Shown: positions 1-49,017 of the stretch, piece by piece
Layout: each line of letters starts with the position of its first letter
Position numbering within the stretch: the first letter of the stretch is position 1
Assembly: GCA_030591965.1 (NCBI GenBank)
Contig: JAUVAA010000003.1
Span: forward strand, 1-49,017
Direction of reading: 5' to 3'
Source of the DNA: a bacterium
GTDB lineage: Bacteria > Pseudomonadota > Gammaproteobacteria > Methylococcales > Methylomonadaceae
Length of the DNA: 49,017 nucleotides
Program-made: the position numbers and the translations under genes
Notes under the pieces: model-generated
The model's input: the letters and a program-made list of their open reading frames with translations, nothing else
Database searches by the model: none
What the model was told of the DNA's origin: nothing

Positions 1-203
1 CAGCTATGGATAGTACGGTAAATCTTGTAAGAATCTGACAATGTAGGATATTTTCAATGCAAACCCTCTACATTATCACCTTTTTATACTTAGCAATGCC
101 TGTATTAAAAAGTGTACGGTAGTGAATTGTGGAGAAGGAGCTTATTCTTAAGTCAATAGCATTGGCTCTAACGTTGGAAGATATATGTAATCAAGAGATT
201 TTT

Positions 204-1664
204 TTATTTCTGCAATTCTTTTAGTGCTAAAGTTTCTGCTATAAAAAAATTTAAACGATCTTCTAATATCGAGGAGAGGTAAAAATTTAGATCTTTCGCT
301 TTTTGCGCTAATTTTACTTGCATAATGGCGCCATTAGTCCGGCCAATTGAGTAATAGTATTCAGCCATATAGCGATGTAAGTTTACCCTTTGACCTAGCT
401 TGCCATAGCTTTGAGCCAAAAGGAGGTAATAGCGAGGGTGTTGCTGGGCCTCATAGCTGGTTAATTTAAGCAGTTGTAGCGCTTGTTGTGCTTGGTTGGA
501 TTTAAGCAAAATAGCAATATACTCAAATTTGAAATCAGGATTACTTGGAAATTGCTGCTCAAGTTTTAAATATAAATTTCTGGCGGTTTCAACATCTTGT
601 TTTTCTACCGAAACTTGGGCTAGAGCAGTAAGGTAATGAACTTGTTTTGGGTAACGTTTATTGAGGTTTTGGAAAATGTTTTCAGCCTGGGTGAATTTCT
701 GCTGTTTTAGGTAACAAAGCCCAAGACCATACTGCATGGCTGCGCGTTGCTCGGTAGTGCCTTGTTCTGCTTGTGACTGAAAGTAAATGATAAGGTCTTC
801 TAAAGAGTTTTGTTTGCTAGATAAGCGCAGTTTTGCCTTTGTTAGGCGATAGTTTTGTGAGTCAGGCACTTGGCGGTAAGGGTAGGTTTCTGCTCGACCG
901 CGTGTGTCAGCTATACGTGATGCGGTGATTGGATGGGTGCGTAAAAATTCAGGAGCGCCAGAGCCATAGTAACGGCTTGCTTGTTGTAATTTTTCAAAAA
1001 AAGTGGGCATGCTGCGCGGATCAAAGTTGGCGCGGGCTAAGGTTTTTAAACCAATTCGATCGGCCTCTTGTTCATTATCGCGGGTAAAGTCAATTTGCAT
1101 CTGTATGCTGCCCGCTTGTATCGCTGATAATGCACCTATACCCACATCAGGTGCTTGGGTGGCGACGATAATGGCAGCGATCATTGCCGCTGCAGCAGGC
1201 AGTGACATGCGACTGCTAGCCTCATAAGCGCGATAAATATGACGTTGTGTGACATGGGCAATTTCATGCGCCATCACTGAGGCTAGTTCACTTTCTGATT
1301 CGCTATTTAGAATTAAACCTGAATTAATACCGATAAAGCCGCCAGGGCCAGCAAAGGCATTAATATCATCTGAAAGTACGACAAAAAAGTAAAAGGCTTG
1401 GCTAGGGTTGTCGCTATTGGTAACTAAATTTTGGCCAAGGTATTGAATGTAATTTTGAATGTCTGGGTCGTAACTAATATCTAGTTGTGCGCGTATGCTG
1501 CGAAAGAATGATTCACCTAAGGCTTTTTCTTGTAGTGGAGAAATTAAAGTGCCGGTCGAATCGCCCATATCAGGCAAGCGCAGTTCATCATCAGCGATTG
1601 CATTACTGAAGAATGTGTTCAGTAATAATAAGCCGGTAATAAGGCGTTTATTCTTTAGTTTCAT
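204..1664 (-). CDS. bepA: M48 family periplasmic metalloprotease with TPR repeats (BepA/YfgC-like)
   Basis: Signal peptide, zinc-protease HEIAH motif (MAHEIAHVTQRH), C-terminal TPR-like repeats. Confidence 0.9.
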   Translation of the reverse strand: MKLKNKRLITGLLLLNTFFSNAIADDELRLPDMGDSTGTLISPLQEKALGESFFRSIRAQLDISYDPDIQNYIQYLGQNLVTNSDNPSQAFYFFVVLSDDINAFAGPGGFIGINSGLILNSESESELASVMAHEIAHVTQRHIYRAYEASSRMSLPAAAAMIAAIIVATQAPDVGIGALSAIQAGSIQMQIDFTRDNEQEADRIGLKTLARANFDPRSMPTFFEKLQQASRYYGSGAPEFLRTHPITASRIADTRGRAETYPYRQVPDSQNYRLTKAKLRLSSKQNSLEDLIIYFQSQAEQGTTEQRAAMQYGLGLCYLKQQKFTQAENIFQNLNKRYPKQVHYLTALAQVSVEKQDVETARNLYLKLEQQFPSNPDFKFEYIAILLKSNQAQQALQLLKLTSYEAQQHPRYYLLLAQSYGKLGQRVNLHRYMAEYYYSIGRTNGAIMQVKLAQKAKDLNFYLSSILEDRLNFFIAETLALKELQK

Positions 1665-1758
1665 GAAATGGTATACTCGGCAGACTATTTTCAGGTGAGC
1701 GTAGCAATATTGTACTTAATGTTAGCTCATCTTTCTTGTTGCATTATTCTTTTTGTGT

Positions 1759-2148
1759 ATGAAATACGCGATTCAAGTTAATTCTAGTCCTTATCAGGCT
1801 AATAGCGCTGATACGGCTTATCAATTTATTAAAGCGGCCTTAGAGATGGGGCATGAGGTCGTGCGTGTCTTTTTTTATCAGGAAGGAGTGCATCATGCGT
1901 TTCGTTATGCGACTCCACCAGATGATGAAGTGCAAGTTGTTGCTCGGTGGATGAAATTAGCAGAGGATTACGGTCTTGATTTGGTAGTTTGCATTTCGGC
2001 AGCGCAACGGCGTGGATTATTAGAGCCAGGAGAGGCGAGGCGTCAAGGTAAGCAGGATAATGATGTCGCAGAAGGCTTTCGTATTGCCGGATTGGGTTTG
2101 TGGGTCGAGGCGATGTTAATTGCTGACCGATTTGTTGAGTTTTCTTGA
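1759..2148 (+). CDS. tusD: DsrE/TusD-family sulfurtransferase subunit
   Basis: MKYAIQVNSSPY...FFYQEGV...LVVCISAAQRRG with conserved Cys; start probably at the second Met of the ORF. Confidence 0.8.
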   Translation: MKYAIQVNSSPYQANSADTAYQFIKAALEMGHEVVRVFFYQEGVHHAFRYATPPDDEVQVVARWMKLAEDYGLDLVVCISAAQRRGLLEPGEARRQGKQDNDVAEGFRIAGLGLWVEAMLIADRFVEFS

Positions 2149-2167
2149 GTTCTATAGCGTATTAGAG

Positions 2168-2217
2168 TTAGTAGGTGCGGATTTATCCGTACTGTACGAA
2201 TGAATTCGCACCCACTA
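2168..2217. repeat. REP-like palindrome between convergent tusD and purF
   Basis: tagtaggtgcggatttatccg ... cgaatgaattcgcacccacta imperfect inverted repeat. Confidence 0.7.
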
Positions 2218-2223
2218 GATTAC

Positions 2224-3732
2224 TTAGTTTGAATTATGCATATCAATAATCGACGAACCTGAATTATTCTCAGATTGTGCAGTATCATTCCGTAATGCTT
2301 CAATATTTTCTAAATAGGCATCATCAATATCACCAGTAATATATTGGTGATCAAAGCAGGATGTATCAAAGTGAGATATTTTAGTATTCCCTTTTTGTAC
2401 CGCTTTAATGAGGTCTGCTAGGTCTTGATAAATCATTTTATCTGCACCTATTGCAGTACCTACTTCTTCTTCTGTGCGCCCGTGGGCAATTAGTTCGGTT
2501 ACGGCTGGCATGTCAATGCCGTAAACATTTGGGTAACGTACTGCGGGTGCTGCTGAGGCAAAATAAACGCTTTTTGCACCAGCATCACGCGCCATTTGGA
2601 TGATTTGTTCCGATGTCGTACCGCGTACTATGGAATCATCGACTAATAGGACATTTTTCCCCTCAAATTCTAAACCAATGGCGTTGAGTTTTTGACGCAC
2701 CGATTTTTTACGCATTGTCTGGCCGGGCATAATAAAAGTACGACCAATATAGCGATTTTTGATAAAGCCTTCACGAAACTTAACGCCTAATATATTGGCT
2801 AGTTCTAAGGCAGAGGTTCGACTTGTGTCAGGAATTGGAATAACAACATCAATGTCATGATCAGGCCATTCTTTTATGATTTTAGCTGCTAACTTTTCAC
2901 CCATACGTAGGCGCGCTTTATAGACAGATATATTGTCAATAATAGAATCAGGACGAGCAAAATAAACATATTCAAAAATACAGGGACAATGGTCGACTTT
3001 TTTAGCGCATTGCTGTGTGTGTAGTTTTCCTGATCGTTCAATAAAAACCGCTTCACCTGGTTCTATATCGCGGATCAAATCAAAGCCTAAAGCATCTAAA
3101 GCAACGCTTTCAGAAGCAATCATAAAATCAGAGCCCTGCTTTGATTTGCGCTCACCAAAAACGATAGGGCGGATACCATTAGGGTCTCTAAAGCCGACAA
3201 TGCCAAAATTAGGGATCATGATGACAACAGCATAGGCACCTTTGCAGCGGCGATGAACGCCTTTTACGGCATTAAAAATATCATCTTTATTAAGTTGTAG
3301 TTTGCCTATTTTCTGTAATTCATGGGCAAAGATATTAAGCAAAACCTCAGAATCAGAATCCGTATTTAAGTGACGCTGATCTTCAATAAACAATTCTTTT
3401 TTTAATTGCGCGGTATTGGTTAAGTTACCGTTATGCGCTAAAGTCACACCAAAAGGTGAGTTCACATAAAAAGGTTGGGCTTCTGATGAATTAGAGCAAC
3501 CTGCTGTTGGGTAACGCACATGAGCAATGCCCATATTGCCTTTTAATTTCAGCATTTGTTCGTTGGTAAAGACATCGCGTGTTAAGCCGTTGTCTTTGCG
3601 TAAATGTAAACGTCCGTTTTCACATGTCACAATACCTGCCGCGTCTTGTCCTCTGTGTTGTAGCACAGTTAGAGCGTCATATAGTTCTTGATTTACATTT
3701 TTATGGGAAACAATCCCCGCAATACCACACAT
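2224..3732 (-). CDS. purF: Amidophosphoribosyltransferase
   Basis: N-terminal [26 protein letters not shown]-binding motif. Confidence 0.97.
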
Positions 3733-3773
3733 GTTATTTCCTGAAATTTGAAACTAGGTTAATGAATGAAACT

Positions 3774-4265
3774 TTATTTATACTTTAAATAGCCGGCAAT
3801 ACTGTCAGGCATATTGGTATTTAACCAAACGGCTAAGGCTTGAAAATGGGGGATTAATTGAGATTCTGCCCACCATGAGCTTTCTGGTAAAGGTGTTAAA
3901 CCCGCTAGCATGACTAAGATAACAATGATGATTGCACCGCGAGCAATACCAAAAAGTAACCCGGCAAGCCGATCTGTACCGGTTAAGCCTGTTTTACTGA
4001 TTAAGGCGCTGAGCAGGTGATTAATAATCGCGCCAACGATCAGTGTTAATATGAATAAGGCTGCAAAAGCCACAGCAATTCTTGCGCTTTCAACCGTAAC
4101 TGCATTTTTTAACAGATCTGAAAACGGCGCGCTAAAAGTTAAACCCACCCAAAAGGCGATGCCCCATGTCACTAAAGCAAAGGCTTCACGAACAAGGCCG
4201 CGAAAAAGGCCAATAATCAGTGAAATGCTAATTAAGCCGATAATAGCGTAGTCTATCCAAATCAT
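3774..4265 (-). CDS. cvpA: CvpA family protein
   Basis: Multi-TM, IDYAIIGLISISLIIGLFRGLVREAFAL; adjacent to purF. Confidence 0.93.
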   Translation of the reverse strand: MIWIDYAIIGLISISLIIGLFRGLVREAFALVTWGIAFWVGLTFSAPFSDLLKNAVTVESARIAVAFAALFILTLIVGAIINHLLSALISKTGLTGTDRLAGLLFGIARGAIIIVILVMLAGLTPLPESSWWAESQLIPHFQALAVWLNTNMPDSIAGYLKYK

Positions 4266-4274
4266 AAGCGTATT

Positions 4275-4775
4275 TTATTCTGCAACTAAAAGGGTTTTTA
4301 CCTTATACAGTGATTCTAAGCGTTGCTGCGTTTTTAAGGCAATTTTTTTGCCTAATTCAGGGCCAACGCGTAAGCGATATAAGGTACCTTGATTGTTACT
4401 TGCTGAGTCGACATAGGCGGTAAATTTATTTTTGCGTAATTTATCGCGAAATTCTATAGCATTCTGCTTTTGACTAAAGCTACCGACTTGAATGACCCAG
4501 CTTTTGAGGTTTGCTTGTTTTGCTGATTGTTTGATTTGTTGCGCTTGTAGGTCGACTTGAGCTGGTTTAGGTCGAGATAAAACTTCGCGGCTTGTTTTTG
4601 GGATTGAGTCTAATAAGGCTTGCGTATTATCAATGGGTTGCTGTGGTAGCGATAGCTCATTAGATAAGTTGTCCGCATCGGCAACAGGATCATCAAATAG
4701 CATAGGCACAAAAATTGCCGCTAGCGCAGTAATAACGATAGCACCGACAATTCTTTGTTTTAATATCTCATTCAT
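4275..4775 (-). CDS. SPOR domain protein (DedD-like)
   Basis: N-terminal TM, C-terminal SPOR domain (WVIQVGSFSQKQNAIEFRDKLR). Confidence 0.88.
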   Translation of the reverse strand: MNEILKQRIVGAIVITALAAIFVPMLFDDPVADADNLSNELSLPQQPIDNTQALLDSIPKTSREVLSRPKPAQVDLQAQQIKQSAKQANLKSWVIQVGSFSQKQNAIEFRDKLRKNKFTAYVDSASNNQGTLYRLRVGPELGKKIALKTQQRLESLYKVKTLLVAE

Positions 4776-6058
4776 AAGGTTTCTCCTTGTTGAGCATTAA
4801 GGCGGGATAGATATTCTGAGACTAGAAAAAAAGATCCGAAGACTAAAATAAGCCCCTTATCTGCCTGAGCTTGAGTTTTAGCTGTATTGAATGCTGCGAG
4901 GAAATCTGTAAAGCCATAACTAACTTGCGTATTATGACATAAGGAAAAAGCTTTTTTTAAGTCAGCATCCGTACTAGTGCGCGGGTTATCTAAAGGGGAA
5001 ATATACCAGTGCTTAATGCACGGTTGGATCAATTCAATCACGCCTGGTAAATCTTTATCACCCATCATGGTGAACACTGCATGAACTGGTGTGTTTTTAA
5101 ATTCGTTTTGTAAATATTCGACTAAAGTCTTCGCCGCTTGCGGGTTGTGACTAACATCTAATAATACCTCAGGATCGCCCTTAATTAATTGAAATCTTCC
5201 TTGTAAGTTAACACTGCTTAAACCTTGTTGAACCGCTAGTTCAGAAACGGGTATTCTATCTTGCAATGTCTGAATTGCAGTAATAGCAGCGGAAGCATTT
5301 CTATATTGATGTGTGCCTTTCAATTTAGGTGGAGGCAAGTTATTTAAAGTCGTATTGCCACTTTGCCATGACCACTCATTGCCGGCTTTACTAAAAGTAA
5401 ATTCATGACCAATACGTAAGGGTTTGGCATCTATATTGAGTGCGCAATCAAGTAATGTTTGTGGTGGATTAATATCGCCAATAATCGCTGGGGTGTTTTT
5501 ACGGAAAATACCTGCTTTTTCAACTGCAATAGCATCACGTGTATTACCGAGCCAAGCGGTGTGATCTATGCAAATACTGGTAATAATAGCGGCATCAGGA
5601 TCAATAATATTCACGGCATCTAAGCGACCACCTAGACCTACCTCTAATAATTGTATGTCCAGATTGGCGCGTGAAAAAATATCTAATGCAGCTAAGGTGC
5701 TAAATTCAAAGTAGCTAAGCGAGACATCATTTCTGACGGCTTCTATGCGTTCGAAGGCTGAGCATAGTAATTCGTCGGCAACAGGTGTGCCATCAATTTT
5801 AATGCGCTCATTATATTTGAGGATATGTGGTGAGGTATAAGCGCCTACGCGTAAACCTTGCGCGCGGTAAATGGCTTCTAAAAAAGCAATGCTAGAGCCT
5901 TTGCCATTAGTGCCAGCGACAGTGATGGTAATAGGCTTTACGTTACGTGCATTTAATCGGCTATAAACTTCTGTAACTCTATCTAAGCCTAGGTCAATGC
6001 TTGTTGGATGTAGGCTTTCTTGCCAATCTAACCAACCTTTTAAGGTATTAAAGTGCAT
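4772..6058 (-). CDS. folC: Bifunctional folylpolyglutamate synthase/dihydrofolate synthase
   Basis: Mur-ligase fold, TVAGTNGKGSS P-loop, LLDVSHNPQAA. Confidence 0.96.
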   Translation of the reverse strand: MHFNTLKGWLDWQESLHPTSIDLGLDRVTEVYSRLNARNVKPITITVAGTNGKGSSIAFLEAIYRAQGLRVGAYTSPHILKYNERIKIDGTPVADELLCSAFERIEAVRNDVSLSYFEFSTLAALDIFSRANLDIQLLEVGLGGRLDAVNIIDPDAAIITSICIDHTAWLGNTRDAIAVEKAGIFRKNTPAIIGDINPPQTLLDCALNIDAKPLRIGHEFTFSKAGNEWSWQSGNTTLNNLPPPKLKGTHQYRNASAAITAIQTLQDRIPVSELAVQQGLSSVNLQGRFQLIKGDPEVLLDVSHNPQAAKTLVEYLQNEFKNTPVHAVFTMMGDKDLPGVIELIQPCIKHWYISPLDNPRTSTDADLKKAFSLCHNTQVSYGFTDFLAAFNTAKTQAQADKGLILVFGSFFLVSEYLSRLNAQQGETL

Positions 6059-6164
6059 AATGAAAATAGGAGAGTAGGGCTGGCATCAGTCGTTGAGATA
6101 AAGGCAAAGTGTGCTCCCTTGCTTTGGATAAAGAAAGGGAGATAGAGGTTCTTGTGGTAAAAAA

Positions 6165-7028
6165 TTATGCAGCTTTATTTGCCGTTAAGATAGCTAAAAT
6201 CGAGCTGATTTCGTCACGCATTTCTCGGCGATCGATAATCATATCAATAGCGCCGTGTTCTTGTAAAAACTCACTACGTTGAAAACCTTCAGGCAATTTT
6301 TCACGTACCGTTTGCTCGATAACACGTGGCCCCGCAAAACCAATTAAAGCTTTCGGTTCGGCAACATTGATATCACCCAGCATCGCTAAACTTGCAGAAA
6401 CACCACCCATGGTTGGGTCGGTCATAAATGAGATATAAGGGATACCGGCTTTAGCGAGCTTAGTTAGCGCTGCACTTGTTTTAGTCATTTGAAATAAAGA
6501 AAATAAAGACTCTTGCATGCGTGCGCCGCCACTTGCGGTGAAAACAATAAAAGGCACGCCTAGCTCGATACTTTTATTTATGCCGCGGACAAATTTTTCA
6601 CCAACGACTGAGCCCATAGAGCCACCCATAAAGCCAAAGTCAAAGGCAGCGACAACCACTGGCTTATCTTTTAATGTGCCACTCATAACAATAAGGGCGT
6701 CATTTTCTTTAGTTTTCTTTTGTGCCTGACTAATACGGTCTTTATATTTTTTGCTGTCTTTAAATTTTAATGGGTCGACCGGTTTAAGATTTACGCCTAT
6801 TTCCTCGCGGTTCTCTGGATCAAGAAATAAATCCAAACGGCGTCTTGCGCTAATGCGCATGTGGTAATCGCATTTAGGGCAAACATTAAAGTTTTTTTCT
6901 AGCTCGGTATTGTACAAAATAGCGCTACAGCTAGAGCATTTATTCCATAAGCCTTCTGGGACAGCGGTTTTTTTGCTATCAGAATCTCTTTTAATGGTAG
7001 AGGGGACTAATTTTTCAAACCAACTCAT
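6165..7028 (-). CDS. accD: Acetyl-CoA carboxylase carboxyltransferase subunit beta
   Basis: CSSC...CPKC zinc ribbon, [19 protein letters not shown]. Confidence 0.97.
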
Positions 7029-7042
7029 TGTGTGCTCCGTCT

Positions 7043-7852
7043 TTAACCTTGATTATCCATAGCAGTACGCATGGATTTTAATAATTCAGTGATTTCTTGC
7101 TTCGCTTGCTCAGGAGAATCTAAGTTCGCCTCTATTTTACTGATTAATGCACTGCCGACAACTACCGCGTCGCCTAAACCTGCAATTGTTTGTGCGGTCT
7201 CTGCATCTTTAACGCCAAAGCCAATGGCAACAGGTAGTTCTGTGTTGGCGCGAATATCCACTAATTTTGTTTTTACATTGTCGGTATCTAAATGACCGGC
7301 ACCGGTGACACCTTTGACTGAAACGTAATATAAAAAGCCGCTACCGACTTTATCCATCTTTTTAATGCGTTCGCAGCTACTGTTTGGCGCTAATAAAAAG
7401 ATTTGATCGATATTGCGTGCATTCAGTAAATCAGCACATTCTTTTGATTCTTCAGGCGGTAAATCAACGGTTAATAAGCCATCAATGCCGGCTTTTTGTG
7501 CTGCATCAGCAAAAGCGACGTAGCCCATTGCTTCAACAGGGTTGGCGTAACCCATTAAAACGACTGGCGTTGTCTGGTCGGTAGTTCTAAATTCAGTGAC
7601 GATTTCTAAAGTGTGGCGTAAACTCATTTTATGATCTAAAGCACGCTCACTGGCGCGCTGAATCACGGGGCCATCCGCCATAGGGTCAGAAAAAGGTACG
7701 CCTAATTCGATAATATCTGCACCAGCTTCAACCATTGCGTGCATCATTGGTACGGTAAAGGCAGGGTTTGGATCGCCAGCGGTAATAAAAGGGATGAGTG
7801 CCTTATGTCCGGTTTTTTTAAATTCGGCGAATTTAGTCGCTAAACGGCTCAT
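7043..7852 (-). CDS. trpA: Tryptophan synthase alpha chain
   Basis: [27 protein letters not shown]. Confidence 0.97.
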
Positions 7853-9060
7853 ATTTTAACTCCTTCATGATTTGCAATGGTCTGCATATCTTTGTCGCCA
7901 CGGCCGGATAAATTCACAATTAAAATCTCATCTGATTTCATGGTCGGTGCTAATTTCATCGTATAAGCCATAGCATGACTAGATTCTAGGGCAGGAATAA
8001 TACCTTCCATACGCGTTAAAGCATAAAAACCTTCTAAGGCTTCTTTGTCGGTAATGCTGACATATTGTGCGCGACCTATATCTTTTAACCAAGCATGTTC
8101 AGGACCTACGCCTGGGTAATCTAAACCGGCAGAAATAGAATGTGTCTCGATGATTTCACCATCATCATCTTCCATTAAATAGGTGCGGTTGCCGTGTAAA
8201 ATCCCCGGACGACCTGCACATAAAGGTGCAGAATGACGACCCGTTTCGATACCATCGCCAGCGGCTTCAACGCCAATCATTTTAACGCTAGTATCATCAA
8301 TAAAAGGGTGGAATAAACCAATCGCGTTGGAACCGCCACCGATACAGGCAACCAGTGCATCAGGTAATCTCCCCGTTTGCGCTAAACATTGCTGTTTGGC
8401 TTCGCGGCCAATAATTGACTGAAAATCTCTAACCATCGCTGGGTAAGGGGCAGGGCCTGCAGCAGTACCAATAATATAAAAAGTATTGTCAACATTGGTC
8501 ACCCAATCTCTAATGGCTTCATTCAATGCATCTTTGAGGGTCTTTGAGCCAGATTCTACTGCAACCACTTTAGCGCCCAATAATTCCATACGGTAGACGT
8601 TTTGTATTTGTCTAGCCACATCGACCGCGCCCATGTAAACCACGCATTCTAAACCTAAGCGAGCACACACAGTCGCAGTTGCAACTCCGTGTTGACCTGC
8701 ACCCGTTTCGGCAATAATACGCGTTTTACCCATACGTTTGGCTAATAAAATTTGACCAATAGTATTGTTGATTTTATGCGCGCCGGTGTGGTTTAAATCT
8801 TCACGTTTAAGGTAGATTTGTGCACCACCTAATTCACGACTCCAACGCTCGGCATGATATAGCGGCGAAGGGCGACCGACATAATGCTGAAAGTCTTTAT
8901 CTAGCTCGGCTAAAAAATCAGCATCAACCATGTATTTTTTGTAGGCAGCATTGAGTTCTTCTACCGCAGGAATTAATGTCTCTGCGACAAATAAACCGCC
9001 ATAAGGACCAAAATGCCCCCGTTCATCGGGCATGTTGTAGGAATTAGTTGTTTCTGTCAC
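7849..9060 (-). CDS. trpB: Tryptophan synthase beta chain
   Basis: [30 protein letters not shown]. Confidence 0.98.
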
Positions 9061-9676
9061 TTTGGTAAACCTCGTTTAAAAATGCGCTTATTTTATTATT
9101 ATCTTTGATACCTTTCGTTACTTCAACGCCACTGCTGACATCTAAAGCATACGGTTTAACGCGAGCAATCGCTTCGCTGGCATTGTGTTCATCCAAACCG
9201 CCTGCCAGGATGATAGGTATTGTGTTGTGCTTAGGGATTAAATCCCAATCAAATTGTTGTCCTGTACCGCCTTGAGCACCGGCATGAAAAGCATCCAATA
9301 ACAGGCCTGCTGCGTCATGATATTGAATACTTAATTCGCTGATATTGGTATCCGACTGCATTCTAATCGCTTTCATATACGGTTTAGCATAGAGTCGGCA
9401 AGCGCTTGCAGGTTCATTGCCGTGAAATTGTAGTAAATCAATCGGTACGTGTTTAAGTACTTCTCTGATTTCTGCTTCTGTTGCATCGACAAAAAGCGCA
9501 ACGACGCTAGTGAAGGGGGGTAAAGCTGCGACAATTTCTTGTGCTTTATTAATGGTGACATTGCGTGGACTAGGTGGAAAAAATACTAGGCCGATTGCAT
9601 CAGCACCTGCATACGCTGCATGTGCTGCTTGTTTAGCATCAGTGAAACCACAAATTTTAACGCGTGTTCGTGTCAT
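9044..9676 (-). CDS. trpF: Phosphoribosylanthranilate isomerase
   Basis: [24 protein letters not shown]; overlaps trpB. Confidence 0.96.
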
Positions 9677-9802
9677 TAATCAGCAATAAAGTCGGAGCAA
9701 TAAAGCCGCCTAGGATACCACACTGCTAAAGTACCTTGAAGCAGAGAAAGTGTGAAAACTAAATCTATTTTATAAAAGCTTGGGAAATACCGCTTGAATG
9801 GC

Positions 9803-9820
9803 CGCTTTTCATGAAAAGCG
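9803..9820. repeat. 18-bp perfect palindrome cgcttttcatgaaaagcg
   Basis: Direct reading; upstream of trpF. Confidence 0.6.
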
Positions 9821-9859
9821 CTTAACAAATGGGGTTTTAGTTAGAAAGCTAAACTTGTC

Positions 9860-9906
9860 GTGGGAGTGACTTTAGTCGCGACATTCGTGGCTAAAGTCAC
9901 TCCCAC
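9860..9906. repeat. REP-like hairpin, GTGGGAGTGACTTTAG family, copy 1
   Basis: gtgggagtgactttag ... ctaaagtcactcccac, perfect 16-bp arms. Confidence 0.9.
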
Positions 9907-9943
9907 AGAATTCAATATTCGCATATTATTTACCTCACACCCC

Positions 9944-10633
9944 TTAGTGCGTATGCGAGTGCTCATGTCCGCCATGGCTATGCTCGTGTGCAGCGCTTGC
10001 ATCATGAGTCATGATGGGCTCGGGAGCTGGAAAATTTTCTTGATGCATAACAGGCGTCACTGCAACGCCATGCTGATAGACCATAAAACCACCTAAATCA
10101 GCGCCCAAGGTTAATAATAAAATTAACAGCGCAGATAAGGCAAAATGCCCATAAGTCGGGCTGATTAAAAAATCCTCAGAAGCAAAATAACGGCGTAGCG
10201 ACAATAGAACAGCTAAAACAGCGACACTGATACCGAAACCTTGATGACGTAGCATAATAGCGTGGGTAATATCATCATGAGGGACTGAATAAGCGGCTTG
10301 CATGCCGGCAGCTACGGTTAATAATGCGGAAATAGTTCCTAGATAAAGTGCTGTCGTAGCAAATTTACGCCATGCTAAATTTGCCAATAAGCCGCCGAGT
10401 AGGTCAGCAAAGAAAAAGGCGACAAAAAACGCAATAGGGAAATGGACGATTAAAGGGTGAATATTAGGCAGAGCTGAAATCCCCGGTAATAAAGTACTGA
10501 ATATTTCCGCAGGGCTTAAAGTGGTAAGTGTTTCGATAAAGGTTAAAAATGCTTCTAAACCTTTTGCAGGACTGATGCCTTCTTGGCCGCCGCCGTGAAT
10601 AAGTGGAAGTACGTCAAAAATTAAATCAATCAT
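9944..10633 (-). CDS. DUF2231-like membrane protein with His-rich C-terminus
   Basis: Several TM segments (LHPLIVHFPIAFF-like) and tail HEHSHGGHEHSHTH. Confidence 0.75.
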   Translation of the reverse strand: MIDLIFDVLPLIHGGGQEGISPAKGLEAFLTFIETLTTLSPAEIFSTLLPGISALPNIHPLIVHFPIAFFVAFFFADLLGGLLANLAWRKFATTALYLGTISALLTVAAGMQAAYSVPHDDITHAIMLRHQGFGISVAVLAVLLSLRRYFASEDFLISPTYGHFALSALLILLLTLGADLGGFMVYQHGVAVTPVMHQENFPAPEPIMTHDASAAHEHSHGGHEHSHTH

Positions 10634-10720
10634 TTTCTATCTCGTCAGTCATGTTTGTTAATTGTTTTATAAGCGTTGCATTATACGATTATGCAGCTAT
10701 GTGTGCAGGTTTTCTCGATT

Positions 10721-11206
10721 TTATTCGTTAGGGATCAGGCGCAATGCTTGATAAACCGCTTGCTTGCGTACCTGCTCTCTATTACCGTTGAAATGCGCTA
10801 ATGTTACTTTAGCGGGGTGATGTTTTTTTTGCCATGCGATATAGACACTGCCAATAGGCTTTTCTAAAGAGCCTCCAGTCGGGCCGGCGATACCAGTAAT
10901 AGCAATAGCATAATCTGCTGCGCTGTGTAGTAAGGCGCCTGTGGTCATCTGCATAGCCACTTCGGCACTAACTGCGCCAAATTGCGCTAATGTTTCAGGT
11001 TTAACGCCTAACATATCTATTTTTGCTTGATTGCTATAAGTAATAAAGCCTCGATCAAACCAAGCTGAGCTTCCTGCTATGCCTGTAATGCATTGAGCTA
11101 GCCAACCGCCGGTACATGATTCCGCTGTGACTATGTGTGCTTGGTTCTTTTGTAGGTACTGGCCTAGGTGTTCTGAGGCTTGGATAAGGTTTATAACTAC
11201 GTTCAT
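10721..11206 (-). CDS. pncC: CinA C-terminal family / nicotinamide-nucleotide amidase
   Basis: VTAESCTGGWLAQCITGIAGSSAWFDRGFITYSNQAK, AITGIAGPTGG. Confidence 0.94.
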   Translation of the reverse strand: MNVVINLIQASEHLGQYLQKNQAHIVTAESCTGGWLAQCITGIAGSSAWFDRGFITYSNQAKIDMLGVKPETLAQFGAVSAEVAMQMTTGALLHSAADYAIAITGIAGPTGGSLEKPIGSVYIAWQKKHHPAKVTLAHFNGNREQVRKQAVYQALRLIPNE

Positions 11207-11295
11207 AGGCTGATTAAGTGATTAATAGTAGGACAAAGTTAATATTTTGTTAAAATTGTCGCATACAATTTTACGTAGATAAATTAAGAAAACAC

Positions 11296-12489
11296 ATGAC
11301 AGATATTGATTGGAATGACTATTCAGTAGAAACACAGGCAATTAGAGCAGGGCAACAGCGTACTAATGAGGGTGAGCATAGTGTGCCAATTTTTATGACT
11401 TCGAGCTATGTATTTGATAGTGCTGAGGCCGCTTCATTACGCTTTACAGGGCAAGAGCCTGGGAATATTTATTCGCGCTTCACAAACCCTACTGTAGATA
11501 CCTTTCAAAAGCGATTAGCGGTAATGGAGCAAGGAGAACGTTGTTTAGCTTTTGCTTCGGGAATGGCAGCGATTATGGCAGTCGGTATGAGTTTACTTAA
11601 ATCGGGTGATCATGTCGTCTGTTCGCGCAGTGTCTTTGGAAATACAGTATTAACTTTTCAGACTTATTTTGGCAAGTTTGGTGTTGATACTAGCTTTGTT
11701 GAGTTAGCTAATCTTGAGGCGTGGGAAGCGGCGATACAGCCGAATACGCAGTTTTTATTTGTCGAAACGCCATCGAATCCAATGATGGAATTAGTTGATA
11801 TCCGCGCTTTAGCAGAGATTGCACATAAAAAAGGCTGTTTGTTAGTCGTCGATAATGTTTTTTGTACGCCGATTATGCAGCAGCCAATTGCACTGGGTGC
11901 GGATATTGTTGTCCATTCAGCGACTAAATATATTGATGGCCAAGGTCGTGCGGTGGGTGGTGCGGTTATTGCCAGTGAGGAAATTATTGAAAAATACATT
12001 TACCCTTATTTAAGAACGGGCGGCGCAACCATGAGCGCTTTTAATGCTTGGATATTCTTGTCGGGTTTGGAAACACTCGCGGTCAGAATGAAAGCGCATT
12101 GTGATAGCGCATTTGAGTTGGCGAAATGGTTGGAAGCACAGCCAGCAGTGGAAAAAGTACATTATCCAGGTCTGGAATCACATGCCCAGCATGAGCTTGC
12201 AAAACAGCAGCAAAGCCATTTTGGTGCGGTTGTGAGTTTTGAATTAAAAGGCGGCAAGGAGCAAGCTTGGAAATTAATCGATGGTACGCAAATGCTCTCG
12301 ATTACTGCTAATTTAGGCGATGTGAAAAGCACGATCACTCATCCAGCAAGCACGACGCATGGTCGTTTAGCGCCTGAAGCCAGATTAGCCGCTGGGATTA
12401 AAGATAGCTTAGTGCGTATTTCGGTAGGCTTGGAAAATGTTGAGGATATTAAACGGGATTTATTGTCCGGCTTAGTTATGGAGTTGTAG
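11296..12489 (+). CDS. metZ: O-succinylhomoserine sulfhydrylase (Cys/Met metabolism PLP enzyme)
   Basis: VVHSATKYIDGQGR PLP lysine motif, FVETPSNP, C-terminal LVRISVGLEN. Confidence 0.92.
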   Translation: MTDIDWNDYSVETQAIRAGQQRTNEGEHSVPIFMTSSYVFDSAEAASLRFTGQEPGNIYSRFTNPTVDTFQKRLAVMEQGERCLAFASGMAAIMAVGMSLLKSGDHVVCSRSVFGNTVLTFQTYFGKFGVDTSFVELANLEAWEAAIQPNTQFLFVETPSNPMMELVDIRALAEIAHKKGCLLVVDNVFCTPIMQQPIALGADIVVHSATKYIDGQGRAVGGAVIASEEIIEKYIYPYLRTGGATMSAFNAWIFLSGLETLAVRMKAHCDSAFELAKWLEAQPAVEKVHYPGLESHAQHELAKQQQSHFGAVVSFELKGGKEQAWKLIDGTQMLSITANLGDVKSTITHPASTTHGRLAPEARLAAGIKDSLVRISVGLENVEDIKRDLLSGLVMEL

Positions 12490-12620
12490 AGCGGGTTAGA
12501 TTTTTCTAGCGTAACATTTTAAACGTAACTCGCAAGCTAGGTGTTTGTGAGGAATATGTGAAGTTATAGTAAGTAATCGTTAAAAATTATTTTAACAAAA
12601 GAAAATCAAGAAATTCCAAA

Positions 12621-12714
12621 ATAACCACAGAGGACATAGAGGACATAGAGGACATAGAGGGCACAGAGGTTCCATGATAAAGCACCCTGTGCTCTCGGTG
12701 CCCTCTGTGGTTAA
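12621..12714. repeat. Palindromic repeat with internal 9-bp tandem array
   Basis: ataaccacagagg ... ccctctgtggttaa inverted ends; (aggacatag)x3 inside. Confidence 0.8.
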
Positions 12715-12883
12715 AATGTTAGATCTTTTATGCTTACTTATGCGAATATCCCTGTATTACGCAGGCTTTATGCAGGGTTACTTGCTATGTTGTAACGAAG
12801 AGAGGAAAAGTATACAATCCTTGTGTAGTAGTTTTTACTAATATTCTTAATCTTTGGCGTTCAAACTATTTGCAGGAGTGGTT

Positions 12884-13372
12884 ATGATTCGAATATTTTT
12901 TTACAGTATCTTGTTTGTTCTAGGGTCTACTTATTGTTCGGTATTGAGTGCAAAAAATTCTGAGTTTACTTTTGTGAGTGAGGAAGGGAGCTATCAATAC
13001 TCGATTGTACAGACAGGTGATAATTACACATTTAAATTTGAGAGAAACCCAGGAGAAGGAAAGTTAAATGCTGGGTATCATGTGCTACAGTCTGTCTATA
13101 AAGATGGCACAATTAACAAAAAGTATAGTGAAAGTTATATACGGGAAAGGGCGCGGTGTTATGTTTTTGATAGCCGTTTTCATACTTACAGCCTGTGCTT
13201 TTTGCCTAATGACTTTAATAAGAAGCAAAAGGATCGTTTTTGGGGGTTTGTTACCCAAGTACCTAATTGGAAGTGGTTGTTAACACGTTTTTTTCTGCCT
13301 GTAGCACTGTTGTATGCTTTACTCTTTTATGGCGTAAGACGACGAAAAATTGATAATGCTCAGGTATCGTAG
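12884..13372 (+). CDS. Hypothetical exported/membrane-anchored protein
   Basis: Signal peptide MIRIFFYSILFVLGSTYC..., C-terminal TM followed by RRRK; RBS-like gcaggag before 12884. Confidence 0.6.
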   Translation: MIRIFFYSILFVLGSTYCSVLSAKNSEFTFVSEEGSYQYSIVQTGDNYTFKFERNPGEGKLNAGYHVLQSVYKDGTINKKYSESYIRERARCYVFDSRFHTYSLCFLPNDFNKKQKDRFWGFVTQVPNWKWLLTRFFLPVALLYALLFYGVRRRKIDNAQVS

Positions 13373-13451
13373 ATTGCCAATCGGGTTAGATTGTTATTAT
13401 AAAATATTAAAAACCTAACCCGGTAAGCTCGCTTGACAGGCGAAATATCAA

Positions 13452-15685
<2,234 letters not shown>

Positions 15686-15818
15686 ATTGGCAGAAAATTC
15701 AAAACACGCTAAAATTACGGCTGTATTTATGATCTTGGGTGTTTTTCAGCTTCAGTTACTCTGTGCTAATCAATGAACAAGTGGTTAAATTTTTTTTATT
15801 TTTTAAGGAATAATACAA

Positions 15819-16118
15819 ATGATTAAATTATTGAAAGTTTCTGCTGTTGTTTTAGGCGTAAGTTTAATGGCTGGTTGTGCAACTACTTCTGACGTTGCTG
15901 AATTACAAGGTAACTACGAGCAACTTCAAGCTGACTTGAATACAGTTAAAGCACAAACTGCTACTATTTCTACTAAAGCTGACCAAGCTGCAAGTGATGC
16001 AAGTGATGCCGCTGCGAATGCAGCTGCTGCAACAGCTGCTGCTAACCGTGCCGCTGATACTGCTGCTGAAACAAACCAGAAATTAGATCGTATGCTTAAC
16101 AAAGCAATGATGAAATAA
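15819..16118 (+). CDS. OprI/Lpp-like outer-membrane lipoprotein
   Basis: Lipobox LMAGC, short Ala-rich coiled coil, C-terminal QKLDRMLNKAMMK ending in Lys. Confidence 0.88.
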   Translation: MIKLLKVSAVVLGVSLMAGCATTSDVAELQGNYEQLQADLNTVKAQTATISTKADQAASDASDAAANAAAATAAANRAADTAAETNQKLDRMLNKAMMK

Positions 16119-16142
16119 TTTTAGCGTTTAGTTTTCGCTATA

Positions 16143-16179
16143 CACAAAAAAGCCGGTTATTTATAACCGGCTTTTTTGT
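16143..16179. terminator. Bidirectional Rho-independent terminator
   Basis: acaaaaaagccggttatttataaccggcttttttgt stem with T-run on both strands, between convergent genes. Confidence 0.93.
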
Positions 16180-16197
16180 GCCTAAAATTTAGTGGCT

Positions 16198-17208
16198 TTA
16201 GAATTCTGGAATAGTAAATTCAGGGCGCACATAAATTTTAATTGGCGAGCCTTTTTTCTCTATTAAAGCATTTCTTAATGCTTCACCATCAAGTACAGGT
16301 AGTACACCTGCATTGTTTAGTTCAATTAAGTCTAGAGCAATATCCAGCAAATTATCAGCTTGGTGAGTTTCTAGAGGAGGGTGTACCTCTATATAAAGAG
16401 CATCTTTAAACCAGCCGACTTTAACGGCTTGGTTAACAATTTTCACCGGTGTCCCGACCTTGATAATGGGGAAAAACTTTTCAATATCTTCAGGATACAT
16501 GCGTATGCAGCCATGACTGACTTGCATGCCTACACCGTAAGCTTTATTGGTACTGTGTATTAAGTATCCCGGAATACCTAAGCGCATCGCAAACAAGCCT
16601 AAAGGGTTGTCAGGGCCCGCAGCAACCACATCAGGTAATGGATCTCCTTTTGCTGCATGCTCTTTTTTGATCGACTCAGGTGGCGTCCAAGTTGGATTTT
16701 CCTTTTTAGCAACAATTTTGGTTTGTCCTAATGGTGTTTCCCAGTCTTGTCGTCCTATGCTCATTGGGTAAGTAAGCACGGAAGGAAGTGAATCCTTTTC
16801 TGCTTTTGGAAAATAATACATGCGAAATTCAGGCAAATTGAGCACTAAACCTGAGCGCGATGTATCAGGTAATAAGCGTTCACTTTGTAACTTAATTTGT
16901 GTTCCTGCTTTAGGTAGCCAACGGTCTACGTCAGGATTTAATCGCATAATTTCATTTTGACCTAAGTCAAAACGGCGCGCAATGTCCAGCAAGTCTTCGT
17001 CATCAGTTGCTATCGTTTGTTTATTAAAGCCTTCGTCAAACTCGCGAATCAAGCTATCCTCTGGATTGCTAGGCAAAGCGAAGGGTAGGCTGAGTGCCAC
17101 AGGGCTAGCCATGATGAGCAGGCTAGCTAGCGCTGTTTTTGTAGTTAGTTGACTAAGGAGCGAAGGTTTAATAATACCCGAAAGTATGGCGCAGGATTTT
17201 GGCTTCAT
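16198..17208 (-). CDS. L,D-transpeptidase (YkuD) with LysM-like N-terminal region
   Basis: SHGCIRMYPEDIEKFF catalytic motif; ARRFDLGQNEIMRLNPDVDRWLP LysM-like; start set at internal Met before the signal peptide (ORF open to 17343). Confidence 0.85.
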   Translation of the reverse strand: MKPKSCAILSGIIKPSLLSQLTTKTALASLLIMASPVALSLPFALPSNPEDSLIREFDEGFNKQTIATDDEDLLDIARRFDLGQNEIMRLNPDVDRWLPKAGTQIKLQSERLLPDTSRSGLVLNLPEFRMYYFPKAEKDSLPSVLTYPMSIGRQDWETPLGQTKIVAKKENPTWTPPESIKKEHAAKGDPLPDVVAAGPDNPLGLFAMRLGIPGYLIHSTNKAYGVGMQVSHGCIRMYPEDIEKFFPIIKVGTPVKIVNQAVKVGWFKDALYIEVHPPLETHQADNLLDIALDLIELNNAGVLPVLDGEALRNALIEKKGSPIKIYVRPEFTIPEF

Positions 17209-17302
17209 GGCTGTGTTAGGAAAGCGGGCGCATAGCCAGCTACGCAACTGCTTTTCTAGCGCAGTCGTGGAGCCAAAAGACAAGTCAGACTCGGGTATTA
17301 TT
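17170..17302. repeat. 133-bp imperfect palindrome overlapping the predicted start of the L,D-transpeptidase
   Basis: aataatacccga (17170-17181) / tcgggtattatt (17291-17302); arms keep pairing to the centre gcatagc/gctacgc. Confidence 0.8.
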
Positions 17303-17314
17303 GAATTTTTGTTC

Positions 17315-18229
17315 CTAAGCATTAGCAGAATTTTCGCCGCCAAAAAGCTCTAATAAGCGCGGCAAGAATGCGCTGAGTTCTTGTGACATAATCGTAAAAT
17401 CAACATCAAATTGCTCTTCAGCGCCGTCACTTTCCGTATCGGCCACTTGGTCTTGAATGAGTTCTAAGAATTTTAAGCGCTTGATGGATAGGTTTTCGTC
17501 GACAATAAATGATAAACGGTCAGACCAGCTAACCGCCAATTTAATGACTTGTTTGCCAGTGTCTAAATGGTTCTTGATTTCAGGTGCTGCAAGGTCTTGG
17601 CGTTTGCAGCGAATAATTCCACCTGCTTCTTCTGGTGAGCGTAATTCACATTCATCTTCAACCAATACATCAGCCGGAGTTTCATTTGTTAGTAACCATT
17701 GAGTCATGGTGCTAATAGGTTTTTCTTTTGTGCTGACTGGAACTAATGGTAAAGAGCCTAGGTTTTTACGTAAATAACTGATTAAATCTTCAGCTTTTTT
17801 TGCTGATGCCGCGTCGACAATTAGCCAGCCGCCTTTAGGGTCAATATAAGCAAAGGTTTTTTTAGAAAATGAAAAAGCGCGAGGTAAAAGCTCGAAGATA
17901 ATTTCGTCTTTAATATCGGTGCGCTCTTTTTTGGAAAGTTTGCGCGCTTCTTGCTCTTCTTTAGTTGCAATTTTATCTGCAACCATTTCATTAATAACGC
18001 TACTAGGCAGTACTTTTTCTTCTTTAGTGGCGCACAGCATGACAAAGCCATTTGACTGATGAATAAGCTGGTCTGAACCGCGCCCTAGAGGAGATGTCCA
18101 GCCATAACTGAATTCTTCGTGTCCAGCACAAGGCTTAAAGCGCATGCTGTCCATTGTTTCTTCAAGTTCTGTAGGTGATAAAGTAAAGGTTTCAGTTAAA
18201 CGGTAAATAGCTAGATTTTTAAACCACAT
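17315..18229 (-). CDS. rdgC: Recombination-associated protein RdgC
   Basis: MWFKNLAIYRLTE...LSPTELEE, FKPCAGHEEFSYGWTSPLG. Confidence 0.95.
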   Translation of the reverse strand: MWFKNLAIYRLTETFTLSPTELEETMDSMRFKPCAGHEEFSYGWTSPLGRGSDQLIHQSNGFVMLCATKEEKVLPSSVINEMVADKIATKEEQEARKLSKKERTDIKDEIIFELLPRAFSFSKKTFAYIDPKGGWLIVDAASAKKAEDLISYLRKNLGSLPLVPVSTKEKPISTMTQWLLTNETPADVLVEDECELRSPEEAGGIIRCKRQDLAAPEIKNHLDTGKQVIKLAVSWSDRLSFIVDENLSIKRLKFLELIQDQVADTESDGAEEQFDVDFTIMSQELSAFLPRLLELFGGENSANA

Positions 18230-18383
18230 AGTTTAGTAATAAATAAAATAAAGGAGGAAAGGGCGTGCGTGCTACGATTAGTAAATTAAATAGGATAGTA
18301 GATAATTCAATAAAGGGTGAGCATTATCGCAAAAAATAGGGCTAAAATCAGTAATTATTGGAAGTGTTTGAGGTGCTATAGTT

Positions 18384-18540
18384 ATACTAATCCTAATAGC
18401 TTTATACTTAAACTCATATCGCCAAGAGAAACCGTCATTCCTGACTGCTTTTAGCAGAAATCTATAGTGTATGCATGGACTCCCGATTAAAGATTTCGGG
18501 AATGACGGCTATTACAGTGATTATTTATTGGGATTGGTAT
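18384..18540. mobile_element. MITE-like element with 5-bp TSD, enclosing a REP-like palindrome
   Basis: TIR atactaatcctaata (18384-18398) / tattgggattggtat (18526-18540), 13/15; direct repeat tagtt at 18379-18383 and 18541-18545; inner ccgtcattcctga...cgggaatgacgg 18432-18508. Confidence 0.78.
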
Positions 18541-18568
18541 TAGTTATTTATCTGTGTGGCAAATAGTA

Positions 18569-19075
18569 ATGATTCAAGGGTTTAATTTGTTAGGTAATGA
18601 TCAGGCGCACACGCTTATTTTAGGTAGTATGCCAAGTGTTACTTCTTTAGCTGATCAGCAATATTATGCGCACCCTAGAAATGCTTTTTGGCCTATTATT
18701 GCCGCACTTTTTAATCAAGGAGTAGCCTTAGATTATCAGCAGGGGCAGCAAATATTGATAGAGCAAAAGATTGCTGTTTGGGATGTGTTAAAATCTTGCA
18801 CAAGGCAAGGTAGCTTAGATTCAGCGATCGAGAGAAACTCGATTACGGTCAATGATTTTGTAGATTTTTTTGATGTCTATAAAGGGATTGGTCGGGTGTT
18901 TTTTAATGGTGGTACGGCTGAAAGTCTTTATAAAAAACATGTATGGCGCGCATTGTCAGTACCGAATCAGACTTTAAACTATACCAAATTACCTTCGACT
19001 AGCCCCGCTTTTGCAGCAATGAGTTATGCAGATAAATTAGCTGCATGGGCGGTCATAAAAGGCATGGCTGAATAA
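18569..19075 (+). CDS. Uracil-DNA glycosylase superfamily (DNA-deoxyinosine/hypoxanthine glycosylase type)
   Basis: LILGSMPSVTSLADQQYYAHPRNAFWPI; start probably MIQGFN. Confidence 0.85.
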   Translation: MIQGFNLLGNDQAHTLILGSMPSVTSLADQQYYAHPRNAFWPIIAALFNQGVALDYQQGQQILIEQKIAVWDVLKSCTRQGSLDSAIERNSITVNDFVDFFDVYKGIGRVFFNGGTAESLYKKHVWRALSVPNQTLNYTKLPSTSPAFAAMSYADKLAAWAVIKGMAE

Positions 19076-19119
19076 CGGGCTGTTACTGACCCTATTAACT
19101 TTTACAGAATGAGTGAATG

Positions 19120-19707
19120 ATGAAAATAAGTTTTTTAGCCTCGCATGGCGGTAGTTCTGCTAGGCAAATTATTACTGCGATTAAAGAACAGGAATTAAAA
19201 GGTTTTGAAATAGGGTTGTTAATTACCAATAATAAAACAACAGCTATCTATCCTTGGTGTTTGGAAAATGGCATTGATGTATTACATATTAGTGGTAAAA
19301 CACATCCTGATAATGAAGATCAGGCAATAAAAGATGCGTTAATTTCGGTAGCTACTGATATTGTGGTTTTGTCAGGCTATATGAAAAAAATTGGCGCTCA
19401 AACTTTGCAGGCATTCAATAATAAAATACTCAATATTCACCCTTCGCTTTTACCTAAACACGGTGGTCATAAAATGTATGGTGATTTTGTTCATGCGGGG
19501 GTATTAGACGCGGGTGAGGAAGTAAGTGGAGCATCTGTGCAGGTGATTGATGCAAGCTACGATACCGGACCAGTTTTATTGCAGCAGGAAGTGCCTGTTT
19601 TAGTAGGTGATACTGTAGACAGTCTAGGCGCGCGGGTAAGGGCAGTTGAAGGTGAGTTGTATATTAATGCGCTGAAAAAGTGGCAAGCTAATAAATTTTC
19701 TGTTTAA
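19120..19707 (+). CDS. purN: Phosphoribosylglycinamide formyltransferase-like protein
   Basis: LASHGGSSARQI, ILNIHPSLLPKHGG, formyltransferase fold motifs. Confidence 0.8.
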   Translation: MKISFLASHGGSSARQIITAIKEQELKGFEIGLLITNNKTTAIYPWCLENGIDVLHISGKTHPDNEDQAIKDALISVATDIVVLSGYMKKIGAQTLQAFNNKILNIHPSLLPKHGGHKMYGDFVHAGVLDAGEEVSGASVQVIDASYDTGPVLLQQEVPVLVGDTVDSLGARVRAVEGELYINALKKWQANKFSV

Positions 19708-19712
19708 GCAAT

Positions 19713-20087
19713 ATGACTGAAAAATCCAGAGTTAATATTCAAGAGGCCAGTTTGGTTGTTGGTTTAGGTAAGAGTAAGCGTTTGGCAGCTATGCGTCAGG
19801 CTATAGAGTCGAAGGTTAATGTCGAGCCGATTAAGTCCAAGATAAAGCCAAATCTGAATAAAAATGAGACGGCAATACAGCAAGCTAGAGAATTAATTAC
19901 CCAGAAAATAGCTGAAATCAAAACGACCTATCCGCAAGGCCGGCAGAATAAACTGTTTGCTTTGCGCTATGGTAGTGAAGATAAGCTGAATCAACTGTCA
20001 TTGAAGCAATTGTTTAGTTTATTGAAGATGACAGAGCATTTGGCGAAAGATATTTCTGATGTGGTGTTTTTAGAAGGCAGTGAATAA
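19713..20087 (+). CDS. Hypothetical protein
   Basis: ORF co-directional with and close to the preceding gene. Confidence 0.5.
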   Translation: MTEKSRVNIQEASLVVGLGKSKRLAAMRQAIESKVNVEPIKSKIKPNLNKNETAIQQARELITQKIAEIKTTYPQGRQNKLFALRYGSEDKLNQLSLKQLFSLLKMTEHLAKDISDVVFLEGSE

Positions 20088-20443
20088 CCGACGGGGACCA
20101 CTTGGCCATTAGACAAAGACATACCTGATTACTTACAAGTCTCAGCTATTATTCAGCCCAGTTCAATGCAGCAACCTCAGTAAATACGTGAGGCTGTTAC
20201 TTTTAGCTCTGCTAGAAATAACAAAAAAACCACAAAAATGGACTCCATTTTTAGTGTCATAAAAAAAATGGCTCATGTGCCAATATGTAAGTAATTGAAT
20301 TTAGGCGGATTAGTTTATTTTAACCATGGCTGAGGGTTATGGGCAATCAGGAAGACATATAGGCCATGCTTATCTGTACACTGATTCAGAGTGACAGTTA
20401 ACTAAGACCGTTAGAAAATAACAATTTGACAGGAGTGAAAATC

Positions 20444-21964
20444 ATGATTTATGCCGCACCGAACCAAGCTGATAGCAAAGTTGATTTTAAAGCGCGTTAT
20501 GGGAATTTTATTGGAGGGAAATGGGTTCCACCGGTAAAAGGACAATATTTTGAAAATATAAGTCCCGTGAATGGTCAGGTTTTTTGTGAGATTCCTCGCT
20601 CTACCGAAGAAGATATAGAGTTGGCTTTAGATGCGGCGCATCAGGCTAAAGAAGTTTGGGGTAAAACATCGGTCACCGCAAGGTCGAATATCTTATTAAA
20701 AATTGCAGATCGTATCGAAGCAAGCTTGGAAAAATTAGCGGTAGCAGAAACTTGGGATAATGGTAAAGCAGTGCGTGAAACTTTAGCCGCAGATGTGCCT
20801 TTATGTGCTGATCATTTTCGCTATTTTGCCGGTTGTATTCGTGCCCAAGAAGGCACGATTGGTGAAATTGATGAAAACACGGTGGCTTATCATTTTCATG
20901 AGCCATTAGGTGTCGTGGGGCAAATTATTCCGTGGAATTTTCCTTTATTAATGGCTTGCTGGAAATTAGCGCCTGCTTTAGCGGCGGGTAACTGTGTGGT
21001 GATGAAGCCAGCAGAGCAAACGCCAGCGTCTATTTTAGTATTAATGGAAGTGGTGGGTGATTTATTGCCGGCAGGTGTTTTGAATGTTGTTAATGGTTAT
21101 GGTGCTGAAGCAGGTCAGGCATTAGCAACCAGCACGCGTATTGCCAAAATTGCATTTACGGGTTCAACGCCAGTGGGTGCGCATATTTTAAAATGTGCGG
21201 CAGAAAATATCATTCCTTCAACCGTAGAATTGGGTGGGAAGTCACCTAATATCTTCTTCGAGGATGTTTTAGATCAAGAGGGTGACTTTATTAGTAAAGC
21301 CGTTGAAGGCGCGGTACTTGCCTTTTTTAATCAGGGCGAAGTGTGTACTTGTCCATCGCGTTTATTAGTCCAAGAATCTATTTATGACGCGTTTATGGCA
21401 AAAGTTATTGAGCGTGTACAGAAAATTAAACGCGGCAATCCACTTGATACTGAAACTATGGTCGGTGCACAGGCATCAAAAGAGCAATTTGATAAAATCT
21501 TAAGCTATGTTGCGATTGGCCAAGATGAAGGGGCTGAATTACTGATAGGTGGCGATGTTGAAGTGTTGGCAGGTGAATTTGGTGAAGGTTATTATATTCA
21601 GCCGACGATTATGCAAGGGCATAATAAAATGCGTATTTTTCAGGAGGAAATTTTCGGACCGTTTGTTTCAGTGACCACTTTTAAAGATGAAGCTGAAGCG
21701 CTGGAAATTGCCAATGATACTGAATTTGGTTTAGGAGCTGGTTTATGGACGCGCGATACCAATCGGGCTTATCGAATGGGGCGCGGAATTCAAGCGGGGC
21801 GTGTTTGGGTGAACTGTTATCATCATTACCCTGCGCATGCGGCTTTTGGGGGTTATAAAAAGTCTGGGGTTGGTAGGGAAAATCATAAAATGATGCTCGA
21901 TCATTATCAGCAAACTAAAAATATGCTGGTTAGTTATGATATTAACCCCTTGGGTTTTTTCTAA
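20444..21964 (+). CDS. NAD-dependent aldehyde dehydrogenase (ExaC/AldB-like)
   Basis: [48 protein letters not shown] catalytic Cys; aggag upstream of ATG at 20444. Confidence 0.93.
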
Positions 21965-21978
21965 ATTAAAGAAGTCTG

Positions 21979-22072
21979 GTTCCTATGCTCTGCGTGGGAA
22001 CTGATAGTAACGCTTCGCGTTTCGTGACGCAGAGCATCACAAAATGCATTCCCATGCGGAGCGTGGGAACGA
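21979..22072. repeat. Composite palindromic repeat (TTCC.atGCTCTGCGTGGGAAC type)
   Basis: gttcctatgctctgcgtgggaac ... gacgcagagcatcac ... cattcccatgcggagcgtgggaac. Confidence 0.85.
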
Positions 22073-22083
22073 AGGAATAGTAT

Positions 22084-24036
22084 ATGTCGAATCATCACAC
22101 CTACGAACATCAGCGTTATCCTGTTAAACCGGAAATTGCAGAAAAGGCGCATATTAATAATGAGCAATATCTCGCCTTATATCAACAATCAATTGATGAT
22201 CCGGAAGCTTTTTGGGCAGAACAAGCAGAGAATTTTTTAGATTGGCAACAACCTTGGGATAAGGTCATGGAATATGATTATTCTAAAGGGGAAATTAAAT
22301 GGTTTGAAGGCGGTAAGCTTAATGTCAGCGTTAATTGTCTGGATCGACATTTAGCTACGCGTGGTGATCAAGTTGCTTTGATTTGGGAGGGCGATGATCC
22401 TGCCAATGATAAGAAAATGACTTATCGAGAATTGCATCAAGAGGTCTGTCGGTTTGCCAATGTCTTAAAAGCACGGGGCGTGCAAAAAGGTGATCGGGTG
22501 TGTATTTATTTACCGATGATTATCGAATCTGCGGCCGTTATTTTAGCGTGCACACGTATTGGTGCAGTGCATTCGATTGTTTTCGGTGGTTTTTCCGCAG
22601 AAGCTTTAAAAGACCGGATTAATGATTCTGATTGTAAGTTAGTCATCTGTGCGGATGAAGGTTATCGTGGTGGTAAAATCATTCCTATAAAAGCAACAGT
22701 TGATAAAGCAGTGGCATCCTGTCCTTGCGTGCAAAGTGTTGTGGTGATTAAAAACAGTGGCAATACAGTCGCGTGGAATGATGCGCAGGATGTTTGGTAT
22801 CAGCAAGCGATGTCAGAAGTATCTGCTGATTGTGAGCCTGAATGGATGGATGCCGAAGACCCGCTGTTTATTTTATATACCTCAGGATCTACTGGGCAAC
22901 CTAAAGGTTTATTGCATACAACGGGCGGTTATTTGCTTTATGCGGCGATCACGCATAAATATATCTTCGACTATCAAGAGGGTGAGATTTATTGGTGTAC
23001 GGCTGATATAGGCTGGATTACTGGTCATACCTATATGATTTATGGGCCTTTATGTAATGGCGCGACGACTTTATTATTTGAAGGTGTGCCAACTTATCCA
23101 GATGCGAGCCGCTTTTGGCAGGTGGTCGATAAACATCAAGTGAATATTTTCTATACCGCACCAACGGCACTGAGAGCATTAATGGCGCAAGGTGATCAAT
23201 ACTTAGAAAATACCGATCGTAGTAGTTTGCGGGTCTTGGGTTCGGTGGGCGAACCCATCAACCCAGAAGCATGGGATTGGTATTATGAATTGGTGGGTAA
23301 GGAAAACTGTCCGATTGTTGATACTTGGTGGCAAACTGAGACGGGCGGTATTTTAATTACGCCATTGCCGGGTGCGACGGAATTAATACCTAGCTCGGCC
23401 TCGCGCCCGTTTTTTGGTGTAAAGCCGGCGATCCTTAGCAATGAAGGGATTGTGATTGAAGATGGTGCTGAAGGTGTCTTAGTATTAGAGCGGCCTTGGC
23501 CTGGTCAAGCGCGTAGTATTTACGGCGACCATCAGCGTTTTATTGATACCTATTTTAAAAATTACCCCGGCTATTATTTTACTGGTGATGGCGCACGATG
23601 TGATGAGCGCGGTTATTACTGGATTACTGGGCGTGTGGATGATGTTATTAATGTTTCTGGGCATCGTATGGGTACGGCAGAAGTCGAATCAGCTATTGAT
23701 GAACATCCTTTAGTCGCTGAATCTGCGGTCGTTGGTTATCCGCATGATATTAAAGGGCAAGGGATTTATGCTTATGTGACTTTGCATGTGGGTACTGAAG
23801 GCACTGAGGCATTAAAAAAAGAACTGGTTGATTTGGTGCGTGCGGATATTGGCCCGATTGCGAGTCCTGATTTAATCCAGTGGTCTGCGCAGGTGCCTAA
23901 AACGCGTTCAGGCAAAATTATGCGCCGAATTTTGCGCAAGATTGCGGCCAATGAAGTGGATACTTTGGGCGATACTTCAACTCTAGCAGATCCAGAAGTG
24001 GTGCAAAGTATTATTGATAATCGGCTTAATAGCTGA
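22084..24036 (+). CDS. acs: Acetyl-CoA synthetase
   Basis: [43 protein letters not shown]. Confidence 0.97.
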
Positions 24037-24241
24037 TGTTACGCCGTTTTAATATTGAATATTATTCCTTTATTGTTTCAATCACTCTTGCTTGGTAATA
24101 CAGAGGCGGTTGTAATGTTAGAATTTTATAGGGCATGCGTAACATCAGTTAAGTAATTATTAACGTGCAAGCTTTTGTTATACTTATCTCAGATAATTTC
24201 CCCTTACTTTTCGGCCTAGTAATTACTTAAGGATTTTGTAA

Positions 24242-27200
24242 TTGAAAATGATTAGAAATGTGTTGATAGGCAATGTACTGTTGGTTATTTGCTATTTTAT
24301 TGCTGGGCAGCTCACACTTGCTTTGTCTTTGCCGCCGAGCGGTGCAACCCCCTTATGGGCGCCTGCTGGCATAGCTTTAGGTGCTGTCTTGATTTGGGGG
24401 TATCGCTTATTGCCCGGTGTGTTTTTGGCTGATTTTCTTGTTGCTGTAGGATTAATAGGTCTGGATGATAATACCGCGATTGTGTTATGTGTCATTATTG
24501 GCGGGCAAGCGGTGTTTCATGCTTGGCTGGGAAAGTATCTATTAGTTAAATTTAAGCTGTGGCCTACGTTGTTGGTACATGAACAAGATATTCTTAAGTT
24601 TTTTCTGATAGCAGGCGCTATTTCCTCATTTTTTCCTGCTTTATTGTCCGTTGCAGCTGATTTATTAATAGGCGTTTTGAATGCAGATACTTGGTTAGAT
24701 TCTTTGGTTATTTGGTGGGTCGGTAGTGCATTAGGTATTGTTGTCTTTACCCCAATCACCCTGATTTTATTCGCTAAACCTAAATTAAATTGGCGTAATC
24801 GAGTGGGGTCGGTTGTTGTGCCAATGCTGATATTATTTTTAGCCTTGCTTTTTGTTTTGCAATACGCTCGGAAAACCGAGGAAAGTCAGGCATTAAATCG
24901 ATTTGAAGCAAATGCTGAAATGATGCATATTATGATTAAAGGTGAATTAGAAGAGCATGAAACCTTATTGCGATCAATGCGTGCTTATTTTCAGAATAAT
25001 ATGCAGTTGAATCAAAAAGATTTTGATCATTACATAGCTCAGTTTCCAGATTATCGAGAGAATATTTATGCAGTAGCATGGGCGAAGTATTTGCCTAATA
25101 AGAACCGTTTGGACTATGAGCGGTTGCATGGCGATATTGTTGAGCTAGATAGTCAAGGCGAGGTTATACGTGCTATGCAGCGTGAGGGATATTTTGCCAT
25201 TAAATATTCACAAGTTCCCGTGGAATATGTATCTGTTCTTAAGGAGCGGGAGGGCGTTAATAATTTTGATATGTGTTTTGGTGTTGAGCGTGGTGCTTTA
25301 TGTGAATACATGCAACGTGTTAAATCCTCAATTATTATGCCGGCCATATTAGAGGAGCTTCAGGCTCAGCCAGGCAAGCGATTTGTTCGTGTATTGCCGA
25401 TCTTTTCGGGTGATAGTATCGTCGCTTTAGCGGCACATATGTACACTTATGATCATTTGTTTGGTCGGTTATTAAATTCCTTTGATAAGCAGTGGTTAGA
25501 TTTACAAATTACTGATATTACAGGGAAGCCTACTAAAATTTTATTTAATAGCGCTAAAAATCAAAAGCGGTCAGAGGTTTTTGGGTATCAAGATTTAGTG
25601 GTAAATAAAGTGCTACAGATAGGAGAGAGGCAGTGGCAATTTAGTTATCGTCCTTCTCCTTCTCCTGAGTTTGTCGGGCAGTACTCTTCGTGGCTATTCT
25701 ATTGGTTGATTACGGCGAGCTTTTTTGTCTTAAGTTTGACGGGAGCTTTTCTGTTAAATATTGCAGGGCGTGAGCAGCGTATTAAGCAAGAAGTGGCAGA
25801 TAAGGCTGATGAAATAAGTAAACAATCTAAATTGCTAAATGAAAGTGAACGTAAATTTCGGCGTTTAGTAGAGGGCGTTAGAGATGACTATATTATGTAT
25901 GCGCATGATGTGGAAGGTGTATTTACCTATGTAAGCCCTTCTATTGAAAGCATATTAGGATATACCCCTAAAGAGTTTTCAGCACATTATACGACGTACC
26001 TACCTGATACCGAATTGAATCATCTGGCTCAAACGTATACTGAGCGGTCGATTCGAGGTGAAATAGTTCCTCCTTATGAGTTGGAAGTAGCACATAAAAA
26101 TGGGGGGCTGCATACTTTACGTATTGTTGAAGCACCCCTATTCAATAAAAAAGGAAAAGTAATTGCGGTTGAAGGGATTTCTCAGGATATTACCCTCACT
26201 AAAGCCGCTAGGCTCAAAATGGAGAAACTTTCTTTGGTGGTGACGCATAGCCCAAATGGAGTGGTAATAACCAATAAAGAAGGTATCGTTGAGTATGTGA
26301 ATCCAAAATTTACGGAGATCACAGGTTATAGCAGTGATGAAATTAAGGGTAAGTGGCCGAGTATGGTTAGTTCGGGGCATACCCCTGTGAGTGTTTATAA
26401 AGATTTATGGGGCACCTTGCTGGCAGGTAATGAGTGGCGCGGGGAATTACAGAACCGTAAGAAAAATGGGGAGTTATTTTGGGCCAGTGAGCATATTTGC
26501 CCCATGTTTGATGAGTCGGGAAATATCACGCATTTTGTCGCCATTCAAGAAGATGTCACCGAAGCGAAACGCATACGCGAAGAAACTAATTATCAGGCCA
26601 GTCATGATTTATTAACCGGCTTGGTTAATCGGCGGGAATTTGAGGGGCGCTTAAAGCGAGTGGTTGATTCGGCTAAGCGAGAAAGGGATTCGCATGCGCT
26701 TTGCTTTCTTGATTTAGACCAGTTTAAAGTGGTTAATGATACTTGCGGGCATGTCGCTGGGGATGAACTGTTGCGCCAAGTTGGCAGTTTAATGCAAGAA
26801 AATATTCGTTCGCGTGATACTTTAGCGCGTTTGGGTGGTGATGAATTTTCTATTTTGATGGAGCATTGCGGTATAGTCCAAGCAAATCAAGCGGCTGAGC
26901 ATGTTATTCGTGCGCTGGAGGGCTTTCGGTTTCATTGGGAAGAGCATACTTTTACCATTGGCGTTAGTATCGGTTTAGCGATTATTGATCAACACACTAA
27001 AGATAGTCAAGAAATTCTAAGTCAAGTGGATAGCGCGTGTTATGCCGCAAAAGATGCAGGGCGTAATCGAATTGAAGTGCATACGGAAAATAGTGAACGT
27101 TTGAAACAGCGTAAAGGCGAGATTAAATGGAGTAGTGAAATTAGTGATGCGCTAGATAATGACCGGTTTTTGCTTTATGTACAGCCCATTGTACCCATGT

Positions 27201-27883
27201 TAAATAAGAAGCTTAAAATGGGTTACGAGGTGTTATTGCGATTGAAAATGCAGGATGGAACAATTATCCCACCGGGTGCTTTTTTACCTGCTGCCGAGCG
27301 CTATAATTCAGCAACACGTATTGATCGTTGGGTGGTGCAGCATACCTTGCAATGGCTAAGTTGTCATGCTGACCAAATACAGCATATTGGATCAATTGCT
27401 ATTAACTTATCCGGTCAATCTTTAGGTGATGAGGCGGTACTTGACTATATTATTCATCAATTTGAAAGTAGTGATGTTCCCACTGAGAAAATTAAGTTTG
27501 AAATTACTGAGACGGCAGCGATAGCGAATTTGCAGGATGCTACGGTATTTATGAAAACGTTATCTAAGTTTGGCTGTCAATTTTCTTTGGATGATTTTGG
27601 CAGCGGCCTTTCTTCCTTTGCTTATTTGAAAAACTTACAAGTTGATGTATTAAAGATTGACGGCATGTTTGTAAAAGATATGCTGGATGACCCGATTGAT
27701 TATGAAATGGTGAAATCAATTAATCAGATTGGCCATGTTATGGGCTTGGAAACGATTGCTGAGTTTGTGGAAAATGATCAGGTTTTAGAAAAGTTGCGTG
27801 AAATTGGTGTTGATTATGTTCAGGGTTACCATCTTGGCAAGCCAATGCCGATTGCGAATATTTTGAATAATAATAAAAAATAA
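24242..27883 (+). CDS. MASE1-CHASE-PAS-PAS-GGDEF-EAL sensor protein
   Basis: N-terminal MASE1-like TM region, CHASE-like segment, two PAS/PAC blocks, RSRD-TLARL-GGDEF (RxxD I-site), EVLLRL and DDFGSGLSSFAYLK EAL motifs. Confidence 0.93.
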   Translation: MKMIRNVLIGNVLLVICYFIAGQLTLALSLPPSGATPLWAPAGIALGAVLIWGYRLLPGVFLADFLVAVGLIGLDDNTAIVLCVIIGGQAVFHAWLGKYLLVKFKLWPTLLVHEQDILKFFLIAGAISSFFPALLSVAADLLIGVLNADTWLDSLVIWWVGSALGIVVFTPITLILFAKPKLNWRNRVGSVVVPMLILFLALLFVLQYARKTEESQALNRFEANAEMMHIMIKGELEEHETLLRSMRAYFQNNMQLNQKDFDHYIAQFPDYRENIYAVAWAKYLPNKNRLDYERLHGDIVELDSQGEVIRAMQREGYFAIKYSQVPVEYVSVLKEREGVNNFDMCFGVERGALCEYMQRVKSSIIMPAILEELQAQPGKRFVRVLPIFSGDSIVALAAHMYTYDHLFGRLLNSFDKQWLDLQITDITGKPTKILFNSAKNQKRSEVFGYQDLVVNKVLQIGERQWQFSYRPSPSPEFVGQYSSWLFYWLITASFFVLSLTGAFLLNIAGREQRIKQEVADKADEISKQSKLLNESERKFRRLVEGVRDDYIMYAHDVEGVFTYVSPSIESILGYTPKEFSAHYTTYLPDTELNHLAQTYTERSIRGEIVPPYELEVAHKNGGLHTLRIVEAPLFNKKGKVIAVEGISQDITLTKAARLKMEKLSLVVTHSPNGVVITNKEGIVEYVNPKFTEITGYSSDEIKGKWPSMVSSGHTPVSVYKDLWGTLLAGNEWRGELQNRKKNGELFWASEHICPMFDESGNITHFVAIQEDVTEAKRIREETNYQASHDLLTGLVNRREFEGRLKRVVDSAKRERDSHALCFLDLDQFKVVNDTCGHVAGDELLRQVGSLMQENIRSRDTLARLGGDEFSILMEHCGIVQANQAAEHVIRALEGFRFHWEEHTFTIGVSIGLAIIDQHTKDSQEILSQVDSACYAAKDAGRNRIEVHTENSERLKQRKGEIKWSSEISDALDNDRFLLYVQPIVPMLNKKLKMGYEVLLRLKMQDGTIIPPGAFLPAAERYNSATRIDRWVVQHTLQWLSCHADQIQHIGSIAINLSGQSLGDEAVLDYIIHQFESSDVPTEKIKFEITETAAIANLQDATVFMKTLSKFGCQFSLDDFGSGLSSFAYLKNLQVDVLKIDGMFVKDMLDDPIDYEMVKSINQIGHVMGLETIAEFVENDQVLEKLREIGVDYVQGYHLGKPMPIANILNNNKK

Positions 27884-27884
27884 T

Positions 27885-29630
27885 ATGCACTATCACGGTA
27901 TTACCAAGAAAATTGTTGAACGTCCTCTTTTAGGTAGGCAAACGAGTCTTACTGAAATAAATCCCGTGCTTAAGCGTATCTATTTGGCGCGTGGCATTAA
28001 ATCAGATACTGAATTACAGTATGGTTTGGCACAACTCCCTTCGCCTTGGCTATTAACGGGAATGGAAGAAATGGTCACTTATCTGATTGCTGCGCTTGAT
28101 TTGCAGAAGAAGATCGTGATTGTTGCTGATTTTGATGCAGATGGTGCGACCAGTTGTGCTGTGGCTATATTAGGATTGCAATTATTAGGCTTTAAGCATG
28201 TAGACTTTATTGTGCCTAACCGTTTTGAGTATGGTTATGGTTTAACTCCAGAAATTACTGAGCTAGTGATTGCTAAGCAAGCGGATGTGTTAATTACTGT
28301 GGATAACGGTATCTCTAGTCTTGCGGGAGTAGAGGTAGCGAAAAAAGCGGGTATGCAAGTGCTAGTGACCGATCATCACTTGCCTGGCGAGCAATTACCT
28401 GCTGCTGATGCCATTGTAAATCCTAATTTACCCGATGATGAATTTCCAAGTCGAGTTTTGGCGGGGGTTGGGGTGATGTTTTATGTGCTGATGGCATTGC
28501 GTAGTCGGCTGCGTGAGCAAGGTTGGTATATTAAGAATAAAATAACTGAACCCAATCTAGCGCAATTATTAGATCTAGTGGCTTTAGGGACGGTTGCAGA
28601 TGTCGTTGCTTTAGATCGAGTGAATCGAATTTTAGTGCATCAAGGTTTATTGCGTATGCGCTCTGGTAAAGGGCATGCAGGCATTAAAGCGCTAGTGGAA
28701 ATAGCTGGCCGTAATTTGCATAGCTTAGCTTCTTCGGATTTAGGTTTTGCCATTGGTCCGCGATTAAATGCAGCGGGACGCATGGATGATATGAGTGTCG
28801 GTATTCAATGCTTGATGTCTGGCGATGCTGTGCTAGCCAAAAACCTAGCGCTGAAAATGGATGAGTTGAATAGTGATCGGCGTGAAGTCGAAGGACAAAT
28901 GAAGCAAGAGGCGATGTCCTTATTAAAAGAAATGAAAGCTTTTGATGCGCAACATTTAGCCGCAGGTGTCTGTATTTACAATGAGGATTGGCATCAGGGG
29001 GTTATTGGGATTTTGGCATCACGCATTAAAGACCGTTTAAATCGCCCCGTGATTGCTTTTGCTAATGCGGATAATGGTGAAATTAAAGGTTCAGCGCGTT
29101 CTATTCCTGGGGTTCATATTCGTGATGTGCTTAGTGATATTGCCGTTGCTCACCCTAAAGTGCTGACTAAGTTTGGCGGTCATGCTATGGCGGCTGGTTT
29201 AAGCATACAGTTGCATGATTACCCTGTGTTTATGCTGGCTTTTGATAAAGCTGTTAAACAACGTTTAGTGGATGTTGATTTGGACCAGAAAGTGTATAGC
29301 GACGGTGAATTGACGGAAGCGGAAATGACGCTAGGCTTTTGTGAGTTATTAAAAAGCGCTGGCCCGTGGGGGCAAGAATTTCCTGAGCCATTATTTCATG
29401 GCGTATTTGATGTCGTGCAGTCGCGCATTGTTGGTCAGCAGCATTTGAAATTAGTATTACGGCAAGCAGAAAAGGAATTACTGATTGATGGAATTGCTTT
29501 TTTTGTTGAGCGACCGGAGTATTGGCTAGGGTTGCGCCAAGTTAAAATTGCTTATAAATTAGATATTAATGAATACAATGGTCAACGCAGTATTCAGTTT
29601 ATTATTGACTATATTGAGAAGTTAGCCTAG
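27885..29630 (+). CDS. recJ: Single-stranded-DNA-specific exonuclease RecJ
   Basis: IVADFDADGATSCAVAI, VTDHHLPGEQLP (DHH), FGGHAMAAGLSI (DHHA1). Confidence 0.96.
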   Translation: MHYHGITKKIVERPLLGRQTSLTEINPVLKRIYLARGIKSDTELQYGLAQLPSPWLLTGMEEMVTYLIAALDLQKKIVIVADFDADGATSCAVAILGLQLLGFKHVDFIVPNRFEYGYGLTPEITELVIAKQADVLITVDNGISSLAGVEVAKKAGMQVLVTDHHLPGEQLPAADAIVNPNLPDDEFPSRVLAGVGVMFYVLMALRSRLREQGWYIKNKITEPNLAQLLDLVALGTVADVVALDRVNRILVHQGLLRMRSGKGHAGIKALVEIAGRNLHSLASSDLGFAIGPRLNAAGRMDDMSVGIQCLMSGDAVLAKNLALKMDELNSDRREVEGQMKQEAMSLLKEMKAFDAQHLAAGVCIYNEDWHQGVIGILASRIKDRLNRPVIAFANADNGEIKGSARSIPGVHIRDVLSDIAVAHPKVLTKFGGHAMAAGLSIQLHDYPVFMLAFDKAVKQRLVDVDLDQKVYSDGELTEAEMTLGFCELLKSAGPWGQEFPEPLFHGVFDVVQSRIVGQQHLKLVLRQAEKELLIDGIAFFVERPEYWLGLRQVKIAYKLDINEYNGQRSIQFIIDYIEKLA

Positions 29631-29671
29631 AGCAAGGCTGGTAAATCTATATGAGGGAGGGCATACAAGCA

Positions 29672-29700
29672 TAGCCCCAGATACCACTTTTGGGGCTATT
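29672..29700. terminator. Terminator-like hairpin between convergent recJ and RRM gene
   Basis: atagcccc agataccactttt ggggctat. Confidence 0.65.
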
Positions 29701-29718
29701 GCTCGTTATTTTATTAAG

Positions 29719-29973
29719 CTAGCGGCGTCTTGATTTAGGCGATTCAAAGCCTACTCTTAACGAGTTTCCGTTAAAATTTTTGCCATCTAAGCCTGCAATA
29801 GCAGCGCGAGATTCATGACCTTCCATGCCGATAAAGCCAAATCCTTTGCATTCATCAGTAAAAATATCAGTGATAAGTTCAGATGAGCGCACTGTGCCAA
29901 ACTGGGCAAACAGGGCTTCAAATTCTTTTACAGTGGTGTTTGAGGGTAAATTGCCAACAAATAGCCTTTTCAA
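29719..29973 (-). CDS. RRM-type RNA-binding protein
   Basis: RLFVGNLP (RNP2) and KGFGFIGM (RNP1). Confidence 0.92.
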   Translation of the reverse strand: MKRLFVGNLPSNTTVKEFEALFAQFGTVRSSELITDIFTDECKGFGFIGMEGHESRAAIAGLDGKNFNGNSLRVGFESPKSRRR

Positions 29974-30012
29974 TAGTGTTCCTCTTCTAGCGGTGATGAT
30001 TTCATAGTAGCT

Positions 30013-30045
30013 ACAAAAAAAGAACCCCGCCTAAGCGAGGTTCCA
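30013..30045 (-). terminator. Rho-independent terminator downstream of the cold-shock gene
   Basis: On minus strand: ggaacctcgcttaggcggggttctttttttg. Confidence 0.85.
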
Positions 30046-30073
30046 TTTATTCGGTAAACCGATTAGGTCGAAC

Positions 30074-30277
30074 TTAAGATGCTACAACGCTAGTTGCTTG
30101 AGGACCTTTAGGGCCGTTTTCTACATCATAAGTAACTGCTTGACCTTCGTTCAAAGTTTTGAAGCCAGTTCCTTGAATCGCGCTGAAATGTACAAATACA
30201 TCTGCACCGCCATCATCTTGAGAAATAAAACCAAAACCTTTGGACTCGTTAAACCATTTTATAGTGCCTGTAGCCAT
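30074..30277 (-). CDS. Cold-shock protein, CspA family
   Basis: [31 protein letters not shown]. Confidence 0.97.
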
Positions 30278-30705
30278 AGAACTTAATACCTAAAAAATTA
30301 AAAAATTAAAGTGTTGTATACAGCTAATGAAAGAGGGAAACTCAGAAGATATGCGAGGAAAGAAACTTTTTACTACCAATAACAAAATCTGTAACGCCTC
30401 TCACTATAGGGTAATCGACAAAGTTTTTCCACAAATTTAAAATATATTATTAAGTACAGGCAGTAAATAGTAATTTAAAAGCAATGGTATGAATACATAT
30501 AATTATTTTTTTACGTAGGTAACTGATTGTATTAGTTGGTTTTTTAGGGTTTTTTTTGTTCTTTTTAGGTAATGTGTAGCCATCTATTTGTCTGTGAAAA
30601 CTATAGTTTTTTAGGTTTAAATTAGGCCTTTATTGACCTGAAAAAACTGAATATCTGTGTATAAGTGAGTATTAGCGATCAACTTATTTAATTATGTGTA
30701 TATTT

Positions 30706-32130
30706 TTATGGCAATAACTTACTTACAAAGTCGGTGGCTTGAGGGAATAAAAGGTGCATGTCATATATGAAGGCAATTAAAAATGTATTAGATAAAAGTT
30801 TTTTAGGCCAACGTAACCAAATTGAAAGTGGACGTTCACTTTGTTTTTTAGAGAAGAATGCCCTCAACCAGTAAAGCCATGTTGGGATAGGGGTTACTTC
30901 ATTTATAGGCGTAGTTAATATGGCTGGCTTCCATGACAAGCCTAAAGCAGAAAGCATTTCTTGCCTGATTTGCTCGGCATAACTTTGTCCTTCTAAGCTA
31001 TCTCCAACCTCTATCTTTTTACCATCACGGGTAATAAGTTTGAGGCAAAACCAAACTTTAGTTGTATTTCCAGACGTTGATGAGCCGTTCTTTTCGACGG
31101 TTATATCGACAATATCCTTAGCTTCTATTTTTTCTTCTAGCAAAAATCCAAAGGTGCGTTGTTGTTTGCTAACACCCATTAAGTTGACTTCAGTGCTAAG
31201 GCTATTGGCAATTAAAAAGAGCCCTAGAAGAAAAATTATCAAAGCAGTCAAGTAAGCTAAAAAAATCATTAAGCTTGTTGTTGTAGGTAAAAAATTCTGG
31301 AAGCCAGCAAAGAAATAATGAGCAAATACTGCAAAAAAAGCTCCCATAAGGATTAAAGCAAAAGCAACGACTTTAGCGCGGCCATAACCATAGTGAAACT
31401 TAGTACCATTAGTGGTTTTTGTGATTTCTGGAATACTTCCTATTTCGGTATCTCGATGCTCAATAATAGTCGATGTTTTTGCTTGAATACGACTATTTGT
31501 AGCTATGGCGTCTTGACCAGCTGCTATTAGTGGTAACTCAAAAATGCGATCATAGTCAAGGCCGGGTACGGCGATGCGTATATTTAACTTCCACAGGTGA
31601 TAGCTATCGCTTTTTTCCTCGCTTGCCGGCAAGTGGGCAGGGGGGGGGAATGCAAAATTTAAACGGATACTTTTGCGGTAATTGTCTGGCTTTAAAGTCA
31701 AACGATCCTGCCATATGGCCTCTTCACGCGTGCTATGTTTACCGTCGTGGCTACGGGATATATAGCGGCGTATACAGCTTAGGCTAAGGACGGCTTGTGG
31801 TGCATTTTTTGCTGGTATCGGTAAATCAATATAGCCTGCGCATAGATTGCCAACTTGAGCGGGGAATGGGTTTAATGTGACTGGGGTTTTGCCGAACTTA
31901 TACCAAGCTAAGGTTTCCTTGATGGCGATAACAATGATCCATAAGCCAATAAAAGGAAATAACGCAAAAAAGTAAAAAACTGGGTTGGCCTCGAATGCTT
32001 TTAATATATTGTCACCGCCTTTAATGATGGCAAACCAAGTCATGGCATTCCAAATTATGGCAAATAGCCAGTGAAGCCAATATTGCTTAGCTGATTGGGA
32101 AAGTACCTGATTACTGGTAATATTGGGCAT
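30706..32130 (-). CDS. Hypothetical membrane protein (DUF3592-like)
   Basis: Two TM pairs flanking a soluble region. Confidence 0.55.
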   Translation of the reverse strand: MPNITSNQVLSQSAKQYWLHWLFAIIWNAMTWFAIIKGGDNILKAFEANPVFYFFALFPFIGLWIIVIAIKETLAWYKFGKTPVTLNPFPAQVGNLCAGYIDLPIPAKNAPQAVLSLSCIRRYISRSHDGKHSTREEAIWQDRLTLKPDNYRKSIRLNFAFPPPAHLPASEEKSDSYHLWKLNIRIAVPGLDYDRIFELPLIAAGQDAIATNSRIQAKTSTIIEHRDTEIGSIPEITKTTNGTKFHYGYGRAKVVAFALILMGAFFAVFAHYFFAGFQNFLPTTTSLMIFLAYLTALIIFLLGLFLIANSLSTEVNLMGVSKQQRTFGFLLEEKIEAKDIVDITVEKNGSSTSGNTTKVWFCLKLITRDGKKIEVGDSLEGQSYAEQIRQEMLSALGLSWKPAILTTPINEVTPIPTWLYWLRAFFSKKQSERPLSIWLRWPKKLLSNTFLIAFIYDMHLLFPQATDFVSKLLP

Positions 32131-32207
32131 ACTTTTTAACCTATTACTTAATTAGCGGCAAAATATAATGCCAACCTAGATTAAGTAATAGACACTTTAT
32201 TTTTATA

Positions 32208-33803
32208 ATGCAATCTAAACTTGATCAATTAAATTTCGATAACCGTTTTATACAAGAATTGCCTGCCGATAAGACCATAGGGCATACGCCTAGACGGCAA
32301 GTTAAAGAGGCTTGTTATTCATTAGTCTCACCTACGTCTGTTAGCAATCCGAAATTAGTTGCACATGCTCAAGAAGTAGCTGAGTTGTTTGATCTGTCAG
32401 AAACGGACTGTTTGAGTGATTATTTTACTCAAGTGTTTTCTGGTAGCCAAAAAGCAAAGGGAATGGAGCCTTATGCGATGTGTTATGGCGGGCATCAATT
32501 CGGTCATTGGGCGGGGCAATTAGGTGATGGTCGAGCGATTAATTTAGGTGAAGTGATTAATCAAAAAGGTCAGCGTTGGGCTTTGCAACTAAAAGGTGCG
32601 GGATTAACACCGTATTCGCGTACTGCGGATGGATTAGCCGTTCTGCGTTCTTCTGTGCGCGAGTTTTTATGCAGCGAAGCGGTGTTTCATTTAGGCGTGC
32701 CTACCACCCGCGCTTTAAGTCTGGTGACGACAGGCGAGCAAGTCGTGCGGGATATGTTTTACGATGGTAATCCGCGTGCTGAATTGGGTGCCGTTGTTTG
32801 TCGGGTTGCGCCGTCCTTTGTGCGCTTTGGTAGTTTCGAAATTCATTCAGCGCGGCAAAATATAGAGCTGTTGCGTGAGTTAGTAGATTACACGATTCGT
32901 ACCGATTTTCCGCATTTAGGCGAGCCGAGCGCTGATGTTTATCAAGCTTGGTTTCATGAGGTGTGTGCTAAAACGGCAGAAATGATTGTCCATTGGCAAC
33001 GTGTTGGTTTTGTGCATGGCGTGATGAATACCGATAATATGTCGATTTTAGGCTTAACGATTGATTATGGCCCTTATGGGTGGCTGGATAATTATGATCC
33101 TGATTGGACGCCTAATACCACGGATAGAGAGCATCGACGCTATCGTTTTGGTAATCAGCCGCAGATTGCAGCGTGGAATTTAACCCAATTGGCCAATGCG
33201 ATTTATCCATTGATTGAACAAGTCGAGCCTTTGCAGGAGGGGTTGAATATTTACAGTAAAGCCTTTATTGAAGGCTATCAGGAAATGATGGCAGAGAAGT
33301 TAGGCTTGCAAGTTTATGATGCGCAAACGGATAAGGCACTGATCGATGACTTAGTGAAAGTATTGGTTTTAACTGAAACGGATATGACTATTTTTTATCG
33401 TTTATTAGCGGATATTTCAACTGAAACTGAGTTAAGTGATGCGGAGTTACTGATTCAGTTATCTGCGGCTTATTATCAGCCTGAGCAATTAACTGAGGCG
33501 GTTAAAATGGATATTATTGCTTGGTTACGTCGTTATGTTGCTCGAGTACAGCAAGATAAGAGTGATGATTCAAGTCGAAAACTAGCGATGAATGCAGTCA
33601 ATCCAAAGTATGTATTACGCAACTATTTAGCGCAGCTGGCTATAGATAAAGCGGAGCAGGGTGATCATAGTATGGTGCAAGAATTGTTGGAAGTATTACG
33701 TCATCCTTATGATGAACAGCCTGAACATCAAGCTTGGGCTGAGAAGCGACCTGACTGGGCGCGAACTAAAGCGGGCTGTTCAATGTTATCGTGCAGCTCT
33801 TGA
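32208..33803 (+). CDS. selO: SelO/YdiU family protein adenylyltransferase
   Basis: GRAINLGEV, LQLKGAGLTPYSRTADGLAVLRSSVREFLCSEA, C-terminal AGCSMLSCSS. Confidence 0.95.
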   Translation: MQSKLDQLNFDNRFIQELPADKTIGHTPRRQVKEACYSLVSPTSVSNPKLVAHAQEVAELFDLSETDCLSDYFTQVFSGSQKAKGMEPYAMCYGGHQFGHWAGQLGDGRAINLGEVINQKGQRWALQLKGAGLTPYSRTADGLAVLRSSVREFLCSEAVFHLGVPTTRALSLVTTGEQVVRDMFYDGNPRAELGAVVCRVAPSFVRFGSFEIHSARQNIELLRELVDYTIRTDFPHLGEPSADVYQAWFHEVCAKTAEMIVHWQRVGFVHGVMNTDNMSILGLTIDYGPYGWLDNYDPDWTPNTTDREHRRYRFGNQPQIAAWNLTQLANAIYPLIEQVEPLQEGLNIYSKAFIEGYQEMMAEKLGLQVYDAQTDKALIDDLVKVLVLTETDMTIFYRLLADISTETELSDAELLIQLSAAYYQPEQLTEAVKMDIIAWLRRYVARVQQDKSDDSSRKLAMNAVNPKYVLRNYLAQLAIDKAEQGDHSMVQELLEVLRHPYDEQPEHQAWAEKRPDWARTKAGCSMLSCSS

Positions 33804-33815
33804 GGTAAGGTAAAA

Positions 33816-34952
33816 ATGACAGAAACCACTATGCACGTTGCCCAAGGGCGTTTTCAAGTATTGCGCTTTCCAATAGAAAAGAATGAAAAATTACAAGCTT
33901 GGGATGCGGCAGATGAATATTTATTACAGGATGTAGCGGGAAAATTAGATTTAGATGGTCAGCCTAGCGTGTTGATTGTTAATGATAGCTTTGGCGCTTT
34001 AGCGGTGGCTTTAAGTGCGTATAAACCAAGTGTCGTGTCTGATTCGTTTATCTCGCAAGCCGCAACTCGTAAAAATTTAGCGTTAAATCAAATAGACCTT
34101 ACTACGGTACGTTTGTTTGATAGTTTGGTATTACCGCAAGATAAGTTTGATTTTATTTTAATTAAAGCGCCTAAAACATTGGCGTTTTTAGAGGATATGC
34201 TAATACGCTTGCAAGATAATTTAACAGTGAATACTCAAGTGATTGTCGCTGGTATGGTGAAGAATCTACCTGCCTCTGTGTGGCAGCTTATGGCGCGTTA
34301 TTTAGGGGAAACTAGACCCTCTAAAGCGGTTAAAAAAGCGCGTTTAATTTATGCACAAGTTGATATGGATCATGTTGTGCCGATTAATCCTTATCCTGTT
34401 TATTACCCGTTGGAGAATACGCAGTACCAGATTTGTAATCATGCCAATATTTTTTCACATAAAAGTTTAGATATTGGCACGCGTTTTTTCCTAGAGCATT
34501 TACCGCAAGATGACAAATATCAGCAAGTAGTCGATTTAGGCTGTGGTAATGGCGTGGTAGGACTGATATTTTCTGAGAAAAACCCTAATGCACAGCTGCA
34601 TTTTGTCGATGAATCTTTTATGGCTGTTGCATCAGCAGAAGAAAACTTTAAGCAGACAGTGACAACCGTTAGTGCCAGTTTTCAGGCAGACGATGCTTTA
34701 ACTGATTTTGAAGATAAATCGATAGATTTAATTTTGTGTAACCCCCCTTTTCATCAGCAAAATACGATTGGCGGGCATATTGCTTTGCGCATGTTTGAGC
34801 AATCTAAAAAAGTATTGAAACAGGGTGGTGAATTATGGGTGATTGGTAATCGTCATTTAGGTTATCACGTCAGTCTTAAAAAGTTTTTTTCTAAAGTTGA
34901 AGTCATGGTATCTAATGCAAAATTTGTCATTATTAAGGCCTCCAACTCATAG
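33816..34952 (+). CDS. rlmG: 23S rRNA (guanine-N2)-methyltransferase RlmG-type
   Basis: AdoMet motif VVDLGCGNGVVGL, NPPFH catalytic motif, two-domain architecture. Confidence 0.88.
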   Translation: MTETTMHVAQGRFQVLRFPIEKNEKLQAWDAADEYLLQDVAGKLDLDGQPSVLIVNDSFGALAVALSAYKPSVVSDSFISQAATRKNLALNQIDLTTVRLFDSLVLPQDKFDFILIKAPKTLAFLEDMLIRLQDNLTVNTQVIVAGMVKNLPASVWQLMARYLGETRPSKAVKKARLIYAQVDMDHVVPINPYPVYYPLENTQYQICNHANIFSHKSLDIGTRFFLEHLPQDDKYQQVVDLGCGNGVVGLIFSEKNPNAQLHFVDESFMAVASAEENFKQTVTTVSASFQADDALTDFEDKSIDLILCNPPFHQQNTIGGHIALRMFEQSKKVLKQGGELWVIGNRHLGYHVSLKKFFSKVEVMVSNAKFVIIKASNS

Positions 34953-35583
34953 TAAAAGGAAATTCAGGCGTAAATAAATACAGCAGAGCACAACTGATAA
35001 ACATACCTAATGATGCGCTTAAATATTTCACACTGAAAAGTTTAAAGGCCGTGCCAAATGAGCGTTTCAGCTGTACATTACCTAGATCTACACTAAACAA
35101 TTCATCGAGCAGTAAGTGAACAATAAAGCCAAAACCAATAAAAAGTCCGCTAAGCCATGCAAAAATAATGCCTGTATTCAGTAAGTAGTAAACGCTAAAA
35201 GTCGTCAGTAAAGTAAATAAAATAGCACATAAAATTGAGTGAAAAGCACCGCGATGTACAGTTGCCTTTTTAAATAGAGCTAGGATCGGATAGCGCACTA
35301 GAAAAAAGGTGCAGCTAGCAATAATAAACACGTGCTGCACTTTATACTGGCCATGATAAGCAAGGATGGCGAGCATGGAAATAAGCGTTGCTAGTGAGGT
35401 GAACAGTATTTTTAGTGGGCTTGAGTTATCTGAATCGATATCAGGCAATAATCCGCCTATCGTGCCTAAAAAAATAAACCAGGGAATATCAAATAAGTCT
35501 ATGAAATTTGTATTGAATAAAGTGGCAGCGGCAAAGCTGCTTGCACTAGCGGCAACGAAAAGATGAGTATTAAAGTTCGCCAT
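34933..35583 (-). CDS. Membrane-bound metal-dependent hydrolase (YdjM/DUF457-like)
   Basis: MANFNTHLFVA, GGLLPDIDSDNSSP, TVHRGAFHSI. Confidence 0.82.
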   Translation of the reverse strand: MANFNTHLFVAASASSFAAATLFNTNFIDLFDIPWFIFLGTIGGLLPDIDSDNSSPLKILFTSLATLISMLAILAYHGQYKVQHVFIIASCTFFLVRYPILALFKKATVHRGAFHSILCAILFTLLTTFSVYYLLNTGIIFAWLSGLFIGFGFIVHLLLDELFSVDLGNVQLKRSFGTAFKLFSVKYLSASLGMFISCALLYLFTPEFPFTMSWRP

Positions 35584-35643
35584 ATATGGTGTTTGAGTCG
35601 AAGGGCAACCAACTATCATAGCAATTTTTCTAGGAGTCGTTGA

Positions 35644-36216
35644 GTGCGCTGTGTTAATTCTCCTAGCAATATTGAAGAAGTGATAAAGAAGTCACGTTTT
35701 CTCGGTTTTATTTATCCTTGTTTTAGTGAAAGTGAGGCGCTTGCTTATTTGCATGATTTACGTAATGAGCATAGTGGAGCAAATCATATTGCCTTTGCCT
35801 ACCGTATAAGAACTGATCAAGGAGATGTGTGCCGGTTTCATGATGCAGGTGAGCCATCAGGTACTGCTGGGAAACCTATTTATCAATATATTGAAGGCCA
35901 TGATCTGATTAATGTCCTTATTGTGGTTGTGCGTTATTTTGGTGGAATTAAGTTGGGGGCAGGCGGGTTAACTCGTGCGTACGGTAATGCTGCTAAACAA
36001 GTGATCGGTGTAGCAGATATAACAGAGTTTATTGAATTAGCGAGTGTGCACTTCACCTTAGATTATAAAGATCTACAGCATTTTGAATATCAACTAGCTA
36101 AATGTTCCGGGGTCATTACTACTAAGGATTTCGCTGGACAGGTTAATTTAGAAGTGCAATTACCAGTAGTAAATACCGAATCATTATTAGCGCTGTTTCC
36201 AGGACAGATTTTGTAG
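35644..36216 (+). CDS. YigZ/IMPACT (UPF0029) family protein
   Basis: KKSRFLGFIYPC, DAGEPSGTAGKPI, VVRYFGGIKLGAGGL. Confidence 0.92.
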   Translation: MRCVNSPSNIEEVIKKSRFLGFIYPCFSESEALAYLHDLRNEHSGANHIAFAYRIRTDQGDVCRFHDAGEPSGTAGKPIYQYIEGHDLINVLIVVVRYFGGIKLGAGGLTRAYGNAAKQVIGVADITEFIELASVHFTLDYKDLQHFEYQLAKCSGVITTKDFAGQVNLEVQLPVVNTESLLALFPGQIL

Positions 36217-36268
36217 TTAGGAGCGCGCATGAAATAGCGTGGGAAATTATTTGGGGCGCAGGTCTTTA

Positions 36269-36576
36269 GAAGCTGTGAAAGTATTCAGTACTGAAGTCTC
36301 CCAATAAATGGAAAGCTAACTGTAGCAATACATAGGGTTGTACGATTATTCGTTGAGGTTGAGTGAAATGGGGCAAACCTATTAATAAATGGCCCTACCT
36401 GCCGATATACCCCCCTAAAAACTGGGAAACTTCAGTTCAGTATAATTCCCCTCCTTATCAAGGAGGGGCTAGGGGAGGTTTGATATTTAATTAACAATGA
36501 CCTATGTTTTTATAGATCCCCCTCAATCCCTCCTTCTCAAGGGGGAAGGCTAAAAGCACAATACTTTCACGGTCTC
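36269..36576. mobile_element. MITE-like repeat family A, copy 1, interrupted by a 145-bp insertion
   Basis: gaagctgtgaaagtatt ... aatactttcacggtctc ends; core cctccttatcaaggaggggctaggggaggtt shared with copy 2 at 41971-42141. Confidence 0.8.
36291..36435. mobile_element. 145-bp MITE-like insertion inside family A copy 1
   Basis: TIR ctgaagtctccca / tgggaaacttcag (12/13); 7-bp TSD ttcagta at 36284-36290 and 36436-36442; copy 2 has uninterrupted ttcaata. Confidence 0.85.
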
Positions 36577-36734
36577 TTTAGCCTGCATTTTATAGGGAGG
36601 ATAAAGTGCTGCGTCCCATTGTGTCGATCTTATTTTATGCTTAGGAACAAGATTTCAATAAAACCCGAAACTTTGTGAAGCCCGTATGAAGCTTGTGGAA
36701 TACGGGACGTTGAATGCACTGCGCTCCCTGTATT

Positions 36735-36770
36735 CCGTAAACTCCATACAGGCATTAGAACGTAAACTTA
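36735..36770. repeat. Direct repeat flanking the porin gene, upstream copy
   Basis: ccgtaaactccatacaggcattagaacgtaaactta. Confidence 0.8.
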
Positions 36771-36917
36771 AGATTGCATTCCTTAACAAGGACGGGGTTT
36801 TTCTTTGGTAAATTAAGGAGTAATTTTCTAAAAACAAAGGTAATTGCGAATCGTTTGCATTTAGCTTTGTTTGTCTATATACTGCGTTTTTTAGAATATT
36901 TTGCAGGAATATAAACG

Positions 36918-38315
36918 ATGAATGTCGGTAAACAATCATTAGCCATGTGTGCAGCTCTTTTGCTGGCAAGTAATGCAGTAAATGCGGCTGATAAACCACC
37001 CACTATGGAAGAGATGTGGAAGATTATTGAAGCCCAGCAAGTGCAGCTAGATGCTATGAAGAAAAGTTTAGAAGCTTCTCAAGCTTCTACTGTTGCAGTG
37101 GATTCCGAAGAAGGGCATGCGCAAAGCCTAACTAATGCCGAATTGAAAGAATTGGAGCATAAGACCGATGCTTTAACAGAAGTGGTAGAAACAATGCGCA
37201 CTGCTTTAGTTATTCCAGAAGAAAAAGAACTTAAGAGTTCATATGGATTAGGGCCAGCTGCCTCTAAGGTTTACCAAGTGGATCAAGGTTTATCAATTGG
37301 GGGGTATGGTGAAGTTAATTTCCAAACCTTTGTTGATGATAAAGGTCCAGATGATAAAAATAATGCCGATATGGAGCGTTTAGTGCTGTATGTGGGTTAT
37401 AAATTTACCGACTCTATCATTTTTAATAGTGAAATAGAGTTCGAGCATTCCTCAACAGCTAAAGGTGGGTCGGTATCTGTTGAACTAGCAACTTTAGATT
37501 TCTTATTAGATCCTATGCTTAATGTCCGTGCTGGTATGGTGTTATTGCCAATGGGTTTTATTAACCAAATACATGAACCGCCTTTCTTTTTTGGTAATAA
37601 TCGCCCAGAAGTTGAGCGAGCAATTATTCCAAGTACTTGGCGTGAAATAGGTGTGGGTCTATTCGGTGAAATTGTCCCTGATTTAAGTTATACGATGTAT
37701 GCTGTTAGTGGCTTGAAAGGTAGTAACTTTAGTTCTGATGGTATTCGTGGTGGTCGCCAAAAAGGCTCGAAAGCAATAAATGAAGATATGGCATTCGTGG
37801 GTCGCTTAGATTATGCGCCAGCAGCATTACCAGGCGTTACCTTTGGTACTTCAGCTTACTTAGGTAATTCTGGCCAAGATGAGTTTGATGTAGACGTATT
37901 TACTCAGCTGTATGAAGCACATGTAGAATGGAAATACCGTGGCTTAGAATTCCGTACTTTGGGTTCTTGGGGGCATGTGTCTAATGCAGGTGTTTTAAGT
38001 GCAGAAAAAGGTGAAACCATTGGTAGCTCAAATTACGGTGTTTATACTGAAATTGGCTATGATGTATTACCACTTATTCTTCCGGGTACAACCCAGTACC
38101 TAGCGCCATTCTTTCGTTATGAGAAGTTAGATACAATTGCAACGACAGCTGATGGTTATATGGATGATCTAAGCAAAGAACAAGATATATTCCAAGTAGG
38201 TTTTAACTATAAGCCGATTCCACAAGTTGTTATCAAGGCGGATTACCGTAACAGACAGACTAAAGCAGGCACAAAGCCGGATGAGTTTAATATAGGCTTT
38301 GGTTTTATCTTCTAA
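36918..38315 (+). CDS. Outer-membrane porin-like beta-barrel with N-terminal coiled coil
   Basis: Signal peptide, coiled coil, GGYGEVNFQTF, terminal aromatic FGFIF. Confidence 0.8.
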   Translation: MNVGKQSLAMCAALLLASNAVNAADKPPTMEEMWKIIEAQQVQLDAMKKSLEASQASTVAVDSEEGHAQSLTNAELKELEHKTDALTEVVETMRTALVIPEEKELKSSYGLGPAASKVYQVDQGLSIGGYGEVNFQTFVDDKGPDDKNNADMERLVLYVGYKFTDSIIFNSEIEFEHSSTAKGGSVSVELATLDFLLDPMLNVRAGMVLLPMGFINQIHEPPFFFGNNRPEVERAIIPSTWREIGVGLFGEIVPDLSYTMYAVSGLKGSNFSSDGIRGGRQKGSKAINEDMAFVGRLDYAPAALPGVTFGTSAYLGNSGQDEFDVDVFTQLYEAHVEWKYRGLEFRTLGSWGHVSNAGVLSAEKGETIGSSNYGVYTEIGYDVLPLILPGTTQYLAPFFRYEKLDTIATTADGYMDDLSKEQDIFQVGFNYKPIPQVVIKADYRNRQTKAGTKPDEFNIGFGFIF

Positions 38316-38338
38316 TCATTTTTTTAATTTTTTGTAGC

Positions 38339-38372
38339 CCGTAAACTCCATACAGGCTTGGAACGTAAACTT
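38339..38372. repeat. Direct repeat flanking the porin gene, downstream copy
   Basis: ccgtaaactccatacaggcttggaacgtaaactt. Confidence 0.8.
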
Positions 38373-38430
38373 TTGGCTATTATTAATTCCGTAAATTACA
38401 TAATTCTACTTTGTATGAAGTTAGCTTTAG

Positions 38431-38519
38431 CCATCTCTTGCTGGAGAGGGTTGGATGAGGAGAATGAAATCATGTATTTATAATTCCCTCGCATCCTAAC
38501 CTTCTCCCGCTGGAGAAGG
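38431..38519. repeat. Palindromic repeat (ctctTGCTGGAGAGGGTTGGATGAGG type)
   Basis: ctcttgctggagagggttggatgagg ... cctcgcatcctaaccttctcccgctggagaagg. Confidence 0.75.
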
Positions 38520-38587
38520 CGTTTATTTTTAAGTTAAACCCCATCCACTTTGAAATATGTGGTTTTTAGTTAATACTCTTTCGTATT

Positions 38588-38687
38588 CGTCATTCCTGTA
38601 TGACTACCCAGTCAAACGTGGGCACAAGCTTTAGCAGGAATCTAGTGATGATGTTTAGATTCCCGATAAAAGACTTCGGGAATGACG
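38588..38687. repeat. REP-like palindrome, second copy of the CGTCATTCC...GGAATGACG family
   Basis: cgtcattcctg (38588-38598) ... cgggaatgacg (38677-38687); also shares agcaggaatct and attcccgataaaagacttcggg with 18432-18508. Confidence 0.8.
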
Positions 38688-38888
38688 AGGGTTTTCATAA
38701 ACTATGATTTTCCATATGGACTGGGTTTAACAGCATTGCGCCCTACCGGAACTTGAATTGTCAAAGCCGTTTGTGCTGAGCTGTATTATGCACGTTCTTG
38801 CGCAGATAAGTTGTAGCATCGGAGGAACTAGTTTAAAGTTGCTGGCTGACGATTCTCCTCCTCAATCTTCCTGATTAAATAATCTCTT

Positions 38889-39431
38889 ATGAAGTTTTTT
38901 AAAAGTCATCTTTTATTCGTACTATTGTCACTGCTTGTGGTAAGTCCTAGTTACGCAAAAATTTACTACAGCAAGCAAGAAGCCATGCAGCTTGCTTTTG
39001 GCGAGGGTGCTAAAGTCGAAATGTTATCCTTGTTCCCTAAAGCGGATCAAGTGGAACGTATAGAGAAATTGGCGCGGGTTAAATTAGGTTCACCTATATT
39101 TACTTTTTATGTGGGCAAAAAAGCAGGAGAAGTCTTGGGTTATGCTGCCATAGAAACGCGTAATGTACGTACTAAGCCAGAGACTTTATTAGTCGTGTTA
39201 ACAGCGCAAGGTAAATTGAGTCAAGTACACACCTTGGCATTTCATGAGCCGCCTGAATATCAACCGCCAACACGTTGGTATGCGCAGTTATTTAATTTGC
39301 CTTTGTCCGAACTAAGTTTTAACGCGGGAGTACAGGGTATTTCTGGTGCGACATTAAGCACGCGAGCTGGGTTAGATAGCGTACGTAAAGTGTTAGCAAT
39401 TTATCAAATCATAGTAGCTGAGCAACCTTAA
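38889..39431 (+). CDS. Exported FMN-binding domain protein
   Basis: Signal peptide; GISGATLSTRAGLDSVRK matches the covalent FMN-Thr attachment motif. Confidence 0.85.
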   Translation: MKFFKSHLLFVLLSLLVVSPSYAKIYYSKQEAMQLAFGEGAKVEMLSLFPKADQVERIEKLARVKLGSPIFTFYVGKKAGEVLGYAAIETRNVRTKPETLLVVLTAQGKLSQVHTLAFHEPPEYQPPTRWYAQLFNLPLSELSFNAGVQGISGATLSTRAGLDSVRKVLAIYQIIVAEQP

Positions 39432-39925
39432 TGCGATTTTTTGCCACCGGCGAGCAAAACCGCCAGCTTTTGATGAACTCATTAATTTTGATGTTTTTGG
39501 GCTATATTTTTTTACTTTGGATCAGTAATGGTTTGATGTATTTCCATAAAATGGATTTAACGCCTGCTTCGGTGGTCAGCTATTATTTAGGCTCGGAAGA
39601 GGACTTTACTCAGCCGAAAAGTTACCAAAGCTTGTTGGAGGTTTCCCATTTTCATTTGTTCGCTATGGGCATGCTTGTGTTAACCTTAACGCATCTAATG
39701 ATAATGACTCAGTTATCCACATTAGTTAAAGTTTGGCTGAGTGCTTTGATTTATTTATCGGCGATTGCTAATGAGGCGGCGGGTTGGTTGATTCGCTATG
39801 CGCATCCTGATTTTGCGTACTTTAAGATCGCTAGTTTTATTTTATTAGAGCTTTCTTTAGCAGCGCTGATTCTTTTGGTCACGCTTTCTTTGTTTTATGC
39901 GCGGCGTAAAATGCAGGGTAAGTAA
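39431..39925 (+). CDS. Four-TM membrane protein with conserved-looking His residues
   Basis: Overlaps the stop of the FMN-binding gene; SHFHLFAMGMLVLTLTHL. Confidence 0.7.
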   Translation: MRFFATGEQNRQLLMNSLILMFLGYIFLLWISNGLMYFHKMDLTPASVVSYYLGSEEDFTQPKSYQSLLEVSHFHLFAMGMLVLTLTHLMIMTQLSTLVKVWLSALIYLSAIANEAAGWLIRYAHPDFAYFKIASFILLELSLAALILLVTLSLFYARRKMQGK

Positions 39926-39957
39926 AGTTGTTCGCCGCTGCTAAATATCTAAGCCAA

Positions 39958-40878
39958 TCAAGGTTGCAAGGGCATATCAGGCATTTTAATAATCAAATTA
40001 ACGCGGCGATTTTTTTGCCATCCTGCTGGGTCGTCAGTATTGCTGATAGGTTGAGTATCAGCATAAGTTGTTGCGCGTAGTCTTGATTCAGGAATATTTT
40101 CTTGGCTTAGAAAATGTAAAACACTTAATGCCCGTGCTGCTCCTAGTTCCCAGTTTGACGGGAATTGTGGGGTTGCAATGGGGCGGCTATCGGTGTGTCC
40201 TTCGATATAAATAATACCTACCGATTGCTGTAGTAACTTCGTAAGCGGTAACAAAACCTGTTCACCTTTTTTAGTGATGAAGGCATCTGCGCTATCAAAC
40301 AGTATATTGTCTTGAATTTCGATATGAATACTGCTGTTTTTAAACTGTAGGCTAATAGCATCAGCGATACCTAGTGTCTCTAGTTGTTGTTTAAATTCTT
40401 CTTGCCAGTCCTTGTTTTTTTGTTCTGTTTGCTTTGCTTCAATATCAGATTGTTCCGGCATTTTTTCAGCTACTTGAAGAGGCTCAATTGGCGTGACTGG
40501 TTTTTTAGGCGCTTGAGTTTCTGCGGGTTCCGGTTCGTGTGGTGTGCTTAGTATTTCAGGGATACTTTGCGTAGCTAATGGAGGTGCTGTCACGGGTGTA
40601 TTTAGTTCGGCAGATAATACTTGTTCTACTTTTACTATATCAATGGCTTGTGCTTCTAAATTGCTGGTCTTTTGAGTTTCTTGTAAGGGTGCTTTAGTTG
40701 ACTGAGACTGTTCTGTTTGAATTTCGGTAATCGAGACTAAGGTAATGACTAGCATTAACATCAATACAAACACGTCTAAATAGCTCATTAGCCATGAATG
40801 TTGGTTTTGCTCGCTGGTATGATTTAGTAGCTCTTCAAGATGAGCAGATGAGTGGGGGGGAGGTCTATTACTGCTCAC
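39958..40878 (-). CDS. MotB-like / OmpA-domain protein
   Basis: N-terminal TM WLMSYLDVFVLMLMLVITL with Asp; C-terminal OmpA (IYIEGHTDSRP..., NWELGAARALSVL). Confidence 0.88.
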   Translation of the reverse strand: MSSNRPPPHSSAHLEELLNHTSEQNQHSWLMSYLDVFVLMLMLVITLVSITEIQTEQSQSTKAPLQETQKTSNLEAQAIDIVKVEQVLSAELNTPVTAPPLATQSIPEILSTPHEPEPAETQAPKKPVTPIEPLQVAEKMPEQSDIEAKQTEQKNKDWQEEFKQQLETLGIADAISLQFKNSSIHIEIQDNILFDSADAFITKKGEQVLLPLTKLLQQSVGIIYIEGHTDSRPIATPQFPSNWELGAARALSVLHFLSQENIPESRLRATTYADTQPISNTDDPAGWQKNRRVNLIIKMPDMPLQP

Positions 40879-41693
40879 GAAAGGGTATCGACTTGATCGT
40901 CAAGATTAATGGGTTCATGCAGGTCATTGTCATGGTTCATTAGAAATGAGTTAAGCGTTTCGCGTATAAAAGATGGGGAGCGTCTGTCTGTCATTAGGAT
41001 GATGCCTTCCATAACCATGCTCATAATCATCACGCGTTGTTCGGTTCTTCTTTCTAGTTTAATGGCTATAGGGTTAAACACTAAATTGGCCAAAATCAGA
41101 CCATAAAAGGTGGTGATTAATGCAATTCCCATATTCAGCGTGATTAGGCTAATGTCTTTTGCTTCGATAATATGTAGCATATTAATTAAGCCAATTAAGG
41201 TGCCGATCATACCAAATGCGGGTGCAAAATAGCTCATGGCCTTAAATACGTCGGCTGCTGTTTTTTCTTTTGAGCGTAAGCGAGCGATACGCCATTTTAA
41301 AAGCGATAAAATATCTTCTGTAGGTGTTTTGTCTACGACTAGCTGGAATCCTGTTTTCAAGTAGGGGTTATTAATTTTATCCATTTCATTTTCGACGGCG
41401 AGTGAATCTCGACTAAACCACATTCGTGAAACGGCAATAATTTCATCGGCTTCTTTGCGTGGGTTGAGGCTTTCGTAAAAAAGGATAGTTTTTAAAGATT
41501 TAAATGCGTGTTTTATATCTCTGAGCGGATAACTGATAAACAGTGCGGTAATGGTGCCACCGATGACAATGGCGAGGCCTGCGGGATTAATAAATAATAA
41601 AGGGTCATGGGCTTGAAAAATAAAAATGAAGCTGAGCAGTAGTAGACTCATGACTATGCCGATAACGGTAGAGTAATTCATTGTTTTCATCAT
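40875..41693 (-). CDS. MotA-like proton channel protein
   Basis: MotA signature regions: INPAGLAIVIGGTITALFISYP, APAFGMIGTLIGLINML, ALITTFYGLILANLVFNPIA. Confidence 0.9.
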   Translation of the reverse strand: MMKTMNYSTVIGIVMSLLLLSFIFIFQAHDPLLFINPAGLAIVIGGTITALFISYPLRDIKHAFKSLKTILFYESLNPRKEADEIIAVSRMWFSRDSLAVENEMDKINNPYLKTGFQLVVDKTPTEDILSLLKWRIARLRSKEKTAADVFKAMSYFAPAFGMIGTLIGLINMLHIIEAKDISLITLNMGIALITTFYGLILANLVFNPIAIKLERRTEQRVMIMSMVMEGIILMTDRRSPSFIRETLNSFLMNHDNDLHEPINLDDQVDTLS

Positions 41694-41876
41694 GGCTTTA
41701 TCAATACCTAGTGGGATTTAGATAGTTTTTTGTTTTCAGTATGGGCTTTCTTTTTTCATGGAAAATAGTTAAATAGGAAGTTATCATTCCTGCCGAAAAA
41801 ATTCGGCTTCCATTTAAGGCAGGATAGAAAGCTTCTAAATATTAAGTAGGAGTGAAAGGCTCTGAAAGTATTATGC

Positions 41877-42224
41877 GTAGGGCGGACTTCAGTCCGCTTT
41901 TTTAGTGATGGCAGTTTCTATTTTAAGGCGGGATAAATAATAGGGACGAATTAGAAATAGCTAAAGCTTTGAGGCTGTGAAAGTATTCAATATAATCCCC
42001 CTCCTTATCAAGGAGGGGCTAGGGGAGGTTTTATATTTAATTAAAATATAAACAATATCAATAATCTATGTTTTTATAGACCCCCCCTCAATCCCCCCTT
42101 CTCAAGGGGGGAGGCTAAAAATACAATACTTTCACTGCCTCCTTTACACACCTAGCTAATATTTTTAAGTTTTCTTCTCCGCCTTAAGTTTGTAGCCACA
42201 ATGGCGGACTAAAGTCCGCCCTAC
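41877..42224. mobile_element. Composite palindromic element enclosing family A copy 2
   Basis: gtagggcggacttcagtccgc (41877-41897) / gcggactaaagtccgccctac (42204-42224); second inner inverted pair ttaaggcggga / tctccgccttaa. Confidence 0.72.
41971..42141. mobile_element. MITE-like repeat family A, copy 2
   Basis: gaggctgtgaaagtatt / aatactttcactgcctc TIR 16/17; core shared with copy 1. Confidence 0.82.
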
Positions 42225-42264
42225 TAATATAGTTAATGTCCTGCGTTAAGTGTGTAGCCGCCTT

Positions 42265-43173
42265 TTATTTTAATAACTCTCTGGCTTTTTCAAATGCAGC
42301 TATAAAGTCTAGATAAACTGGCTTATCGCCCGTTAGCATAGACTCAAGTAAGGCATGCTGAACTTTATATTTGATATTACCGACGGCTAAAGGGCCTACG
42401 CCAACGGCATTTTCCGAGCCAGTGGCATGAGTTAAAGGAGCACCAAAATCATTTAGTTGGATACCTGCGATACCTGATGGTGGGACAGCATTAACATCAC
42501 CTGCGACTTTAAGTTGCTTGGCATGGCTCAACACTTCAGCATTTAAAATTTGAATACCAGCTTTAGCAGTACAGAAAATAATATCAGCATCTTCAATGAG
42601 AGCAATTTTATCTTCATCATAGGTAGCGACTGTGCCAGATAGATTCGAGTTAAAACGGCGGTTGTATTCTTCTGCAAGACCCTGTGCAGCCTCACTAGAA
42701 AAATGATCAACTAAAGTGGTCGTTGCGCCGGCTAGGGATGTAATAACCCCTGTAGCGATACCCACAGGCCCTGTACCGCCAAATACTAAAGCTTTGCAAT
42801 CCTTTAGTTCTTTGTTGTGTTTTTCTTTTAGCTCTTTTTCTACACAAGCGACTAAAGCAGCTGCTGTCGTGAATGCACCACTTGGGTCAGCAAAAACTGA
42901 GACTTCAAAAGGGGGCACCATGGCTTTTTTTGCACCATTAAGCATATCAACTGCTACGCCTAAATCACGACCACCAATAAAAATCGCTGTTTTTTTAACG
43001 CCCGAAGGTCCACGGGAGAAGATGACGTCTTGAGTTAGTCGGCCTATGCTTTCTAACTTTACATTGGCATAAGGCATTAATACATCAAAGTCACAGTCCA
43101 ATGCCATATTGACATCAAAAGGGCTGTTATTTTGCATAGGGTCGAACATATGTAATATGCTTCTTTTAGCCAT
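42265..43173 (-). CDS. mtdB: NAD(P)-dependent methylenetetrahydromethanopterin dehydrogenase (MtdB type)
   Basis: SILHMFDP..NSPFDVNMALD, FSRGPSGVKKTAIFIGGRD, VSVFADPSGAFTTAAA, VAGDVNAVPPSGIAGI. Confidence 0.92.
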   Translation of the reverse strand: MAKRSILHMFDPMQNNSPFDVNMALDCDFDVLMPYANVKLESIGRLTQDVIFSRGPSGVKKTAIFIGGRDLGVAVDMLNGAKKAMVPPFEVSVFADPSGAFTTAAALVACVEKELKEKHNKELKDCKALVFGGTGPVGIATGVITSLAGATTTLVDHFSSEAAQGLAEEYNRRFNSNLSGTVATYDEDKIALIEDADIIFCTAKAGIQILNAEVLSHAKQLKVAGDVNAVPPSGIAGIQLNDFGAPLTHATGSENAVGVGPLAVGNIKYKVQHALLESMLTGDKPVYLDFIAAFEKARELLK

Positions 43174-43218
43174 GAGGTATCCTTGTTTTAAAAAAGAGCG
43201 ATTAAATTTTTTAGAATA

Positions 43219-43251
43219 AAAAGCACAAGGAATAACCCAAAGTGCTTTTTA
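43219..43251 (-). terminator. Hairpin between the two mtdB-like genes
   Basis: aaaagcacaaggaataacccaaagtgctttt stem; T-run on the minus strand. Confidence 0.7.
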
Positions 43252-43265
43252 TGCATGTAAAAGGT

Positions 43266-44174
43266 TTATTTAGAAGCTTGAATATATTCGCGAGCTGCTG
43301 CGAAAGCATGTTCAAAATGCAAGTAAAGTGGATGATCTTTTTCAATCATAGTCTTTAGTAACTTGCTTTGCACCTGGTATTTAACATTGCCAATGGCTAA
43401 AGCGCCGACACCAACAGCACCACTCTGAGAGCCAGCAATAGCTTTACCATTGTCAAAAGGATCTAAACCAGCAACACCTGATGGTGGAACTGCGTTAACA
43501 TCCGCTGCGACTTTTAATTGCGGTGCTGAAGCAACTAATTCAGCGCTTAATAGTTCAATGCCTGCTGCACCTGTAGCAAAAACAACATCGGCAGTTTTAA
43601 TGTATTCAGCTTTATCAGCATCAGCACCGGCAGTAATAGTAATTTTACCTGCACCGAATTCTTGATTACACATATCAGTAATGCGCTGTGCTTTATCTAA
43701 TTGACGGCCAATAATTCGGACAGTTGCACCGGCTTGGGCAGCTAAAACGGCTGCTACTTGACCTACTGGTCCTGTACCACCCAAAACAAGGATATTTTTA
43801 CCTGCTAAATCTGTGCTAAATTCGGTTTTTAGTTTATCTTCAACAACCGCAACCATACCCGCTGCAGTTGTAAAGGCACCGCTAGGATCTGCTAAGACAG
43901 AAACTTGAAACGGTGGAAACATGGCCTCAGTTGCCGCTTTTAGCATATCCATCGCTTGTTTAGTATCACGACCACCAATAAAAAAACCGGTGTATTTCAA
44001 ACCTTTAGGGCTACGTGAAAAAATAGCATCTTGTACTAAGCCCTGAACTTCATCGGGCTCAACATTGGTATAAGGTATGGCAGAAACCCAGCCTGCATCA
44101 ACGGCCATATTGACATCAAAAGGACTTAAGTTTTTTGCTGTGGTTAGCATGTGTAAGATTAAAGGTTTAGACAT
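43266..44174 (-). CDS. Second MtdB-type methylene-H4MPT dehydrogenase paralogue
   Basis: LILHMLTTAKNLSPFDVNMAVD, FIGGRD, LGGTGPVGQVAAVLAAQAGA, AADVNAVPPSGVAGLD. Confidence 0.9.
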   Translation of the reverse strand: MSKPLILHMLTTAKNLSPFDVNMAVDAGWVSAIPYTNVEPDEVQGLVQDAIFSRSPKGLKYTGFFIGGRDTKQAMDMLKAATEAMFPPFQVSVLADPSGAFTTAAGMVAVVEDKLKTEFSTDLAGKNILVLGGTGPVGQVAAVLAAQAGATVRIIGRQLDKAQRITDMCNQEFGAGKITITAGADADKAEYIKTADVVFATGAAGIELLSAELVASAPQLKVAADVNAVPPSGVAGLDPFDNGKAIAGSQSGAVGVGALAIGNVKYQVQSKLLKTMIEKDHPLYLHFEHAFAAAREYIQASK

Positions 44175-44275
44175 AGGGTTCTCTATAAATTGAATTGAAA
44201 CTGGAATTATTTTCTAAGTATAAAATAAAACGCAGCTTATTCACAGGATCTAATTAACAGGAAGGGTATTTGCGT

Positions 44276-44328
44276 GAGGGGCTTTAGCGACGACTTGTAC
44301 GAAATCGCGGCTAAAGCCCCTCCCACGA
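44276..44328. repeat. REP-like hairpin, GTGGGAGGGGCTTTAG family, copy 2
   Basis: gtgaggggctttag ... ctaaagcccctcccac. Confidence 0.85.
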
Positions 44329-44338
44329 GACATTTAGA

Positions 44339-46567
<2,229 letters not shown>

Positions 46568-46595
46568 TTAATAGAGGAAAGGTGTACTGGCAGTT

Positions 46596-46624
46596 ATTAT
46601 AATATACTAAGAAAGGTACGTCCT
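46596..46624 (-). promoter_or_regulatory. Possible sigma70-like promoter for icd next to the IS junction
   Basis: Minus strand: AGGACG - 17 bp - TATAAT; -35 is weak; ends one base before the IS TSD. Confidence 0.35.
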
Positions 46625-46634
46625 ATTGGTATCA

Positions 46635-47924
46635 TCAGTGTTCCCTTATTAATTGTATGCGTGGCACTAACCTCGCCATAAGAGAGTGCATAAAGCAACG
46701 CCAAGACATTCCTGTTATTATTGCATTTTGAACTGCCCGAATAGTTGATGAGCTGATACGAGCTATTCTTGGCAAAAAGAATAATGGATTGACAAAACAA
46801 CCTCGTTTTTGAGCCAGTTGTTGTCTTTTTTCCAGAGCCTCGATGTACTTTTTATCCGATGGATGAATTAATTCTGGTTGCTGTATTTTTGACGCTTCTT
46901 CAAACACACGCATTAAATTGTAACTCATGGCTGTTAGGCGCATTTGGTTTTTCAGTGAGTTGCCATTAGAAGACCAAGCTTTCGTTTCCTTCAAATTGCT
47001 TTTGGTGTTATTGAATGTCTTTTCAATCGTCCAGCGTTTAAAGTACAGTATAGCGATAGTCCCTGGGTTAATCGTCACTGGCAAAGTGGTGACAAAACGA
47101 TGAAGCTTTCCCGTTTCTGGATCACGGTAATCCACTATGCTAAATTTGATCCCCTTGTTTTCGTACACGCTATAAGTCTCAACGCCTGTATTGATTACAT
47201 TGAGGGAATCAAAAGAGAGGGATTCGACGAAAGTTGCGACTGAATTTTCTTTGAGCATTGAAACCATGTAATTAGCCTGTCCTTTCTGCTGATCCCACCA
47301 AGCATAGTCGGTGACCGCTTTATCGTAAATATAAAGGTGCTTTTGAGGGCTGTTATTTTGCTTTTCAATGTAATCTCGTAACACGGGTATTTCTTGATGT
47401 CTTTGGGTTCCATTCGTCACAAGGCAAAGAAACCTTAGCAACCCATTTCTAAGATTCAACGCGTAAATACCGCCTGCCGCATAGACTTTCCCATGGATAT
47501 TTTTCTCGGTATGGCAGGCATGGCTGATAAAATGTCCATCCGCTGCCTCGACGGTATATTCGTCAAGTTCTGGAAATTCTTTTAGGTAATCAACCCCTTG
47601 TGATAATAGTGATTCACAGTGAAGTTGATAGCTTTGCTGTTCAAATACCTCAAGCATATTTGTTCGTCTGTGCGACTTAAGGGATTTAAAATACGTTGAG
47701 TGAGGAAGCGACTGACCATAAATCTCTGCATTGATTTGGAGGAAATGGCGACCACTATCCACCGCACTGATACAACGCAACAACCCTAGCTGAATAAAGT
47801 CTATATCATTCAGCCCAGGACATGAACGTACCCACAAAGGGTGACGTTCTACTAACAAGGCACGCTCCATACTTTCATGACAGTGTTGGTGAATATATTC
47901 AGAGAGTGTCGGTTCTTTAAGCAT
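46635..47924 (-). CDS. IS4-family DDE transposase
   Basis: VTNGTQRHQEIPVLRDYIEKQ, LHRFVTTLPVTINPGTIAILYFKRWTIEKTFNNTKSNLKETKAW (Y-(2)-R-(3)-E-(6)-K-like); stop lies within the left TIR. Confidence 0.9.
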   Translation of the reverse strand: MLKEPTLSEYIHQHCHESMERALLVERHPLWVRSCPGLNDIDFIQLGLLRCISAVDSGRHFLQINAEIYGQSLPHSTYFKSLKSHRRTNMLEVFEQQSYQLHCESLLSQGVDYLKEFPELDEYTVEAADGHFISHACHTEKNIHGKVYAAGGIYALNLRNGLLRFLCLVTNGTQRHQEIPVLRDYIEKQNNSPQKHLYIYDKAVTDYAWWDQQKGQANYMVSMLKENSVATFVESLSFDSLNVINTGVETYSVYENKGIKFSIVDYRDPETGKLHRFVTTLPVTINPGTIAILYFKRWTIEKTFNNTKSNLKETKAWSSNGNSLKNQMRLTAMSYNLMRVFEEASKIQQPELIHPSDKKYIEALEKRQQLAQKRGCFVNPLFFLPRIARISSSTIRAVQNAIITGMSWRCFMHSLMARLVPRIQLIREH

Positions 47925-48037
47925 AGGTAATATCCATTGATGAGTTGATTAAAACGGACATTTTTAAATTTTTTTTTTGCAGTCATTGCAAGCTTTTTTT
48001 TGAATTATTGCTTATTTTTTTCACTGCTGCCTGAGCC

Positions 48038-48178
48038 GGGTGTGATTAAAAGTGCGGGGAAACAAGTAAAATCAATAGCATACAAAAATCGAACTCATCA
48101 ATTTAGAAGTATAACTATTTGATTTTGTTAGATGGTAAAAATATGCTTTTGAAAATCCCCGCACTTTTAATCGCACCC
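48038..48178. mobile_element. 141-bp MITE nested inside the IS
   Basis: TIR gggtgtgattaaaagtgcgggga / tccccgcacttttaatcgcaccc (22/23); TSD gcctgagcc at 48029-48037 and 48179-48187. Confidence 0.92.
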
Positions 48179-48366
48179 GCCTGAGCCTCACGTTATTATT
48201 CTGATGGCTTAAAGTTCAAAAAAATGGAAATATTGGTGTGGTACATTACTCTGCTAAGTTGTCGGTGATTTTAGTTGGGCGGCTCTTCTTTCAATGGGAA
48301 CACTGATGATTGGTATGAGACTGTAAAATAGCAAAATAGTTATTTCTCTGATTATAAGAAGTATTA

Positions 48367-48416
48367 GTGGGAGGGGCTTTTAGCCGCGATTTTATACGGC
48401 TAAAAGCCCCTCCCAC
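48367..48416. repeat. REP-like hairpin, GTGGGAGGGGCTTTTAG family, copy 3
   Basis: gtgggaggggcttttag ... ctaaaagcccctcccac, perfect 17-bp arms. Confidence 0.92.
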
Positions 48417-48531
48417 AGAAATTGTTAAATTGATTTTTATTAGCTACTTAGGAGAGAGGACTGTCACAATGCTAAAGGCGAACAAAAAGACAAGTCAGAA
48501 CCAACAAGCTATACAATTCCCATTCCTTACA

Positions 48532-48555
48532 TAGGCGGACTAAAGTCTGCCCTAC
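48532..48555. repeat. Solo GGCGGACTAAAGTCTGCCCTAC hairpin, related to the ends of 41877-42224
   Basis: aggcggactaaagtctgccctac. Confidence 0.7.
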
Positions 48556-48574
48556 ATTTTCTCTTTTTTATTAA

Positions 48575-49017
48575 ATGTCTAAGCTCCCTACGTCCCCCGC
48601 TTTTGTTATTGATCAGCAAGTGCTGCAAGAATCGATTGAACTATTGAATGATTTACGAGTACAGTCTGGTTGTCGAGTTTTGTATTCTATTAAAGCTTTG
48701 CCGTTAATCTCGCTTTTAGAGTGGCTTAAGCCGCATGTCGATGGCTTTTCTGTTAGTTCTTTATTTGAAGCTCAATTAGCCTATGAAGTATTGGATAAGA
48801 GGCAAAGCATACATCTCACTACGCCGGGTATTAGGCCTGATGAAATTATCCAGCTTAGTCAGATTTGCAGTCATATTAGTTTTAATTCATTAAGTCAGCA
48901 GCAGATATTTTCTAGTGCAGAACATGAGCCGGTTTCTCAAGGTTTACGGGTTAATCCGAAGCTTTCTTTTGCGCCTGATAAGCGATTTGATCCTTGTCGT
49001 TTGCATTCAAAATTAGG
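48575..49017 (+). CDS. nspC: Carboxynorspermidine decarboxylase, 5' part (runs off the window; absent from the ORF track)
   Basis: Translation MSKLPTSPAFVIDQQVLQESIELL...VLYSIKALPLISLLEWLKPHVDGFSVSSLFEAQLA...IHLTTPGIRPDEI...GLRVNPKLSFAPDKRFDPCRLHSKL. Confidence 0.88.
   Translation, partial: MSKLPTSPAFVIDQQVLQESIELLNDLRVQSGCRVLYSIKALPLISLLEWLKPHVDGFSVSSLFEAQLAYEVLDKRQSIHLTTPGIRPDEIIQLSQICSHISFNSLSQQQIFSSAEHEPVSQGLRVNPKLSFAPDKRFDPCRLHSKL

Follow-up and report, generated by a model that had tools for sequence, protein, structure and literature searches.

A 145-bp MITE with ISPepr1-type ends inserted in an apparent IS1182-type MITE of a methanotroph

Our analysis of the nested repeat at 36269-36576 indicates, with very little doubt, that its inner 145 bp are a non-autonomous MITE with ends of the IS4/ISPepr1 type, inserted, presumably by mobilisation in trans, into a MITE of family A, which is itself of apparent IS1182 type. 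Both elements are short and non-coding, each has inverted repeats and a duplication at its borders, and the ends of both are also those of autonomous elements. An earlier note on the window (the whole stretch of 49,017 nucleotides that was analysed) had proposed a MITE within a MITE, and the inverted ends, duplications and dispersed copies that we find for both elements bear this out. Moreover, the outer element has a duplication of its own, TTTA, which is absent from that note, and it lies in a small palindrome. With the palindrome, the IS1182-type MITE and the IS4-type MITE each standing as host to the next, the locus is therefore a three-layer nest (Table 1).

Table 1. Coordinates in the window of the nested locus, the genes on its two sides and the second family A copy
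Feature	Position	Strand	Remark
YigZ-like gene	35644-36216		one side of nest; name from reading of translation
Palindromic target of outer element, left arm, GCAGGTC	36258-36264	.	pairs with GCCTGC across TTTA, one bulged T
Outer target-site duplication, left copy, TTTA	36265-36268	.	
Outer element: copy 1 of MITE family A, 308 bp with insert and one extra TTCAGTA; TIRs GAAGCTGTGAAAGTATT / AATACTTTCACGGTCTC	36269-36576	+	
Inner target-site duplication, left copy, TTCAGTA	36284-36290	.	read directly
Inner element: 145-bp MITE, non-coding, TIR CTGAAGTYTCCCA	36291-36435	.	second own-genome copy and copies in 11 relatives
Inner TIR, left, CTGAAGTCTCCCA	36291-36303	.	1 mismatch to consensus CTGAAGTTTCCCA; read directly
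Inner TIR, right, TGGGAAACTTCAG	36423-36435	.	read directly
Inner target-site duplication, right copy, TTCAGTA	36436-36442	.	read directly
Outer target-site duplication, right copy, TTTA	36577-36580	.	
Palindromic target of outer element, right arm, GCCTGC	36581-36586	.	pairs with GCAGGTC
Porin-like gene	36918-38315		other side of nest; name from reading of translation
Uninterrupted copy 2 of family A (171 bp), near-empty-site reference	41971-42141	+	duplication CTTT (41967-41970 / 42142-42145)

The earlier note had described the insert as 145 bp long, with 13-bp TIRs matching at 12 of 13 positions and a 7-bp target-site duplication, and direct reading of 36284-36442 confirms each of these properties. 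The ends CTGAAGTCTCCCA and TGGGAAACTTCAG are complementary at 12/13 positions, and the TTCAGTA direct repeat around the insert can be extended on neither side. TIR pairs with at most 1 mismatch in 13, lying 60-400 bp apart and flanked by a 7-bp repeat, occur twice in the window and in none of 60 first-order Markov shuffles of it. Rfam has no family over the nested locus, and a phage search gave no match to the 145-bp insert.

A search of 151 genomes with the 145-bp element, as the note had suggested for the genome and its relatives, found matches in 12, namely the genome under study and, within the same family, 11 relatives; complete copies are mostly 144-147 bp long. The second copy in the genome under study (G000 C166:7636-7780) lies outside family A, is 87% identical and has the duplication TTAGTTAA. 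Intact copies in the relatives have differing A+T-rich duplications of 7-9 bp (for example CTCTTTTAA, ATTACTCAA, CTCAAGAA, TTTATAG, ATAATAAA and TAAGAAT), and several degenerate copies have no exact duplication. Among 44 elements that combine these ends with an exact duplication, a set made up of MITEs of about 145, 204, 340-355 and 480-500 bp together with full insertion sequences, the duplication has 7 bp in 9, 8 bp in 27 and 9 bp in 8; these duplications are 81% A+T, with AA at the end in 27 of the 44. The spread from 7 to 9 bp is a property of the inner-element family, and thus the 7 bp found here are compatible with the 8 bp at the second own copy. A reading of the inner element with TA-only, IS630-like duplications was rejected, since the 7-9-bp duplications recur across copies.

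How widespread are these ends? A search with the end sequence gave about 700 matches in G001 and about 350 in G007, both of the same genus; with the pattern reversed as a control there were 0 to 2 on each strand. The 145-bp query had no match in either genome despite the hundreds of end matches there, and the G001 loci that we read have different interiors, mainly those of 204-bp and 480-500-bp MITEs with 7-9-bp duplications. G001 (L240-L269) and G007 carry a very heavy MITE load, and at one G001 locus (L180:962-1377) two 204-bp MITEs stand in tandem, each with the identical flanking 8-bp duplication TTTTTTAA.

What could have moved an element of this kind? In the complete genome of a sister from the same genus, Methyloprofundus (G009), pairs of the ends are spaced 1545, 1546, 1632 and 1658 bp apart, and the full-length elements there have 7-9-bp duplications, for instance TTATTTTA, TTATATAA, TTTCAATA and CTTAATAAT. 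This insertion sequence, with a basic form of 1545-1567 bp and a chimeric form of 1658 bp, encodes in a single frame a DDE transposase of 445 aa, in which the Y(2)R(3)E(6)K motif, read Y-GA-R-WKI-E-SGFKEL-K, is complete and the spacing is D(107)D(134)E. Homologues of the transposase at about 70-76% identity are found in G001, G005, G007, G048 and G113, with identical ends wherever both are readable. A plasmid search returned only distant relatives of the transposase, below 60% identity, and a search by sequence found no relative of solved structure. By its ends and its duplications, the G009 insertion sequence is the likely parent of the 145-bp MITE. The sequence common to the MITE and the unmodified parent is limited to the terminal 13-20 bp or so, and since only the ends are shared, none of the unmodified full-length copies seen would yield the MITE by a simple internal deletion. 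In the genome under study, a draft of 223 contigs that is 91% complete, so that absence from it is unproven, no inner-type transposase was found, and the insert may for that reason be stranded there.

The parent can be compared with two published groups. Members of the ISPepr1 subgroup of IS4 have the terminal consensus YT-AA-YTT---A, A+T-rich direct repeats of 7-8 bp, a single-frame transposase with Y(2)R(3)E(6)K and D(60-110)D(100-150)E, and a length of 1500-1600 bp (De Palmenaer et al. 2008, PMC2266710). The parent fits this description in its ends (CTGAAGTTTCCCA, which match every stated position of the consensus), in the size of its basic form, in the full YREK, in the D(107)D(134)E spacing, in its A+T-rich targets and in its duplications, which are 7-9 bp here, 9 bp being slightly above the published 7-8. 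It departs from it in that the best NCBIfam model for its transposase is NF049999 (transpos_IS701_3), at 363 bits against a cut-off of 170; the 145-bp element, moreover, is without a transposase. However, the duplications of IS701 have 4 bp and its YREK tyrosine is usually missing (PMC2266710), whereas the parent, although above the NF049999 cut-off, makes duplications of 7-9 bp and has the complete YREK. On DNA features and motif spacing we would file the parent in the IS4 family, subgroup ISPepr1, and the 145-bp element as its MITE; the name given by NCBIfam (IS701) and the diagnostic features in the literature (IS4/ISPepr1) disagree here.

We regard it as very improbable that the insert is instead a defective element of IS1182 type or of some other family. 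Such an origin would agree with the non-coding interior of the insert, with the restriction of the common sequence to the termini when the unmodified full-length insertion sequence is compared, and with the IS701 label that NCBIfam gives to the parent transposase. But the insert has both its 13-bp ends and its 7-9-bp A+T-rich duplications in common with elements of 1.5-1.7 kb in the same genomes, while the ends of family A and IS1182 are unrelated in sequence and are accompanied by 3-4-bp duplications.

The assignment of the insert as an ISPepr1-type MITE leaves the question of how it relates to family A. Copy 1 without the insert and without one TTCAGTA reads GAAGCTGTGAAAGTATTCAGTATAATTCCCC, which is colinear with GAGGCTGTGAAAGTATTCAATATAATCCCCC of copy 2, and at the insertion point copy 2 runs on as GTATTCAATATAAT. 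The earlier note took copy 2 to preserve the empty site within the same window, which holds as far as copy 2 is uninterrupted, but copy 2 has TTCAATA and so makes an imperfect empty site. A 206-bp query around copy 2 collected 46 family A matches in the genome under study, a good many of which are incomplete or lie at the end of a contig. Besides copy 1, 17 copies are readable at the insertion site, copy 2 included, and all 17 are uninterrupted, with TTCAGTA in 15 and TTCAATA in 2, copy 2 among these; the site is normally uninterrupted, as the note had expected, and far from being routine in family A, the 145 bp are found in none of the other own-genome copies. That the 145 bp were an original internal module of family A, precisely deleted from the other copies, is excluded, its probability being practically nil: a precise deletion between two TTCAGTA repeats would give an identical empty sequence, but the site is empty in 17/17 other copies read, and the presence of the 145 bp outside family A with different duplications makes it an independent mobile element, which copy 2 has not lost as a module. 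The YigZ-like and porin-like genes are also adjacent in a relative from Methyloprofundus (L229), with neither element between them, but the intergenic region there is too diverged for alignment at the exact site, and no orthologous empty locus was found. The search that gave this relative also points to Methyloprofundus as the genus of the genome under study.

The outer element belongs to a family whose copies are mostly 168-173 bp long, with 17-bp ends GAGGCTGTGAAAGTATT and 3-4-bp duplications. Family A-type ends, GAGACTGTGAAAGTATT, bound IS1182-family transposase genes (NF033551) in G010 and G055, and the genome under study contains, at C66:6360-8055, a 1696-bp element that has GAGGCTGTGAAAG on either side and an uninterrupted frame of 541 codons that matches the G055 transposase. 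By these resemblances, family A is apparently a MITE of IS1182 type, and the 1696-bp element may be its live partner. At three G010 loci (L299, L300, L302) family A-type ends surround a transposase frame that is IS110-like by reading of its translation, and the sequence of a 150-bp MITE (L305) is present at both ends; these are apparently cases of an insertion sequence inserted in a MITE.

The targets of family A are palindromic. With the flanks joined and one duplication removed they read, for example, GTGGC-TAAA-GCCAC, GGTTCCCAAGC-TCCG-GCTTGGGAACC and CGTTCCCATGC-TCC-GCGTGGGAACG, and for the nested copy in the window GCAGGTC-TTTA-GCCTGC. On average, the folding energy of the 18 joined targets is -10.0 kcal/mol, compared with -5.7 when the flanks are re-paired, and the observed value was reached in 0 of 500 re-pairings. 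Insertion at the centres of small palindromes, with 3-4-bp duplications, is seen for these IS1182-type MITEs in the genome under study and in relatives. IS1272 is an IS1182-family element. It is reported to target inverted repeats and to replace them without duplication (PMC5678879). Family A has 13-17-bp ends in common with IS1182-family elements and enters inverted repeats as IS1272 does, but it duplicates 3-4 bp at palindrome centres where IS1272 replaces the inverted repeat.

Because the inner element is nested in the outer one, the outer came first and the inner second. Family A entered a small palindrome at its centre, in the interval from the YigZ-like to the porin-like gene, duplicating TTTA, and the 145-bp MITE later inserted in a TTCAGTA of this older MITE, with those 7 bp duplicated. 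The shared ends and the duplications suggest mobilisation in trans by an ISPepr1-type transposase. Its source was probably a full-length copy, and we infer that this copy has since been lost from the lineage or is missing from the draft assembly.

Can a MITE in turn alter its insertion sequence? In the 1658-bp form in G009 the first 119 bp are MITE sequence, with 5 mismatches to a G009 MITE copy, and replace the insertion sequence's own first 5-6 bases. The two parts meet at a shared 5-bp GTTTC, from which the insertion sequence continues at its 6th-7th base, and the rest of this form is 97.9% identical to the 1545-bp form. The chimera is the dominant, amplified form in G009, where 14 copies of it encode an identical transposase, against 3 other full-length copies that are slightly divergent. 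Chimeras stand at L143-L160 (for example L143:539-2196), and a 1292-bp deletion derivative at L149. Most simply, a MITE and a neighbouring insertion sequence would have been joined through microhomology, and the chimera would then have been amplified; the reverse order, with the MITE derived from the chimera, appears less likely, as the other MITE end matches the insertion sequence only at its terminal bases. We would put at roughly even chances the broader proposal that MITE and insertion sequence exchange ends, the non-autonomous element having given a new functional end with which the autonomous element spread.

Bacterial MITEs such as Correia, Chunjie and QMITE have been described, as has the entry of an insertion sequence into a MITE, IS1111 into QMITE2 (PMC10969869). 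Like these, the elements here are short, non-coding and mostly intergenic, with TIRs and a duplication, and the 145-bp element has in addition no transposase gene and several dispersed copies. In contrast to QMITE2 and IS1111, both partners here are MITEs, and likely parents can be named for both. Elsewhere in the window, 48030-48186 holds a further candidate MITE, which spans 48037-48179 (143 bp); its inverted ends, CGGGTGTGATTAAAAGTGCGGGG / CCCCGCACTTTTAATCGCACCCG, are about 20 bp long, and the 7-bp direct repeat is CCTGAGC. Neither MITE family of the nest turned up in the literature searched, which was less than a full survey. Nested mobile elements, bacterial MITEs included, are a known kind, and this locus is a clean but ordinary example with new members.

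What the locus provides is a record, at the level of single nucleotides, of two insertions that followed one another and were made by transposases from unrelated families. More generally, two families of repeats without a name, found in Methyloprofundus and in methanotrophs related to it, are linked to their likely source insertion sequences, and the chimeras of the sister genome apparently show how, in nature, an insertion sequence was reshaped by its own MITE.

Follow-up and report, generated by a model that had tools for sequence, protein, structure and literature searches.

Does the 141-bp segment in the leader of an IS4-like element belong to that element, or is it a mobile element in its own right, and if so, which transposase moved it? 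The question arises in the window, a stretch of 49,017 nucleotides from a gammaproteobacterium of the Methylomonadaceae (assembly GCA_030591965.1, contig JAUVAA010000003.1). The original prediction, made from these letters without database searches, described the segment as a MITE nested in the IS4-like element, lacking coding capacity and mobilised in trans by a transposase encoded elsewhere. The evidence presented here identifies the 141 bp as a true insertion into the host IS, and its likely partner, judged from the sequences, is an ISKra4-family, ISMich2-like IS of 1.40 kb whose two ORFs are probably linked by a -1 shift in an A8 tract.

The MITE and its host element

The host element lies on the reverse strand at 46633..48308 and measures 1676 bp with the MITE. 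It is bounded by 13-bp perfect ends (CATCAGTGTTCCC) and, as read at these ends, by an 8-bp duplication, ATTGGTAT, at 46625..46632 on the left and 48309..48316 on the right. It encodes an intact DDE transposase of 429 aa (46635..47924, reverse strand) that is 84% identical to full-length relatives. The single transposase ORF, the Pfam DDE_Tnp_1 domain, which is matched above its cut-off, and the Y-(2)-R-(3)-E-(6)-K spacing found in the translation as YFKRWTIEKTFNNTK, which we take to be the IS4-family motif, all resemble the IS4 family. However, the protein scores 66.1 bits against the best NCBIfam IS4 model, short of the equivalog cut-off of 115, so we name the element only IS4-like; it is a divergent member of the family or represents a subgroup of its own. 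Relatives at about 83% DNA identity and 1533-1535 bp in length occur in two genomes of the same genus (G100 and G113), and nine of the 14 copies there with both ends read carry exact 8-bp duplications. The G100 genome holds about 40 near-identical, near-full-length copies (L083, L087, L092 and others), a marked expansion. Comparison with plasmids gave no match to the host IS and only chance matches to the MITE.

The MITE occupies 48038..48178, has a GC content of 33% and contains no ORF of at least 60 aa, as expected of an element without coding capacity. Its left 23-bp inverted terminus (TIR), GGGTGTGATTAAAAGTGCGGGGA, lies at 48038..48060 on the forward strand, and the right TIR, GGGTGCGATTAAAAGTGCGGGGA, at 48156..48178 on the reverse strand differs from it at one position (22/23). 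A perfect 9-bp target duplication, GCCTGAGCC, flanks the element at 48029..48037 and 48179..48187. These boundaries, together with the transposase start at 47924, the right IS end at 48308 and the distance of 113 bp between the MITE and the ATG, agree to the base with those originally given. A pattern search of the whole window returned two matches to the 23-bp TIR, both of them the ends of the MITE, where none is expected (0 in 100 shuffles, even with three mismatches allowed); as had been claimed, no transposase in the window has matching termini.

Just outside the host IS, at 48367-48416, the window carries a REP-like element with perfect 20-bp palindrome arms (GTGGGAGGGGCTTTTAGCCG) around a 10-bp loop. 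Its half unit of 23 bp is found 38 times across the genome (at most three mismatches), often in inverted pairs. The genome also has nine matches to Y1_Tnp (PF01797), one of them some 700 bp away from two paired REPs on contig C93, and the REPs are therefore likely to be RAYT-driven.

An insertion with empty sites in relatives

If the 141 bp were an integral part of the IS4-like element, other copies of the element should carry them at the same place. Instead, about 40 relatives of the host IS in the same-genus genome G100 are without the 150 bp formed by the MITE and one duplication, and the extra bases in the alignment are confined to the window copy. A query from which the MITE and one duplication have been removed aligns to the relatives in one piece, whereas the real query splits in two. 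Removing 141 + 9 bp restores the distance from the IS end to the ATG to 235 bp, compared with 233-234 bp in relatives, and the whole IS to 1526 bp, compared with 1533-1535 bp. These empty sites come from relatives at about 83% DNA identity, outside the window's species. The leader segment at the exact insertion site is poorly conserved, and the insertion point is therefore set by the duplication and not by the alignment. The nesting proposed in the original prediction thus passes the refuting test named there, and the window element is short, non-coding and TIR-bounded, with a target duplication and with empty sites in relatives.

An ISKra4-family IS with the same ends

A search for the TIR core across the family found it in 30 of 201 genomes, while a reversed control pattern was found in two. 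In the G036 genome a 1404-bp IS with two ORFs (L033) has a perfect TIR at either end, and both ends are identical to the left TIR of the MITE at 23 of 23 positions. Relatives of this IS measure 1405 bp in G113 (L039) and 1402 bp in G068 (L162). ORF2 matches the ISKra4 transposase model with E-values of 4e-50 (L033) and 8e-52 (L039), and in all three elements it lies in the -1 frame with an A8-A9 run at the same position, an arrangement that PMC3942029 describes for elements of the ISMich2 group. When the two ORFs are fused, ISKra4 is the best match (E 1e-55 to 2e-58) over nearly the full profile, at 189-199 bits against an NCBIfam cut-off of 205; the proteins fall just under this cut-off, and their placement in the family is therefore based on the best match together with structure. 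At 1461-1777 of L039 (G113:C153) a second IS left end, oriented like the first, lies about 300 bp from it; the two share a short inner sequence, and a truncated copy probably sits beside the full IS. One contig of a viral collection (L112, IMGVR_UViG_3300020726_000069) has a TIR core at 75-91, near the contig end, and represents either an IS in a phage or a chromosomal piece misfiled as viral.

The partner-type IS also duplicates its target over the same length as the MITE. The G068 copy (L162) is flanked by GTGTACATT, and a copy in G175 that is split over two contigs is flanked by TTGGAAAAA, both of 9 bp. In G009 IS ends lie at contig borders, and six left ends can each be paired with a right end that has the same outer nine bases (GGGCAATGC, GGTGTCATC, TTGCGTAAT, CGTTAATGC, AACTGCGAT and GCCTGGACG), which brings the copies with 9-bp duplications to eight in these three genomes. 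No duplication flanks the single-contig copies in G036 and G113. Among the TIR pairs at fetched loci, where lengths of 5-12 bp were tried, the exact duplications (n = 8) are all of 9 bp. The ends and the duplication length are accordingly common to the MITE and the autonomous IS. The search for an IS with matching ends and 9-bp duplications that the original prediction had proposed thus leads to an ISKra4-family element, and at the sequence level this strongly supports the view that the MITE would be mobilised in trans.

A dispersed family and a possibly stranded copy

The window MITE is a single copy in its own genome, and when homologues in other genomes are counted the family is present in more than one dispersed copy. 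Full-length homologues at 72-76% identity occur in the same-genus genome G175, where one on contig C238 has the exact duplication TTAACTGCC and another, joined from contigs C152 and C135, has CTTTCCTAC. G175 thus holds both the partner-type IS and homologues of the MITE, each with 9-bp duplications. A decayed homologue is found in G086; the interior of the window MITE is 77% identical to this copy and 62.5% identical to those in G175. A sister MITE of 134 bp in G127 has the same ends around another interior and is flanked by GTTTGTATA. Scanning the genome contigs with a single TIR gave matches, while the paired-TIR pattern gave no exact match because the copies diverge.

MITEs with the same type of TIR appear, among the matches listed, in contigs filed as Verrucomicrobiales and as Candidatus Parabeggiatoa. 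The loci with TIR pairs among these matches are L174, L177, L180, L201, L222, L242, L249 and L252 of DUCD01 (filed as Verrucomicrobiales) and L271 and L285 of Candidatus Parabeggiatoa; the pairs lie 92-518 bp apart, have the same ends and in several cases carry exact 9-bp duplications. Their presence in distant phyla reflects either horizontal spread or misbinning.

The interior of the MITE is not derivable from the partner IS beyond the ends. A short subterminal TAAAATCA perhaps resembles the left end of the IS, with the lowest shuffle values at 0.004-0.02 among 24 uncorrected comparisons. That the interior arose from the IS through an internal deletion was considered but could not be shown, since only the ends and perhaps TAAAATCA are similar.

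No intact partner IS is present in the window's own assembly, a 91% complete draft in 223 contigs. The sole trace is a 3′ remnant (G000:C2:20102-20247) that is 71% identical over 36 residues and whose TIR core differs at two positions. Given its completeness and its division into contigs, which the IS itself tends to break, the assembly may have missed an intact copy. Because the genome as assembled holds only this decayed piece, the MITE is probably immobile there unless the unassembled part has an intact copy, and it may be stranded.

Mechanism and alternatives

We consider it very probable that the MITE is a DDE element of the non-autonomous kind, that an ISMich2-type ISKra4-family IS supplied the transposase that moved it in trans, and that it was inserted in this way into the leader of the IS4-like element. 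In this mechanism the transposase would be made by a -1 frameshift between the two ORFs and would recognise the 23-bp TIR common to IS and MITE; insertion at a 9-bp staggered cut would give rise to the 9-bp duplication, and a single event would have put the MITE into the 5′ untranslated leader of an IS4-like IS that was already resident and is otherwise intact.

Two other accounts of its origin deserve attention. The position of the 141 bp in a non-coding leader, their folding into a strong hairpin and the fact that an IS carrying them is known from one copy only are what one would expect if they had belonged to the IS4-like element ancestrally, for instance as a regulatory hairpin. This reading has virtually no probability in the face of relatives that are without the segment and have the restored spacing, the exact 9-bp duplication on either side, and homologues elsewhere with unrelated flanks and 9-bp duplications of their own; the empty sites led us to reject it. 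That the MITE was moved by another Mutator-like family (IS256 or ISLre2), or by some other IS sharing the ends by chance, draws on the 8- or 9-bp duplications that every prokaryotic Mutator-like family shares (PMC3942029) and on the occurrence of the same TIR, among the matches listed, in contigs filed as Verrucomicrobia and Candidatus Parabeggiatoa. However, an ISKra4-type transposase is encoded by each of the three complete elements of about 1.4 kb with these TIRs that were examined (L033, L039 and L162), and the remnant in the window's own genome is of the same type, which makes a different mover highly improbable.

Two further proposals concern the consequences of insertion. The suggestion in the original prediction that the MITE may affect transcription of the host transposase, by silencing or by read-through, fits its location 113 bp upstream of the ATG and its strong hairpin, a fold that the TIRs alone would give. 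However, the insertion displaces only distal leader; the ORF-proximal leader, which is conserved between relatives, lies untouched between the MITE and the ORF, and neither a sigma-70-like promoter nor a terminator was found in the region. A regulatory effect on the host IS is thus possible but unsupported, and we regard altered transcription as unlikely. More speculatively, this low-copy lineage, which has a conserved interior (AAAATCAATAGC ... TAACTATTTGA) in several species of a single genus, might have gained a role of its own, for instance in controlling the transcription of its neighbours, and be kept after the driver IS decays; we give this little credence.

Relation to known systems

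The trans-mobilisation reading assigns an orphan MITE to its putative driver through ends, duplication length and co-residence. It documents an ISKra4/ISMich2-type IS with MITEs in a family of methane oxidisers and, by TIR matches, in other groups, and it is of value for annotation, as many contigs of these draft genomes end at the IS ends. The window MITE leaves the general understanding of such elements as it was.

The partner IS resembles the ISMich2 group of the ISKra4 family (p-MULT 4), in which a -1 frameshift joins the two ORFs that encode the transposase and, as in the family at large, the IRs are 18-39 bp long with terminal C/G and the duplications 8 or 9 bp (PMC3942029). It shares with this group the -1 phase of its two ORFs, the A8-A9 run, a 23-bp IR that begins GGG and so ends in G/C, and 9-bp duplications, and the ISKra4 transposase model is its best match; it differs in that the fused proteins score slightly below the NCBIfam cut-off. 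A literature search whose scope left out most subscription papers returned no description of an ISKra4-driven MITE. Bacterial IS MITEs are reviewed as a general class (PMC10969869), and the window MITE resembles them in being short and non-coding, with near-perfect TIRs, a target duplication and a driver IS in related genomes. It differs in its probable driver, an ISKra4-family IS, and is in sum a new family of a known kind of MITE to which a partner has been assigned.
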